Of a stretch of DNA of 64,000 nucleotides, positions 1 to 64,000 are shown one piece after another. This DNA is from Candidatus Nitrosoglobus terrae. Lineage in GTDB: Bacteria; Pseudomonadota; Gammaproteobacteria; Nitrosococcales; Nitrosococcaceae. Made by a program: the position numbers and the translations under genes. The DNA lies in the NCBI RefSeq assembly GCF_002356115.1, contig NZ_AP014836.1:1547501-1611500 (forward strand). Reading direction: 5' to 3'. The stretch's first letter is position 1. Each line of letters starts with the position of its first letter. Below the pieces are notes generated by a model, which was not told the DNA's origin, did not search any database, and saw only the letters and a list, made by a program, of their open reading frames with translations.

Positions 1-953
1 CGAAATTGGCTAATAAAACTCTCATGAGCCTGCTTAGCTGCACTATAACCATGGAATCGAGCAGTAATTTCCTCTGCAAGTTTTATCTTGATATCACGAG
101 GATTTGCTCCCTGATCAACCTCCCTCTTCCAGCGAGTAATCTCGATCATTGGCTGAAAGCTTAATAACTCAAGGTAACGCCACATTAACCCATCAGAAAT
201 AGACATGAGCTTACCAAAAATTTCTCTAGGTGAATCATTAATACCTATATAGTTCCCAAGGGATTTAGACATCTTCTGCACCCCATCAAGTCCTTCCAGA
301 ATTGGGGTAGTAATGATTATCTGGGGTTCCTGACCATAGATCTTCTGCAAATCACGTCCTACTAGCAGATTAAATTTTTGATCTGTACCCCCTAGCTCTA
401 TATCCGCATTCAATTCTACCGAGTCATAACCCTGTAGTAAGGGATAAATAAACTCATGGATAGCAATAGGCTGTCCATTTTGATAGCGTTTACAAAAATC
501 ATCCCGCTCAAGCATACGCGCTATTGTATAACTCGATGATAACCGCACTAAGTCAGCGGCTGTCATCTTATTCATCCAGTTAGAGTTAAAAACTATTAAG
601 GTTTTTTCAGGATCAAGTATTTTAAAGATTTGCTCTTTATAGGAACGGGCATTTTCCAGTACCTCTGCACGGCTAAGAGACTGGCGTGTCGTACCTTTTC
701 CAGTAGGATCTCCTATCATCCCAGTAAAATCACCAATTAAAAACACGGCTTTATGGCCAAGTTTCTGAAATTGGTGTAGCTTATTAAGTAATATAGTATG
801 GCCTAAGTGCAGATCAGGAGCTGTAGGATCAAAACCTGCTTTGATACATAAAGGCCTATCTTGCTGTAGCTTTAATTGTAACTCCTCTTCAGGCAAGATC
901 TCTTCAGTCCCCCGCCGAATCTCATCAAGAACATGCTGCTGCGGTAATGGCAT
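1..953 (-). CDS. tyrS: Tyrosyl-tRNA synthetase (3' end cut by window edge)
   Basis: This class I aminoacyl-tRNA synthetase charges tRNA-Tyr in the cytoplasm. About 317 codons are visible, starting at the ATG at 953-951 behind a strong AGGAGG site. The ATP-binding HLGH signature (HIGH-type) lies near residue 50, and the KMSKS loop appears as QKMSKSLG near residue 230. The length and motif spacing fit the roughly 400-residue TyrRS type found in Haemophilus and Pseudomonas. Some 80 C-terminal residues, with the S4 RNA-binding domain, would lie beyond the left edge. It is divergent from the M23 peptidase gene, an order shared with Pseudomonas. Identification is secure. Confidence 0.95.
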
Positions 954-1143
954 ACCTCCTCCGCGCTCATTAAATTAATTTAAAACATTAAATTCTAACA
1001 ATAATCTACTACTCTTTAAGAGTAAGTAGATAGTTTTCTGAATAATTTCCTTATTCAGAGTATTTACCCTATTGACCTGATAGTATTAACAATTTAGGGT
1101 TTATATAACTCTAATTAACGAGTATGTACCCATAGGATCTAGA

Positions 1144-2535
1144 ATGACTGATCAGAATTATTGTTATCACATTCAGGAAACAGAAAGTAAAAAAATCTAC
1201 CCATGCAAAAAACGTCGATTTAAAAAAAATTATATACCCTGGATAATCATCTTAGGTTGTATTAGCGCCTTAAGCACGCCAATTGGTCTAGCTTTATACG
1301 AACGAGAGTTACAATCTGATCCGCCTATTTTAAAACCTACGTCCTTCTACCAAACGCCCATATCATCAACTACTAAAAATTTGGTAGAATCTATAAAACC
1401 TCAAAAAACCATAGAAGCTCCCCTTATCTGGCAAGATATTATCATTAAAAAAGGAGACACCCTTTCTTATATTTTCTCACAAATAGGCCTAAGCTCTGAT
1501 CAAGTTAACGCAGTCATGTCTTTAGGGAAGCTAGTGCGCCCATTAGCGCATCTTCAGCTAAATCAGCTACTTCAAATTGCTATTAAAGAGAATATAAATA
1601 ACCAGCGGCAGCTGGCCGCTTTACGCCTTAATTTCAGCCCCATTAATTATCTAGAAATCCGCGCTAAAAATGATAGCTTTCTAGCTAAGCAAATCACCCG
1701 AGAGACTGAGACCCGCAATAAAATTATTACCGGGGTTATTAAGAACTCTCTTTTTAAAGACGGCACTCAAGCTGAGCTTACTAGCGCGCAAGTTATGCGC
1801 TTAACTCATATTTTTAGCTGGAGTATTGATCTTGCCCTAGATTTAAGACCCGGAGATACGTTTAAAGTACTCTTTGAAGAATATTACCTTCAAGGAACAA
1901 AAGTAAAAAATGGCTCCATTTTAGCTGCTGAATTTACCAGTCGCAATAAAATATATCGCGCTATTCGCTACACTAAGCCAAATGGTATTACGGACTACTA
2001 TACCCCTGAAGGATTAAATATACGTAAGGCTTTTTTACGCGCACCTGTCAGCTACTCTCGAATTAGCTCTCATTTTAATCTAGGGCGTAAACATCCTATT
2101 CTTAACCAAGTCCGCCCTCACAGAGGGGTAGATTATGCAGCTCCCGCTGGAACTCCGATTAAAGCTGCAGGTGCTGGTAAGGTAACATTTATAGGCCGTA
2201 AAGGCGGGTATGGCAATGTCATCGTATTGCAGCATGGTATAATCTACAGTACCCTTTATGCGCATCTATCCCGATTCAAACACAGACTAAAAGTAAACGC
2301 CAAGATTAAGCAAGGGGAAATTATTGGCTATGTAGGCCAGACAGGCCTTGCCACAGGACCTCATTTACACTATGAATTCATGATTAATCACATCCACCAT
2401 GATCCACTAACAGTAAAGCTACCACAAGCTAATCCAATCCCTAGACTACTTAAACAAGATTTTCAGAAAACCGCCGCTAGATTAGTCGCAAAACTAGATA
2501 CAACTAGCACGACTACCGTTGTCTTCAACCAATAA
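1144..2535 (+). CDS. mepM: M23 murein endopeptidase with LysM/OapA-like domain (MepM-like)
   Basis: A 463-residue envelope protein predicted to cut peptidoglycan cross-links during wall growth. It has a basic N-terminus, one membrane segment near residues 31-51, and a LysM/OapA-like region starting near residue 100 (KKGDTLSYIF). The C-terminal M23 domain carries the zinc ligands: HRGVD (H-x3-D) near residue 328 and HLHYEF near residue 408. These are complete, so it should be an active metallopeptidase. It precedes anmK by 9 bp and is divergent from tyrS, the same order as Pseudomonas mepM, which links cross-link cleavage with anhMurNAc recycling. The function is by family; the symbol rests on synteny. 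Confidence 0.88.
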   Translation: MTDQNYCYHIQETESKKIYPCKKRRFKKNYIPWIIILGCISALSTPIGLALYERELQSDPPILKPTSFYQTPISSTTKNLVESIKPQKTIEAPLIWQDIIIKKGDTLSYIFSQIGLSSDQVNAVMSLGKLVRPLAHLQLNQLLQIAIKENINNQRQLAALRLNFSPINYLEIRAKNDSFLAKQITRETETRNKIITGVIKNSLFKDGTQAELTSAQVMRLTHIFSWSIDLALDLRPGDTFKVLFEEYYLQGTKVKNGSILAAEFTSRNKIYRAIRYTKPNGITDYYTPEGLNIRKAFLRAPVSYSRISSHFNLGRKHPILNQVRPHRGVDYAAPAGTPIKAAGAGKVTFIGRKGGYGNVIVLQHGIIYSTLYAHLSRFKHRLKVNAKIKQGEIIGYVGQTGLATGPHLHYEFMINHIHHDPLTVKLPQANPIPRLLKQDFQKTAARLVAKLDTTSTTTVVFNQ

Positions 2536-2544
2536 CCTAACCTT

Positions 2545-3681
2545 ATGCTACAGCAGCGTTATTATATCGGCTTACTCTCTGGCACTAGCATGGATGCCAT
2601 AGATGCTGCGTTAGTAGAATTAGACCCATTTCAAATTTTAGCCACCTATACTGCTCCTCTACCTCCAGCATTACGACAACAACTTTCTACCCTAATAGAA
2701 AGTTCTAAAATTTCTCTTAAAGATCTAGGATCTTTAGATACTTACCTTAGCCGTCTTTTTGCAGAGGCTGTTCTTATGGTGCTGGCTGAAGCAAAAATCT
2801 CAGCAGCTGAAGTCCGAGCTATAGGAAGCCATGGTCAAACAATTTATCATTGGGCTCAAGAGCCTTACCCTTTTACTTTGCAGCTAGCAGATCCCAATAT
2901 TATTGCAGAGATGACGGGCATTACTACCGTTGCAGATTTCCGTCGCCGTGATCTGGCAGCAGGAGGGCAGGGAGCGCCTTTAACTCCTGCTTTTCATGCC
3001 GCTTTTCTGAGAAACCCCAGCCATAACCAAGCAGTACTGAACATTGGAGGCATAGCTAATATCAGTTTTTTACCCGCTGATTCTAAAAAGCAAATACAAG
3101 GCTTTGATACCGGTCCAGGAAATACACTCATGGACAATTGGGCACTCCGCTACTTAAACGAGCCTATGGATCAAGGCGGTCACTGGGCAGCATCAGGAAA
3201 AGTTAATGAAACATTACTACAATATCTACTAAGCGATCCTTATTTCTCTCTTCCACCTCCAAAAAGCACAGGTCGAGAATACTTTAACATGACTTGGTTG
3301 GATCAAGCGCTTAATAAAATAGACATAATAATCCCTCCGGTAGATATCCAAGCAACTTTATCCGCCCTTACAGTGGCTAGTGTTAAACTCGCAATGGAGC
3401 ATTTCAACTTCCAAGCAGAAAAACTTTTGATCTGTGGAGGTGGCGCCAGCAATGAAACTTTAATGCGCCACTTACAAGAACAGTTAACACCTTGCGAGGT
3501 CACCACTACTGAAGCATATGGAATTCCTACCAGATGGGTTGAAGCTTGCACGTTTGCTTGGCTTGCAAAACAAACGTTAGAAGGCTGCCCAGGGAATATA
3601 CCAGCAGTTACTGGGGCTAAACATCCCGTAATCTTGGGTGCTATTTATCCTGCTAATACATTTGCTAATTCCTGCGTATAA
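2545..3681 (+). CDS. anmK: Anhydro-N-acetylmuramic acid kinase
   Basis: AnmK phosphorylates and opens 1,6-anhydro-MurNAc released from the wall, giving MurNAc-6-phosphate in peptidoglycan recycling. The 378-residue protein opens with the family signature [17 protein letters not shown] and has the sugar-kinase elements GSHGQTIYH and [13 protein letters not shown]. Length is normal for the family. It probably shares a transcript with the upstream murein peptidase. Its last 37 bases overlap the 3' end of gcvPA on the other strand, so the two genes are convergent and share sequence. That is unusual and may mark a rearrangement. Confidence 0.95.
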
Positions 3682-5006
3682 AGATCAATCTCTTCCTCAG
3701 TACGTAGCTCAGTGGCACATACTAATAAAGTATTATCACCCAATTCTGGGTAGTCATGGCTTAGTTTTACTCCAGCTAAAATTCCTCGTTGTCCTAAGGA
3801 TGATAATATTTTTAATCCGCTTATGGGAAAATGTAGAACCGCTTCATGAAAAAACGGTTTCTCAAATATGGGCTTTACTCCAGGAATAGCGGTAAGCCGT
3901 TTTACTAAAGCTACCGTGTTAGCATGGCAGGTAGCAGCAACTCGAGCTAAACCTTGGGCTCCTAATAGCGCCATATACAAAGTTGCTGCAGTTACCATTA
4001 AACCTTGATTAGTGCAAATATTCGAAGTGGCCTTAGAGCGACGAATATGCTGCTCTCTAGCCTGTAACGTTAGTGTATATCCCGGCTTATTTTCCAAATC
4101 TACCGTACGGCCAGCAATCCTCCCCGGCATCTGACGAATATGAGATTGTTTACAAGCCATAAACCCAAAATAAGGACCTCCACTAGCTAATGGTATACCT
4201 AAAGGCTGACCCTCGCCGCATACAATATCAACCCCTGATTCCCCCCATTTACCAGGCGGCTTCAGCAAAGCTAGCGAAGTTGGATTAACCACTCCAATAA
4301 CAAACCCTCCTCGGGTATGAGCCCAATTAGTTAGAGCATCCACATCTTCTAGGCAACCAAAATAATTAGGCTGAGGAATAACTAAAACTGCAAAATCCTC
4401 CTTTATAGCCTCTAAGTATTCAGATTTTATAGAACCAGTTACCCTATCATAGGGAATTTCTCGCAAAGAGATCTTCTGATTCTCAACCAAGGTTGATACC
4501 ACCTTACGATAGATAGGATGAATCGTAGTCGGTAACAAAACTGTGGGCGACTTACCTTGGCGGCTTAGACGAACAGCCATCAATACCGACTCACCTAAAG
4601 CAGAAGCACCATCATAGATAGAGGCATTACTTACCTCCATTCCTGTCAATGCTGTCATCATGCTTTGATATTCATAAATAACTTGTAGCGTACCTTGACT
4701 AGCCTCCGCTTGATAAGGCGTGTAAGCGCTATAGTATTCACCTCGCGAAACAATCTCCCAGATAGCCGCCGGAATATGATGTTGGTAGGCTCCACCACCG
4801 GCAAAACAAATAAGCGAATTATTCTGAGCTGCCCGCTTTTTCAGTAACCGCGTCGCCTCTATTTCATTAAGACCTGAAGGTATAGAGTCGAGTGTAGTTG
4901 TTCTCAGATTAGCGGGGATTTCATCAAAAAGTGCTTCAATACTTCCTACGCCTATGCTGGAGAGCATTGAACGAACATCCTCATCAGTATGGGGAATAAA
5001 TGGCAT
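3645..5006 (-). CDS. gcvPA: Glycine dehydrogenase (decarboxylating) subunit 1
   Basis: This is the N-terminal half of the split P-protein of the glycine cleavage system, which decarboxylates glycine and passes an aminomethyl group to GcvH. The 453-residue length fits GcvPA of the two-subunit type. It opens with the usual [15 protein letters not shown] motif. In this family the PLP-binding lysine is on the partner GcvPB, so GcvPA cannot work alone. It follows gcvH by 23 bp on the same strand. No gcvPB or gcvT is present in the window: the expected slot downstream is taken by the convergent anmK. Identification is secure; completeness of the system here is not shown. Confidence 0.95.
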
Positions 5007-5029
5007 GAAATATCTCTCCTATAATGCCT

Positions 5030-5422
5030 TTAGGTCTCAGCAGTAATCATCTTGGCATAACTCTCAGCATCCAGTAATCGATCTAGATCCGTAGCATCAT
5101 GAGGATGTACCTTAAAAAGCCAACCATCACCATAGGGATCCTGATTAATGAGTTCTGGCTGATCTATCAGTAATGAATTTGCTTCAACAATTTCCCCCTC
5201 TACTGGGCCATACACATCAGAGGCTGCCTTTACCGACTCAATCACCATGCATTCTACACCCGCATGGATAATAGTACCCGCTGCCGGTGGCTCAACATAA
5301 ACTAAATCACCTAATAACCCCTGAGCATGAGCAGTAATACCTACAGTCAGATTCCCATCTTCTTCTTGTCGAACCCATTCATGGCTTTTGCTATATTTTA
5401 ATGTTACAGGAATTTCACTCAT
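5030..5422 (-). CDS. gcvH: Glycine cleavage system H protein
   Basis: A 130-residue lipoyl carrier that shuttles the aminomethyl group between the P, T and L proteins. The lipoylation site is visible as [11 protein letters not shown] with lysine near position 65, and the N-terminus has the typical SHEWV stretch. The GGAAGG-like site upstream of the ATG supports the start. It is first of a two-gene unit with gcvPA and lies 23 bp downstream of malQ on the same strand, so the sugar and glycine genes may be cotranscribed. No glycine riboswitch is evident in the short gap. Confidence 0.96.
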
Positions 5423-5445
5423 TGGCCCTTCCTTAATATTTTATA

Positions 5446-6900
5446 TTATTGCAATCGATTATAATTCTTAAGCAAATGGTATATCCGCGCTGGCAAGTCT
5501 TGCTCTATTTGTGACCAATTAAAACACCAGCGCCAATTACCCTTAGCCGTACCCGGTATATTCATCCGTCCTTCGCTACCTAATGCCAAAATATCTTGCA
5601 GCGGTACTACTGCATACCTAGCTACTGATTTAAAGGCGCATTCAATTAGAGCCCATGGCATAGACATAGTTGGAAACCCTAAGCTCTCATAAACGTAATG
5701 ACGCTTTTCATCAGGCAGACTGTCAAACCAACCCAAGGTAGTATCATTATCATGAGTACCCGTATAAACAATACAATTTTCTACATGATGACTAGGAAGA
5801 TAAGGATTATCAATACCCCCCTCAAAAGCAAATTGTAGAATCTTCATTCCAGGAAAATGAAATTGATCTCGTAATGCTTTTACCTCTGGGGTGATGATAC
5901 CTAAATCTTCAGCAACTATCGGTAAAGCACCATAACAAACTTCCAAAGCATGGAATAAAGCCGCACCTGGAGCTTTCACCCAACGTCCATCAGCGGCTAT
6001 TTCACTGCTAGCAGGAATCTCCCAATAAGATTCAAAGCCTCGAAAATGATCAAGGCGAACCATATCACATAGCTTTAATGTAGTACCTATTCGTTTTACC
6101 CACCACTGAAATTTATCAGCCACTATACGATCCCAGCGATACAAAGGATTCCCCCAGCGTTGACCGGTAGCTGAAAAATAATCGGGAGGTACTCCAGCCA
6201 CTGTTATTAATTGACCATTTTCATCCAAAGTAAAATATGCGGGTTGAATCCAAGCATCAGCACTATCATGGGCAACAAAAATAGGCATATCACCCAATAT
6301 TAAAATCCCATGCTTATTTGCATAATCTTTTAGATTTAACCATTGTTGAAAAAAAATAAACTGCTCAAAGCAGTTTTTTTCAACCAATATTCTAAGCCTT
6401 TTAGCCGCAGACTTAAGAGCTTGTGGTTCTCGTTTTCGAAAATTTGGCGACCATTTAAACCAAGGGGACTCATTTTGAGATTCTCTTAGCGCTTGGAATA
6501 AAGCATAATCCTTCAACCAAAACTGATCACGGCAAAAAGCTGCAAACCGCTCTCGATCCTCCTTACTAGCATAGGCAGTAAAATAGCGATAAGCTTGATT
6601 TAGCACCCATTTACGATTGCTAAGATCAATACTACTAGCTGGGCTAATAAACCAAGGTTCATCAACCAGCGCCTGTAAAGAAATTAAATTCGGATTGCCT
6701 GCATGGGCTGATAAACATTGATACGGAGATAAATCTTTGAGAACAGGACCCAGTGGAAGAATTTGCCAAATGGTGATACCCGCTTCCACTAAAAAATCCA
6801 CAAAGCGGTACGCATCTAACCCCAAATCTCTATTGGGTAAAGAAGTTATATGCAGCAAAACTCCTGCACACCGCTGTTGAGTAAATTGAGTCTTCACCAT
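5446..6900 (-). CDS. malQ: 4-alpha-glucanotransferase (amylomaltase)
   Basis: MalQ moves alpha-1,4-glucan segments between maltodextrins and releases glucose; here it probably serves glycogen turnover. The 484-residue protein is of the short amylomaltase (GH77) type. The catalytic nucleophile lies in MVRLDHFRGFESYW, the acid/base glutamate in VAEDLG, and the third acid in TGTHDNDTTLGW. It lies 240 bp downstream of glgC on the same strand, in a glycogen cluster with glgB. An AGGAGG-type site precedes the ATG. All active-site residues are present. Confidence 0.95.
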   Translation of the reverse strand: MVKTQFTQQRCAGVLLHITSLPNRDLGLDAYRFVDFLVEAGITIWQILPLGPVLKDLSPYQCLSAHAGNPNLISLQALVDEPWFISPASSIDLSNRKWVLNQAYRYFTAYASKEDRERFAAFCRDQFWLKDYALFQALRESQNESPWFKWSPNFRKREPQALKSAAKRLRILVEKNCFEQFIFFQQWLNLKDYANKHGILILGDMPIFVAHDSADAWIQPAYFTLDENGQLITVAGVPPDYFSATGQRWGNPLYRWDRIVADKFQWWVKRIGTTLKLCDMVRLDHFRGFESYWEIPASSEIAADGRWVKAPGAALFHALEVCYGALPIVAEDLGIITPEVKALRDQFHFPGMKILQFAFEGGIDNPYLPSHHVENCIVYTGTHDNDTTLGWFDSLPDEKRHYVYESLGFPTMSMPWALIECAFKSVARYAVVPLQDILALGSEGRMNIPGTAKGNWRWCFNWSQIEQDLPARIYHLLKNYNRLQ

Positions 6901-7140
6901 GTCAGTACCCTCCTTTACGAGCTACACACACCCTAGAGGGCTAGTATCTGGCGAGAGACCAAGCTTTTTACCTATAGGAACTTAGCTATTTAGCTTATCT
7001 AAGCTTTTAATAAATAAAGCCTACAAGCCAGAAAACTGTCGTATCCATATAATAATAGAAATATAAATACTTGGCTAAAAAGATCTAGATATTTAATGTT
7101 AAGCAAAAATATCAATCAATATTAAAATAGGTAATTATCC

Positions 7141-8418
7141 TTAGCGAATATAACGGTATTTTTGCCCAAGCATCTCGGGAGTCACTAAAACGATACCTTC
7201 CTCTTCCGTAACATGAAAACGTTTTTTATCCTCTCCCAAATCTTCACCAATAATCATACCATCTGGTATCACACAACCTTTATCCAAGATAGCGCCTTTA
7301 ATATAACAATGTTTGCCTATGACTACATTCGGCAACACTATACTATCAACCATCTCAGTATAAGAATGTACCCGCACATCAGAGAATAATAATGAATGAC
7401 GTACTCCAGCGCCAGAAATGATACATCCTCCAGAAACCATAGAATCTACTGCCATTCCACGCCGATCTTCGTTATCAAAAATAAACTTTGCTGGAGGTAA
7501 TTGGCCTGGCTGATAAGTCCATATCGGCCAATCATCATCATAGAGATTTAATTCCGGATTAACATCGATAAGCTCAATATTTGTCTTCCAGAAAGCGTCT
7601 ACCGTCCCTACATCACGCCAATAACCTGGATCTCCACCTTGGGCATCTCTAAAAGGGAAAGCTATCGCACGGTAGTTTTTACGTAAGATAGAGGGGATAA
7701 TATCCTTACCAAAATCATGGGAGGTATTAGAAATATCTGCGTTTTTAATCAGTTGCTCGTAGAGAAAATCTGCATTAAAAACATAAATACCCATAGAAGC
7801 TAGTGTTTCATTCACTCGACCTGGCGAGGGTTGAGGCTGATCTGGCTTTTCATTAAATGCTGTTACCCGAAAATCCTCATCCACACTCATCACACCAAAG
7901 GCTTTAGCCTCCTTAAGCGGCACATGAATGCAGCCTACTGTTAGATCGGCTTCGCATTCTACATGGTAGGCCAGCATATCTCCATAGTCCATCTTATAGA
8001 CATGATCGCCGGCTAGGATAAGTACATATTTTGGCCGATGAGATCGAATAATATCCAAATTCTGGTAGACGGCATCAGCAGTACCCGCATACCAAGCATC
8101 TTCTATCCGCTGTGAAGCTGGCAGTAGCTCCACAAACTCTCCAAGATGACCCCGCATAAACCCCCAGCCCTGCTGGATATGACGAATTAATGAATGGGCT
8201 TTATACTGAGTGAGCACCCCAATTCGACGAACACCGGAATTAACACAATTAGAAAGGGGAAAATCAATAATACGAAACTTACCCCCGATAGGTACTGCTG
8301 GCTTAGCCCGCCAAGCCGTTAATTGCTTTAACCGGGAACCTCGCCCTCCAGCTAATACTAGTGCCAAAGTATCATGAGTAAGACGGCTAACAAAACGTTC
8401 ACTATAGTTTTTCACCAT
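7141..8418 (-). CDS. glgC: Glucose-1-phosphate adenylyltransferase (ADP-glucose pyrophosphorylase)
   Basis: Makes ADP-glucose from glucose-1-phosphate and ATP, the committed step of bacterial glycogen synthesis. The 425-residue length matches E. coli GlgC. The nucleotidyltransferase motif [13 protein letters not shown] starts near residue 22, with the substrate-site stretches [10 protein letters not shown] and [11 protein letters not shown] further on, and a C-terminal beta-helix follows ([19 protein letters not shown]). The basic N-terminal region fits the allosteric effector site of the family. It is divergent from glgB across a 100-bp AT-rich gap that probably holds both promoters. Confidence 0.96.
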
Positions 8419-8518
8419 AACTAAAAGAGAGCCTCAGCCTAATGTAACCCTAGCTATTAAATTTTGATTATATAATACTAAATTATTTATGACCTTAACA
8501 CATTAATTAAGCGCCATC

Positions 8519-10714
8519 ATGACTGATTTTAATCCACCTATTATATCCCCACTCTCAGAGGCAATCGAGAAGATTATAAAAGGCTATCATTCTGATCCTT
8601 TTAAGGTTCTTGGGTGCCATCCCGATGGGAAAAATGTCCTAGTACGAGCTTATCTCCCTCACGCTACTAAAGCTTGGATTAGATCTGAGTTTAAACAAGC
8701 AATGATACACTCGTCAGAGATAGGTCTATTCGAGTGGCATGGAAGCGCTAGAGAACTGTCCTTGCCCTATCAAATTTTATGGGAAGATGAGAATGGAACT
8801 ATCTATTGCGAATACGATCCCTATTGCTTCCCTCCGCAGCTATCTGATTATGATGTTCATCTGTTTGGCGAAGGTAAACATTGGCATACCTACCGCATAC
8901 TCGGCTCCCACCCTACCACTATAAACGGAATTAACGGGGTTTTATTTGCCGTTTGGGCGCCTGATGCTGAACGAGTCAGCATCGTGGGGAATTTTAACCG
9001 CTGGGATGGGCGTCGCCACCCCATGCGACTTCGAGGAACAACCGGAATCTGGGAATTATTTATCCCCGGATTGAAGCACGGAATTTTATATAAATATGAA
9101 ATTCGCAGCCGCCACTATGGAACAATCCACCTTAAATCTGATCCTTATGCTCAACGTTTTGAACTACGGCCTAATACAGCCTCTATTGTAGAAGCCAAAA
9201 GCAATTACTCATGGCAAGATACAACATGGATGAATCAGCGTAAACAATATGATTGGCTTCATCAACCCATTTCAATATATGAGGTTCATCTAGGATCTTG
9301 GCGGCGGGATGAAAATGGTAGCTTTCTTAATTATAAGCAATTAGCTCAACAGCTAGTTGAGTATGTACTAGATATGGGATTTACTCATATTCAGCTGCTA
9401 CCGATCACCGAGCACCCTTTAGATGCTTCTTGGGGTTATCAAACAATTGGTTATTTTGCTCCAACAAGCCGATTTGGTACTCCTGATGAGTTTCGTTATT
9501 TTGTTGATTATTGCCATCTCCATAGCATTGGGATACTGATCGATTGGGTACCAGGTCATTTTCCTAAAGATGCCCATGGTTTAGCACGATTTGACGGCAC
9601 TGCGCTCTACGAACACGAAGATCCTCGCCTAGGAGAGCATCGAGATTGGGGAACCCTTATTTTTAATTATGGGCGACATGAGGTAAGAAGCTTCCTACTT
9701 TCTTCTGCTTTTTATTGGCTTGAAGAGTTTCATATCGATGGGTTACGGGTAGATGCGGTAGCCTCAATGCTATATCTAGACTACTCTCGACGAGAAGGGG
9801 ACTGGATTCCAAATAAATATGGCGGTCGAGAAAATCTTGAAGCTATCGATTTTCTTCGAGAGATGAATACAGTACTCCATGAACAACACCCTGGCGCCTT
9901 AATTATTGCTGAGGAATCCACTTCATGGCCCATGGTCTCACGCCCAACTTATCTGGGGGGGCTAGGGTTTTCTATAAAATGGAATATGGGTTGGATGAAC
10001 GACACGCTAGTTTATATGAGTAGAGATCCGATCCATCGTGGTTACCATCATAACGACCTTACCTTTGGCTTATTATATGCTTTTCATGAAAATTTTATAC
10101 TTCCTCTATCTCACGATGAGGTCGTCCATGGTAAAAAATCCTTGCTCTATCGAATGCCTGGAGATGAATGGCAACGATTTGCTAATCTTCGCCTCCTGTA
10201 TACGATGATGTTTACTTACCCAGGTAAAAAACTGCTATTCATGGGTAGTGAATTTGGGCAAGGTGAAGAATGGAGTGAATCCCGATCCCTTGACTGGTAC
10301 ACCCTAGCTTACCCCTTCCACCAAGGAATACAGCTTGCAGTTAAAGATCTTAATCAGCTCTATCGCACTCAACTCCCATTGCATCGCTACGACTTTGATG
10401 GCGAGGGGTTTCAGTGGATTGATTGCCATGACTCTACCCAATCAATCCTGAGCTATTTGCGCTTAAATAATGAAGATTTTGTAGTGATCGTCCTAAATTT
10501 TACTCCTCAGCCCCGCCTTAACTATCGCCTCGGCGTACCTAAAGCGGGGATCTATTCAGAGCTGTTTAATTCCGATTCCATCTACTACGGAGGCAGTAAC
10601 ATGGGCAATAACCCTAATATTCCAACAGAAGATATTAGCTGGATGGGTCGACCTTACTCTATCAGTATTACCGTGCCTCCCCTTGCTGGAATCATATTGC
10701 AGTTTAGATCTTAA
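8519..10714 (+). CDS. glgB: 1,4-alpha-glucan branching enzyme
   Basis: Introduces alpha-1,6 branches into glycogen. The 731-residue protein has the long N-terminal region of GlgB, a CBM48 domain (residues about 130-220, with [12 protein letters not shown]), then the GH13 barrel. Catalytic residues are visible: nucleophile Asp near 412 in [10 protein letters not shown], acid/base Glu near 465 in [10 protein letters not shown], and His-Asp near 532 in [10 protein letters not shown]. It is divergent from glgC. Its stop lies only 12 bp from the convergent pgi stop. glgA and glgP are not in the window. Confidence 0.96.
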
Positions 10715-10726
10715 ATCAGGGATCTT

Positions 10727-13656
<2,930 letters not shown>

Positions 13657-13704
13657 TATGCTTAAATCTTTTTATTTAAAAATAACAATATTATTTCCTC
13701 TATG

Positions 13705-14472
13705 CTAGCCATCCTTATCCCCATACTCTATCCACCGTAACAACTGAGCTTCACTAGAAGCTGGGAACTGTTGTTTTAATAGCAATGCATAGCGAGCGGC
13801 ATCTTCTTCATGATTTAACTTGCGTTCTACTCTAACACTCAACCATAAAGATCGGGCAGTAGGTCGTGCAACTATCTGGTGGCGCTGTAAATATTTTTGC
13901 GCATTTTGGTAGCGATCTTGTTTGAAACTTATCTCAGCTAGATGATACAAAGATTCGGCGAGATTCGGTTCAAGCTGCAGTGCTTTACGATAATACGTTT
14001 CTGCTTTTTCATCATCACCACTTTTCTGAGCGGCTGATCCTGCATTCTCATAAGCTAATGCCGGAGTACTATAAAAAGGATTTTTAATAGCCTCTAAGAA
14101 ATGATTCTCTGCCTCTTGATAACGTCCTTGCTCATAAAGAAAAACGCCATAATTATTCTGGGCTTCAGAATTTGTTGAATCGAGCTTTATGGCTCGATGA
14201 AATTCTTTCTCCGCTTCTTTATTCTGCCCTAAACGCTGTCTAAGTAAAGCTAAGGCATTATAGGCACTTGGCAGGTTTGGATCTTCCTCTATCGCACGCT
14301 CTAGTTTTTTAAGCGCTTGTTCTAAATTCCCTTGCTTAAGATACTCTACCCCTAACTGAGTATTAATCTTTGCTGCCCTTTGCATATCAGGGGAAATTGA
14401 AGCACAACCTAAGAGATTAGCTAAAATAGTAGCTAATACTCCTATAATTGCAGGCTGCTTCAACCCTATCAT
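13705..14472 (-). CDS. pilW: Type IV pilus biogenesis TPR lipoprotein (PilW/PilF)
   Basis: Pilotin-type outer-membrane lipoprotein that helps the PilQ secretin assemble. I place the start at 14472, giving 255 residues: it overlaps the rlmN stop by 4 bp (ATGA), and the signal peptide ends at the lipobox LLGC about 20 residues in. A longer in-frame start at 14559 would bury the signal peptide. At least five TPR repeats follow (for example [20 protein letters not shown]). The neighbours ndk and rlmN upstream are the classic PilW context. No other pilus genes are in the window. Confidence 0.88.
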
Positions 14473-15590
14473 GCTGATAAAGTCTGTGAATTTGCCAAAC
14501 TTTGATAGCGTAAGGCTCGATGAGTTCGATCTTGAACTCGACCCGCCAGTTGACCACAAGCCGCAGCAATATCATCGCCCCGAGTTTTACGAGTCACCGT
14601 CATCACTCCCTTTTGTAACAACCTCTCCCTAAACTGATTAATAGTATCAATGCTAGAGCAACGGTAAATAGTATTAGGAAAAGGATTAAAAGGTATCAGA
14701 TTAACCTTGGCTGGCAGATCTTGTAATAGTCGCGCCAGTAGCTGAGCATGCTGCAAAGAATCATTAATCCCCTCAAGCATGACATATTCAAAAGTCACAG
14801 CACGCCGCTTATCTCCACTCACATAGCGCCGACACGCAGCCAACAGCGCCCGTAGAGGATATTTTTTATTCAAGGGGACAAGCTCATCACGAAGATCATC
14901 TGTAGGAGCATGAAGGGAAACTGCAAGATTCACTGGGCACTCTGCACGTAATCGATCCATTGCTGGCACCATACCCGCTGTACTCAAAGTCACCCGCCGC
15001 CAAGATAACCCATAAGCAAAATCATCCAGCATCAGATTCATAGCCGCAACGACATGATTAAAATTAGCAAGCGGCTCTCCCATTCCCATCATCACTACAT
15101 TAGTGATGATCCGTTCCCCTTTTGGATCTCGCCCCAAGGCATTATTTGCTAACCACACTTGACCAATGATTTCAGAGACTTGCAAATTTCGACTAAACCC
15201 TTGCTTTCCTGTAGCGCAAAAAGAGCAATTTAAAACACATCCCACTTGAGAAGAAACACACAGCGTGCCTCGACCCTCTTCAGGAATAAAAACTGTTTCA
15301 ATACAGTTACCATCAAATAAACGTAATAACCATTTATAAGTCCCATCAGCCGAGAGATATCCATGCTCTATCACTGGAAGCGTAATGGTGGCTATCTCAG
15401 CCAATTGATCCCGCAAAGACTTACTCAGATCGGTCATCACCCCAAAATCAGTTACAAACCGTTGATGAATCCAAGTAAGTACCTGACGCGCACGAAAAGC
15501 TTTCTCATTAAGATCAGAGAAAAAACCTTCTAACCTAACCTTATCTAAGTCCAGTAAATTTATCTTGGAATCATCAACCATAACATTCAA
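14469..15590 (-). CDS. rlmN: Dual-specificity 23S rRNA/tRNA m2A methyltransferase
   Basis: Radical SAM enzyme that methylates C2 of adenine in 23S rRNA (A2503) and in some tRNAs. The 373-residue protein has the radical SAM cluster motif C-x3-C-x2-C as CVLNCSFC (Cys near 118, 122 and 125), and the family stretch [10 protein letters not shown]. The C-terminal methyl-carrying cysteine should be in the [10 protein letters not shown] segment. It lies 9 bp after ndk and overlaps pilW by 4 bp, forming the operon ndk-rlmN-pilW. Confidence 0.96.
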
Positions 15591-15599
15591 CCTTAGGTT

Positions 15600-16031
15600 T
15601 TAGCCTGCACAAGAACAAATCTCTTCAGACTTAAAGAAAAAAGCAATCTCAGACTTAGCCGTCTCTGGCCCATCAGATCCATGAACAGCGTTCGCGTCTA
15701 TATTCTCAGCAAAATCAGCGCGAATGGTTCCCGCAGCGGCTTCTTTTGGGTTGGTTGCACCCATAAGATCTCGGTTTTTGATAATCGCATTCTCACCTTC
15801 TATCACCTGAACCATTATCGGTCCGGAAATCATAAACTTAACTAAATCATGATAAAAAGGCCGATCTTTATGAACAGCATAAAATTTCTGTGCCTGCGCC
15901 TCAGTCAAGTGCAGCATTCGAGCTGCCACAATTCGTAAACCCGCCTTCTCAAAACGCGTATAGATTTCCCCAATTACATTTTTAGCTACAGCATCAGGTT
16001 TAATGATGGAAAGTGTGCGCTCAATCGCCAT
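15600..16031 (-). CDS. ndk: Nucleoside diphosphate kinase
   Basis: Balances NTP and dNTP pools by phosphate transfer through a histidine. The 143-residue protein begins with [12 protein letters not shown] and holds the active-site signature NAVHGSD with His near 117. Length is normal. It is first gene of the ndk-rlmN-pilW(-hisS-pgi) run. The 397-bp AT-rich gap upstream should hold its promoter. Confidence 0.97.
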
Positions 16032-16428
16032 TTACATTACGCTCCTTAATTTATTCAAAGATAAACAAACGATACTATTTTTTTAGTGAATCTTTATACC
16101 CTAAATAGCGCTGGATATATAAAAACCAAAATTTAATACTAAAAAATAATCATGCTCTAAAAATACTGCTATATTCTATATATCAATATTATTATCAATC
16201 TTTAATAATTCTTTATAACTAGGTAAACAGAAATAAAACCATCATTAGCCAAAGAGTATTTATCTCATCCCAGTTCTCAAATGATTCTAGTGCTTTTTTA
16301 AGGCGAATCCTTAGTCGAGCCCAGCTTAATGAGCTTTACCTGATCAAGCAGATAACTCGACATAGAGTTTACTACACCTTTCTATATGTATTATATTAAC
16401 TTTTTACAATTAGCTGTGGAGCAAAGCA
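16032..16428. other. AT-rich non-coding gap between ndk and a secreted-protein gene
   Basis: I see no gene, tRNA or convincing terminator in this 397-bp stretch. It should hold the ndk promoter on the - strand and the promoter of the gene starting at 16429. GGAG at 16418-16421 is a good ribosome binding site for that gene, with 7 bases to its ATG. Confidence 0.6.
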
Positions 16429-16861
16429 ATGTATAAATCCCTTTTCTTTAATCCCTTTTCTTATATTATTTGCCGGTACAAGCGTAAATGCGGCAGTTAA
16501 CACAGAGTTTCACCAAGGCGAGGTTTTGCTTCATTGCGAACGCCCTTCTGAAGTAGGAAATTATCCAGAAGATGTATTTAATAAAATATTTCCAGAGATT
16601 ACCAAGCGGCTTCAAGCCTATGCAAACGAGGGAAAGATAGCGAGAGCCCACTATATGGGTAAGCTTGGGCAAGGGTTATTTATCGTCGTCCAAGGGAAAA
16701 ATAAACAAGATGCTATGGCCAATGCCGATCGCATCCGGCAGGAAAATTTGATCACCATATATGAAGGCACAAAGGATTCTAAAATAGGCCCCCAGCCTGA
16801 CTATTGCGAAATGTTTAGCATCGGCCCAGTAGCAGTTCTCCCTCAAAACCCCTCTAAATAG
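16429..16861 (+). pseudogene. Small secreted protein of unknown function, frameshifted in the signal peptide
   Basis: An ATG at 16429 with GGAG 7 bases upstream starts a signal-peptide-like sequence (MYKSLFF), but that frame stops after about 23 codons. The frame one base further on carries a hydrophobic core and an Ala-rich cleavage region (FAGTSVNAA). It then runs to 16861 as a roughly 125-residue mature protein with HCERPSEVGNYPEDVF and QGLFIVVQGKNKQD. Removing one base in the run at about 16438-16452 would join the two. The mature part looks like a small alpha/beta domain; I do not recognise the family. It could be a real frameshift or a sequencing error. An in-frame TTG at 16526 would drop the signal peptide. 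Confidence 0.55.
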
Positions 16862-16899
16862 GGCTTTCCTGTAAGCGTAATACATACGCCGTGGTACTG

Positions 16900-16939
16900 G
16901 TCAGGTCTTAGCCGTTATCGAACAAGGCTAAGACCTGAC
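16900..16939. repeat. Perfect 14-bp inverted repeat at island edge
   Basis: The arms GTCAGGTCTTAGCC (16900-16913) and GGCTAAGACCTGAC (16926-16939) are exact inverse complements around a 12-base loop. It lies 39 bp after the last host-like gene and just before the first restriction-modification remnant, so it sits at the left edge of the island. There is no T-tract on either side, so it is not a typical terminator. It could be a REP-type element, a recombination scar or a transposon end. Confidence 0.7.
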
Positions 16940-17296
16940 GCTCAACGAGGAAACGACAGATCCCGCTACGAATACTTCCTCAGCCAGTTTGCCGGTGCCG
17001 AAGGCAAGCACGGCGGCGAATTCTACACCCACCGCTCCGTATTGCATTCAGAAGGATCGACCATTCCTTACGCGAAATGGAAGAACTCGTTCGAGAAGAT
17101 GCCTGTCATTCTTCCGCCTGAGGAAATGCAGATTCGATTCGGCGATGCTGTGTCGCCGATTATTGAAAATGCAAATGCCAACATTGAAGCCACCGCCGCC
17201 CTCACCCAACTGTGCGACACACTGTTGCCCAAATTGATCTCCGGCAATCTGCGGGTGGCTAATGCCGAAGCCTTCCTCAAGGAACGGAGTCTATGA
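16940..17296 (+). pseudogene. Type I R-M remnant: hsdM motif fused in frame to the hsdS C-terminus
   Basis: One open frame first encodes a HsdM segment ([19 protein letters not shown], then FYTHRSV), which matches the conserved region before the SAM-binding site of type I methylases. It then changes at about 17040 into a HsdS C-terminus: an [10 protein letters not shown] segment, [10 protein letters not shown], then a coiled coil and [12 protein letters not shown]. Several hundred codons of hsdM and most of hsdS are therefore deleted, leaving a fusion. It cannot encode a working methylase or specificity subunit. Its TGA overlaps the RAYT start by 4 bp. GC content is visibly higher than in the flanking host genes. 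Confidence 0.8.
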
Positions 17297-17851
17297 CCTT
17301 TAACCCCGCCATCCATCGTCGTCGAACGATTCGACTGCAAAGCTACGATTACTCTCAGGCTGGCGCCTATTTTGTGACTACCTGCACGCAGAACCGTGAA
17401 TGCCTATTTGGAGAGGAGGTGGCGGATGGGAAAATGCAGTTGAATAATGCCGAGCGTATGGTGGAGGCAGCATGGCGAGATTTGCCGCATCATTACGCGT
17501 ATGTGAGATTAGATTCTTTTGTTATCATGCCTAACCATGTCCATGGTGTAATTTTCATTACCCGATAGGGGCGGGAAACCTGCCCCTACAAAACATCACG
17601 AGCTGCCGGAAATCGTGCGCGCATTCAAAACGTTCTCTTCGCATTGTATCAATGAATTACGCAACACACCCAGCACATCCGTTTGGCAACGCAATTATTA
17701 CGAGCACATCATTCGCAATGACGGCGCTTTAAATCAAATTCGCAAATACATCATCAACAATCCTTTACAATGGGCGTTAGATCGCGAAAATCCGGTTAAT
17801 GTCAGGGTAAGACAAGCCTCGCTCCAACAAATATCATGGGAGGGCGCGTAA
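17293..17851 (+). pseudogene. REP-associated tyrosine transposase (RAYT, IS200-like Y1 family), one frameshift
   Basis: The first part (17293-17568) carries FVTTCTQNRECLFG and the HUH motif MPNHVHGVIF. The second part (from about 17565) carries EIVRAFKTF, VWQRNYYEHIIRN with the candidate catalytic Tyr, and KYIINNPLQW. Removing one C from the CCC at 17561-17563 joins both into a single protein of about 185 residues. The family handles REP palindromes by single-strand cleavage. It overlaps hsdS by 4 bp (ATGA) and hsdR by 1 bp (TAATG), so it was a coupled cistron of the R-M operon rather than a random insertion. It is probably inactive now. Confidence 0.82.
17566..17588 (-). repeat. REP-like hairpin inside the RAYT gene
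   Basis: A 10-bp stem with a 3-base loop (arms 17566-17575 and 17579-17588, one G-T wobble). On the - strand it begins with GTAG followed by GGGCAGG, the GTAG-head plus palindrome layout of REP sequences recognised by RAYTs. It lies at the point where the RAYT reading frame is shifted and encodes a Gly/Pro-rich linker in the protein. Confidence 0.6.
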
Positions 17852-18907
17852 TGGCGTTTCTATCCGAATCGGAAGTAGGGCAAGCGCTGCTGGAGCAGCT
17901 ACGCAGTCTGGGTTATGCCACTACCAGCGATGAATTGATTAACCCCGATAGCCAGCAACCGGAACGTGAGCGCTACGAGCGCTACGATGAGATGATTCTC
18001 AAAAAACGCTTCACTGAAGCCGTGGCGCGTTTGAACCCAAGTTTGCCGCTTGAGGCTCAACAAGATGCCATTCGTCGCGTAATACAATGAGACTGCCAAG
18101 CCACTAACCACGCGTAGCAATGTGGTGGTAATCGCCGATGAAGCTCATCGCAGCCAGTATAGTTTCAAAGCTAAAATGGACGGGAAAACTGGCAGCATTT
18201 CCTACGGCTTTGCCAAGTACCTACGGGATGCCTTGCCCAACGCCTCTTTTATCGGCTTTACCAGCACACCCATTGAAGCCGATGACGTGAATATCCTAGC
18301 GGTATTTGGCAATTACATCGATATCTACGATATTAGCCGCGGAGTTGAAGATGGCGCAACAGTGCCTATCTACTATGAGTCGCGACTGGCTCGCATTGAG
18401 CTGGATGAGGACGAAAAACCAAAGATCGATGCCGAGGTAAATAAACTCACTGAAGAGGATTCGGAAGCCAATCAGGAACATTTTAAGAAAAAATGGGCAA
18501 CGGTTGAATCTTTGGTGGGCAGTGACAAGCGCCTAGCATTGGTGGCCAAAGATATGCTCACTCACTTTGAGGATCGCCTAGCAGCGCTAGATGGCAAGGC
18601 AATGGTGGTGTGTATGAGCCGTCGCATTTGCGTAAAGCTCTATGACGAAATCGTCAAGTTGCGCTCAGACTGGCATAGCGCCGATGACAACGCCGGCACG
18701 ATCAAGATCGTGATGACGGGAGCCGCAGGAATGGCAACAGTATATCGGTAACAAGACGCGGCCGACCTACTGGCCAAGCGTGCCCGCAATCCGCAAGACC
18801 CACTCAAGCTGATGATTGTTCGGGATATGTAGCTCACCGGCTTCGATGTACCCATGCATGCACACCATGTATGTGGACAAGCCAATGCAAGGGCACAGCC
18901 TAATGCA
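17851..18907 (+). pseudogene. hsdR: Type I restriction enzyme R subunit, N-terminal and motor-domain remnants
   Basis: The ATG at 17851 starts MAFLSESEVGQALLEQLRSL, a HsdR N-terminus, which stops after about 80 codons. After a deletion of a few hundred codons the frame resumes near 18080 with the DEAD-box motif [14 protein letters not shown], then [28 protein letters not shown] and PIYYESRLA. Frame is lost again near 18730, and a later stop falls where HsdR proteins have Trp (RDM-stop-LTGFD). Similarity ends at about 18907 (the [10 protein letters not shown] region). The missing Walker A part and several lesions make it non-functional. The C-terminus reappears at 21830, beyond phage-like DNA. 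Confidence 0.85.
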
Positions 18908-19138
18908 AGACTAAAACATAATAATTAACTATTTTATATTACTTATATTTTATAAATAATGTAAAAAATACCCCCAGATATACCCCTAAATTATTTTTTG
19001 TTCCCTAGTTGTATTCAATAACCAATGTCCAGCAGTATACGTTGTTTAAATAACATTGTAACTACGCGTTAAGCCCTTTATCTTTTCGGTAATAGGTAAA
19101 GCCTCTTTATTTAAACCAAAAGAAAAATAAGCCCGATC
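18908..19138. other. AT-rich junction between the hsdR break and the DUF29 gene
   Basis: Composition drops sharply to AT-rich right after the last hsdR-like codons. I see no gene here. A short repeat of C-blocks, ATACCCCCAGATATACCCC (18968-18986), stands out; it may be part of a recombination site, but nothing proves this. Confidence 0.4.
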
Positions 19139-19576
19139 TTAACCAGGGTAGAACCCCTCATCTAATACTTGCTCTATACGCCAACCGGTGCGCTCAAAAT
19201 CTATTGGGAATAGTTCTTCAGCTAAGTTAGTTTCAATAGAAGCCTGCAATATCCCGTTCTCATAAGCTTCTATCACGGCCTCATTTAGCCTTGGCTTAAG
19301 GCTTGGGTTTTTCATAATTAACCGATGTATTCTAATCCGCTGGTCTTTAATAGTTGCCCTCCAGCTATTACTACGATGTTCAGGCTGATATTGCCATTTA
19401 AGTAGGTGAGCTATCAGCACGATCAATCTATTTTCTAGCTGTCCAATTTTATTGGTTCCCATATCTTCAATTTCTTCAATCAACGCCTCCATATCTACCT
19501 CACTAAATCGGCCTTGCTTAAGCAGCTCAGCGGTTTCCTGTGTCCAGCCATAAAAATCAGTTTCATAGGTACTCAT
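19139..19576 (-). CDS. DUF29 domain-containing protein
   Basis: A 145-residue protein with the DUF29 pattern: TDFYGWTQETAELLKQGRF, then DMEALIEEIEDMG, and a central helix LIAHLLKWQYQPEHRSNSWR. The family has no established function. It is common in cyanobacteria and gammaproteobacteria and often lies in accessory regions. It is intact, on the - strand, and sits inside the DNA that splits hsdR. Its composition resembles the host and phage-like DNA more than the GC-rich R-M remnants. Whether it arrived with the phage DNA cannot be told. Confidence 0.8.
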   Translation of the reverse strand: MSTYETDFYGWTQETAELLKQGRFSEVDMEALIEEIEDMGTNKIGQLENRLIVLIAHLLKWQYQPEHRSNSWRATIKDQRIRIHRLIMKNPSLKPRLNEAVIEAYENGILQASIETNLAEELFPIDFERTGWRIEQVLDEGFYPG

Positions 19577-19667
19577 GGGTTAATGCCTCATCATTCTACT
19601 TACTCAATCAGTTTAGCCCTGATCGGTAAAGGGTAGCTAATCATTTTATTTTTTTCCTTTTGTTTTT

Positions 19668-20046
19668 GTTCCATAGTCAATCAACAGCATAGTCCGTAAT
19701 TCAGTTCTTACTAGTGAGCAGCTAGCTACCGTTGTTAGCAATAGCATTGTTAAGAACATCAAGAGAGTAGAGATACTAGCTATTACCATGGATACGGTAC
19801 TAGATGCAGCAGGTGAAAAGGCACTAGATAGGACAGGTAAATTAGCTACAGACTACCTATAGGATTTTGAGGAATATGTATGGAACCATCGTATTGAACA
19901 AGCTAAAAAGTTTAGGAGGAACATGTTAATGATGCTGAGTATCTACAATCATTGGAAAAGCAGCTCAAGTTATCCATTAACATGTACCAACATTTCATCA
20001 AGGATATAGAAGAAAGCTTACGGAAGAAGCGTAAACCAACTAAGTA
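19668..20046 (+). pseudogene. Degraded helical protein, probably phage-derived
   Basis: After a stop at 19673-19675, an open frame reads SNSIVKNIKRVEILAITMD and TVLDAAGEKALDRTGKLATD and ends in TAG at 19859. The same frame continues with EEYVWNHRIEQAKKFRR. A shift near 19925 then leads to AEYLQSLEKQLKLSINMYQ, a lysine-rich tail and TAA at 20046. Together this looks like one roughly 125-residue, highly helical protein with one nonsense codon and one frameshift. I do not recognise the family. A terminator hairpin follows 20 bp downstream. Confidence 0.45.
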
Positions 20047-20065
20047 ACTAACTTACTAATAATTA

Positions 20066-20099
20066 GGGAGTAGTAGCAATACTATCCCCTTTTTATTTT
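20066..20099 (+). terminator. Rho-independent terminator in phage-like DNA
   Basis: GGGAGTAGTA (20066-20075) pairs with TACTATCCCC (20080-20089) around GCAA, with nine of ten pairs formed including one wobble. TTTTTATTTT follows. It lies just after the degraded helical gene and fits a + strand terminator. Confidence 0.7.
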
Positions 20100-20410
20100 G
20101 AGAGCAGTAAGTAAAGTATTAGAGAGTAACTAGTCTATAGTTCTCTCTTCTCTAATCTCTCTTAGTCTAGTCCTTAGCTAATCTACTAACCTTAATAGCC
20201 AGTAGCCCTCTAGTACGAATAGCTAGTAGCTCTATAAATAGCTACTAGAAGCTCTTCAAGGCTTATTTTAATGTTTTAGGTACTAAATAACTCCCTTCAT
20301 CATTATAGGGTTATCAATTTAAATTAAATTTAGGGGCTATAGAGAGATTAATTAGTTTATTAAGCTACTAGTTATAAGTCTTTCAATAGCTAATCTAGTT
20401 ATCCTAATAG
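20100..20410. other. Non-coding phage-like stretch with hairpins, CTAG-rich
   Basis: No open frame of note. It is unusually rich in CTAG and TAGCTA words. It holds a 9-bp perfect hairpin (CTAGTAGCT at 20223-20231 with AGCTACTAG at 20240-20248). A second hairpin pairs AGAGAG..AACTA with TAGTT..CTCTCT near 20122-20150. ATTTAGG (20328-20334) followed by CTATAGAGAGA (20337-20347) resembles parts of SP6/T7-type promoters. These fit a phage intergenic control region. Confidence 0.45.
20175..20215. repeat. Imperfect direct repeat, copy 1
   Basis: Begins TAGCTAATCTA and continues CCTTAATAGCCAGTA. A similar string recurs at 20387-20425. The copies flank about 170 bp and differ by a few substitutions and small gaps. 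Confidence 0.5.
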
Positions 20411-20425
20411 CTAGTACTCTATGTA
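20387..20425. repeat. Imperfect direct repeat, copy 2
   Basis: Begins TAGCTAATCTA and continues ATCCTAATAGCTAGTA. It runs straight into the truncated RNA polymerase frame, so this repeat may be where the 5' part of that gene was lost by recombination. Confidence 0.5.
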
Positions 20426-21401
20426 TGGCAAGATGCTACATTCTCCGGTTTACAAGTCCTCTCAGCAATACTAAGTGATGAGGTAGGTGCTCAATTCTCT
20501 AACCTGATTAATATAGGTAGGAGACAAGACTTCTACACTCAGTTTCCTGAGTACATGGAACAAGTTGGGTTTCCTATCGCTAACTATAGTACTTCTAGAA
20601 AAGCCATTAAGGAGCTAATCAATCCTATGATTTATTCTTCAGTAGCTACACCTCTAGATTACTGTAAGAACAATGAAGCTCACTTTGAATTAATCATGAA
20701 TGCTTTCAAGACTGCTCTACCTAAAGTCTCTTTCTTCTTAGAGCTTATGAAAGGTTCTATCAAGTTTAGGAAAGCAGTAAGGCAATGGACTAGACCGGAT
20801 GGATTTGTAGCTTCTAGCTTAGGCTAAAACCAAGGAACAAAAGAGATATACTCTCTTTGGTGAGCAAGTCACTGCTACACGTAATGTCATCTCTGGAGAT
20901 ATTTACTATAAAGGATTAGCTGCTAATTTTGCTCACTCTTACGATGCTTTTGTAGCAGCTAAAGTCATTAGGGCTGCTCATTTAGATAAATAAAAGTTAC
21001 TAAGCCTGCTTAACAGTAAGTCAAGTAACCCAGTGGAAGACGAAGCTCTCTCTAAGTTAGTTTCACTAAGAGAGAGATTGGGGTGTTATTCCAATGCTAT
21101 TCTAGGGATGCTCAATGCTCATAACATGCATCTTGTTCCTAGGGATGTACTAGAAACCCTTATCAATGATTTACCTGAAAAGACATTCTCAGTCTATCTG
21201 GTACATGATTGTTTTGGGACACATGCTAACTATTGTGAAGATATTAAAAAACTCTATTTAACTATCATGAATAGGCTATCCCATTCTAAAATCTATCGTT
21301 GTTTCTTAGAGGATGCTTGCGGGGATTTTCTTAATAATCCTAGTAGTGCTCGTGCTTCTAATCTAGATTTAGGGATTAGAATACTTACACTAAGTAAGTA
21401 A
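20411..21401 (+). pseudogene. Single-subunit phage (T7-type) RNA polymerase, C-terminal remnant
   Basis: The frame opens at 20411 inside motif A: QDATFSGLQVLSAILSDEVG aligns with T7 RNA polymerase [20 protein letters not shown], with the catalytic Asp codon at 20432. Motif B reads SRKAIKELINPMIYSS (Arg 20597, Lys 20609, Tyr 20633), matching the R-x3-K-x7-Y pattern. WTRPDGF matches T7 WVTPDGF. After a one-base shift near 20823, ANFAHSYDAFVAAKVI matches T7 PNFVHSQDGSHLRKTV. A TAA at 20991 interrupts that frame, which then resumes with motif C YLVHDCFGT (Asp codon 21207) and ends near 21401. The N-terminal half is missing. It belonged to a T7-like podovirus or relative and is now inactive. Confidence 0.85.
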
Positions 21402-21410
21402 CTCATTAGA

Positions 21411-21446
21411 AGCTCTGTGGAGTAACCTCCATGGGGCTTTTATTTT
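21411..21446 (+). terminator. Terminator after the phage RNA polymerase remnant
   Basis: AGCTCTGTGGAG (21411-21422) pairs with CTCCATGGGGCT (21427-21438) along 12 positions with G-U wobbles. TTTATTTT follows. It lies 9 bp after the RNA polymerase stop, as expected for a phage transcription unit. Confidence 0.75.
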
Positions 21447-21548
21447 CTCTACGGATTTATTCAATAAAACTATAAATCCAAACACACTTAAGTAACTTAT
21501 AAAAATTACTTAAGCAAAAACTCAATAACCTTACAAGGACATGACGGA

Positions 21549-21825
21549 ATGAACGTAGTTAAACGAGATAACACTGAACAACCCTTTGTACTTAAATAAG
21601 TTAAAGAATTGGACGTTATGGGTACTTAAAGACATTACTACCATAGATGCTAGCAACATTGTCCGCAAGGTAACTAATAAACTAAAAGACAAGGAACAGA
21701 TAGCTAGCAAAGAATTACAACAAGAATTGATTAACGCTTTACTTGATATACCTGAACCTGACTACGAGCATAACCTAGCAGCAGGTAGGTTGTATTCATC
21801 CCTTATCAGTAAAAACTCAACATGA
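21549..21825 (+). pseudogene. Ribonucleotide reductase alpha-subunit fragment (ATP-cone, NrdA-like), frameshifted
   Basis: The ATG at 21549 starts MNVVKRDNTEQPFVLK, a typical NrdA N-terminus (V-x-KRDG-x-EPF-x-L). That frame stops at once. The next frame, from about 21586, continues the ATP-cone: NWTLWVLKDITTIDASNIVR, ELQQELINALLDI and PDYEHNLAAGRL, matching NrdA D-A-P-D-Y-Q-Y-L-A-A-R-L. The catalytic domain is missing: the sequence changes to hsdR at about 21826. T7-like phages of several groups carry nrd genes, so this fits the RNA polymerase remnant upstream. Function is lost. Confidence 0.75.
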
Positions 21826-21829
21826 TCTC

Positions 21830-22027
21830 TTGATGAGTCTGCGTAAAAATGTGACGGTGGACTGGATACGCCGAGAACCGGCGCGAGCAAAAATGCGCAT
21901 CATAGTCAAAGGCATCCTGCGCAAATACGGCTATCCGCCCGATTTGCAGGCTGCTGCCGTGCAGACCGTGCTACAGCAAGCTGAGGCATTATCATCGGAG
22001 TGGTCGATTACACATGGAAAGAATTAA
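21830..22027 (+). pseudogene. hsdR: Type I restriction enzyme R subunit, C-terminal fragment
   Basis: About 65 residues, with LRKNVTVDWIRREPARAKMR, then ILRKYGYPPDLQ and AVQTVLQQAEALSSEW, match the conserved C-terminus of HsdR (DUF3387 region). GC content jumps back up at its start. It is the natural end of the hsdR gene whose first parts lie at 17851-18907. The two are now separated by about 2.9 kb of AT-rich DNA, and part of the C-terminal region is missing. A terminator follows 55 bp downstream. Confidence 0.8.
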
Positions 22028-22080
22028 TTGATTGAGAAATCGAACCAAGATAAATGAGAGCAGAGAGGTACTGGAAAATA

Positions 22081-22110
22081 AAAACTAGCCAAGTATGGCT
22101 AGTTTTTTAG
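22081..22110 (+). terminator. Rho-independent terminator after the hsdR tail
   Basis: AACTAGCCA (22083-22091) and TGGCTAGTT (22096-22104) form a perfect 9-bp stem with a 4-base loop, then a run of T. It fits the end of the old hsd operon on the + strand. The A-rich left flank could let it work in both directions. Confidence 0.85.
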
Positions 22111-22192
22111 TAACTGGTGGCGGACGAACGCCGGTTCGGTCCCTATCACTTGAATATCAAGGCGGGCGTACGGCATGGATGGGCAGGTTGCT

Positions 22193-22458
22193 TCAAAGCA
22201 CTGCTTCCAGCCCCTTGCGATCGATGATGTCCAGCAGCTTCTGCGACGGCCCGCTGGGACACTTGTCGCCCGCCTCCCATTTCCGGACGGTGGACGTGCT
22301 GGTGTTTAGCACGCTAGCCAGCACGGCCTGACTCAGATGCAGCCGCTCGCGTAATGCCTTGATCTTCGCGGAATCGTCTGCACCGGCTCCAGACAGAGCG
22401 CGTCATACTTCTGCATCTTGCGCTTGTTGAGGATTTGCAGGAGATCGGCTTCGTTCAT
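22193..22458 (-). pseudogene. HTH (XRE/HigA-like) transcriptional regulator, frameshifted
   Basis: From the ATG at 22458 the frame reads MNEADLLQILNKRKMQKYDA followed by LCLEP. After a one-base shift near 22375 it continues with KIKALRERLHLSQAVLASVL, NTSTSTVRKWEAGDKCPSGP and a C-terminal DRKGLEAVL. This is the pattern of small antitoxin or YiaG-like repressors that follow a RelE/HigB-type toxin. No toxin gene is visible beside it. It lies 48 bp beyond the end of herA on the same strand, so it could once have been part of that operon. The frameshift probably inactivates it. Confidence 0.65.
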
Positions 22459-22506
22459 ATGAGCATCGCCTTCTACACAAAAGGCGGTATGGATACCCTA
22501 TTTCTC

Positions 22507-24291
22507 CTAATCACGCGACTGACGGCGCATGTTTTCTACTGCGGCAACCAGATCGACTTCCGCCTTGGGTTTGGCCCAGCGTGCCCAGAACGGAATTGTC
22601 GCGCTGCGTGGCTCGTGCCTAGGCTTCGACATCTTGATTCGGGTTGGCAGCAAAGTGGCATCGCCCACCACAATGGCTTCGCCCACATCCAGCGTCGGCA
22701 GCACTTCCATCAACCCTTCAAGGCTTTCCGGCAAGAGCTGCTTCACCACCGATTGATCGGTCTTGTTAGCAAGACGTAAACTGATGATGTTGCTGCACTG
22801 GCTGAGAATGGTCGTGCTAACATCCGAGGGCCGCTGGCTGACCACCATCAGGCCAACGCCGTGTTTGCGTCCTTCCTTAGCGATGCGCTCGTAATTCTCC
22901 AAGGCGCGTTTCTCCGGCGGGCCGGTAGATGCCGCGCTGCTAGGCAGGTACAGGTGAGCCTCGTCGCAAACGATCACGACGGGGTGCCGTGCATCGCCAT
23001 CTTCACCCGGGCTGCTCCAGAACTGAATCTGGTAGATCAACCGCCCGACCAAACCCACCACGACCGGCAGAATGTCGGAGGGCACCTCAGAGAAGTCGAT
23101 GATCTTGATGCCGGGATTGATGCCGTCTTTGACGTTACCCGTGCCGAGCAGCTTGTTCGCCAGCACGTGCAATGCCTCGTAAGCCTCGTACTCTTCTGGC
23201 ACCTGATACATGAACGCGTAGCGACAGTCGTCCATCTTGGTCTTCAGGCGAATAAGGAAGCGTGAGAGCTTGCCGTTCAGCGGACCTTTCTCGGTTTTAG
23301 GCTGGCCCTTTTTCGCGCCACTAGCGTATTCCTCGCCTGTAGGAATAAGCTCATCGTTCTTCTTGCCCAAAGATTCCACCAAGTCATTCAACTTATATGG
23401 CACCGGCGTATCGACCGTAAAGCCTTCAAGAAGCTCTGGCTTGCCAAGCACTTTGATAGCAGTGCGCTTCATCTCCACGACCGAATCCATCAATGCAAGC
23501 GCCTGATTAGGCGCGTTGTCACCCGAACGATCCACAAACACCGACTGCATTTCGTCGTAGGTCAGCAGCCAGAAAGGCAGGAAGATTGCGCCGTCGTTCT
23601 TGGCCTTGATGTCGCTGATGCCTGCGATGCGGTAATGTGAGGCGAACTTCATGCTTATATATTCGCCATGCAGGTCGAGCACAACGATGTTCGCATGAGG
23701 CAACTGCGCGGACTGCTCCAGAATGGAGGCCACAGTGAAGGATTTTCCCGACCCCGTGCTACCCAGCAACGCCACGTGCCTCTGGAAAAGCTTGTCTCCG
23801 TCGATATAGGCACTGGCCTTGCCGTCCAACGTGTAGGTTCCAACTTTGAGTGGAGCTACCGCATCGATCTTGGAAGACATACTCAAAATGCCCATGAAAT
23901 CTTCGAGGGACTTTTCCTCAATGGGGAACACGGGTCGGTTGATTTCGGGCAGGATGAAAACGGCTCGCGTGAAGGTGTCCTTGCGCTGCCCATCACGGGC
24001 GCGATAGGTGCCGACCAGACTGATCGAGATGCCATTTTCCTCTTGAGGCACATCAGACAGATTGGGGATCACATCGCCATCTGAAAAAGTCGGCAGTTTG
24101 GCCGGGTAACGCCAAACGTGTTCGATGATGCCGATCAACCATTCGTCTCCCATCGACTGGATAGCGACCAAACGACTGACGCGGGCCTTTTGCAGGCGAT
24201 GGCCGTCGATCACCCGCACGGCGATTCGTGAGGTTTCGACGCTGCGAACTTCGCCTAGGGATTGTTTTTCAGTGAAATTGAAAATACTCAT
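22507..24291 (-). CDS. herA: HerA-like hexameric ATPase of a SIR2-HerA defence system
   Basis: A 594-residue ATPase of the HerA/FtsK group. It has an N-terminal HAS-barrel-like region (residues about 1-130), Walker A GSTGSGKS (177-184), DLHGEY near 206, Walker B VVIVCDEAHLYLP (Asp443-Glu444), and the late motifs GVGLMVVSQRPSDV and SQCSNIISLRLAN. In SIR2-HerA systems this protein forms a ring that assembles with the SIR2 effector and moves or cuts DNA. It starts 7 bp after the SIR2 stop, so the two are one operon. It is far more GC-rich than the host genes, a sign of transfer. No lesion is visible. Confidence 0.9.
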   Translation of the reverse strand: MSIFNFTEKQSLGEVRSVETSRIAVRVIDGHRLQKARVSRLVAIQSMGDEWLIGIIEHVWRYPAKLPTFSDGDVIPNLSDVPQEENGISISLVGTYRARDGQRKDTFTRAVFILPEINRPVFPIEEKSLEDFMGILSMSSKIDAVAPLKVGTYTLDGKASAYIDGDKLFQRHVALLGSTGSGKSFTVASILEQSAQLPHANIVVLDLHGEYISMKFASHYRIAGISDIKAKNDGAIFLPFWLLTYDEMQSVFVDRSGDNAPNQALALMDSVVEMKRTAIKVLGKPELLEGFTVDTPVPYKLNDLVESLGKKNDELIPTGEEYASGAKKGQPKTEKGPLNGKLSRFLIRLKTKMDDCRYAFMYQVPEEYEAYEALHVLANKLLGTGNVKDGINPGIKIIDFSEVPSDILPVVVGLVGRLIYQIQFWSSPGEDGDARHPVVIVCDEAHLYLPSSAASTGPPEKRALENYERIAKEGRKHGVGLMVVSQRPSDVSTTILSQCSNIISLRLANKTDQSVVKQLLPESLEGLMEVLPTLDVGEAIVVGDATLLPTRIKMSKPRHEPRSATIPFWARWAKPKAEVDLVAAVENMRRQSRD

Positions 24292-24298
24292 CGTCGCC

Positions 24299-25375
24299 TC
24301 ATTCCAAGAATTTTTTCAGAAAATCATCAAGCTGCCAGAACGGCTCCGGGGATTGCAGCTTTTTCCCTCTCCAGTGGGACTCCGCTCCGTCACCCGACTT
24401 GAACAAGGCGATTACATGCGGGTGGTCGCGGAGCAATTTCTCAATGTTCGGAGTCACATCGCGCGTCACGATGATGACGGGCATTCCTGCCTCTAAACGG
24501 CACTTGATGACACCCTGTAAATGGTCGTCATTGAACCCGAAGCCGATGCACAACAAGGCCTCCGCCTTCGCGAGCACATCGTTCATCTCGGCACGTATTG
24601 CATCAAACACCGTGTTGACCATTACATCCTGATATTTGGATGGGCTAGGCACGACAATAGCTCGCCTTGCGACAGAAACGTCGTTGAGAACTTCCAGTAG
24701 CCCCTCATCAGTTTCTAGCCAGCTGATCGAGCCATGCGGCTTGTACAGGCGCACGGTTTTGCAGAGACGATGATCGACCTGCTGCTGGCGTTTTTCAGGC
24801 GCCAGAACACGGTTGTATTGCGTCTGGAAGAGCGGACGGGGTCGCGGCTTGCGCCGACGAAATCCGGTAAACCCAGTGTCTAGTGGAAGTTCCGCCAGAT
24901 CGCAAAAAAGCTCTAGCAACGTGTCGTAATTGGTCGTGATGACATGAACGCCTTCCGCATTTTGTGGCGAACCGTCGAGCAGTAGCTTCAAAAGGCGTGA
25001 TGGCGCGTGTCCGCCTGCTACTATTCCACCAAGAATAATCGTTTCTGCGGCAATGATCCTCTCAAGAATCAGCTTCGCGGTTTCTTCGCGTATTGCTGAT
25101 ACGATCTCACCCCGTTCTGCCATGCTAAGCGGAATGCCATTCAGTCCCGCCTCTAGATTCGCCTTTACCGCTTCGACCGATTGCGCCCAAGCATTCTGCG
25201 CGCCATCAGTAGTCAAAACACCGGGGACAGCGGTGGCCAAGTGCTCGGTCAAGGCTCCCATGTTGGGCAGGCCATAGCCGCAGGAGAGGCCCGACCCAAT
25301 GAGCAGCACCGGCGTTTTGCGGAAAACCTCTTGAATCTCCTTGAAGAAATCGTCTGGCAATTCAGCGGCTGTCAT
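24299..25375 (-). CDS. SIR2-family NAD-consuming effector of a SIR2-HerA defence system
   Basis: A 358-residue SIR2-like protein. The NAD-binding motif GSGLSCGYGLPNMG starts near residue 27. ITTNYD (Asn near 149) and YKPHGS (His near 214) hold the residues needed for NAD hydrolysis in this family, and GFGFNDDH (278-285) closes the Rossmann-like core. In known anti-phage systems of this type the SIR2 protein depletes NAD or works with HerA against phage DNA. The partner gene follows 7 bp downstream. The start at 25375 is close behind the stop of a truncated upstream gene. Both active-site residues are present, so it should be functional; that it defends this host is inference. Confidence 0.88.
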   Translation of the reverse strand: MTAAELPDDFFKEIQEVFRKTPVLLIGSGLSCGYGLPNMGALTEHLATAVPGVLTTDGAQNAWAQSVEAVKANLEAGLNGIPLSMAERGEIVSAIREETAKLILERIIAAETIILGGIVAGGHAPSRLLKLLLDGSPQNAEGVHVITTNYDTLLELFCDLAELPLDTGFTGFRRRKPRPRPLFQTQYNRVLAPEKRQQQVDHRLCKTVRLYKPHGSISWLETDEGLLEVLNDVSVARRAIVVPSPSKYQDVMVNTVFDAIRAEMNDVLAKAEALLCIGFGFNDDHLQGVIKCRLEAGMPVIIVTRDVTPNIEKLLRDHPHVIALFKSGDGAESHWRGKKLQSPEPFWQLDDFLKKFLE

Positions 25376-25388
25376 ATCTCATATCTGC

Positions 25389-25553
25389 TCAGTCGCCTCC
25401 GGAAAACTCCCGCTCCAGTGTCGCGGGCAACAGCTCGACGTTGGCGGCGCGGATGGCGGTGTACTTGTCTTTAAGTGCGGTGACTTCGGCTTGCAGGCTC
25501 ATACTGAGCGCGGTGTGTTCGCTGGGGCGTTCAACTGGTGTCGGACAAGCAAT
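25389..25553 (-). pseudogene. C-terminal scrap of a gene once upstream of SIR2, possibly type I R-M
   Basis: An open frame reads PVERPSEHTALSMSLQAEV, then KYTAIRAANVELLPATLERE, and ends at 25389, 13 bp before the SIR2 start. The coiled-coil style with a LLPATLER tail resembles C-termini of type I methylase or specificity subunits, but that assignment is weak. It opens right after a stop at 25556-25554 and has no start of its own. It suggests that the SIR2-HerA pair was once the end of a longer operon, cut off near the tmRNA gene. Confidence 0.35.
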
Positions 25554-25795
25554 CTAGTGGTGAATACATTTACCTCGTGGCCTAAAGTATAGATGGAGCC
25601 AGAGGTCAGAAAGAGCTTGGCTTTTGGCTCAGTCAGCGCGTTACTTCCATCATCGCAACTATCATGGAAAGCAAACACCATCCCTGCCACCCGCAATGAA
25701 GTGTGGGGCTTCTGGGGCGCGATGCTGAAACCCAGCGTAGTGCGGGGATTTCGGGCAATAAAAAGAGCTTGGAGACATACCCGAATCCTTGTATA
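25554..25795. other. Island end next to tmRNA, no clear gene
   Basis: GC-rich to mixed sequence without a convincing gene. An open frame on the - strand runs through it and into the tmRNA, but its beginning is only the translated tmRNA 3' end. Part of it (SLRVAGMVFAFHDSCDDG) might be a protein scrap; I do not recognise it. No integrase or clear duplicate of the tmRNA 3' end is visible. Confidence 0.4.
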
Positions 25796-26155
25796 TGGTG
25801 GAGGCGGCGGGAATTGAACCCGCGTCCGCAAGCCCTCCGCTTTTGGCGCTACATGCTTAGCCCAATCATTAATTTAACTAGCGGCTACCCGATGGGCAAG
25901 GAAAACAGCTAGCGATCCTAGTAAATTTTAGCGGATCGGCCCTAGGAAAACTTCACCACGATCTTGTGAGAGTCGACGCCTGAAATCTGAACGCACAAGC
26001 ACGGCTTCAGTCAGACGGCACCCTACTGGGTTTTAAGCAGCGAGTGCGTAGTTGTCGTCGTTGGCAACTATAAATTTGCAGCGTGATTAACGAGGTCACC
26101 GCACCTCGGCATGCTCCTCAAGTTTTGCTACCCGCGTCGAAGCCAAGTCGCCCCC
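25796..26155 (-). ncRNA. ssrA: Transfer-messenger RNA (tmRNA, 10Sa RNA)
   Basis: tmRNA rescues stalled ribosomes with SmpB and tags the peptide for proteolysis. The 5' end GGGGGCGACTTGGCTTCGACG starts at 26155. The 3' end has the T-arm GGGTTCAATTCCC and finishes CGCCTCCACCA at 25796; the two ends pair as an acceptor stem. The tag reading frame (26065-26033) encodes ANDDNYALAA and ends in TAA, identical to the tag I recall for Pseudomonas. Length is about 360 bases. smpB lies 211 bp upstream on the same strand. tmRNA 3' ends are common integration sites, and the accessory island starts directly after this one. Confidence 0.96.
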
Positions 26156-26198
26156 TTAGAGAAGTAAAATTTAAGCTCATTTTTAAGAATGAGTAGCA

Positions 26199-26207
26199 AT
26201 TATAGCA
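26199..26207 (-). promoter_or_regulatory. Extended -10 promoter of ssrA
   Basis: On the - strand the sequence reads TGCTATAAT: a perfect TATAAT box preceded by the TGn extension. It sits about 44 bases before the mature 5' end of tmRNA. No good -35 box is visible, which fits an extended -10 promoter. The transcript would carry a short leader that is trimmed during maturation. Confidence 0.65.
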
Positions 26208-26366
26208 TAGTGCCAATTAAAATTCCCAGCATTGCGACCCCACCGTAGTCTAATGAAGATTAAGCGGAGAAACATTACAATTAACCCCATGTTATTTACC
26301 CTCGCGCTCTGTGCGCCGCTCCGCTACGCAACATCGCTGGGGGTCATCGCGCGTCCTTTTACTCTT

Positions 26367-26846
26367 TCAATGAATTTTCAACAGACGTTCTTTTTGTCTA
26401 TTCCACTCCTTTTCTTTCTCATCAGCACGTTTATCATATTTATGTTTACCTTTAGCCAATGCAATTTCTAACTTTGCGCGCCCTCGTTTCCAGTATAAAG
26501 CTAAGGGAATTAAGCTATAGCCTTTACGCTCCACGGCCCCAATGAGTTTACGAAGCTCTTCGGCGTGAAGTAATAATTTCCGAGTTCTAAGGTTATCTGG
26601 GTGGATGTGAGTTGAGGCAGTATTTAAAGGCGTAATATGCGCTCCAAATAGCCATGCTTCCCCTTCCTTAAGGAGGCAATAACTCTCATTGATTTGTACC
26701 CGCCCCGCTCGCAGACTCTTAACCTCCCAACCTTCAAGCACTAAACCCGCCTCATAGCGATCCTCAAGAAAATAATCATGGCGTGCCTTGCGGTTTAATG
26801 CAATGGTATTGCTGGTTGATTCAGATGGTTTCTTTTTACTTTTCAT
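26367..26846 (-). CDS. smpB: SsrA-binding protein SmpB
   Basis: Binds tmRNA and delivers it to stalled ribosomes. The 159-residue protein has the SmpB signature [19 protein letters not shown], then GWEVKSLR, the stretch [20 protein letters not shown], and a basic C-terminal tail ([20 protein letters not shown]) that enters the mRNA channel. It lies just upstream of ssrA on the same strand, so the two partners are neighbours here. It is divergent from ratA across 226 bp. Confidence 0.97.
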
Positions 26847-27072
26847 ATAATATCAAGCTAATGGTTATCTTTTAGCTTTAATTAATACTTTGGTTTGGTA
26901 GATCATAGATAATTTAATATTATAATGTTTTTAAGAGAATTAATTATTCATATACCCTAATTTAATACCTAATATCAGCTTATCTTAGTCATTTTTATTA
27001 TGTCTACTCTAGGCATAATTACACCTCCCAGCTCAATGGATACCCTTGATATAAGCTAAAATATATGTCCCT

Positions 27073-27516
27073 ATGACCACATTAAACCGCAATGCTTTAG
27101 TACCCTACACGACTACCGAGATGTTTGCTCTTGTTAATGATATTGAATCCTATCCACAATTCCTCCCTTGGTGCCGTTCAACGCAAGTACATAGCCGCGA
27201 TCAAGACAACGTCTATGCCACTATAGAATTGGCTCAAGGCGTTATTCATAAGTCATTTACGACTCATAATCGGCTACAACAAAACAAAATGATTGAAATG
27301 CGCTTAGTGAAAGGACCTTTTCGTCATTTAGAAGGTCTTTGGCGCTTTGATCCCATTGGAGAGGTAGGTGAAGGTTGTCGAGTTTCCCTTGCCATGGAGT
27401 TTGAGTTTTCTAATCGTGTCATTAGCTTGGCTTTAGGTCCTATATTTAATGAAATTGTTGCTTCATTAGTGGATGCTTTTTGTAAGCGCGCTAGAGATTA
27501 TTATGGTCAGCGCTAA
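27073..27516 (+). CDS. ratA: RatA/COQ10-like START-domain protein
   Basis: A 147-residue polyketide cyclase/COQ10-type protein with MFALVNDIESYPQFLPWCRS near the start and FSNRVISLALGPIF at the end. The E. coli homologue RatA was reported to block 70S assembly as a toxin. Relatives bind ubiquinone, and that role may be more general. It overlaps rnfH by 14 bp and is divergent from smpB, the standard order in gammaproteobacteria. Confidence 0.92.
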   Translation: MTTLNRNALVPYTTTEMFALVNDIESYPQFLPWCRSTQVHSRDQDNVYATIELAQGVIHKSFTTHNRLQQNKMIEMRLVKGPFRHLEGLWRFDPIGEVGEGCRVSLAMEFEFSNRVISLALGPIFNEIVASLVDAFCKRARDYYGQR

Positions 27517-27790
27517 CATGATCAGCGTTGAAGTTGCCTATGCTCATCCTAGTAAACAAGCTATCCTCAAGATAGCTGTACCTGAAAATACTACCGTAGA
27601 AGAGGCTATTCAGATATCAAACATTCTTAAGCAATTTCCCGAAATTAATTTACATAAAAATGGTGTAGGTATTTTTAGCAAGCTAACTAAGCTGGATGCC
27701 CCTCTTTGCCATCAGGATAGAATAGAAATTTACCGTCCCTTAATCGCCGATCCTAAGGAAATCCGCCGTAAACGAGCGGCTAAAGTGTAG
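27503..27790 (+). CDS. rnfH: RnfH family protein (UPF0125)
   Basis: A roughly 95-residue ubiquitin-like-fold protein with ISVEVAYAHPSKQ at the start, the stretch NGVGIFSKLTKLDAPL and the family ending VEIYRPLIADPKEIRRKR (VEIYRPLIADPKE in E. coli; here IEIYRPLIADPKE). I take the ATG at 27503, which has AGAG 8 bases upstream and overlaps ratA. The ATG at 27518 is a fair alternative and gives an N-terminus shorter than in E. coli. Its function is not established; it is always paired with ratA. Confidence 0.9.
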   Translation: MVSANMISVEVAYAHPSKQAILKIAVPENTTVEEAIQISNILKQFPEINLHKNGVGIFSKLTKLDAPLCHQDRIEIYRPLIADPKEIRRKRAAKV

Positions 27791-27804
27791 TAATTTTATA
27801 AAAA

Positions 27805-28356
27805 CTATGGAGGTGGGGTTTTATCAGATTCACCCTCTTTAGCTGGCTGAGAAGAAATCTCTGTACCCTCCTTCGATGACTTTGTATCTGGAGGAGTATC
27901 TTTAGAATTATGACCCAAGCCTAACTTATTCATTAAACCACTAAATGGACCTGTAGACTCAGGCCGAGGAGGTACAATAACCGACGTTACCTGCTCTGAT
28001 TCTTCAGATTTTGGTTTTTGATAAGCACCGATCTTAACATCCCCGCTAACACGAAGAAGCTTATCATCTTTGAACCATACCGTGATAGTACGCTGCTCCC
28101 GTTGTTTTTTTCCTGATTTAAAGCTATAAACATAATACCAGCGATCAGGTAAAAAGGTATCCACTACCAAGGGAGTGCCCAAAACAAAAGTTACCTGTTG
28201 CTTACTCATTCCCAGTTTGAGTTTATCTAGCATATCTTGGGTTATAATATTACCTTGTTGAACATCAATTCGATAAATACCGGGCAAGCGCTCGGTACTA
28301 CAAGCGACTAAGGAGATACTTGCATATCCAATGATAAAAATGAGAAGCTTATCCAT
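27805..28356 (-). CDS. bamE: Outer membrane assembly factor BamE (SmpA/OmlA)
   Basis: Lipoprotein of the BAM complex that inserts outer-membrane proteins. The signal peptide ends in SLVAC with lipidated Cys near 19. The core has QGNIITQDMLDKLKLGMSKQ and the stretch VLGTPLVVDTFLPDRWYYVY. At 183 residues it is longer than E. coli BamE because of a Pro/Ser/Lys-rich C-terminal tail (from about residue 115) that looks disordered. It is divergent from fur, as in many gammaproteobacteria. Confidence 0.94.
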   Translation of the reverse strand: MDKLLIFIIGYASISLVACSTERLPGIYRIDVQQGNIITQDMLDKLKLGMSKQQVTFVLGTPLVVDTFLPDRWYYVYSFKSGKKQREQRTITVWFKDDKLLRVSGDVKIGAYQKPKSEESEQVTSVIVPPRPESTGPFSGLMNKLGLGHNSKDTPPDTKSSKEGTEISSQPAKEGESDKTPPP

Positions 28357-28466
28357 ATTGGCTGGGTAGTAGAGTAGAAAAATTAGCGGTCACTGCTGTC
28401 TAAGCAACAAGGATGATAATACCTGATAGTTGCTTTAAAGAACATTCTTTAACGGGGGTAAATATC

Positions 28467-28937
28467 ATGGAAAGTCAAGACCTACGTAAAGCCGGCCTTA
28501 AGGTAACTTTGCCACGGCTTAAAGTACTAGAAATCCTAGAAAATGGTTCTCAGCGCCATATGAGCGCAGAAGATGTTTATAAAGCATTGCTCGATCAAGG
28601 TGAGGAAATTGGGCTTGCCACTGTTTATCGCGTACTCACTCAGTTTGAAGCAGCGGGATTGGTCTCTCGCCATCATTTCGACGGCTGGCAAACGGGTAGT
28701 GGGCATTCTGTATTTGAGATGGATAGTGGAGAGCATCACGACCACCTATTATGCGTGCGCTGCGGCAAAGTCGAAGAATTTGTAGATAAAACTATTGAAA
28801 CACGCCAGCAAGAATTGGCCCATAAAGCTGGATTTCGTATGACCGATCATTGTCTCTATATTTACGGTATCTGCGCTAACTGCCAGCAAACTGAGCTGAG
28901 CAAAGAAGGTATCAAGGAAAATATCATAGAAGCGTAA
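28467..28937 (+). CDS. fur: Ferric uptake regulator
   Basis: Iron-responsive repressor of siderophore and iron-uptake genes. I choose the ATG at 28467 (156 residues, MESQDLRKAGLKVTLPRLK), because GGGGGT lies about 8 bases upstream and this matches the E. coli N-terminus. An in-frame ATG at 28413 would add 18 unrelated residues. The winged-helix part (EIGLATVYRVLTQFEAAGLV) and the metal sites HHDHLLCVRCGKVEEF and C-terminal CANC are present. It is divergent from bamE. Confidence 0.95.
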   Translation: MESQDLRKAGLKVTLPRLKVLEILENGSQRHMSAEDVYKALLDQGEEIGLATVYRVLTQFEAAGLVSRHHFDGWQTGSGHSVFEMDSGEHHDHLLCVRCGKVEEFVDKTIETRQQELAHKAGFRMTDHCLYIYGICANCQQTELSKEGIKENIIEA

Positions 28938-28960
28938 CGCGACTACTAGGATTTAGCATC

Positions 28961-29572
28961 TTGATACTCTCCCTTTTTAGCCCTAGCCGCTTCCTTATCT
29001 TTACCGCTATATTTGAGGGGGGACTGGCAGCGCTGTCCCTCTTCTTAGGATGGCTTACGGGAATAAATCCCTTCAATTATTTTACTATCAGTGGACATGC
29101 CCTTATCTGGGCTATTGTTGGAAGCTTTCCTTTAATACTATTTTTTATGCTTTTCTACCGCTTCCCAATTGGGCCATTGCGGCCTATTAAAGAGTTTTTA
29201 ATTAAAACCATAGCCCCTTACTTAAATACTTGCCACTGGTATGATCTGTTATTAGTCGCTCTATTGGCTGGCGTTTGTGAGGAATTATTTTTTCGCGGCT
29301 TCTTACAGTTATGGATAGAATCCAGTAGTGGCACGCTAATGGGTTTACTGGGTAGCAATCTAATATTTGCTTTAGCGCATTCTATCACTAAAACTTACGC
29401 CTTAATCGCAGGTTTAATTGGGGTTTATTTGGGCTTTTTACTTGATGTTAGTGAACAACGAAATCTATTTATTCCTATGGTAGTCCATACGCTCTATGAT
29501 TTTTTAGCCCTGATAGTCATTGTTCAATCATCTCGACGTAGACTAAGTAACCAGGCTTATTTAAATAAATAA
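28961..29572 (+). CDS. CPBP family intramembrane metalloprotease (CAAX-type)
   Basis: A 203-residue membrane protein with about six hydrophobic segments. The glutamic protease motifs are visible: EELFFRGFLQLW (EE-x3-R), FALAHSIT, and a late HTLYDF. In bacteria these proteins have varied roles such as bacteriocin immunity or protein processing; none can be assigned here. The start is a TTG at 28961 with AGGA about 9 bases upstream. It lies 23 bp after fur and may be cotranscribed. It sits between fur and recN, which are neighbours in many relatives. Confidence 0.85.
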   Translation: MILSLFSPSRFLIFTAIFEGGLAALSLFLGWLTGINPFNYFTISGHALIWAIVGSFPLILFFMLFYRFPIGPLRPIKEFLIKTIAPYLNTCHWYDLLLVALLAGVCEELFFRGFLQLWIESSSGTLMGLLGSNLIFALAHSITKTYALIAGLIGVYLGFLLDVSEQRNLFIPMVVHTLYDFLALIVIVQSSRRRLSNQAYLNK

Positions 29573-29584
29573 TTAATTACCGCT

Positions 29585-31270
29585 TTAATGCACCTCATTC
29601 TGCCAAGCAGCCCCTAGCATTTCATAGGCATGAGCCCGTGATCGATCAGTAACATCCTTTCCCCCTAACATACGAGCAATTTCCTCCACCCGCTCATCCT
29701 CGCTTAGCTTTACCAGTTCAACAGTAGTTGTCCCTTCATGATGATGTTTACTAATGCGAATTTGGGAATGGGCTTGTGCAGCCACCTGCGGTAGGTGAGT
29801 AACGCAAATCACTTGCCGATATTTCCCAAGCTCCCGTAATCTCACCCCTACAACTTCCGCTACTGCCCCGCTGACTCCTACATCTACTTCATCAAACACT
29901 AAGGTTGAAGCCCCGCCACGCTGAGATATTAATGCTTGAATGGCAAGTCCAATACGTGACAATTCCCCGCCCGAGGCTATTTTGTTTAAAGGCCCTAGTA
30001 GTTGACCTGGGTTAGTATTGACTTGAAATTGAATCTGCTCTGTTCCATAGGGAGAAAATTTATCCTCTTTTAAAGGCACTAGGGTAACTTTAAAACACCC
30101 TCCCGGCATTGCTAATAGCTGCATCGCCCTTGTGACTTCCTGTTCTAGCGCTGTGGCAACTTTGCTACGGCTTTCGCTCAAGCATTTAGATAACTCTTGG
30201 TATTCCTTCGACAGGGCAGCCAACTCTTGCTGTAGCCTGTCAAGGCGAACATCAACAGTCTCAAGATTAGCTAACTCTAAAGCCAATCGTTCTGCCAATA
30301 CTGGAAGCTCATCTGCTGTTACTCGATATTTACGTGTTAACTCATAAAATTCAGATAACCGCTCTTCAATCCATACCAAGCGTTCAGGATTTATCTCCAT
30401 AGAATCTAGATATTGGCGTAGCTCATTAGCTGCCTCATTGATCTGAATTAAAGCACCCTCCACCGGTATTGTAAGTTTACTTAAGGATGGATCAAAAACC
30501 TGCATCTGACCTAGCCGGCGACTTACTTGGCTTAACAAAACATAGATTGCCCTCTGGTCATCCTGGTAAAGTAAATCTAGCACAGCCTCAGATCCTTGAA
30601 TTAACTCTGATCTATGAACCAGCTGCTGCTGCTCCTGTTCTAACTGCTGTAACTCCCCAAGCTTAGGTTGAAATATACTCAGCTCCTCAATCTGATAGCG
30701 TAGCAATTCTGATCGAGTAGCCCGCTCGCTGGCAGCTTGAGTAAGGGTTTTTAATTCCTGGCTAACTTGCTGCCAACGCTGATAAGCTTTACTTAATTTA
30801 TTTAAAACCGGGGCATGATCACCGTAGATATCAAGTAGAGTCTGCTGGACAATAGGACGTAATAACGACTGATGGGCGTGCTGCCCGTAGATATCAACTA
30901 GATATTTTCCAGCTTCCCGTAATATTTGGATTGAAACAAAATGCCCGTTAATATATCCGCGCGATCGGCCTTCACGGCTTAAAACACGCTTGAGCACGCA
31001 CTCCTCACCCTGTTCTAAACCTCGGGACTTCAACCAAGCTAAAAAGAGTTCATTAGCTTTAATCCCAAACACAGCGCTAACCTCAGTGCTGACTTGGCCG
31101 CTGCGGATCAAGCGGGTATCACCTCGATCCCCTAGTACTAACCCTAATGCATCTATCAGAATAGATTTACCGGCACCCGTCTCCCCGGTTAAGGCTATCA
31201 TTCCTAGCTCTAGCGGCTGTACTAGCTCAGTAATAATTGAAAAATTGCGAATAGACAGCTCTTTAATCAA
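29585..31270 (-). CDS. recN: DNA repair protein RecN
   Basis: SMC-like ATPase that aids repair of double-strand breaks. The 561-residue protein has Walker A GETGAGKSILIDALGLVLG near residue 29 and two coiled-coil arms (with EQEQQQLVHRSELIQGSEAV near residue 210). The C-terminal half has GGELSRIGLAIQ and the Walker B stretch STLVFDEVDVGVSG. Length is typical. It overlaps the nadK stop by 4 bp, so it is coupled to nadK. Confidence 0.96.
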   Translation of the reverse strand: MIKELSIRNFSIITELVQPLELGMIALTGETGAGKSILIDALGLVLGDRGDTRLIRSGQVSTEVSAVFGIKANELFLAWLKSRGLEQGEECVLKRVLSREGRSRGYINGHFVSIQILREAGKYLVDIYGQHAHQSLLRPIVQQTLLDIYGDHAPVLNKLSKAYQRWQQVSQELKTLTQAASERATRSELLRYQIEELSIFQPKLGELQQLEQEQQQLVHRSELIQGSEAVLDLLYQDDQRAIYVLLSQVSRRLGQMQVFDPSLSKLTIPVEGALIQINEAANELRQYLDSMEINPERLVWIEERLSEFYELTRKYRVTADELPVLAERLALELANLETVDVRLDRLQQELAALSKEYQELSKCLSESRSKVATALEQEVTRAMQLLAMPGGCFKVTLVPLKEDKFSPYGTEQIQFQVNTNPGQLLGPLNKIASGGELSRIGLAIQALISQRGGASTLVFDEVDVGVSGAVAEVVGVRLRELGKYRQVICVTHLPQVAAQAHSQIRISKHHHEGTTTVELVKLSEDERVEEIARMLGGKDVTDRSRAHAYEMLGAAWQNEVH

Positions 31271-32148
31271 TCAAATTTTTTTCCCCAATGTAACTTAGCT
31301 CGTAAAATAGAATAGTGATCGTAGTTCTCTGGATGAATCAACCGAACTATGCTCGTATCCTTATATATTTTTATCTTATCGCCTGATTTCAAAGCAATAC
31401 CGGGCTGACCATCGCAGCTCACTTGGCTTAAAGCCGTGCTATGTTCACTGATAATAACCTCAACTACACAACCTGCATCAAGTACTAGAGGACGGTTACT
31501 AAGGGCATGAGAACAAATAGATACCAATACCATCCCACTGAGATTAACATCTAATATCGGCCCGCCGGCAGAGAGTGCATAAGCAGTAGATCCAGTCGGT
31601 GTTGCTACTACCAAGCCATCAGAACGTTGACTACTAAGAAAGCGACCATTAATGTAGATCTCGAACTCGATTATCTGTACAGTCTGTCGAAAATGTATTG
31701 TGACATCATTTAAAGCCGTACCTATAAAACTACAACGGTTATCTTGCTCCAGATCAGCTTGGATTAAAAACCTTTCTTCTTCCTGATATTTTCCCTCTAG
31801 TATTTCAGTTAAATCTGGATCCAATGTTTCCAGCCGCACATCGGCGAGAAACCCAAGTCGGCCTAGCTTAATACCGAGCAATGGAATGTTCAAATCCACT
31901 AGGCTCCGAGCTGCATGGAGTAAAGTACCATCACCCCCAACTACAATAGCTAGATCACAGCGTTGTCCTAGCTCAGATAGCGCTACAGCTTCCCATTGCT
32001 GACTCGGGAAAAGTGCAGCCGTATCCTGATCAATAATAAGATCTAATCCTTTCGCTACTAAGAAATCAGCGACTTGCTGTAAGGATTCAGCAATTTTCGG
32101 ATCTTTTTGCTTACCGATAAGTCCTATTGTTGTAAAAGCTTTTGCCAT
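31267..32148 (-). CDS. nadK: NAD kinase
   Basis: Phosphorylates NAD to NADP. The 293-residue protein carries the diagnostic GGDGTLLHAARSL near residue 72, LNDVTIHF near 146, and the stretch DGLVVATPTGSTAYALSAGG. Length is normal. It sits between recJ and recN in one transcription direction, overlapping recN by 4 bp. Its NADP product feeds the many reductive steps encoded nearby, but that is general rather than specific. Confidence 0.97.
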   Translation of the reverse strand: MAKAFTTIGLIGKQKDPKIAESLQQVADFLVAKGLDLIIDQDTAALFPSQQWEAVALSELGQRCDLAIVVGGDGTLLHAARSLVDLNIPLLGIKLGRLGFLADVRLETLDPDLTEILEGKYQEEERFLIQADLEQDNRCSFIGTALNDVTIHFRQTVQIIEFEIYINGRFLSSQRSDGLVVATPTGSTAYALSAGGPILDVNLSGMVLVSICSHALSNRPLVLDAGCVVEVIISEHSTALSQVSCDGQPGIALKSGDKIKIYKDTSIVRLIHPENYDHYSILRAKLHWGKKFD

Positions 32149-32169
32149 ACATCCAAATATCTACTCAAA

Positions 32170-33900
32170 CTAACTTGGCGCTAAATATTCCACTAAGAGC
32201 TGCACTTTACGCAAATTCCGATAGATATTTATATCTAATCGATAAGCGAGCTTTACTTTAATACCTAGCTTAAGCCAATCTGGGGGCAGATAACGGAAGG
32301 CGATACCATTCAGCTGCTGCTGACCATCAAGGGTGGTGAGCGCAAGCTTAAGGTGGTTCTCTCCTACAATACGAAATCCTTCTAACCAAAATAGCCCATC
32401 AAACAACGGTTCTGGAAATCCTTGCCCCCAAGGCCCGCCCACTCGCAATATCTCCGCTAATTCTAAATCCCAACATTCTAGTGTTCCATCACTAAAGATA
32501 ATATCCTCAAAACTTTCCTTTCCAAGCTGAGTCTTAAGTACTCCTAAAAAGGCAGCTCGAAATGCTTTTAAGTGAGCTCGCTGTAAACTCAAACCTGCAG
32601 CCATTGCATGGCCGCCAAACTTATTCAACAGATCTGGGTACTGAGTGGCAACTCTATCTAAAGCGTCGCGAATATGAAGACCAGGAATAGAACGAGCCGA
32701 TCCTTTCAGCTCCTCTCCTTCATGGGGAGCAAAGGCGATCACAGGCCGATACACCTGATCTTTAATCCGAGAAGCAACTAAGCCAATGACTCCTTGATGC
32801 CATGATTCATGAAATAAACAATAACCTAATGGTTTACCTCCCGTTTGAAAATTCAAGTCCTCCAAACAAGCTAAGGCTTGCTCCTGCATCGCTGACTCGA
32901 TCTGCCGTCGCTCACAGTTAAGGGCATCCAGCCTATTAGCGTGTTGCTGAGCGGTTTCTATAGAATCTGTTAGCAGGCAAGCAATTCCAAGACTCATATC
33001 TTCTAAACGTCCAGCAGCATTTAGCCGCGGTCCCACGCTAAACCCTAAATCATTAGCAGTTAAGTTTTCAAATGAGCATTGAGCACACGCTATAAGCGCC
33101 TGAATTCCAGCGCAGCAGCGGCGATGTCGAATCCGATCTAATCCATGAGCAACAAAAATTCGATTTACCTGATCTAAGAGCACTACATCGGCTACTGTAC
33201 CAAGGGCTACTAAATCCAATAATCCTGATAGAGTAGGTTCTCGACTACCTGATCGGCTAAACCACCCTTGCTCTCTTAAGTAAGCTCGTAAAGCCAACAT
33301 TACATAAAAAATGACTCCTACCCCCGCAAGGTTAGCGCTTGGAAAAGGATCATCAGGTAAATTAGGATTAACAATAGCATTAGCAGCAGGCAAAATTGCC
33401 CCTGGCAAATGATGATCGGTAATTAATACCTGAATATTAGCCTGTCGCGCTGCTTCTACACCCTCAACGCTTGATATTCCATTATCTACTGTAATGATAA
33501 GATCAGGCTGACTATGGGTTAGCGCCACTGATACAATAGCGGGTGTCAGTCCATAGCCATGGATAAATCGGTTAGGCACCAGATAACTGACGTTACTTGC
33601 TCCCATTAAACGAAGCGCCCGCACCGCTACTGCGCAACTTGTAGCCCCATCAGCATCAAAATCGGCCACGATCAAGATCTGCCAATTTCGCTCAATAGCC
33701 TTACTAAGTAGAGCTACTGCAGTCTTGATGTTACTTAGCAGCCAAGGAGAAGGTAAGCGGTCTAACGTATAATCAAGATCATCACGACACTTAACCCCTC
33801 GTGCGCTATATACACGGCGAAGTACCGGGTGAATAGTCTCAGGTAGCTCAGAATCATTGATTAAACGCTGTCTTAAAACTTTACCAACCATCTGCTGCAA
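32170..33900 (-). CDS. recJ: Single-stranded-DNA-specific exonuclease RecJ
   Basis: A 5'-3' exonuclease of the DHH family used in recombination and mismatch repair. The 576-residue length is typical. Metal-site motifs are visible: VADFDADGATSCAV near residue 79, VDNGIS near 137, and the DHH motif TDHHLPG near 161. The DHHA1 part has FGGHAMAAGLSL near residue 400. It is followed by nadK 21 bp downstream and preceded by a RpfE-like gene. Confidence 0.97.
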   Translation of the reverse strand: MQQMVGKVLRQRLINDSELPETIHPVLRRVYSARGVKCRDDLDYTLDRLPSPWLLSNIKTAVALLSKAIERNWQILIVADFDADGATSCAVAVRALRLMGASNVSYLVPNRFIHGYGLTPAIVSVALTHSQPDLIITVDNGISSVEGVEAARQANIQVLITDHHLPGAILPAANAIVNPNLPDDPFPSANLAGVGVIFYVMLALRAYLREQGWFSRSGSREPTLSGLLDLVALGTVADVVLLDQVNRIFVAHGLDRIRHRRCCAGIQALIACAQCSFENLTANDLGFSVGPRLNAAGRLEDMSLGIACLLTDSIETAQQHANRLDALNCERRQIESAMQEQALACLEDLNFQTGGKPLGYCLFHESWHQGVIGLVASRIKDQVYRPVIAFAPHEGEELKGSARSIPGLHIRDALDRVATQYPDLLNKFGGHAMAAGLSLQRAHLKAFRAAFLGVLKTQLGKESFEDIIFSDGTLECWDLELAEILRVGGPWGQGFPEPLFDGLFWLEGFRIVGENHLKLALTTLDGQQQLNGIAFRYLPPDWLKLGIKVKLAYRLDINIYRNLRKVQLLVEYLAPS

Positions 33901-33927
33901 TCAAACTCCCTAATTTTCGCACCCTCA

Positions 33928-34968
33928 TCAACCATCATACGGTATACGTGAACGTCGCCAGAAATACCAAGCTTGTGGCCAAGCCAAATAATAAAAATAT
34001 CCATCCATGGGATAAAGGGTGAGGCTAGCTAGCCGCCTATTTCGCAATGCAGCAAATAAAACGCTGAACCAATTCTCCTCTAATCCAAGTAGAATTTGAC
34101 GATGCTGGAAAGAGTCGATTTCCGATAGCAAAGAATCCAATATCAATAAATAATTACCTGGCGCTGATATTTCCTCTAGCCACTCATGACCTGTTTGAAA
34201 TTCGATTAAAGGTTTATTAGAAATTTTGCAGTAATTAGCTAAAGCTTGAAAGAGAGGATCATGGCCTCCGCTAACTTGCTGCCACGAAGAGTCTGAACAT
34301 AGGGAAGATTCTCCTGCCCCCCAGAACCACAAGCTGTTTGCAGGTGGAAGGCCATGATCTTCTCGCCTTTGATTTACAGTACAATCATGTAGAAGCATCT
34401 GGGTCTCGTTAAGTAAAGATCGCCACCGCGACCCATCAATACCCGTAGGTAGGGCAGTTCTAAGATGTTTTCTCTCAGCTACACCTAAAGCAGTAAAGGT
34501 TACCTGATCGGGCTGAGGTAATTGAAGATACCAACGATTTGGCCGTAATGGCTCAAATTGCCAGCCATACTCAGTAAATAATGGGGCTACCAGTCTCGCT
34601 AACGACTGAGATTCTATCTCATTTAGCGCTAAATAATGGGATCCAAATAATACTAGCTGATCCCGATCAGGCCGTAAATGTACTGGATCGGCGCGTAGCC
34701 ACCATCCTGTCCCTAAAAGGGAATTACCTTTATCCCAAGCATACATGATTGGCGCTACAGGGATATCTGTAGATTCAAGCTGAGAAATATTAAATAACTT
34801 GAATAATAAAGACTCATAAGGCGCAGCAGCCGACCCAATAAGGTTTGCTCTTCCTATTAAGCGCTCTAAGAAGGAAAGCCGTAGTCCTGCTGAATCCTCT
34901 ACCGCTAATGCTTGCGCCAAGCCTGGAACGACTATAGTTAAATGCTGGGATAAACTTCGAGATAGCAA
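33928..34968 (-). CDS. RpfE-type regulatory protein (COG4255-like), function unknown
   Basis: A 346-residue cytoplasmic protein with no membrane segment. Patterns such as MYAWDKGNSLLGTGWWLRAD, DPVHLRPDRDQLVLFG and SLWFWGAGESS match the RpfE/ApgM-like proteins that often lie next to recJ in gammaproteobacteria. Some relatives were linked to phosphoglycerate-mutase-like folds, but no catalytic motif is evident here. The gene is 27 bp upstream of recJ and 24 bp downstream of hda. The role remains unknown. Confidence 0.7.
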   Translation of the reverse strand: MLSRSLSQHLTIVVPGLAQALAVEDSAGLRLSFLERLIGRANLIGSAAAPYESLLFKLFNISQLESTDIPVAPIMYAWDKGNSLLGTGWWLRADPVHLRPDRDQLVLFGSHYLALNEIESQSLARLVAPLFTEYGWQFEPLRPNRWYLQLPQPDQVTFTALGVAERKHLRTALPTGIDGSRWRSLLNETQMLLHDCTVNQRREDHGLPPANSLWFWGAGESSLCSDSSWQQVSGGHDPLFQALANYCKISNKPLIEFQTGHEWLEEISAPGNYLLILDSLLSEIDSFQHRQILLGLEENWFSVLFAALRNRRLASLTLYPMDGYFYYLAWPQAWYFWRRSRIPYDG

Positions 34969-34992
34969 AATAGAATCTTACTAATTCGTAAA

Positions 34993-35694
34993 TTATATAC
35001 CTAGAATTTGCCGAGCAAACGGAATGGTCACTCGTCGCTGAGCAGCCATGGAAGCTCGTTCTAGCTCCATTAGTAAATGGCTTAAAGAGTGCATATCACG
35101 CGCGCTATGACGTAGCAGAAAATCAGTAACTTCATCTGATAATTCCATGCCTCGTTTCTCAGCTTGGAGCTTCAAAGCAGCATGTTTTTGGCCATCATTC
35201 AATGGCTGAAGTTGATATATTAGCGCCCATTCTAATCGAGATCTAAGGTCAGGGAGAAGTAGATTAAGCGCGCTGGGCTTATCAGAAGAGGTAAGCAGAA
35301 GACGGGTAAAGGATTTTCGTACAAGATTATAAAAACGAAGTAAAGCTTCTTCCCAGCATTGGTGGTGAGCAATACAATCAATATCATCAATAGCAATAAG
35401 CGCAGTGGTCTCTAAACCTTGCAAAATCTCAGGTGCTATTTTATCTGCTCGTTTTAACGGTATATAGACAACTCGCTCGCCACGCTGTGCAGCTATCCGG
35501 CAAGTAGATAATAGTAAATGGGTTTTACCTACCCCAGAAGATCCCCACAGATAAAGAAAGCGATCTCCTTCGCCTTTACCGCAGCGCTCTGTAGCCACAA
35601 CAGGTTCATAATTAGCCTCTGTTCGATAATAGCTCTCAAAACTAGGTGCTCCATACTTACCGATAGGCAAAGGAAGTTGCTGCGTAGTCACCAA
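34993..35694 (-). CDS. hda: DnaA regulatory inactivator Hda
   Basis: DnaA-like AAA+ protein that, with the DNA clamp, stimulates ATP hydrolysis by DnaA and so limits initiation. The 233-residue protein begins with QQLPLPIG, close to the clamp-binding motif of Hda. It has Walker A LWGSSGVGKTHLL, Walker B LIAIDDIDCI, and a C-terminal AAA+ lid, but no DnaA DNA-binding domain. It lies 12 bp after the phosphatidyltransferase gene. Confidence 0.92.
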   Translation of the reverse strand: MVTTQQLPLPIGKYGAPSFESYYRTEANYEPVVATERCGKGEGDRFLYLWGSSGVGKTHLLLSTCRIAAQRGERVVYIPLKRADKIAPEILQGLETTALIAIDDIDCIAHHQCWEEALLRFYNLVRKSFTRLLLTSSDKPSALNLLLPDLRSRLEWALIYQLQPLNDGQKHAALKLQAEKRGMELSDEVTDFLLRHSARDMHSLSHLLMELERASMAAQRRVTIPFARQILGI

Positions 35695-35706
35695 TAGCGA
35701 AATCTC

Positions 35707-36312
35707 TTAACTGTGATGTGTTGTTTCGGTTTGTCGACGACAAGAGTCAAAGCCAGATTTTCGATTTTTTGCCACTCGCCAAGCCTTTATTCCCCAATGC
35801 CATACGTATTGAATACCGCTCAAAACAGTTGTAATAGCCACCAAATAAATAAGCCCATCAACTATTTGCGAGATTCTAAACCCAGGTAACTGATCAACGA
35901 TAATACTTATAAGTAACAATATTTGCCATAACGTATTTAGTTTACTGAGAGAAGTTGGCTCCATTTCAAAATGATCAATGAGAAAATGGTAAGCAAGCGC
36001 CCCTAGTATAATGATGAGATCCCGACTAAAAACCAATATTATTAACCAATAAGGAAGATGCCCTAATAAAGCGAGTGTAATATAGCTTGAAATAAGAAGC
36101 AGTTTATCTGCTACCGGATCAAGAATTGAGCCAAGACGACTCTGCCACTGATAGCGCTTAGCAAGAAACCCATCTAAGCCATCCGAAATCCCAGCTACAA
36201 CGATGATCCATAAAGAAAGAAAATACTCTTCTTGATATAATACATAAACTAAGGGGACTATCAGTAAAATACGCATTCCACTAAGAAGGTTGGGAATATC
36301 TCTACCCTGCAT
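35707..36312 (-). CDS. CDP-alcohol phosphatidyltransferase (PgsA-like)
   Basis: Membrane enzyme of the phosphatidylglycerophosphate/cardiolipin synthase group. The family signature is DGFLAKR-x6-RLGSILDPVAD near residue 47, with Lys in place of the usual Arg, as in many PgsA-like members. Five to six hydrophobic segments are seen. I prefer the ATG at 36312 (201 residues, MQGRDIPNLLSGMRI), since this matches the family N-terminus. An upstream ATG at 36375 would add 21 basic residues. Which phospholipid it makes cannot be told from sequence. Confidence 0.85.
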   Translation of the reverse strand: MQGRDIPNLLSGMRILLIVPLVYVLYQEEYFLSLWIIVVAGISDGLDGFLAKRYQWQSRLGSILDPVADKLLLISSYITLALLGHLPYWLIILVFSRDLIIILGALAYHFLIDHFEMEPTSLSKLNTLWQILLLISIIVDQLPGFRISQIVDGLIYLVAITTVLSGIQYVWHWGIKAWRVAKNRKSGFDSCRRQTETTHHS

Positions 36313-36423
36313 CGTGTTACTGTAATCCTTAAATAGAGGTCTTCTCCATCCTTTCCATCGAAACCATAATACCAATATTGAAAATCATCCTTAGCCCAGT
36401 ATGATCACAACAAATCCTCAATA

Positions 36424-37479
36424 TCATGGTAGTAGTCTATAATTCAATTTGCTGGCGCTATCTGTTTTGATAATATTACCTTCCTCCACTTGTGCCAAGA
36501 CTCTACCAAATAAAATAGAATCTATGAGGCTTTTAACATCTCCTTGTAATTTTAGCTTAAATACTGCTTCTGCTCGAGATAACTGCACCGGTCGTACAGA
36601 TTTTACACGGCTCAAGCTATTTAGGTAAGTAAGGAGGCGAGCATAGTCTGTAAATGAAGCTACATTAGTTATGCTAATTTTTACTGAAATTAAGGAGCTA
36701 TTATCAGTTATAGGGGCAACATGATCTCTAATAACATCTACTGCCTCATCAATACCATTGCGCAATGCTTGAGCAAACTCACCTCGGGTACTCCACTCTC
36801 GCACCTTATTAGCCCCATACAAAGCCCAGCGTACTTGCCAATCATTGGCTTTTTGGTGCAGTATACGCCCTGCTATTTGCACAGTGGCAGGGTAACGACT
36901 TGACGCAGCCAGTATAGGCTCAGGAAAATTACCCCAAATATCACTAAAAGATAATCGTGCTTGATCCTCTAAGTCCCAGAGAGGAAAGATTATAAATATT
37001 CCTCGTGCCTCTGCTTCGGATTTTAGAGTCTGAATAATAGGTGACAGTGTACTAGCATCTAATAAATAACGTTTCTTGTCTTCTTTAACCGCGATCCATA
37101 GCAATAACGTGGGGCGATCTTGACCCCAAGTAGGTAGTGAGTATTGCTGTAGTAATTGCTGTACTCCCTTAGGATCAAAGCGAACCCAGAGAATAGATGC
37201 GCTATTATTCTCCTCAAGGACATCATAACGAAATTGCTGTACCAACTTAGATGCATCTTTGAGCATAGCATTCAGTGGAGCTTGAGTTAGTATCCGTCGA
37301 CTGCCTATTATTTTAAGCAATACTTTCTGAAAGGCCGTTTTTACCGCCTTAGCTTGCTCTTCTGGAGTCTGGCTACTAACAGGCACTTGTTCTTCATACA
37401 GACTACTGTTTAGCCTAGCAGCCTGAGCCTGTAATAACATGGTCCAAAATATTATTATCACTATAGTAATTTGTTTCAT
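36424..37479 (-). CDS. DUF2066 domain-containing secreted protein
   Basis: A 351-residue protein with a cleavable signal peptide (residues 1-20, ending LQAQA). It has the DUF2066 core: QKVLLKIIGSRRI near residue 50, LPTWGQDRPTLLLWIAV near 116, and a middle RWALYGANKVREWS. DUF2066 proteins are found across gammaproteobacteria, often beside purM; their function is not established. Here it is divergent from purM across 149 bp and followed by the phosphatidyltransferase gene. Confidence 0.88.
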   Translation of the reverse strand: MKQITIVIIIFWTMLLQAQAARLNSSLYEEQVPVSSQTPEEQAKAVKTAFQKVLLKIIGSRRILTQAPLNAMLKDASKLVQQFRYDVLEENNSASILWVRFDPKGVQQLLQQYSLPTWGQDRPTLLLWIAVKEDKKRYLLDASTLSPIIQTLKSEAEARGIFIIFPLWDLEDQARLSFSDIWGNFPEPILAASSRYPATVQIAGRILHQKANDWQVRWALYGANKVREWSTRGEFAQALRNGIDEAVDVIRDHVAPITDNSSLISVKISITNVASFTDYARLLTYLNSLSRVKSVRPVQLSRAEAVFKLKLQGDVKSLIDSILFGRVLAQVEEGNIIKTDSASKLNYRLLP

Positions 37480-37628
37480 GATTTTAGCTTATCATACCAA
37501 TAATCCTAATACAGTCAGCTTCTAAAGAAACTTGGATACTACCTAATTTACTAACCTAAACCCTCAGTTTATATAAAATACCTATCCTTCCACTAGATCA
37601 ATATCCAGCTAACTGGAGCTATCTCAGT

Positions 37629-38690
37629 ATGAGTAAACAAAAATTATCTTCTTCTATAAATCTACCTTTAAGCTATCGTGAGGCCGGTGTTGATATCGAT
37701 GCTGGTAATTACTTTGTACAGCGAATTAAACCAGCTGCTGCTAGAACAATGCGCCCTGGAGTACTCGCTGGTCTTGGAGGTTTTGGTAGCTTATTTGAAA
37801 TACCTATTAACCGTTATCAGAATCCTATACTGGTAGCCGGCACTGATGGTGTCGGTACAAAGCTTAAATTAGCGATTCAATTAAATCACCATAGTAGTAT
37901 TGGGATTGATCTCGTAGCTATGTGCGTTAATGATATCGTTGTACAAGGAGCTGAACCGCTTTTTTTCCTAGATTATTACGCCACAGGTCGATTAGACGTT
38001 GAGGTTGCTGTTGAAGTAGTTGAAGGTATTGCTCTTGGCTGCCAGCTAGCTGGAATTGCATTAGTAGGCGGGGAAACTGCTGAAATGCCAGGAATTTATC
38101 AAACAGGCGACTATGATCTCGCAGGTTTTTGTGTTGGCATTGTAGAAAAAGAGCATCTTATCAATGGCAGTCAGGTACGGGTCGGTGATAATCTTATTGG
38201 CATTGCCTCCTCAGGACCCCATGCCAATGGCTACTCCTTAATCCGAAAAATTCTTGATCATCACAATGATACGCTAGATACTCCTTTTGCGAACCAAACT
38301 TTAGGAACAACTTTATTGGCCCCTACCCGTATTTATGTTAAATCTTTACTAGGGTTGATTAATGCCGTTGAGGTACGAGCGCTAGCTCATATTACCGGCG
38401 GAGGGTTACCCGATAATTTACCTCGAGTATTACCTCCAGAACTTAATGCTAAAATTGATATCTCTAGCTGGCCCCGTCCCCCTATTTTTGATTGGCTACA
38501 ACAAAAAGGTAATCTCTCAAAAAAAGAGCTATACCGTACCTTTAATTGCGGAATTGGAATGGTGGCTTGTGTACCTAAAGTAAGTGCTGAAAAAGCCATA
38601 GAGTTTTTAAATAATGAGGGCGAATCCGCTTGGATCATAGGGGAAATTATTTCTAAAACCAGTGAGATCCCAGATATCATCCTGTATTAA
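37629..38690 (+). CDS. purM: Phosphoribosylformylglycinamidine cyclo-ligase
   Basis: Fifth step of purine synthesis, forming the imidazole ring of AIR. The 353-residue protein shows the family motifs [49 protein letters not shown] and [14 protein letters not shown]. Length is as in E. coli plus a few residues. TGGAG is found about 9 bases before the ATG. It forms a two-gene unit with purN 9 bp downstream, the usual pair. Confidence 0.97.
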
Positions 38691-38699
38691 AAAAACATT

Positions 38700-39299
38700 A
38701 TGGTAAACACTAAACTGCTACCGTTGGTAGCGCTTATCTCTGGTCGTGGCAGTAATCTTCAAGCTATTATTGATCAATCTCAATCTGGGCAGTTACCAGT
38801 GGAAATTCGTGCTGTTATTAGTAACCGTCTTCAGGCGCAAGGGCTAGCACGAGCTCATCATGCCGGTATTAAAACCCATGTACTTAATCAGCAGTATACA
38901 CACCGAGAGATCTTCGACAAGACCCTGATGAACTTAATTGATAGCTACACCCCAAAACTTGTAGTACTTGCTGGTTTTATGCGTATTTTAACCCCTAGAT
39001 TTGTCCACCATTATAAGGGTCGCCTCCTTAACATCCATCCCTCGCTTTTACCTAATTTCCCTGGCTTAGATACCCATCAGCGAGCGATTCAAGCAGGAGT
39101 GAAAGAACATGGGGCAACGGTACATTTTGTCACTGACAAAGTCGATCAAGGCCCCATTATCTTACAGGCGCGTGTACCAGTCTATCCAGATGATACCCCC
39201 GATATCTTAGCCGCAAGGGTATTAAAGGAAGAACATCGAATTTATCCTGAAGCGATCCGCGCGTTTGCAGAGAAGAAAATTATTTTTAAAGATGAATAA
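38700..39299 (+). CDS. purN: Phosphoribosylglycinamide formyltransferase
   Basis: Uses formyl-tetrahydrofolate to formylate GAR in purine synthesis. The 199-residue protein has ISGRGSNLQAIID near the start, the active-site region NIHPSLLPNFPGLDTHQRAI with the catalytic His, and the stretch GATVHFVTDKVDQGPII. It follows purM by 9 bp. The stop is 16 bp from the convergent dcd stop, and no clear terminator lies between. Confidence 0.97.
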   Translation: MVNTKLLPLVALISGRGSNLQAIIDQSQSGQLPVEIRAVISNRLQAQGLARAHHAGIKTHVLNQQYTHREIFDKTLMNLIDSYTPKLVVLAGFMRILTPRFVHHYKGRLLNIHPSLLPNFPGLDTHQRAIQAGVKEHGATVHFVTDKVDQGPIILQARVPVYPDDTPDILAARVLKEEHRIYPEAIRAFAEKKIIFKDE

Positions 39300-39315
39300 A
39301 GTACGCTAGCTATAG

Positions 39316-39882
39316 CTATGCTTTTGGAAGCGTAACTCCCGTTTGACCTTGGTATTTACCATCACGATCTTGGTATGAAATCTCACAGGGTTCATTAGAT
39401 TCAAAAAATATTACTTGAGCAACCCCCTCATAAGCATAGATTTTGGCAGGTAACGGAGAAGTGTTGGAAAACTCTAAGGTAACATGGCCTTCCCATTCTG
39501 GTTCTAAAGGGGTAACGTTAACAATGATTCCGCAACGGGCATAGGTGGATTTTCCCAAGCAAATTGTAAGCACATTACGGGGGATTCTAAAATACTCAAC
39601 GGTTCGTGCTAGAGCAAACGAGTTAGGCGGGATAATGCAAACCTCTGAGCGTACATCCACAAATCCGCTGGCATCAAAATTCTTAGGATCTACAATAGCT
39701 GAGTTAATATTGGTAAAGATCTTAAACTCATCAGAGCAGCGAACATCATAACCGTAGCTTGAAGTACCATAAGAAATAACAGATAGATTATTAAGTCTTC
39801 GAGTTTGGTATGGCTCAAATGGCTCAATCATGCCATATTCTTGAGCCATCTGCCGAATCCATTTATCAGATTTAACACTCAT
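39316..39882 (-). CDS. dcd: dCTP deaminase
   Basis: Converts dCTP to dUTP for dTTP synthesis. The 188-residue protein begins [19 protein letters not shown] and carries the family stretch [20 protein letters not shown] with the catalytic Glu downstream in [14 protein letters not shown]. Length matches the proteobacterial trimeric enzyme. It is alone on the - strand, 82 bp after yajC in the reading direction. Confidence 0.96.
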
Positions 39883-39964
39883 TATTACAGATCATGATAC
39901 GAATCCCCGACCACAGCAGATATCACAGTAAGTACTAAAAGCATTTTTAACAGGAGCAACTCAG

Positions 39965-40303
39965 CTATAAACCTTTTATTGTTCCTTTAGGTACTGTTCT
40001 TGATACAGCGTTTTTTTCAACTTTTATCTCTATCCCGTCTGCTAGCTCTAATAATAAAAAACTATCACCCATCTGGATTACTTTGCCTAATAACCCTCCA
40101 TTAGTGATAATCTCATCTCCTTTACCTAACGAGGCGATCATTTTAAATCGCTCTTTATGACGGCTTAATCGTGGTCGTATTACTAATACATAGTAAATTA
40201 AAAAAAAAGCACTAAATATAATTAAAGTGAGCCAAAAATCCACGTCAGTCCCTATCGTCGGCTGACTGCTTTGAGCCCAAGCTTCTGTCATAAAAAATTT
40301 CAT
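39965..40303 (-). CDS. yajC: Preprotein translocase accessory subunit YajC
   Basis: Small inner-membrane protein associated with SecDF. The 112 residues have one membrane helix (about 25-44), the conserved FLIYYVLVIRPR with basic residues after it, and LGKGDEIITNGGLLGKV. It lies alone: tgt upstream and secD downstream, the usual neighbours, are absent. A gene inserted or moved here has split this common cluster. Confidence 0.94.
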   Translation of the reverse strand: MKFFMTEAWAQSSQPTIGTDVDFWLTLIIFSAFFLIYYVLVIRPRLSRHKERFKMIASLGKGDEIITNGGLLGKVIQMGDSFLLLELADGIEIKVEKNAVSRTVPKGTIKGL

Positions 40304-40372
40304 TCCTCTTACTGCCCTTATAGAGTTACAACATTTTTGCCTAGCCTAGGCATCTTAATAAAATGACTGTTT

Positions 40373-40759
40373 TTATTTCTTTTTGAAAAAATAGTAGCCA
40401 AAAGGCCCCTTCAGGATCATTTTATTTCCAGTTTTCTCAACTGCTAAGTATTTAACTGTCTCTGAATCATCTTTAACTTCAATTACAGATTCTTCAGTGA
40501 CTTTATAAGTCTTTTCAAGGGAGGTGTTATGTTTAAGAAATTTATTATAACCAGAAATCACAACTGTTCCACTGGGATGAAAATCCCATGTTGCAACCTC
40601 TTTGTTACTACCTGTCCCATCTTTTTTTAGCGCAGTCATCTCTAATAACCATGCTCCTGTAATCTCTGAGTGATCTTTAATGATTGGTTCTGCGTAGGCT
40701 ACCGTACTAATAGCTGCAATAAAAAGGAAAATAGAGATCAGTTTATTTTTATGTTTCAT
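40373..40759 (-). CDS. Small secreted beta-rich protein, unknown function
   Basis: A 128-residue protein with a clear signal peptide (MKHKNKLISIFLFIAAISTV, cleaved after AYA near residue 23). The mature part alternates beta-strand-like segments (ITGAWLLEMTALKKDG, ATWDFHPSGTVVISG, MILKGPFGYYFFKKK) and looks like a small lipocalin-like or META-like barrel. I do not recognise a named family. The AGAGCGTT-rich leader before the ATG offers a weak ribosome binding site. It stands alone between yajC and a long gap. Confidence 0.75.
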   Translation of the reverse strand: MKHKNKLISIFLFIAAISTVAYAEPIIKDHSEITGAWLLEMTALKKDGTGSNKEVATWDFHPSGTVVISGYNKFLKHNTSLEKTYKVTEESVIEVKDDSETVKYLAVEKTGNKMILKGPFGYYFFKKK

Positions 40760-41378
40760 AACGCTCTCCCAAGTAATTACTGACTACTTATGACTAAATT
40801 TATTTAAGTGGCCTTACTTAATAGTAGAATAGCTAAATAAGATATTAGCCTAAAGAAGTACAGGCAGTACCTATTTCATTTATGACTCTTATTTATTTAA
40901 ACTTTACTGAATATTTGATTAATTAAATCCCCACTCTAGTGATAAAAATTATATTCTATAGAAACAAATAGGTGAAGAATCCTTAATACTAAAAAGCTTA
41001 ATACCTAACTCTAACTACTTAAATTAACAAATTCCACCGCTCAAAATTACCGATATCTATAATTATAATAATATCCTCTACGAAAGCGACGATGCGCAAT
41101 GTAATCCACAGAGCGCAAGAGCTAATAAAAGACTGTTAATTGCAGTGTTTTTCCACACAATCTTCATAAGGTGGCCCTAGATTCTGATCAGAAGACTGGC
41201 TATGACGTAAAATACAACCAGCGCAGCCACTCAACTATAGCTTGGCAAGTCCAAGCGACAATAGAGATTCTGATGAAACAAGAAAAATGCAGTGAGCAGC
41301 TTGGCAGGAGCTAAATCGGCGAATGCACATAAGCCGATAATTGCAACACGTAAGCAATTAGCTCCGAATATATTTATC
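40760..41378. other. Long intergenic region with one copy of a dispersed repeat
   Basis: 619 bp without a standard gene. The first 300 bp are AT-rich and should hold the promoter of the secreted-protein gene. From about 41086 the sequence changes style and contains the repeat at 41223-41362, which is shared with 57559-57698. No tRNA or clear terminator is seen. Confidence 0.6.
41223..41362 (-). repeat. Dispersed repeat copy 1 (possible coding fragment)
   Basis: By hand count, about 111 of 140 positions match 57559-57698 without any gap, and nearly all differences are transitions. On the - strand both copies can be read as NCLRVAIIGLC-x-F-x-DL, then LLT-x-FFL-x-HQN, then LDL-x-SY and a stop at the same place. 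Many differences are synonymous, as if a small hydrophobic protein were conserved. No credible start codon or ribosome site is seen here. It may be the tail of a degraded mobile-element gene or a repeated orphan ORF. Confidence 0.6.
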
Positions 41379-42074
41379 CTAACGAGCACCGTACACTACA
41401 ATGGTTTTACCTTTAACCGAAAGCAATCCTTGCTGCTGTAGCTCTTTAAGTACCCGACCTACCATTTCCCGGGAACAGCCTATCATCCGACTTATGTCTT
41501 GGCGAGTAACACGAATTTGCATGCCATCAGGGTGGGTCATAGCATCAGGTTGTTGACACAAATCCAGTAACGTCCGATTCACTCGGTCACTCACATCCAT
41601 AAAAGCCAGATAGCTTACCTTGCGATTAGTCTCTAAGAGGCGCCGAGCTAGCTGTCTCCCTAAAGCTAGTAACAGCTGATGATAATATTCGGCTAATGGA
41701 CCTTGAGTTAAGTATCGAAGCCGCTCATAGGTGATCTCCGCTAATTGACAAGGAGATCGGGTTCGAACCAGCACATCTCGTTTTTTTGGTGGATCAATAA
41801 ATAATCCCATCTCGCCAATAAAATCTCCTTTATTAAGGTAAGCTAGAATAAGCTGACTCCCATCCTCATTCTCCATATAGACGGTCACTGCACCTTTACG
41901 GATATAATAAAGCTTATCAGCAGAATCTCCAGGGTGAATAATAGGTACCCTAGCAGGAAAATCTTTAATATGACAATATTTGAGAAAATTATCGATAGAA
42001 GACTCTCCCACTAAGCATAAATTTCGTAGTAATATAGTTTTCTCTAATGCGATTCCGATCATAGTTTCCAGCAC
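41379..42074 (-). CDS. crp: cAMP receptor protein (CRP/Vfr)
   Basis: A 231-residue Crp/Fnr regulator. The cyclic-nucleotide domain has DKLYYIRKGAVTVYMENEDG and LNKGDFIGEMGLF with the cAMP-phosphate site region. The helix-turn-helix reads VTRQDISRMIGCSREMVGRV, and the C-terminus HGKTIVVYG-type is conserved as KGKTIVVYGAR. The stretch QQPDAMTHPDGMQI is nearly identical to E. coli CRP, which supports true orthology rather than a distant Fnr type. It is divergent from osmC across 74 bp, as vfr is in Pseudomonas. Confidence 0.93.
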   Translation of the reverse strand: MLETMIGIALEKTILLRNLCLVGESSIDNFLKYCHIKDFPARVPIIHPGDSADKLYYIRKGAVTVYMENEDGSQLILAYLNKGDFIGEMGLFIDPPKKRDVLVRTRSPCQLAEITYERLRYLTQGPLAEYYHQLLLALGRQLARRLLETNRKVSYLAFMDVSDRVNRTLLDLCQQPDAMTHPDGMQIRVTRQDISRMIGCSREMVGRVLKELQQQGLLSVKGKTIVVYGAR

Positions 42075-42148
42075 CCCTAAACGTAATCAAGTCATTATTG
42101 TATTGGCAGCGATAGAAATATCTTTAAACCTTACCAAAATTATTACCC

Positions 42149-42568
42149 ATGAAGGCGCGAATTAAGTGGATTGAAGAGAGTAGCTTTGTCGGCCAATCAG
42201 GAAGCGGACATACTGTAGTTATGGATGGTCCTCCTGAAAGTGGCGGGCGTAACCTTGGAATTCGGCCCATGGAAATGCTCTTGCTGGGAATAGGAGGTTG
42301 TACCGCCTTTGATGTTATCCAAATTTTAAAGAAAAGTCGGCAATCTGCCACTGACTGTATCGTAGAAATCACGGCCAATCGGGCTGAAACTATACCTAGG
42401 GTATTTACCCATATTCACATTCACTATAAGATTTTTGGCCACAGCCTTAAAGAACATCATGTTAAACGAGCAATCATGCTCTCTAGCGAAAAATACTGCT
42501 CAGCCTCTATTATGCTAGGGAAAGTCACTTCTATCAGCCATGCTTATGAAATTATCGAAAGTAGCTAA
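42149..42568 (+). CDS. OsmC family protein
   Basis: A 139-residue OsmC/Ohr-fold protein. It has the pattern RPMEMLLLGIGGCTAFDVIQ with the resolving Cys near 51 and a second Cys near residue 112 in SEKYCSASIML, the pair used for peroxide reduction in this family. It is divergent from crp, an arrangement also known beside vfr in Pseudomonas. Its substrate is unknown; it may reduce organic peroxides. Confidence 0.9.
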   Translation: MKARIKWIEESSFVGQSGSGHTVVMDGPPESGGRNLGIRPMEMLLLGIGGCTAFDVIQILKKSRQSATDCIVEITANRAETIPRVFTHIHIHYKIFGHSLKEHHVKRAIMLSSEKYCSASIMLGKVTSISHAYEIIESS

Positions 42569-42679
42569 TCTTAAAGACCTAGCTCTCACCTTAGTTTTCA
42601 ATACAATTAACTTCCATTAACGATAATTATCGTAGTAAAAAATTTAATTTAACTTTAGTAATAACGAGAAAACCCTCTA

Positions 42680-43078
42680 TTGAATAAACCCCCAGCGACA
42701 GCCGGCCTACATCATATAGCTCTATTTGTAACTGATGTTGAAGCCTGTGAGCGCTTCTACGTAGATCTTTTAGGAATGCAAGTTGAGTGGCGACCCGATA
42801 AAGATAACGTATACCTCACTTCAGGTAGCGATAATCTAGCACTCCACCGGCTACCACCAGATCGATCTCCCTATGGAGTACAACGACTAGATCATATAGG
42901 TTTTATTATTAATACCCCTGAAGCGGTGGATTCTTGGTATGAGTACCTCAGATCTCACTGTGTATCTATCAAAACGATGCCCAAAACCCATCGTGATGGT
43001 GCACGTAGTTTTTACTGCACAGATCCTGCTGGCACTACTCTACAACTCATTTATTATTCCCCTCTTGCGATAAAATAG
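42680..43078 (+). CDS. VOC family (glyoxalase/dioxygenase-like) protein
   Basis: A 132-residue protein with the paired beta-alpha-beta-beta-beta units of the VOC fold. Likely metal ligands are in GLHHIALFVTD (His), LDHIGFII (His) and TTLQLIYY (preceding Glu position replaced by Gln). The start appears to be the TTG at 42680, since no ATG is in frame nearby. It lies between osmC and speD in one direction. The substrate is unknown; glyoxalase I itself is usually longer. Confidence 0.85.
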   Translation: MNKPPATAGLHHIALFVTDVEACERFYVDLLGMQVEWRPDKDNVYLTSGSDNLALHRLPPDRSPYGVQRLDHIGFIINTPEAVDSWYEYLRSHCVSIKTMPKTHRDGARSFYCTDPAGTTLQLIYYSPLAIK

Positions 43079-43135
43079 CGCATAATGCGCTACCACACTA
43101 ATTAAAACCACCTTAGGAGGAAAGAGGCGCAAACG

Positions 43136-43945
43136 ATGGCCGGTGTCTTTAATAAAAAACTTCAGCTACATGGTTTTAACAATCTGACGAAAACTCTGAG
43201 CTTCAATATCTATGATATTTGCTATGCGCAAACCCCTCGGCAGCGCCAAGAATATATTGAATATATTGATGAAGAATATAATGCCGAGCGGCTTACAGGT
43301 ATTTTGACTAAAGTTGCCGATATCATCGGTGCTAATATTCTCAATATAGCTAGACAAGATTATGAGCCTCAAGGGGCTAGCGTTACCATGCTCATAGCTG
43401 AAGACAAAAATAAAGAAAATCAACAACTTACTAACATAGAAGAGCCTGGCCCTCTGCCTGAGAGTCTTGTTTGCCATTTAGATAAGAGTCATCTCACCGT
43501 TCACACTTATCCTGAAAGTCATCCAGAGAATGGAATTAGTACATTTCGCGCAGATATTGATGTCTCCACTTGTGGACGGGTATCACCATTACGAGCGCTT
43601 AATTACCTTATTCATAGCTTAGAATCAGATATCGTGACCATGGACTACCGAGTTCGAGGCTTTACTCGCAGTGTAGACGGAGGTAAGCATTTCATTGATC
43701 ATGATATTGACTCAATCCAAAATTTTATCGCGGATGACACTAAAGAACGCTATCAAATGATTGATGTAAATATCTATCAAGAAAACATCTTTCACACCAA
43801 GATGATGCTTAAGAACTTTAATCTTAATGATTACTTATTTGGTGGGAATACCTCCGATCTCACATTAGAGGAGCAGCGAAAAATCACTGATCGGGTAAAA
43901 AAGGAGACCTTGGAAATATTTTATGGTAAAAATATATCTGGTTAA
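43136..43945 (+). CDS. speD: S-adenosylmethionine decarboxylase proenzyme (class 1a)
   Basis: Provides decarboxylated SAM for spermidine synthesis. The 269-residue protein is of the long E. coli type. The self-cleavage site that makes the pyruvoyl cofactor is LDKSH, with Ser near 118; [12 protein letters not shown] and [20 protein letters not shown] follow, as in E. coli. AGGAGG lies 13 bases before the ATG. speE is not in the window. The crp-osmC-speD neighbourhood is shared with Pseudomonas. Confidence 0.96.
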
Positions 43946-43984
43946 CCCTTAGTAGTTTAGTAATAAAGACTTTCTATAAAAAAT

Positions 43985-45388
43985 TTAAGGGGCTTTATCT
44001 AAATCTACAATAATGATCTCAATAATCCTAGCAAGGGAATCCACTAAAGCAGGGTCAAACGTACCATCATCAGTATTCCGGATTCGGGTAAATATCTTTT
44101 CTAATTTTTTACGCTGGTGATCTGAAATAAAGTACGTACTCATAGCTCCAGCTGCCTTATCAAGACTGAGGATATCTCGCTGAGCATGAGTACGCCGTAT
44201 TACAGCTAGGTAATGGTAAATTGCCCTCCCTAATACCACATAAGGAAAATTAATATTAGCTGCTGGCCCCACTCGTAACTCTGATCCTCCTAACGGCAAG
44301 CCTAGAATTTTAATATCTGAAATACGATTATAGGAAAACCATGCAGAGGCTCCCCCTATCATAGAACCCACCGTGGCACCTAATAAAAAGGATGTGCCGC
44401 CTACAGCTAAATCGAAGCCTGAACCAAGCAACGCTCCCCCTGCCGCCCCTGTTGTAAGTAACTGGCGTTTTTTCAAACCAAAAACATTCCAGCTATCAAG
44501 GGAGAAAAGATCTGCATCTAATATTTCAAGATCTTTTTCGCGACGCTCTAAGGCATGATAGTTATAAAACCTCTCTATAGTGCGCCGCCCTTTTTGCTCC
44601 AAATTACGTAATTCTATTTTATACTTCTGGGTTAGGGATTCCTTATAAGCATGCTCATCCTCAGTAGGAGATAATCGTTTTGTAATAGTTAACGCAATCA
44701 TATTTGCTAACATCTCTGCAATATGCTGCGCGCTTCTTTGGCACCGCACCCTTCGATCCTCTTCTAGGATTTCTACAGCTTTATTCAGCGGTGCTTGCCA
44801 TTCCTCTCGTAATTGGCCAAACGCTTTAAGTAATTCAAGGCGCTTGTGAAATTCTGCTGTAACAGCATTAAATATCCGCACAATTTTAAAATACTGGCTT
44901 AATGCTGCTCGCCATTCTTCAATATAGTCCCCTTCTCCAACCATATTAATAAGCGCAATACTTGGTTGACCAGTCCATTGTAGAATCTCCATCTCAGCTT
45001 CATATTCTTCCCCATAAGGACGAGAGCCATCAATAACATATAAAATACCCGCCCCATTAATTACAGGCGCGAGTAATTCACACTCATCAATAAATTTATC
45101 TGTATTATAGTAGGTCTCTACAAATTGACAGACAACACTAGATCGCTCTGCTGCTGTTACTGCTTGAGCTTTCATCCATGCTAATGCTTGCCGTGCCCGT
45201 TGAAACCCTGGGGTATCCACTAAAATGTATTGGACTTCACCATCTACTTTCATGGGAAAGTATCGGCTCCTCATTGTAGTACCTGGTACTAATGAAACTT
45301 GAACTGATTCATCCTGGGCTAAAGTAGCAACGATACTTGATTTACCTTTATTTGGATGGCCAACGGTCGCAAAAATAGGAACGGACAT
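43985..45388 (-). CDS. GTPase with DUF3482 domain and membrane hairpin
   Basis: A 467-residue Era/TrmE-like GTPase. G1 is GHPNKGKSS near residue 11, G3 is DTPGF near 59, and the G4 position reads ALINMVGEGD instead of the normal NKxD, so guanine specificity may be altered. The middle has helical segments, and residues about 310-350 (TTGAAGGALLGSGFDLAVGG and on) are glycine-rich and hydrophobic like a membrane hairpin. DUF3482 fills the C-terminal half. Its start shares one base with the stop of the DUF2868 gene (TAATG), a pairing found in other gammaproteobacteria. Function is not established. Confidence 0.85.
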   Translation of the reverse strand: MSVPIFATVGHPNKGKSSIVATLAQDESVQVSLVPGTTMRSRYFPMKVDGEVQYILVDTPGFQRARQALAWMKAQAVTAAERSSVVCQFVETYYNTDKFIDECELLAPVINGAGILYVIDGSRPYGEEYEAEMEILQWTGQPSIALINMVGEGDYIEEWRAALSQYFKIVRIFNAVTAEFHKRLELLKAFGQLREEWQAPLNKAVEILEEDRRVRCQRSAQHIAEMLANMIALTITKRLSPTEDEHAYKESLTQKYKIELRNLEQKGRRTIERFYNYHALERREKDLEILDADLFSLDSWNVFGLKKRQLLTTGAAGGALLGSGFDLAVGGTSFLLGATVGSMIGGASAWFSYNRISDIKILGLPLGGSELRVGPAANINFPYVVLGRAIYHYLAVIRRTHAQRDILSLDKAAGAMSTYFISDHQRKKLEKIFTRIRNTDDGTFDPALVDSLARIIEIIIVDLDKAP

Positions 45389-46923
45389 TAATCTGCTTTA
45401 AACTTCAATGGCTGAAAGGCAAGCCTTGGATCTCCAAGACTTTGTAGTTTTTGCCTCCAAATATCTAGATCCTTAGGATCAGTAGAAACCAAATTACGTT
45501 TATCATCAAACGATACCGGCACTACCATAACTATCCGCTCTAACCCTAAGGCAGTGCGAAGAGCCTCCAAAAAATCCAAAAAATCTAAAAGAGGAGGCTC
45601 CCAAGACTTTACCACTATAATTATGGCTGCTTCTCTTATCGCGCACAGTTCTTCTATCACGCGCTGATCCTGCTCAATAGAGCACTTACCTCCGGCAGGC
45701 ATTACATGGCTGATTTTCACTGCCACAGCTTGTTGAATTACATCTTCCAATTGACCTTCTTCAACATTAATCCCCGCCCAAGTAATTAAATATCCTTTAG
45801 CCCCAGCAAAACTATTCTTTTTAGCAAATTGGGTAATCTCTAGATCTTGCAATCGCTTAACTTCAGGTTCTACAGCCCCCGTCTCAACCACAGCATGATT
45901 CATACGATCAAGAACCTGCTGAGCGCCCGGGGTATGAAGAAACGCTTTTTCTAACGCCACTTTAAAGCGCCAACGAGCGGTAGTAAGCGCTAAAAGTCGC
46001 GGTAATAAGCCATAAAAAACGATCCCCATCAGCAAAAATTGCCACCATTGCCCCAATATAGCCGCATCTGTAACTGCTGTTGCATTTGGCAAAATTCCCT
46101 TATGAAGTCGATAAAACCTAGTGGCTTCAATCAAATCCAATGAAGGAAGCGCCCCCTCTAGCCAGTCACGCCACGGCCAAGCTAATTGCCTCATTAACCA
46201 ATAAAAACTATCAGCTTGATACTCTAAGGTAGTACTCCACCCAAAAGCCAAATCAGAGACCGCAACCAGATAAAAACAACCTGCTAATGCCCCTAAATTA
46301 AAGGCCACAGCAAATACTTGGGAAAGCTGCAGTATCAGCCACTTTCTCACTCGATTGTAGACAATATGGTGTATTTTTTGCCGCCCTAAAGCAGCTTCAA
46401 AAGCTAAGCGGTGCTCAGAGGGCAAAAAACGTATAAGGGGAGAAATCAAGCGCCCTGGACTAAGTACGCTGAGAAAATCCTGTAATGGACGAAATCCTGG
46501 TATAAAATGTAATAAATTTTGTGGTAATGCGATTACAGCAGACATCAGCAGGAGCAAAAGCTGAAATCCGACAAATATTGCAAGTACGTTGATAACATTA
46601 ACTGGCTGGGTGCCATTATAGGCAAATACACCTAATGCTGTTATCCAACCAACCAACACACCTAAAAAAAGCAGTACTAGCGTTATTAAACGAAGGGCTT
46701 TAACCGCATTTTCACCAAGAAAACTTTGGTGATCACTCTCAATAACCTGCCATAACCAATAACGAAGTTGACAATAAGGTTTACCCGCAAGATATGAAAG
46801 CTTTCGCCCAATATCACGATCACGGTGGTACAAACTTTCTGGATCTACAGTTGCATCTAGATCCATTTTTATGCTGAGATCCACTAAATCAGCAAGATTC
46901 GAACGAAGCGGTGTACGATCCAT
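45388..46923 (-). CDS. DUF2868 membrane protein, partner of DUF3482 GTPase
   Basis: A 511-residue inner-membrane protein. Hydrophobic segments lie near residues 86-108, 123-145, 205-225 and 293-315, and a soluble C-terminal domain follows (AAIIIVVKSWEPPLLDFLDF). DUF2868 proteins have no settled function. The strict coupling to the GTPase gene suggests a two-part membrane machine in which the GTPase works on or with this protein. It may relate to membrane stress or dynamics, but that is only a guess. Confidence 0.82.
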   Translation of the reverse strand: MDRTPLRSNLADLVDLSIKMDLDATVDPESLYHRDRDIGRKLSYLAGKPYCQLRYWLWQVIESDHQSFLGENAVKALRLITLVLLFLGVLVGWITALGVFAYNGTQPVNVINVLAIFVGFQLLLLLMSAVIALPQNLLHFIPGFRPLQDFLSVLSPGRLISPLIRFLPSEHRLAFEAALGRQKIHHIVYNRVRKWLILQLSQVFAVAFNLGALAGCFYLVAVSDLAFGWSTTLEYQADSFYWLMRQLAWPWRDWLEGALPSLDLIEATRFYRLHKGILPNATAVTDAAILGQWWQFLLMGIVFYGLLPRLLALTTARWRFKVALEKAFLHTPGAQQVLDRMNHAVVETGAVEPEVKRLQDLEITQFAKKNSFAGAKGYLITWAGINVEEGQLEDVIQQAVAVKISHVMPAGGKCSIEQDQRVIEELCAIREAAIIIVVKSWEPPLLDFLDFLEALRTALGLERIVMVVPVSFDDKRNLVSTDPKDLDIWRQKLQSLGDPRLAFQPLKFKAD

Positions 46924-47235
46924 AAAACTACTATTTCTTATTTAATGCTAAATAATCTAAGAACAGCTAACGGCATCTGCAGAAAAATAATCATTAATTT
47001 TTAAGATATTGAAGTAGTACAGGAAACGAAACCACATTTGCGCTGTTAGTCTATTTTACATGGCTAAAGCTTTAACAGTGTACCATGATTTAAACGCTTT
47101 ATAGCCTTAGAGTCCGCCACTATATAAATAGTATGATCTTAAATTAATCTCATAGTAAGTAGTGTTAAAATACGTAGTTATGTTATTAAATATAAATATT
47201 ACAAATTTGCGCAAAGGAATAAAGAAAATCTAGCC
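46924..47235. other. Divergent promoter region between DUF2868 and the ccm operon
   Basis: 312 bp, AT-rich, with no gene found. It must contain the promoter of the ccm operon and that of the DUF2868/DUF3482 pair. AAAGGAATAAAG upstream of ccmA offers a ribosome binding site. Confidence 0.6.
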
Positions 47236-47898
47236 ATGGATCAAAACGCCAGCAATAAGCTAGCAATATCAAGCCCGGAGCAACCACAGCTACAAATAGA
47301 AGAGCTTACTATTCGCCGAGGTGAACGGTTACTTTTTGAAAATATTAGTTTTACCGTTAACCAAGGTGATATATTTGAGGTTTCTGGCCATAATGGCTCT
47401 GGAAAAACTACGTTATTACGCTTACTATGCGGGTTATTATTGCCTGAGAAAGGAAAGCTAATATGGTGTGGACAACCTATCCATAAAGTACGCCCGCTCT
47501 ATCATAGCAACCTTGCCTATGTGGGTCACACCGATGCGATTAAAGGTGGGTTAACTGCTCGTGAAAACTTAATAGTCGCCGGAGCACTTAATGGCGGTGG
47601 GATCAGCCCGGAAGAAGCTTTAGATCGGGTAGGTTTATCTAAGCTCCGAGAGCTACCAAGTCGTTTCTTTTCAGCTGGCCAAAGACGGCGCCTAGCTCTA
47701 GCGCGATTGTTGGTTAACCGTGCTCGATTATGGCTTTTAGATGAGCCGTTTACTGCCTTGGATAAAATGGCGATAAAAACCATCTCCAGCTTGTTAGAAA
47801 CACATGCCGCTAATGGTGGAATGGCTATCTTTACGAGCCACCATGCTATCAGCATTGCTCATGCTAAACGGCTAGAAATACCTTCAATACTTGCCTGA
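47236..47898 (+). CDS. ccmA: Haem exporter ATPase CcmA
   Basis: ABC-type ATPase of System I cytochrome c maturation; with CcmB, C and D it releases haem-loaded CcmE. The 220-residue protein has Walker A GHNGSGKTTLLRL near 56 and a signature helix region FFSAGQRRRLALARL, followed by Walker B LWLLDEPFTALD. It is first gene of a complete ccmABCDEFGHI operon in which most genes overlap or are within 8 bp. Confidence 0.97.
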   Translation: MDQNASNKLAISSPEQPQLQIEELTIRRGERLLFENISFTVNQGDIFEVSGHNGSGKTTLLRLLCGLLLPEKGKLIWCGQPIHKVRPLYHSNLAYVGHTDAIKGGLTARENLIVAGALNGGGISPEEALDRVGLSKLRELPSRFFSAGQRRRLALARLLVNRARLWLLDEPFTALDKMAIKTISSLLETHAANGGMAIFTSHHAISIAHAKRLEIPSILA

Positions 47899-47903
47899 CT
47901 TTT

Positions 47904-48587
47904 ATGAGTAACTCTACCCTATCTCAAGCTTGCTGGTGGCTTACCAAACGCGATCTACTGCTAGTACTGAGGCATCGGAGCGAAGCGGCTAATCCTCTCC
48001 TTTTTTTTCTAATGATAGCCAGTATTTTTCCGCTAGGTATTGGCCCAGAGGCAACGGTTTTACGGCAAATTGCTCCCGGAATTATCTGGGTCGCAGCTTT
48101 ACTCGCCACATTACTTTCTCTAGAAGCTATGTTTCGCTCCGATTTCGATGATGGCAGCCTAGAGCAACTCATTCTAAGCCCCTATCCGTTACCAGCATTA
48201 GTGCTGGCTAAAATATTTGCCCACTGGCTAGCTACCGGATTACCTCTAATTTTACTTGCCCCCTTATTAGGACTACTATTCGGTATCTCAGGCTGGCCTT
48301 TAGTTGTCTTATTAATTACGCTCTTAATGGGTACGCCCGCATTAAGCTTAGTTGGATCTGTTGGGGTTGCCTTAACGGTAGGGTTAAGGCAAGGGGGATT
48401 ATTGCTTGCTTTACTACTACTTCCTTTATATGTTCCTATATTGATTTTCAGCGCTGGTGCTGTAGAGACAGCAGCCCAAGGCTTACCTGCTGATGGACAA
48501 CTTTATCTTCTAGGCGCTTTACTAGCTCTGGCTGCAACCTTAGCACCTATAGCCACCTCGGCTGCCCTATGTATTCGCATGAGTTAA
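47904..48587 (+). CDS. ccmB: Haem exporter permease CcmB
   Basis: A 227-residue inner-membrane protein with about six hydrophobic helices and the family region DFDDGSLEQLILSPYPLPAL. It forms the ABC complex with CcmA, C and D. It lies 5 bp after ccmA and 6 bp before ccmC. Confidence 0.96.
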   Translation: MSNSTLSQACWWLTKRDLLLVLRHRSEAANPLLFFLMIASIFPLGIGPEATVLRQIAPGIIWVAALLATLLSLEAMFRSDFDDGSLEQLILSPYPLPALVLAKIFAHWLATGLPLILLAPLLGLLFGISGWPLVVLLITLLMGTPALSLVGSVGVALTVGLRQGGLLLALLLLPLYVPILIFSAGAVETAAQGLPADGQLYLLGALLALAATLAPIATSAALCIRMS

Positions 48588-48593
48588 ATAAAC

Positions 48594-49373
48594 ATGATAC
48601 GTTATTTACCATTTCACCATCTTTATCAGCATTTGGCTTCCCCTAAATATTTCTATATATGGTCTAGCCGCTTAATTCCTTGGCTAGGACGTATAACTGC
48701 AATTTTAATGATCATAGGTCTTTTTTGGGGACTAGTTATAGCTCCAACAGACTACCAGCAGGGTGACAGCTACCGAATTATATTTATTCATGTCCCTAGT
48801 GCTTGGATGTCTCTATTCATATATATGGTTATGGCCTCAGCAGGCGCTATTGCCTTAATATGGAGAGTGAAGATAGCAGAGATCATAGGCAGTGCTAGTG
48901 CCCCGTTAGGAGCTTCTTTTACGCTACTAGCTCTAATTACCGGATCGCTCTGGGGGAAACCTATGTGGGGTACTTGGTGGGTATGGGATGCACGCCTTAC
49001 ATCAGAGCTTGTTCTACTATTTCTCTATCTAGGCTACATCGCCCTACAATCGGCTATAGAAGATCCTCGGCAAGCCGCAAGGGCAACCGCTATTTTGGCC
49101 TTAGTAGGTATAGTGGATCTGCCAATTATCCATTATTCAGTAGAGTGGTGGAATACGCTCCACCAAGGACCAACAGTGACTAAGTTTGGTGCCCCGTCTA
49201 TTTATTGGGGTATGCTAGTTCCTCTGCTTATTATGGCCATTGCGTTTATGACTTATTACGGAACACTGATACTGATTAGGGCTCGCTCAGAAATATTAGA
49301 ACGGGAACGCAATAATAGCTGGGTCAAGCAAATCCTAAATTCAGATGATACTACTATCTCTATTAATCCTTAA
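48594..49373 (+). CDS. ccmC: Haem chaperone-loading protein CcmC
   Basis: Delivers haem to the CcmE chaperone. The 259-residue protein has six membrane helices and the tryptophan-rich haem-binding WWD motif, visible as WGTWWVWDARLTSEL near residue 124, flanked by the conserved histidines in IFIHVPSAW and IHYSVEWWNTLHQ. It lies directly ahead of the small ccmD gene. Confidence 0.97.
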   Translation: MIRYLPFHHLYQHLASPKYFYIWSSRLIPWLGRITAILMIIGLFWGLVIAPTDYQQGDSYRIIFIHVPSAWMSLFIYMVMASAGAIALIWRVKIAEIIGSASAPLGASFTLLALITGSLWGKPMWGTWWVWDARLTSELVLLFLYLGYIALQSAIEDPRQAARATAILALVGIVDLPIIHYSVEWWNTLHQGPTVTKFGAPSIYWGMLVPLLIMAIAFMTYYGTLILIRARSEILERERNNSWVKQILNSDDTTISINP

Positions 49374-49378
49374 GAGCC

Positions 49379-49537
49379 ATGAATACATTACAAGAATTCA
49401 TCCATATGGGCGGATACGCTCTTTACGTATGGACAGCCTACGGAATCGCCGCTGTCATCTTGATAGGTAACATTGTACATGCCTTACTTCGACAGCGTCG
49501 AATAATCCGTCAAATACAGCAGGAGGACAAATCATGA
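49379..49537 (+). CDS. ccmD: Haem exporter small subunit CcmD
   Basis: A short gene of 52 codons, too small for most gene finders. It reads MNTLQEFIHMGGYALYVWTA, then a hydrophobic helix, and ends RRIIRQIQQEDKS. This is the CcmD pattern: an N-terminal MGGYA-x-YVW stretch, a single membrane helix and a basic tail. It links CcmC and CcmE in the ABC complex. It starts 5 bp after ccmC, and its TGA overlaps the ATG of ccmE by 4 bp. Confidence 0.93.
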   Translation: MNTLQEFIHMGGYALYVWTAYGIAAVILIGNIVHALLRQRRIIRQIQQEDKS

Positions 49538-49977
49538 CCGTACGCCAAAGACGGTTTGCAATGATAACACTAGTAGTTATGGGAGTATCTATTGCTACTG
49601 GGCTTGGGCTAAAAGCCTTTCAAAAAAATATTTTGTTCTTTTATAACCCAAGCCAAGTCATGGCTGGGGAAGTCCCTACTGACACTACTATTCGGGTTGG
49701 AGGGCTAGTGGTTGATGGTAGTGTAAAACGAGAAAGCGGTAGTCTTAATATGGAATTCGAAGTTACTGATAACGCTAAAACAATGACTATCGTCTACAGT
49801 GGTATCCTCCCTGATTTATTCCGCGAAGGGCAAGGGATCGTTGCCATGGGTAAACTTGGGCCTAATAAAGTATTTGAAGCTAGCGAAGTTTTAGCTAAAC
49901 ATGATGAAAAATATATGCCCCCCGAAGTTGCTGACTCCCTAGCTAAAGTAAAACCCAATACGGAGAATAAACTATGA
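49534..49977 (+). CDS. ccmE: Cytochrome c maturation haem chaperone CcmE
   Basis: Membrane-anchored periplasmic chaperone that binds haem covalently. The 147-residue protein has an N-terminal anchor (residues 8-28), a beta-barrel domain, and the haem-attachment motif LAKHDEKYMPPEV with His near 123 and Tyr near 127. It overlaps ccmD and ccmF by 4 bp each. Confidence 0.97.
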   Translation: MTVRQRRFAMITLVVMGVSIATGLGLKAFQKNILFFYNPSQVMAGEVPTDTTIRVGGLVVDGSVKRESGSLNMEFEVTDNAKTMTIVYSGILPDLFREGQGIVAMGKLGPNKVFEASEVLAKHDEKYMPPEVADSLAKVKPNTENKL

Positions 49978-51971
49978 TTCCAGAACTTGGGCACCTTGCG
50001 CTAATTCTGGCCCTTACCTTAGCACTTTCTCAGGCAATATTACCGCTTGTTGGGGCACAACGTGGAATTGTAGGATGGATGAACGTAGCACGAACTGCAG
50101 CTTATGGCCAATGCTTTTTTATCGTCATTGCTTTCGCTAGCCTTGCTACTAGTTTCATTACTAATGATTTTTCAGTCGCTTATGTAGCGAGCAATTCTAA
50201 CTCCGCTCTGCCAATACCTTATCGTTTTGCAGCTATCTGGGGGTCTCACGAAGGATCACTGATGCTATGGAGTTTGATCTTAAGTTTCTGGACAGTTGCT
50301 GTCGCCCGATTTAGCCGTAGCATACCCTTAGTATATATTGCTCGAGTGTTGGCTATTATGGGCATAATAAATGTAGGGTTCTTATTATTTATGATCCTTA
50401 CTTCAAACCCGTTTCTACGCCTGTTTCCAGCCCCCTTAGATGGGCAAGATCTTAACCCTTTATTGCAAGATCCAGGGTTAGTTATACATCCTCCCATGCT
50501 CTATATGGGTTATGTAGGCTTTTCTGTCGTCTTTAGCTTTGCTATTGCAGCGCTTATTGGTAAACGCCTTGATGCTGCTTGGGCACGGTGGTCCAGGCCT
50601 TGGACAGTAGTAGCTTGGTTATTTTTATCTATTGGTATTACCTTAGGAAGTTGGTGGGCTTATTATGAGCTTGGCTGGGGCGGATGGTGGTTTTGGGATC
50701 CGGTAGAAAATGCTTCCTTTATGCCTTGGCTAGTAGGTACAGCATTAATTCATTCCCTTGCGGTTACTGAAAAGCGAGATGCCTTTAAACGCTGGACTGT
50801 ATTGCTTGCAATCTTTGCCTTTTCTCTTAGCTTACTAGGAACTTTTTTAGTACGCTCTGGGGTGCTCACATCTGTACACGCCTTTGCATCAGACCCAGCA
50901 CGCGGGATTTTTATCCTCTTCTTGTTAGGTATTACTGTAGGTGGATCCCTATTACTCTATGCACTACGAGCACCACTAGTACTGGATACTGGACGGTTTC
51001 ACTTTATTTCTCGTGAAGGATTCCTTTTAGCCAATAACGTAGTATTGGTCGTCGCTGCCGGCAGCGTGTTACTAGGTACTTTATATCCCTTAATTCTTGA
51101 AGGCACGGGATTAGGCAAAATTTCAGTAGGACCTCCTTATTTCAATACTGTGTTTATCCCCCTCATGCTTATTCTAGCCTTCCTACTAGGTATGGGTATT
51201 ATAGCTCGCTGGAAGCAGCAAAGTTTCTGGGAAATCGTAAAAAGACGTGGCTTGGTTTTTATTGTTTGCGTCGCGATTGGAATCTCAATCCCTTATGCTA
51301 TTGGCCATGAAAAAGAATTCAATGCGATTGCTGGAATCACAGTAGCAGTATGGGTTACGCTCACAACTTTGCTTGGAATTTGGAATCGATCTATAAATCG
51401 AGAAGGAGCAATCGCAGGTATCCTTTCCTTATCGCGGAACTTTGTAGGAATGTCATTAGCCCATTTAGGCTTTGCCATTTCAATTGTGGGTATCACCATA
51501 ACTTCAATCTACGGATTAGAACAAGATGTAGGTGTTGCCATAGGCGAAGGAGCAAAATTAGGTGCCTATGAGTTTCGCCTAGATTCAATTCACGAGACTA
51601 ACGGTCCTAATTATCGAGCTACCGAAGGTAGCGTATCTATCCTCAAAAATGGAGAATTAATTACCACCCTTCAACCTCAGAAACGTATTTACCGTGTACA
51701 AACCTCTCCCATGACCGAGGCTGGTATTGATGCTGGATTATTTCGGGATTTATTCGTTGCCTTAGGAGAATCCCTTGGAGAAAACAAATGGAGTTTACGC
51801 ATCCAATATAAACCATTTGTCCGCTGGATCTGGTTAGGAGGATTATTTATGGCCTTTGGTGGGGCATTAGCTGCCAGTGATCGACGTTACCGGATAGGGT
51901 TATTAAAGAAAGCTAAGCGTAAAACTACTCAGCCTATTGCAAATACAACAGCGGCGGTAGCAGAAATCTAA
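49974..51971 (+). CDS. ccmF: Cytochrome c haem lyase CcmF
   Basis: Large membrane protein that attaches haem to apocytochrome c together with CcmH. The 665-residue length is normal. Multiple membrane helices are visible, with the WWD motif WGGWWFWDPVENASFMPWL near residue 235 and SRPWTVVAWLFLSIGITLGS before it. It overlaps ccmE by 4 bp and shares its last base with the next gene. Confidence 0.97.
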   Translation: MIPELGHLALILALTLALSQAILPLVGAQRGIVGWMNVARTAAYGQCFFIVIAFASLATSFITNDFSVAYVASNSNSALPIPYRFAAIWGSHEGSLMLWSLILSFWTVAVARFSRSIPLVYIARVLAIMGIINVGFLLFMILTSNPFLRLFPAPLDGQDLNPLLQDPGLVIHPPMLYMGYVGFSVVFSFAIAALIGKRLDAAWARWSRPWTVVAWLFLSIGITLGSWWAYYELGWGGWWFWDPVENASFMPWLVGTALIHSLAVTEKRDAFKRWTVLLAIFAFSLSLLGTFLVRSGVLTSVHAFASDPARGIFILFLLGITVGGSLLLYALRAPLVLDTGRFHFISREGFLLANNVVLVVAAGSVLLGTLYPLILEGTGLGKISVGPPYFNTVFIPLMLILAFLLGMGIIARWKQQSFWEIVKRRGLVFIVCVAIGISIPYAIGHEKEFNAIAGITVAVWVTLTTLLGIWNRSINREGAIAGILSLSRNFVGMSLAHLGFAISIVGITITSIYGLEQDVGVAIGEGAKLGAYEFRLDSIHETNGPNYRATEGSVSILKNGELITTLQPQKRIYRVQTSPMTEAGIDAGLFRDLFVALGESLGENKWSLRIQYKPFVRWIWLGGLFMAFGGALAASDRRYRIGLLKKAKRKTTQPIANTTAAVAEI

Positions 51972-52507
51972 TGTCACGTTATACTACCCCCTTAATCATC
52001 TTTATAGTTCTAGTACTATTTTTTGCTATTGGGCTGCATAAAGATCCTCGGCAGATTCCCTCACCCCTAATCGGCAAAGCGGCTCCTGAGCTTGGGATTC
52101 CACGGTTAAATACCCCAGAGAAAAAAATATATCGAAGCGACCTACTAGGTAAAGCGGCTCTAGTGAATGTATGGGCTAGTTGGTGTGTTGCCTGCCGAGC
52201 GGAGCATGAAATTTTACTCCGCTTAGCGCGAGAAAAACCCCAACTGCCCATCATTGGGCTTAATTACAAAGACAAACGAGAGGCAGCACTAGGATGGCTT
52301 GGCGACCTAGGTAATCCCTATACAGAGATTGCCGTTGATATGGATGGACGAGTCGGTATGGACTGGGGAGTTTACGGCGTTCCAGAATCCTTTCTCGTCG
52401 ACCCTCAAGGAATTATCCGGTATAAGCAAATTGGACCACTAACTTGGGAAGTCATCGAAAAAGAATTACTCCCCTTAATTCAATCATTCGAGACTCATAG
52501 AGGTTAA
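51971..52507 (+). CDS. ccmG: Thiol:disulfide interchange protein CcmG (DsbE)
   Basis: Periplasmic membrane-anchored thioredoxin that keeps apocytochrome cysteines reduced. The 178-residue protein has an N-terminal anchor (residues 7-24), and the thioredoxin active site ASWCVACRAEH has the CxxC pair Cys-Val-Ala-Cys near residues 76-79. The later loop YGVPESFLVD contains the cis-proline. It is in the order expected between ccmF and ccmH. Confidence 0.96.
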   Translation: MSRYTTPLIIFIVLVLFFAIGLHKDPRQIPSPLIGKAAPELGIPRLNTPEKKIYRSDLLGKAALVNVWASWCVACRAEHEILLRLAREKPQLPIIGLNYKDKREAALGWLGDLGNPYTEIAVDMDGRVGMDWGVYGVPESFLVDPQGIIRYKQIGPLTWEVIEKELLPLIQSFETHRG

Positions 52508-52513
52508 ACGATA

Positions 52514-52981
52514 ATGATACGGATATTACTGCTAGTATTTGTACTAGCAGGGACAGAAATGCAGGCTTATGCTGCTGATCCTGCCCTTTATTCATTTGAT
52601 AATCCAGCCCAAGAGGCTAAATTTCAAGATCTGATTGGACAACTACGATGTCTAGTATGCCAAAACCAATCGCTTGCTGACTCCCACGCTGATTTAGCGG
52701 GAGATATGCGGCGTGAAGTTTATCAAAAAATGAAAGACGGCCTTACTAATCAAGAAATCATTGATTTTCTAGTACAGCGATATGGGGATTTCGTTCTTTT
52801 TCGCCCCCCTATGCAGCCAAATACTTATTTATTATGGCTTGGGCCAGCGTTATTCTTCATAGTAGGGTTTGGTATATTTATTATCGCTATGCGAAAACGC
52901 CATCAAACTTTAACCCCTAGCCTTTCTGAGGCGGAGCACCAGCGTATGGCTAAACTTCTGGAGGAAGAGGATTTAAAATGA
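52514..52981 (+). CDS. ccmH: Cytochrome c-type biogenesis protein CcmH (CycL-type)
   Basis: Membrane-bound thiol oxidoreductase that presents reduced apocytochrome to CcmF. The 155-residue protein has a signal peptide (ends AYA), the conserved RCLVCQNQSLADSHA with CxxC near residue 48, and a membrane helix near 107-125. It is the short form without a TPR domain; that part is encoded separately by ccmI, which overlaps it by 4 bp. Confidence 0.95.
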   Translation: MIRILLLVFVLAGTEMQAYAADPALYSFDNPAQEAKFQDLIGQLRCLVCQNQSLADSHADLAGDMRREVYQKMKDGLTNQEIIDFLVQRYGDFVLFRPPMQPNTYLLWLGPALFFIVGFGIFIIAMRKRHQTLTPSLSEAEHQRMAKLLEEEDLK

Positions 52982-54243
52982 CCTCCTTATCAGTATTTTG
53001 GATTGCTGCGGGAGTAATGTCCCTATTTGCGCTTGCTTTTTTACTCCCTCCTTTATTGCGCCGTCACTCTCAACAGGAAAATGATGAGACTGCAGCCGAA
53101 ATTGCTATCTATCGACAGCGGCTACAGGAGCTTAAGGCTGAGTTGCATCATGGTATTTTAACTGAAGAGCAATTCTCCCATGCCCAACATGAACTAGAAG
53201 AAGCTATGGCTGCTGATTTAGCTATTGGCTCCTCAACTGATTTAAAAATAAAACGGCATTGGCTAACTGCTCTCATCTTAACTATACTTGTACCCTCATT
53301 AGCTTTCCTTACTTATTGGCAGGTAGGCGCTAGTGGTAAGGTAGGGGAGCAATTGGCTAGTAAAGAAACTTCTCAACAAGAGATAGACCGAATAGGCCAT
53401 GCTATAAAAAGCCTTCAAGCTCATTTAGTAGAGGATCCTGAAGATGCTCAAGGTTGGCAATTACTGGGAAAAACTTACCTTGCCACTAATCAAGTTTCCG
53501 AAGCAGCGGAAGCATTAGGTCATGCCTATGCATTAGATGATCAAAACCCTGATATCATCTTAGATTATGCAAAAGCTCTTGCCACTAGCCAAGAACGGCG
53601 GTTGCAAGGAGCTCCTCTAAAGCTTATACAGCGTGTACTCAAAATCGCACCTCAACACCCCGAAGCACTATGGCTAGCTGCTGTAAATGCACTCCAATCT
53701 AACCAAAATGAAAAGGCAAAAACTTATCTTGAGCAGCTTGCCCTTCAACTTCCCCCAGGTAGTGATGAAGAACGTATGGTACGCGCTCATTTAGCCCAGT
53801 TGTCATCTTCATCAGAAGCAATAGCCAATACCAATACAGGGGGAGGGGGTGAAGCTAGTGACAAAAAAGTATCTACCGAAGGAAATAAACAATCTCCTCG
53901 TATAGAAGTTCAAGTAGTGCTTGATCCTACGCTCAAAGATAAAGCTGCTGATACATCCACCGTCTTTATTTTTGCTCGGGCAGCTAAAGGGCCGCCCATG
54001 CCTTTAGCCGCTGTCCGGAAACAAGTTAAAGATCTACCTTTAACAGTTGTATTGGATGACTCTAAAGCCATGGCACCTAGTTTCCGTATGTCAAATTTTA
54101 ACGAATTTCAGGTGGGGGCTCGTATTTCTCTATCTGGAAATCCAATACCTCAAAGCGGCGATCTTCAAGGATTTGTTGACGGCAACCTCTCAGGGAATCC
54201 CACAAGCCCAGTATCAGTAACAATTAACCAGATCGTGCCTTAA
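52978..54243 (+). CDS. ccmI: Cytochrome c biogenesis TPR protein CcmI
   Basis: Binds apocytochrome c tails and hands them to CcmH/F. The 421-residue protein has two membrane helices (near 5-23 and 92-112) with a cytoplasmic loop between them (AEIAIYRQRLQELKAELHHG). TPR units follow from about 150 (GWQLLGKTYLATNQVSEAAE), and a beta-rich C-terminal domain comes after (VFIFARAAKGPPMPLAAVRK), as in Pseudomonas CcmI. It is the last gene of the operon; a hairpin follows its stop. Confidence 0.92.
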   Translation: MTSLSVFWIAAGVMSLFALAFLLPPLLRRHSQQENDETAAEIAIYRQRLQELKAELHHGILTEEQFSHAQHELEEAMAADLAIGSSTDLKIKRHWLTALILTILVPSLAFLTYWQVGASGKVGEQLASKETSQQEIDRIGHAIKSLQAHLVEDPEDAQGWQLLGKTYLATNQVSEAAEALGHAYALDDQNPDIILDYAKALATSQERRLQGAPLKLIQRVLKIAPQHPEALWLAAVNALQSNQNEKAKTYLEQLALQLPPGSDEERMVRAHLAQLSSSSEAIANTNTGGGGEASDKKVSTEGNKQSPRIEVQVVLDPTLKDKAADTSTVFIFARAAKGPPMPLAAVRKQVKDLPLTVVLDDSKAMAPSFRMSNFNEFQVGARISLSGNPIPQSGDLQGFVDGNLSGNPTSPVSVTINQIVP

Positions 54244-54256
54244 AATACCAAGACAG

Positions 54257-54287
54257 GGGTGGGTAAAAGAATTCTTTCTACCCACCC
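54257..54287. terminator. Hairpin between convergent ccmI and LysM gene
   Basis: GGGTGGGTA (54257-54265) pairs with TACCCACCC (54279-54287), and the inner part AAAGAATTCTTT is itself palindromic, giving a long stem. It lies 14 bp after the ccmI stop and 12 bp before the LysM gene stop on the other strand. There is no T-run, so it may work as a shared barrier or protect both transcript ends. Confidence 0.6.
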
Positions 54288-54298
54288 TAAATAACAAC

Positions 54299-55231
54299 CT
54301 ATTCTTGGACTGGAATAGTTAATTTCATCCCAACTCGCAAAGCATTAGGGCTTTTTAGCTTATCTTGGTTGGTTTCATAAATAAGGTGCCACTTATTTGC
54401 ATCACCATAAACACGTTTAGCAATACTGGAAAGAGTATCTCCAGGCTCAACAGTTACAGTCTTTTCAGTTAACTCCTGCTGCAATAAAGCAAGATCACTA
54501 GTTTTAGATTTCCCTGCTAGAGATGGAACTGCAAATAGTGCATTATCATCCTTAGTCATAGACCCTTTATTTATAGTAGTATCGCTACCCAAAGAGCCAA
54601 AATCCTTTTCAGTTTTAGTAGCAGGTAGCGGTGGCGTAACAGCAATCTCTGCTGTCTTATCATTCTGTTTTAATAGCTGATCGGTAGCTTTATTAAGCTC
54701 TTTAGTTGCCTGCTCCGATTTTTTCGTTTGTTCCCTTAACGCAGCTAATTCATTAGTAAGTCCTTTAGAAGATGTAGAAGCTCTTTCTTCTGCTTGAGTA
54801 CTAGGCGATCCAGCATCTAATTCCTTTAAAATCGAAGCAAATTCATGCTCATCCTCGCTAGACGGAGTCATATCAATATTAGATAAAGCGGTTCCCTTGT
54901 CAGATGAAGCTATCTTATTTTCAGGTTTATTTTCAGAATCTGGCTGAACAGGCTTTGACTCCAACTTTACCTGGGAGGGAATAACTTCTGTCCCTTCTTC
55001 AATTTGCGGGTTAATCTCTTGCTGCGTAACAACTGTATTTTTTCTTTCCACATTATGGTTGAAGTATAACCATGTAGCCCCTGCTACTAATACAATAATT
55101 AAAGATACCGAAATCATTATAGAGAGCATTCGCCCTCTATTCTTAGATTGCCTATAGCTTGGGCGCTCAGAGATAGGCCGCCTGCCATAAGCAGGTCGTG
55201 CGTAACCATTATCATCATTATTATCGGCCAT
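54299..55231 (-). CDS. Inner-membrane protein with C-terminal LysM domain
   Basis: A 310-residue protein with a polar basic N-terminus, one membrane helix (about 37-57), and a long low-complexity linker rich in Glu, Lys, Ser and Thr with a coiled-coil patch ([20 protein letters not shown]). A C-terminal LysM domain follows ([20 protein letters not shown], then [19 protein letters not shown]). This layout resembles FimV/TspA-type or SPOR-type cell-wall binding proteins. No catalytic domain is present; a wall-anchoring or localising role is inferred. Confidence 0.75.
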
Positions 55232-55285
55232 AATTTGCTCCTATATTGGCATTAAATTACCTAATTAGCTTATTAATTAACCATA

Positions 55286-55930
55286 CTATATCCAGTAAGC
55301 AGTTCGGGTCATTAACTTTGATGTTATTCCCATAATAATCTTTATAGGGGTAGGTAGTTCTGCCCCACCAGCCTCCAAGGCTGCTGTAGCGTGCCTAGAT
55401 TCATCTTCTCGCATCTGGTTTAAGATAGCATGACTACGTGTATCATGAACGGAGATCTGGTCTAAATGGCCATCTAAATGCTTGATTACTTGATGCTCTG
55501 TTTCAGCTATAAAACCTAAACTCCACTTATCCCCAGCAATACCTGCTAAAGCACCAATCATAAGGGAACCTCCATACCAAAAAGGGCTTAAATAGCTAAC
55601 ATGAGTACTAAGCTCTTGTACTCGGCATTTACACCATACTAAATGATCATTCTCTTCACGGGCAGAAATCTCCATTGCCTCTCTTACTTCTGTAAGATTT
55701 GCTGTTAATGCCTGCCCCATATATAGAGCCTGAGCTGCCACCTCACCCGCATGGTTAATTCTCATTAAGCGCCCTGAAAGCTTTCTTTCTTTCTCACTCA
55801 ACATCCCCTCTTCAATACCCAAGGAAGGATTAGGTCGTTCGGTTATCTCGGTTGCTCCAAAGACGGTACGCAAAGCACTATCGAAGTTAATAATAGCCCG
55901 ATCAAGCTGTGAAAACCTTATTCCTTCCAT
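55286..55930 (-). CDS. coq7: 5-demethoxyubiquinol hydroxylase Coq7
   Basis: Di-iron monooxygenase for a late hydroxylation step of ubiquinone synthesis. The 214-residue protein has the ferritin-like di-iron ligands in MRINHAGEVAAQALYMGQA, SAREENDHLVWC, AETEHQVIKHLDGHL and REDESRHATAALEAGG. Unlike UbiF, which is a flavoprotein, this is the Coq7 type. It lies alone on the - strand with 54 bp to the LysM gene upstream. Confidence 0.95.
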   Translation of the reverse strand: MEGIRFSQLDRAIINFDSALRTVFGATEITERPNPSLGIEEGMLSEKERKLSGRLMRINHAGEVAAQALYMGQALTANLTEVREAMEISAREENDHLVWCKCRVQELSTHVSYLSPFWYGGSLMIGALAGIAGDKWSLGFIAETEHQVIKHLDGHLDQISVHDTRSHAILNQMREDESRHATAALEAGGAELPTPIKIIMGITSKLMTRTAYWI

Positions 55931-56038
55931 ATCTCATCTCCCTATTATCTTATAATTAGCTTATTGCAGATAACGCGCTTATTCACGCAAAATGAACCAA
56001 ATAAACATAATACAAAAAAACCAAATAAATATATATTC

Positions 56039-57337
56039 TTAAAGATCTATTTGCTGGGCTAGCAGTTGTACTGGGTGCATTATCTCGATAGGAAGAGAAA
56101 CTTCTTTTATCCCAGCAGATAAATATAAAGAACACCCTATATTAGGTGTCACTAAAATATCAGGCTGTATTTTTTTCAAAATATTTATTTTTTCAGCCTG
56201 TAGCGCCTTAGCAAGAGTAGGTTGCGTGAGCATATAACTTCCAGCAGCGCCGCAACATTGTTCATTATTTGGAAGTGGAATAATATCAGCTTCAGGAATA
56301 CGACGCAGCAAATTATATACTGCGTTATGTTGCTTCAAAACATAACGCAAGCTACAGGGATCATGAACCGCGATACGCTTCGCTAAGGGCTTTAGGGTTA
56401 CTTCTGACGGCCAGCTTATCTGAAGTAGAAATTGATTAACATCTTGAATTTTAGCGACAAAATCACGAGCAATATCTATATTAGCCTTTCCCTCCTGCAC
56501 CCATTGAAAATACTCAATCAAGCTTGTAGTACAGCCAGTTGCAGTACAGATAATTGCTTCAGAATCTATATTCGTAAAAGCGCTTATATTTTTTAGTGCT
56601 AATGCTAACGATTCTTCTAGGTTACCATCATGACGTGCTAAAGCACCACAACAAACCTGTTTACTGGGGACATGAACACTATAGCCTAATTGATTTAATA
56701 ACTGTGTTGTTGTAAGTAATAAAGGTTGATCTACTACATCAGCGATACAACCTCTAAATAAAGCTACTTTTCCTCGTTCTTTAAATTTGGCAGGATAAAA
56801 ACGATCCCAAGATTGCAAAAAAGGTAATCTAGGTACCAGTTTCCATTGTTGTTCCCATCCTAAAACTCGCAATAATCCACTACGCTGGGCTAATCTATCT
56901 ATTCCTATAATTTGAAATAACCTTATTAACTTCCCAATGCCATAGAGCGCAGTAGGCCATGAGAGTATCCATTGATGAAAGAGATATTTTTTAAATTGCT
57001 GCCAATAAGACCGATGATCTTTCGCCTGAGCACGTGCTGAATCAATTAGACGCCCATAAGGAACAAGAGAAGGACATACCGCCTCACAAGCACGACAAGT
57101 CAAGCATCTATCTAAATGACCTAATAAGCCTAATGTTGGGGGTAATTGTTTCTTAGCTAGTGCGCGCATAAGGGCAATCCGACCCCGAGGAGATTCGCTC
57201 TCATCACCTGTTAAACGATAAGTAGGGCAATGAGGTAGGCATAACCCGCACATCACACAGCGATCGGCTTCTTGATCTAAAAGTTTTTCTGATTCTCTAC
57301 TAGGTGAAGAATCATATGGGCTAGATTGAACCATCAT
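56039..57337 (-). CDS. glcF: Glycolate oxidase iron-sulfur subunit GlcF
   Basis: Electron-transfer subunit of glycolate oxidase. The 432-residue protein carries two 4Fe-4S motifs, CVMCGLCLPHCPTYRL near 28 and CLTCRACEAVCPSLVPYGR near 78, and two CCG-type domains with CCGALARHDG and CCGAAGSYML. glcD and glcE, which should be its partners, are not adjacent: coq7 lies on one side and the repeat plus cytochrome c peroxidase on the other. It may serve a related (S)-2-hydroxy-acid oxidase elsewhere. Confidence 0.88.
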   Translation of the reverse strand: MMVQSSPYDSSPSRESEKLLDQEADRCVMCGLCLPHCPTYRLTGDESESPRGRIALMRALAKKQLPPTLGLLGHLDRCLTCRACEAVCPSLVPYGRLIDSARAQAKDHRSYWQQFKKYLFHQWILSWPTALYGIGKLIRLFQIIGIDRLAQRSGLLRVLGWEQQWKLVPRLPFLQSWDRFYPAKFKERGKVALFRGCIADVVDQPLLLTTTQLLNQLGYSVHVPSKQVCCGALARHDGNLEESLALALKNISAFTNIDSEAIICTATGCTTSLIEYFQWVQEGKANIDIARDFVAKIQDVNQFLLQISWPSEVTLKPLAKRIAVHDPCSLRYVLKQHNAVYNLLRRIPEADIIPLPNNEQCCGAAGSYMLTQPTLAKALQAEKINILKKIQPDILVTPNIGCSLYLSAGIKEVSLPIEIMHPVQLLAQQIDL

Positions 57338-57558
57338 ATCACGCAGGATTTATTAAAAAGAAAGGAAAATAAGATAATAGGTAAGTAACTATATTAAAAT
57401 AATTTACCTATTTGATAAATCCCAAGCCCCATAAGTTCCCTACTTTAATCAGCAGCTACAGAGCGCTATTTCAAGCTAGCCCTTTGTCTCCTTAATATAG
57501 GAGAACCTAAGTATAGATGCGCGACGACTCCCAGCGACGATGCAAAATGTAATAATGC

Positions 57559-57698
57559 ATAGCCACTTAACGATAGCTTAATAAGTCCAAGCAACCATAG
57601 AAGTTTTGATGAAGCAGGAAAAACACAGTGAGTAACGTGGCAAAAACTAAGTCGGTGAATACACATAGGCCGATAATGGCAACACGTAAGCAGTTAAC
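57559..57698 (-). repeat. Dispersed repeat copy 2
   Basis: Aligns without gaps to 41223-41362 (about 79 percent identical by hand count). On the - strand it reads NCLRVAIIGLCVFTDLVFAT, then LLTVFFLLHQN and a stop at the same place as copy 1. Nearly all differences are transitions and many keep the amino acid. The copies are about 16 kb apart, both near the - strand downstream side of a gene. Confidence 0.6.
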
Positions 57699-57737
57699 AC
57701 CGAGATAGTTAGTTTTACTTACCTTAACTTAAAGGGG

Positions 57738-57771
57738 TAGGGGGTGGCAATTTAGCTATTGTCGCCCCCTA
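57738..57771 (-). terminator. Stem-loop downstream of cytochrome c peroxidase
   Basis: TAGGGGGTGGCAAT (57738-57751) pairs over 14 positions, two by wobble, with ATTGTCGCCCCCTA (57758-57771) around a 6-base loop. It lies about 50 bp after the ccp stop in the reading direction. The following T-run is weak, so termination efficiency is uncertain. Confidence 0.65.
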
Positions 57772-57820
57772 TTAGCTTAGACTAATTAATTGTGGCGTTC
57801 TATGTTAACGCTAAACGCTA

Positions 57821-58882
57821 TCACTTTATATCTGTTACGGGTAAAGGAGTCTCCCCAGTATGAGTAGGTAAGATAGGATATTCTATTTTAGGTTGCTCAC
57901 CCGTTAAGGTTTTTAAGAAAGCAACAACAGATGCCGTATCTTTACTATCAAGCGTAATACCTAGCTGCGTTGATCCCATGATATCCACTGCTTGATTAAG
58001 ATTCCACACTTGGCCAGAATGAAAATAGGGAGGAGTTAAAGCCACATTTCTTAGGGAAGGAGCTCTAAAAACAAACTCATCACTTGCTTTTTTAGTTATA
58101 GCAAAACGTCCTTTATCTTTCTCTGGCAGCACATCAGGGCGAGGTTTTTTTGCAACACCAAAGGGATGATAGCTATTGCCGCCCACATTAACCCCATTGT
58201 GGCAATTTGAACAGCCTTTATCCATAAATAATTTAAGCCCAGTTTTTTCGGTTTCGGTCAATGCCTCAGAATTACCTTTAAGGTATTGATCAAAGCGTGA
58301 TTTTGGGGTTAGCAAAGTAGCCTCAAAAGCTTCTATGGCTTTAGCTGTATTATCAAAGGTCACTGGATTAGCCTCATTGGGGAAGGCTTTCCGGAAACTT
58401 TGAACATATTCCGGAATACTCTTAAGCGTATCTTCTACACGTTCTGGGGTATTATTCATCTCCACTCCTGCTTGCACCGGCCCTTTTGCCTGTGCTGCCA
58501 GATCTGATGCCCGCCCATCCCAGAATTGAGCTACATTAAACACAGCATTAAGTACAGTAGGCGCGTTACGAGGCCCTTTTGCCCATCCATGACCAATAGA
58601 AGTTTCCTGTAGATCTCCGCCACCAAGTGCTAAATTATGGCAAGTATTACAACTAATTAACCAACTTCTAGAGAGACGAGGATCAAAGTAAAGCCATTTA
58701 CCAAGTGCAATTTTCCCCGGTGTTATCGTCACTCCGTCACGCAAAGCGGGTGGGGTAGCGGGAATAGGTTTAAATAGAGATTGAGCCTGCTGCATAAGCT
58801 TATCATCCCCCTCTTTTGCAAGAATGGGATTAATATGGCCAGCTCCCAGCGTCAACGCTAAACAGATAGCAAGTTTTTTCAT
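57821..58882 (-). CDS. ccpA: Di-haem cytochrome c peroxidase
   Basis: Periplasmic enzyme reducing hydrogen peroxide with electrons from cytochrome c. The 353-residue protein has a signal peptide (residues 1-22, ending PILA), and two c-type haem motifs, CNTCH near residue 79 and CSNCH near 224, with the conserved WDGRASDLAAQAKGPVQ between them. Its haems need the ccm system encoded in this window. The promoter should be in the 330-bp gap upstream. The symbol is the common one for this family. Confidence 0.93.
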   Translation of the reverse strand: MKKLAICLALTLGAGHINPILAKEGDDKLMQQAQSLFKPIPATPPALRDGVTITPGKIALGKWLYFDPRLSRSWLISCNTCHNLALGGGDLQETSIGHGWAKGPRNAPTVLNAVFNVAQFWDGRASDLAAQAKGPVQAGVEMNNTPERVEDTLKSIPEYVQSFRKAFPNEANPVTFDNTAKAIEAFEATLLTPKSRFDQYLKGNSEALTETEKTGLKLFMDKGCSNCHNGVNVGGNSYHPFGVAKKPRPDVLPEKDKGRFAITKKASDEFVFRAPSLRNVALTPPYFHSGQVWNLNQAVDIMGSTQLGITLDSKDTASVVAFLKTLTGEQPKIEYPILPTHTGETPLPVTDIK

Positions 58883-59212
58883 TCTTCTCCCTCCTTAATA
58901 TAATGGGCGCGTTAAAAATATGGAGGCAAATCTGATTTATAATTTATCCGTATAACTTTCATATCATGAGTTTTTAATAACAGATATTATAAATACCGTT
59001 TCTAATCATTATTCCTTAAATTAAGCGCTGCCTCTTCTAATATTAGATCTAAATTTATTTTAAAAATGTAATTGTAGTCTTGAAATTGATTGCTTACAAA
59101 TTTACAGTTAAATCCAGAAAAAATGAGCATTAGATCTAATAAATATCTAAAGAACCCCTACTCTAGATAAATACATTCTCGCCTACCCTGCTATACTAAA
59201 TTTCTTAATTAA
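58883..59212. other. AT-rich intergenic region between ccp and uup
   Basis: 330 bp with no gene that I can support. GGAGGGAGAAG just upstream of the ccp ATG is its ribosome binding site. No hairpin with a T-run is evident for the end of uup. Confidence 0.55.
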
Positions 59213-61006
59213 TTACTTTAACCGTTCTAATTTCTCCCAACGCTGATATAGCTGCTTAACATTGTTTTCTGCCTTTTGAAGCTGGGCGTATAGTGTTGCC
59301 AAACGACCAGCGTCACTCATAATTTCAGGATCATGGAGCTGTTGCTGAAAGGTATCCACGATATGCTCTGCTTTAATTATTTTTTGCTCAATTCGATTAA
59401 GCTCTTTTCTTTCCTCATAGCTTAGCTTTAAAGAGGCTTTTTTTTCAGAGTTAAGCTTATTTGGGAAATCTTTAGTAGCTGGCTGGGGCTTTCTGGCCTC
59501 AAGCCACTGATAATAGTCCGCAAAAAATTCAACTTTTCCGCGGCCATCGAGATAAAGTAGGGTATCGCTAAGACGATCTAACAAAAACCGATCGTGGGTA
59601 ATCAGTACAATAGCGCCAGGAAAATCTTGTAAACTCTCCTCTAGCACCTCGAGGGTAGGGATATCTAGATCATTCGTAGGTTCATCCAGCAATAAAATAT
59701 CTGCAGGCTGTAGCATTAAGTTAGCAATTAAAACTCGGGCTTGCTCCCCACCAGAAAGCTGAGAGATGGGAAGCCCTAATTTCTCTACAGGAAAAAGAAA
59801 ACGTTTAGCCCAAGCGCTGATATGAACAGAATGCTCTCGAAAAACAACCCTATCTCCTAAAGGACATAAGGCTTCCTTTAAAGTTAGCTCAGGATTTAGC
59901 TGCTCTCGCTTTTGATCAAAGACTACTACCCGAATCCCATCGGCCCAAGTAATAGTACCTAAATCAGGGGCTAATTCTCCTCTCAATAGTTGTATTAACG
60001 TAGTTTTCCCGCTACCATTTTGCCCTAGCACTCCCACGCATTTACCTGGGGAAAGCTGTAAATTTAAATGCGCAAATAGCGCTCTCCCCCCGCGACTAAT
60101 CCCAATATTTTGGGCTTCTAACAGTTTTTTGGTTTTTCGCCCAATGGCTTCAAAATCAATTTTTGCCGCTTTACCTTGCTGTACATTACGCGCTTTAATT
60201 ACTTTCAGCTCACCCTGAAGCTGTTGAGCACTATTTAGGCGATAGCGCGCTTTAGAAGTCCGGGCTTTTGAACCTTGCTGTAACCACTCCAGTTCTCGCC
60301 GTACTTTATTAGCCAACACCAACTCTTGCTGTTCCTGTTGGCTAATAGCGGCCTCTCGTTTTTGGAGAAAGCTGCTGTAATTACCTTCTACCTTAAGAAA
60401 TCCTTCTGGATATTGTTGACTGATCTCAACGATCCGATTAGTGGTATTTTCTAAAAAATAACGATCATGACTTGCTAACACAAACGCAAACGAGGATAGC
60501 TTTAGTATCCCCTCTAGCCATAAAATCCCTTCCATATCCAGATGATTGGTGGGCTCATCCATAAGTAATAAATCTGGTTTCTGTATCAACGCTCGACTAA
60601 TAGCAAGCCGTTTACGCCAACCTCCTGATAAAGTCCCTACCTTTTGCGTTGGATCAGCAAACCCTGTTTGACGAATTATTTCCTGAGTACGCTGATCGTA
60701 CCCCACTTCCAGCCCCCCTTCTGGAAAGGCATCCTGTAAGGTTTCTTCAACCGTTTTTTCTAAATTAAAGCGATCTTCTTGAGGTAAATAAACTACAAAA
60801 GTGCTCTGCTTTCGTGTAATTTCTCCTGAATCAGGAAGCTCTACTCCGGAGAAAATTTTCAATAACGTGGACTTTCCAGAACCATTAGGGCCAATTAATC
60901 CTAAACGCTCATCAGAAAAAAAATTCAAAGAAATATCGGAAAATAAAACCTGATTTCCATAAGACTTACTTATAGAATAGCTGCTAATCAATAAAGTTGA
61001 GGCCAT
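59213..61006 (-). CDS. uup: ABC-F ATPase Uup
   Basis: Soluble twin-ATPase ABC-F protein. Walker A motifs are GPNGSGKSTLLKIF near 40 and GQNGSGKTTLIQLL near 330; the signature motifs are LSGGWRKRL and LSGGEQARV, with Walker B LLLMDEPTNHLDMEG and LLLDEPTNDLD. The 597 residues include a C-terminal coiled-coil extension (LNRIEQKIIKAEHIVDTFQQ and on), which separates Uup from EttA and YheS. Uup acts on DNA branch stability and ribosomes in E. coli. It lies 21 bp after the methyltransferase gene. Confidence 0.92.
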   Translation of the reverse strand: MASTLLISSYSISKSYGNQVLFSDISLNFFSDERLGLIGPNGSGKSTLLKIFSGVELPDSGEITRKQSTFVVYLPQEDRFNLEKTVEETLQDAFPEGGLEVGYDQRTQEIIRQTGFADPTQKVGTLSGGWRKRLAISRALIQKPDLLLMDEPTNHLDMEGILWLEGILKLSSFAFVLASHDRYFLENTTNRIVEISQQYPEGFLKVEGNYSSFLQKREAAISQQEQQELVLANKVRRELEWLQQGSKARTSKARYRLNSAQQLQGELKVIKARNVQQGKAAKIDFEAIGRKTKKLLEAQNIGISRGGRALFAHLNLQLSPGKCVGVLGQNGSGKTTLIQLLRGELAPDLGTITWADGIRVVVFDQKREQLNPELTLKEALCPLGDRVVFREHSVHISAWAKRFLFPVEKLGLPISQLSGGEQARVLIANLMLQPADILLLDEPTNDLDIPTLEVLEESLQDFPGAIVLITHDRFLLDRLSDTLLYLDGRGKVEFFADYYQWLEARKPQPATKDFPNKLNSEKKASLKLSYEERKELNRIEQKIIKAEHIVDTFQQQLHDPEIMSDAGRLATLYAQLQKAENNVKQLYQRWEKLERLK

Positions 61007-61027
61007 TTTTTGTTAAAACTTACAATT

Positions 61028-61789
61028 TCAATAAGGCTTACGGGCTTCAAATCGTAGCCGCACATAATCAACTATCCAAGAGTTATCGCTACGGCATAGT
61101 TTAGGGCGCAGCTTATCACATACTTCAGCAATGAACTCTGGCTGCTCAAGCTTAGGCACATCGGCGATAAAACATTGCCCAAAAGTCCAAAGCCATTGAC
61201 TCATATCCGTAGATAATAAAGTTGGGCGCTGAAATAACTCAATCCGGATCAGCTGAAACCCAATAGACTCAAGTAGGCGCTGATATTCTTCGATGCTTGG
61301 AAAATACCAAGGGTTGAAGGTGCTAGGATCAGCTCTATATCGTGTTAGTACTTGGTATAACGCGGTGACAATAGTCTGGATATTCCCCTCTCCACCAAGT
61401 TCTCCAACAAATCTCCCGCCAGGAATTAAAGCCTTCCAGACCCCTTCGGCTACAGCTCTTGGCTGTTTCATCCAATGTAAGGCTGCATTACTAAATACAG
61501 CATCAAATTCAGCGCTAAATTGAAGATACTCACCGTCCATTAGCCGAGCCTCCAGTCCTTGTGCCCTTACAGCATTTATAAATTCCGGACTACTATCCAC
61601 GCCAACGACATGGCATCCAAAAGCTGCTAGCTTCGCTGTAAGTGTCCCATCACCACAGCCTAGATCAAGGATATGCTCGTCTATTTTTGGGTTTAACCAT
61701 GCTATCACAGGCATTCCTAGATCTGGCACAAACTGGGCATTTTTCCTATAATTTTGTAAATCCCATACTTGCCCAGCGCACATAAACAT
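61028..61789 (-). CDS. Class I SAM-dependent methyltransferase
   Basis: A 253-residue methyltransferase with motif I ILDLGCGDGTLTAKL near residue 40, motif II VVGVDSSPEFI, and the stretch FDAVFSNAALHWMKQP typical of the trans-aconitate/UbiE-like group. The substrate is not clear; similar proteins are annotated as trans-aconitate methyltransferases. It starts at 61789 after a GAGGAGATG-type site and is followed 21 bp later by uup. Confidence 0.85.
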   Translation of the reverse strand: MFMCAGQVWDLQNYRKNAQFVPDLGMPVIAWLNPKIDEHILDLGCGDGTLTAKLAAFGCHVVGVDSSPEFINAVRAQGLEARLMDGEYLQFSAEFDAVFSNAALHWMKQPRAVAEGVWKALIPGGRFVGELGGEGNIQTIVTALYQVLTRYRADPSTFNPWYFPSIEEYQRLLESIGFQLIRIELFQRPTLLSTDMSQWLWTFGQCFIADVPKLEQPEFIAEVCDKLRPKLCRSDNSWIVDYVRLRFEARKPY

Positions 61790-62203
61790 CTCCTCTATAC
61801 TCGGCTGATAAACAATCTTTATATTAGTGATATTTTATCTTAGATGAGAGTTATCCTATAATAGTGTATGTTTTCCATATGCTATCGCAATATGTCTCTT
61901 AAGCAGCTCAAGCATTAAATTGCTTTTAACCCTACCTTAGTAAATCTTACTCTTAGACTACACTGTCATAAAATTTAATAATTTTGCATTATTTAGCTTT
62001 CAATAAATCTTCTTAGCTAGAATAACTAGCTAATGAAATTAAGCTCTTTCTTGATCACAAACTACAAACAAATAATTTCTACTAAATACCTAGATAACAT
62101 ACTTACTCAAGTTAATCTTACAAAACTCTTTTCTTTCGTAAGCAGAAAACTTGAAGTGATATTACTCATACATTACAGAGGAAAGCAACTTAAGGAGAAC
62201 AAC
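61790..62203. other. Divergent region upstream of fabI
   Basis: 414 bp, AT-rich. It should hold the promoters of the methyltransferase/uup unit and of fabI. An in-frame extension of fabI back to 62033 is open but looks like leader sequence, and the strong AAGGAG site at 62192-62197 marks the true start. Confidence 0.6.
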
Positions 62204-62983
62204 ATGGGATTTCTAACCAATAAAAAAGCGCTTATTGTAGGAGTAGCTAGTTCTCGCTCTATTGCCTGGGGAATTGCACAAGCCATGAAAAAGGAAGGGG
62301 CTGATCTAGCTCTAACCTATCAAAGTGAGAAACTTCAAAGTCGGGTTGAAAAGCTTGCCTCCGAATGTGGTACTGATATTATCCTTCCATGTGATGTAAG
62401 TAGTGATGAGCAAATTGAAATGCTTTTTACTCGTCTTAATGGCTATTGGAATCATCTAGATATCATCATTCACTCAGTCGCCTTTGCTCACCGTAATCAA
62501 TTACAGGGTAATTACCTAGAAAATCTTACCCGGGAAGGATTTTTAACCGCCCATGAGATTAGCTCCTATAGTTTTTCCGCTCTGGCAAAAGCAGGTAGAA
62601 CCATGATGCAGGGCCGCAATGGTGCCCTCCTTACTTTAAGCTATCTAGGGGCAGAGCGAACTATTCCCAACTATAATGTAATGGGAGTTGCTAAAGCGAG
62701 TCTTGAAGCAAACGTGCGTTACATGGCAACTTCTCTAGGACCTGAAGGTTTACGAGTTAATGCTATTTCCGCTGGTCCCATTAAAACGCTAGCCGCTTCA
62801 GGAATCGATAATTTCAATAAATTCCTGACCTACTCCGAGCACAACACGCCTCTTAGACGTAATGTTACTATTGATGAAGTTGGCAATGTAGCGGCATTCC
62901 TCTGCTCTGATTTAGCTTCAGGCATAACAGGTGAAATCATTTACGTTGATAACGGTTATCATATTATTGGAATGGGAGAATAA
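62204..62983 (+). CDS. fabI: Enoyl-[acyl-carrier-protein] reductase (NADH)
   Basis: Last reduction of the fatty acid elongation cycle and a known triclosan target. Start taken at 62204 (259 residues), with AAGGAG 6 bases upstream; the longer frame from 62033 adds an AT-rich leader with no family match. The NAD site is [17 protein letters not shown] near residue 12, and the active-site pattern Tyr-x6-Lys reads YNVMGVAKA near 156, with [13 protein letters not shown] after it. A hairpin follows at 63033. Confidence 0.96.
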
Positions 62984-63032
62984 CCAAGCCATCTCATTTC
63001 TATAAGTAATCTGATATTTATTCATATAGCTG

Positions 63033-63096
63033 AGGCGAATTTAATGGCTATCTCAAAGCAGATAAGCACTTAAATTCGCCTATACGTCTATTTTTC
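63033..63096. terminator. Hairpin between convergent fabI and ppiD
   Basis: AGGCGAATTTAA (63033-63044) and TTAAATTCGCCT (63070-63081) form a perfect 12-bp stem; inner bases GCTATC and GATAAGC can pair further. On the + strand the stem is followed by ATACGTC and a T-run (63090-63096), so it fits termination of fabI. It may also stop ppiD transcripts. Confidence 0.75.
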
Positions 63097-63161
63097 GATT
63101 AACCATCATCCCTTTTTGCTTGAAAATGAAAGATCCTAATCTGCTGTTTTTTATGATCAAA

Positions 63162-64000
63162 TTAGAGATTTTCAGGGTATAGTTTAATCTTGGCCTTTGA
63201 TTTTATCCCTTCAATAAAACTACGATAAGTAATCTCACCACGGCTACGCTCAATTTCTTGGATTAAAGATTGACGTGTCTTTTCATCTAATTTGTTGAAA
63301 TCTCCATCTCGAACTGAGTAAATACCCAGTACGGCATAATCACCTGTTTTCAATAACTGTCCAGCAAACACTGAACCTTCCAGCTCTGATCGCGATAATC
63401 CATAGGCTGTGATCAGAATTTCTGGTGGAATATCAGCATTTATATCCTCTCGAGTATAAAATCTCTTCTCACTCCAGTTGACTCCTTCTTCAGCAAAAAC
63501 AATCTCTGGCGACTCACCCTGTTGCAGCCGCTTAATAAACTCTTCTCCTAGCTCTTGAATTTTAGTTTTAGCTTCTGATCGAGTCAGTTTTTCTTTAATT
63601 TCTTTCTGAATCTCCTCAAAAGGCTGAATGTAAGCAGGAATACTTCTATTAACTCGTAGTACTACTAAATCATTAGGCCCTAATTCAATGGCTTGGCTAT
63701 TAATCCCCTCCTCTAGTACCTCTTCACTAAAGGCCGCTGCTACCACTTTAGGATTAGCAGCAATTCCGCTGCCTCCACCCCGAGGGAAAGGCTTGCTAGT
63801 CTCAATCATAAGTCCAAGGGCTTCAGCAGCCATCTCAAGGGAGGAAGAATTCTCATACGTGAGGTTATCCAAGATATCGGCTTTTTCATAGAATTGATCT
63901 TCTGCCTGCTGTTGGCGATATTTTTGCGCTAATTCTTCACGTACCTCATCAAAGGATTTAGCTTTACCCGGCTGAATCCCCGTAAGTTTGATGATGTGAT
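63162..64000 (-). CDS. ppiD: Peptidyl-prolyl isomerase PpiD (5' end beyond window)
   Basis: C-terminal 279 residues of a SurA/PpiD-type periplasmic folding factor anchored to the inner membrane. The visible part starts inside a parvulin domain (HIIKLTGIQPGKAKSFDEVR) and continues with a second half-domain LGPNDLVVLRVNRSIPAYIQ. It ends in a region typical of PpiD (IERSRGEITYRSFIEGIKSK). The frame stays open to the right edge, so the N-terminal anchor is not seen. In relatives it follows hupB. Confidence 0.88.
   Translation of the reverse strand, partial: HIIKLTGIQPGKAKSFDEVREELAQKYRQQQAEDQFYEKADILDNLTYENSSSLEMAAEALGLMIETSKPFPRGGGSGIAANPKVVAAAFSEEVLEEGINSQAIELGPNDLVVLRVNRSIPAYIQPFEEIQKEIKEKLTRSEAKTKIQELGEEFIKRLQQGESPEIVFAEEGVNWSEKRFYTREDINADIPPEILITAYGLSRSELEGSVFAGQLLKTGDYAVLGIYSVRDGDFNKLDEKTRQSLIQEIERSRGEITYRSFIEGIKSKAKIKLYPENL

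Follow-up and report, generated by a model that had tools for sequence, protein, structure and literature searches.

DUF2868 and DUF3482 genes as a conserved pair: a putative two-subunit membrane NTPase with an altered base-recognition motif

The E. coli stress pair YcjX-YcjF consists of a GTPase-like protein and a membrane protein that are encoded by adjacent genes and whose function is unclear. Altered nucleotide specificity with an altered G4 motif has a precedent in YchF/Ola1, which carries NxxE as G4 and is an ATPase (PMC8779481). The K+-activated G domains of the MnmE/FeoB type have a second asparagine five residues past the P-loop lysine (PMC3466195).

The pseudoGTPase domains of p190RhoGAP are GTPase-like and act as modules of a non-classical kind within a larger protein (PMC5593906). 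No bacterial membrane pseudoGTPase system stood among the literature matches listed for pseudoGTPase, bacteria and membrane. Likewise, the matches listed for YcjX/YcjF held nothing bearing on the DUF2868/DUF3482 pair.

Here, we describe such a pair in a window of 64,000 nt of Candidatus Nitrosoglobus terrae DNA (NZ_AP014836.1), with residues and positions numbered by the window proteins. Both DUFs appear as the hypothetical P. aeruginosa proteins HP14 and HP15 (PMC12864544), a DUF2868 protein is tabulated as differentially abundant (PMC6413534), and the DUF names are used as markers elsewhere (PMC10797017, PMC12440251). The text retrieved by full-text search on both names assigns no function to either, in line with an earlier sequence-only reading of this DNA that had called such pairs conserved and without known function.

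The locus and the pairing of its genes

Both genes are on the minus strand, and the DUF2868 membrane protein gene precedes the DUF3482 NTPase gene. Their coding-strand junction is ...GATTAATGTCC, where base 45388 is common to the TAA stop and the ATG start, so the one-base overlap in the sequence-only reading is confirmed with both ORFs as located in Table 1. The pair is flanked by speD (43136-43945, plus strand; TIGR03331) on one side and, on the other, by genes for an ABC-transporter ATPase (47236-47898, plus strand) and for cytochrome c maturation (ccmE, 49534-49977, plus strand).

The NTPase scores 223.7 bits for DUF3482 (PF11981) over residues 160-440 and 55.4 bits for MMR_HSR1, above the Pfam cut-offs of 29.2 and 21.9, respectively. 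The membrane protein scores 257.1 bits for DUF2868 (PF11067) over residues 171-498 with a cut-off of 26.8. Both are thereby placed in their families. Neither window protein has a YcjX or YcjF family match in Pfam at E-values up to 1.

Table 1. Features of the two genes and proteins in the window
Feature	Position	Strand	Basis or conservation
P-loop NTPase, MMR_HSR1 + DUF3482, putative catalytic subunit	43985..45388	minus	467 aa ORF, Pfam, AF2 model
DUF2868 membrane protein	45388..46923	minus	511 aa ORF, Pfam, AF2 model
TAATG stop-start overlap	45386..45390	minus	
NTPase G1/P-loop GHPNKGKSS, residues 10-18	45335..45361	minus	N13, G15, K16 in 132/132
NTPase G2 Thr, T37-T38	45275..45280	minus	T38 in 132/132
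NTPase G3 DTPG, residues 58-61	45206..45217	minus	D58, P60, G61 in 132/132
NTPase eroded G4 NMVG, N148-M-V-G151	44936..44947	minus	N in 132/132, full NKxD in 0/132
NTPase Trp159, start of helix alpha-4	44912..44914	minus	131/132; aligns with partner Trp489
NTPase long antiparallel helices, predicted stalk, residues 195-274	44567..44806	minus	AF2 model
NTPase Gly-zipper helical hairpin, residues 304-358	44315..44479	minus	G322, D326, G341 in 132/132
Membrane protein TM1, residues 69-99	46627..46719	minus	predicted, AF2 and hydropathy
Membrane protein TM2, residues 110-132	46528..46596	minus	predicted, AF2 and hydropathy
Membrane protein TM3, residues 187-222	46258..46365	minus	predicted, AF2 and hydropathy
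Membrane protein F227-x-W229-x-x-T232 motif	46228..46245	minus	conserved; periplasmic by predicted topology
Membrane protein TM4, residues 293-329	45937..46047	minus	predicted; W293 in 126/126 non-gap, R309 in 127/127
Membrane protein C-terminal alpha/beta domain, residues 376-503	45415..45798	minus	G-like without P-loop; second half apparently homologous to partner G domain
Membrane protein Trp489	45457..45459	minus	125/125 non-gap; aligns with NTPase Trp159

In a profile search of evenly drawn genomes, DUF3482 exceeded its cut-off in 10 of 232 class, 15 of 59 order and 32 of 299 phylum genomes. DUF2868 gave the same three counts, and the genomes listed for it were identical to the DUF3482-positive ones. 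Since the listed handles agree, the two samples were taken as one genome draw each. The class, order and phylum samples overlap and contain 52 distinct genomes with the pair. Matches below the cut-off were short for both families; those to DUF3482 (e.g. in 19 of 59 order genomes) lay mostly in the glycine-rich part at profile positions 149-216 and were dropped, and those to DUF2868 occurred in, for example, 2 of 299 phylum genomes.

The coupling proposed from the window recurs everywhere in this sample. Both genes are adjacent on the same strand with the membrane gene first at 53 of 53 loci, comprising the 52 fetched regions and the window, where one locus (L150) encodes them as one chain. Separation of the two genes, which had been named beforehand as counterevidence, was looked for, and no genome in the class, order and phylum samples has one of the two families alone over its cut-off.

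A contig scan of named genomes yielded at least 488 NTPase relatives, and the best 80 were kept. They include Gammaproteobacteria, Campylobacterota, Verrucomicrobiota, one Desulfuromonadales and one Phycisphaerae bin. The partner is present at 77 of these 80 best loci, and the addition of L236, whose end is a contig edge, brings the count to 78 of 78 testable loci. At the remaining two, the NTPase frame begins 53 and 71 bases from the contig end, and they were excluded from the pairing count. Neisseria gonorrhoeae and Thiodictyon have both genes. As the P. aeruginosa locus, PA0351/PA0352 was considered and proved wrong, PA0352 being a nucleobase transporter; it is perhaps PA0348/PA0349, for which the literature search gave no paper.

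The main clades are congruent between the two protein trees of 43 rows, of which 37 are A-type with the window and 6 are B-type. One genome (G236) has one A-type and one B-type pair, and their partners are unmixed in the trees. By these comparisons, the two genes are inherited as a unit and their pairing is obligate within the sample. The pair is not a chance arrangement, because both families score above the curated Pfam thresholds and every sampled genome with either of them over its cut-off has the two together.

No third gene is conserved beside the pair over the sampled lineages, and the neighbours are lineage-bound. Since they differ between lineages, the genomic context gave no function or pathway.

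Motifs and architecture of the two proteins

The NTPase motifs were compared in 132 proteins, 52 from whole genomes and the 80 best-scoring from named contigs. Among the hallmarks of the TrmE-Era-EngA class, the NTPase has G1 with its Asn, the G2 Thr and the G3 DxxG but not the G4 NKxD. The unusual G4 noted in the window is a trait of the family, as NKxD occurs in none of the 132, whereas all 24 Era and 19 of the 21 EngB proteins retrieved in the same way carry [NT]KxD. The G4 lysine is found once in 132 (NKIG in L210), and the fourth position is D in 16 and E in 10. This retention of D or E in 26 of 132 means that the loss of guanine preference may be non-uniform.

A canonical G4 elsewhere in the protein, the other result named beforehand as counterevidence, was looked for by a whole-protein string search, and the window NTPase has no further [NT]KxD. 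Three of 132 relatives (L135, L168 and L218) have one, each in the far C-terminus. The canonical G5 is absent, and residue 174 is almost always N (66 of 132) or D (65 of 132). The P-loop holds the first Asn of the K+-activated G domains, and the second one is present in 0 of 132, where position 21 is A in 67, S in 36 and R in 29.

Across the family, G1-G3 of the Era/EngA class are thus intact and the base-recognition G4 is eroded. The combination suggests that catalysis is kept and base recognition is eroded. Structurally, the G domain is best matched by Era (3iev) with Z 17.7 and rmsd 3.2 over 165 aligned residues, and NFeoB is among the nearest solved G domains with Z 15.9.

The AF2 model of the NTPase has a mean pLDDT of 79 and two long helices at residues 195-232 and 245-274. 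They are followed by a Gly-rich hairpin at about 307-354 with pLDDT 33-55 and a moderate best 19-residue hydropathy mean of 1.29. As to the membrane hairpin of the sequence-only reading, the Gly-rich helical pair itself is modelled, while its membrane character is plausible at such hydropathy and pLDDT.

The fusion at L150 is a single 720-aa frame with no recognisable P-loop G domain. Its DUF2868 membrane part aligns up to residue 386, and the helices and hairpin of DUF3482 follow from residue 446. Of 17 genomes in the genus, one has it. As joined here, the membrane helices may be in contact with the hairpin region, but the fusion is a single case with the G domain lost and may be a relic.

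The DUF2868 protein was modelled by AF2 from 47 sequences at a mean pLDDT of 85.6, with four long hydrophobic helices and a C-domain of alternating alpha and beta elements. Hydropathy recovers all four modelled segments, and the multi-helix membrane protein read from the window sequence stands. The charges of the loops fit a topology with both termini in the cytoplasm. In the conservation set of 127 membrane proteins (L150 and L122 left out), T232 is found in 125 of 125 non-gap rows, and F227 and W229 are nearly invariant. A Foldseek search with this protein gave no match at E-values up to 0.001.

The C-domain was compared with the partner's G domain by hhalign of 45 DUF2868 C-domains against 31 G domains. 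The match has P 2.5e-6 with a score of 42.6 one way and P 5e-7 with 46.3 the other way. The controls score 15.1 for the reversed profile, 14.0 for the best of 60 column shuffles and 21.6 for the best of 77 neighbour-gene decoy families. Against known G domains, the C-domain profile scores 15.9-18.2 with EngB and 23.0-24.4 with Era, the latter in a different alignment register. The alignments A1, A2, A3 and A4 hold 38 of 52, 47 of 51, 31 of 52 and 45 of 51 sequences, after overlong ORFs and near-duplicates were removed by hand. The sets of 52 and 51 omit the fusion L150 and another GTPase (L170_1_1102), and that of the membrane proteins also omits two L122 pieces.

The aligned stretch covers about 96 columns from the helix before beta-4 through beta-6, and the P-loop half is outside the match. 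The NTPase elements at 100-110, 114-120, 127-138, 143-148, 156-164 and 169-173 are in step with the membrane-protein elements at 416-427, 433-439, 446-459, 465-472, 483-495 and 501-503 in the AF2 models, and W489 falls on W159. A P-loop GxxxxGK[ST] is found in the last 220 aa of none of the 127 membrane proteins. By profile, the second half of the DUF2868 C-domain appears homologous to the second half of the partner's G domain, with the P-loop absent. This kinship is a new result that the sequence-only reading did not have.

In fold comparisons, the C-domain matches EngB with Z 8.4 (rmsd 3.4, 121 aligned) and Gtr1 with 7.9, and tying with them are the non-G folds of a PKS ketoreductase region (8.8), AmiC (8.4), AerR (8.4) and TIR (8.3). 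Absence of a family from such lists was not counted as evidence against it. As the profile match is limited to the second half and the fold scores are tied, the P-loop half is G-like by topology only. In mutual information over 126 pairs (L149 and L159 left out along with L150 and L122), the 60 strongest inter-protein column pairs include 24 between the G domain and the C-domain, where 10.8 would be expected, but the signal is dominated by top columns that are subfamily markers.

A proposed mechanism and its rivals

We propose, with a probability of roughly 0.5, that the two proteins form a single membrane NTPase of two subunits. Its active subunit would have relaxed base specificity and would be docked by a dead G-like domain of the other. 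That dead domain would be cytoplasmic and bind the live G domain as a live/dead heterodimer at the membrane. When nucleotide is bound and hydrolysed, probably with a relaxed base preference for ATP as well as GTP, the docking would change. This change would shift the NTPase's Gly-zipper hairpin into the four-helix membrane subunit or against it, and the working face of that subunit may be marked by the predicted periplasmic F-x-W-x-x-T motif and the membrane Arg309. The likeliest outcome would be local inner-membrane work, either remodelling or repair of the bilayer or the gating of a passage across the DUF2868 subunit, and this step is the least certain. A membrane-remodelling or stress role, which the sequence-only reading considered plausible, is likewise conjectural. 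We infer the docking, the nucleotide preference and the membrane action alike.

A more detailed evolutionary version is possible but tentative. The live/dead G-domain heterodimer would be spread over two genes, with its dead half placed on the four-helix membrane protein and sharing an ancestor with the partner's G domain and its live half having moved from guanine specificity to general NTP sensing with catalysis kept.

It is doubtful, although worth keeping in sight, that the pair is an ordinary membrane-recruited GTPase. This would be a GTP-specific Era-like switch that reads guanine by other contacts such as residues 174-176 at the G5 place, while DUF2868 would be a receptor only with a generic Rossmann-like C-domain. 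The intact G1-G3, Era as the best structural match, the nearly invariant N/D174 and the generic C-domain fold scores all agree with it, but the lack of NKxD in all 132 proteins against its presence in all 24 Era controls does not, nor does a C-domain profile match that is specific to the partner's G domain. An NTP-gated transporter or channel, somewhat like FeoB with its G domain, is unlikely. There, the four-helix DUF2868 subunit would conduct or move a small substrate. The invariant R309 and W293 in TM4, the conserved motif on the predicted outer side and the NFeoB likeness would suit this, against which the membrane protein has only four TM helices and no transporter family match in Pfam (best ABC2_membrane_2 at E 0.39), and the NTPase has 23.3 bits for FeoB_N below the cut-off of 27.

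The layout of the NTPase, with long antiparallel helices and a Gly-rich hairpin after its G domain, also recalls a bacterial dynamin-like remodelling machine, in which these parts would oligomerise on the membrane with DUF2868 as the nucleating receptor. Mycobacterial IniA, a dynamin-like protein, is in the Foldseek list with E 4.8e-5. However, at TM 0.20 and rmsd 28 a shared overall arrangement is unsupported, and Dynamin_N scores 15.4 bits below the Pfam cut-off of 27; we hold this machine quite improbable. Least credible by far is a phage-defence or other mobile conflict module. The distribution is indeed patchy within the class and extends over several phyla, and PADLOC gave a weak LeoA match (E 1.3e-4, residues 9-83). 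Yet that match is confined to the P-loop region, the pair is present in 6 of 6 genomes sampled from the family of the window, the neighbours are conserved within that family with no defence neighbours recognised, and no relatives were found in viral contigs. In the plasmid collection, the NTPase has 3 records and the membrane protein has 1, and the two Neisseria records among them are about 2.17 Mb long.

If true, the live/dead heterodimer of the two-subunit NTPase could be a machine at the membrane that senses the nucleotide or energy state. The two DUFs appear as one obligate unit in Pseudomonas, Neisseria, Marinobacter, nitrifiers, Campylobacterota and Verrucomicrobia. The pair suits two tests, namely whether a P-loop enzyme of the TrmE-Era class stays functional once guanine recognition is lost, and whether bacteria can use a dead G-like domain as a membrane dock. 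The predictions on subunit binding, nucleotide preference and the role of the two matching Trp residues are open to ordinary biochemistry.

Comparison with known systems

The NTPase has in common with Era, EngA (Der) and EngB the G1 GxxNxGK[ST], the G2 Thr, the G3 DTPG, the hydrophobic residue after it and the G-domain fold. Unlike them, it lacks NKxD, an SAK-like G5 and any RNA-binding domain match, and it has a stalk, a Gly-zipper hairpin and a membrane partner.

The likeness to YchF/Ola1 is that the G4 Asn is kept with the rest of G4 altered and the other G motifs kept. However, NxxE occurs in only 10 of the 132 and the window has NMVG. Moreover, the NTPase has no TGS or Obg-like Pfam match and belongs to a membrane-associated pair.

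FeoB similarly couples a G domain of the same class to membrane helices and has the P-loop Asn. The present pair differs in its separate genes, four TM helices, sub-threshold FeoB_N score and lack of the second K-loop Asn. As to the putative dead domain, the pseudoGTPase domains of p190RhoGAP are in a eukaryotic RhoGAP, whereas the one here is bacterial, resides on a membrane protein and appears related specifically to its live partner.

Genes beside the pair

An ectoine synthase gene comes after the pair of DUF2868 membrane protein and NTPase (MMR_HSR1/DUF3482) genes in Marinobacter and closely related bacteria, called by Pfam at locus L145 alone and by sequence resemblance at the remaining loci. 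This adjacency may indicate an osmotic link of the pair in one lineage. On the lipid side, two unrelated lineages have a BacA/UppP gene immediately upstream of the pair, counted as raw occurrences. Further lipid genes are found near the pair in one case each, namely those for PgpA (L203), a CDP-alcohol transferase (L139), GDPD (L186) and an acyltransferase (L185).

Features at the pair loci of relatives and in the window
Feature	Location	Remark
Ectoine synthase gene	L145:10905-11300	after pair; Pfam
Ectoine synthase gene	L144, L146, L223-L225, L228, L237, L238, L244, L245, L247-L249	after pair, similar places; look-alike sequence
BacA/UppP gene	L119:6750-7514	upstream of pair
BacA/UppP gene	L158:11160-11969	upstream of pair
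Fused gene	L150:7603-9765	G domain absent
Split membrane gene	L122:10111-11405	genome G264
Thiodictyon pair	L312:3884-7431	on plasmid
NTPase-speD gap	window 43945-43985	convergent genes

Variant forms of the two genes

The G4 base-recognition motif, NMVG in the window, contains Lys in a single one of the 132 NTPase relatives compared (NKIG, L210), and there too the Asp is absent. At its 3′ end in the window, the NTPase gene converges with speD across a gap of about 40 bases, in which a simple scan detected no terminator.

At one locus (L150), the membrane part of DUF2868 and the helical part of DUF3482 form a single chain, a fusion present in 1 of the 17 genomes of its genus. At another, the membrane gene is broken into two ORFs and the NTPase gene is intact.

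Distribution and possible transfer

The Thiodictyon pair is carried on a 485 kb plasmid and adjoins light-harvesting genes, and its DUF2868 protein is much longer at 703 aa. Within the window's family, Nitrosococcaceae, one genome (G236) holds two pairs, L163 and L164, one of each deep type, A and B. The Nitrococcus mobilis pair (L171) clusters with this family in two trees, with supports of 100/99 and 100/100. Both are nitrifiers, and the placement possibly reflects transfer of the pair between them.
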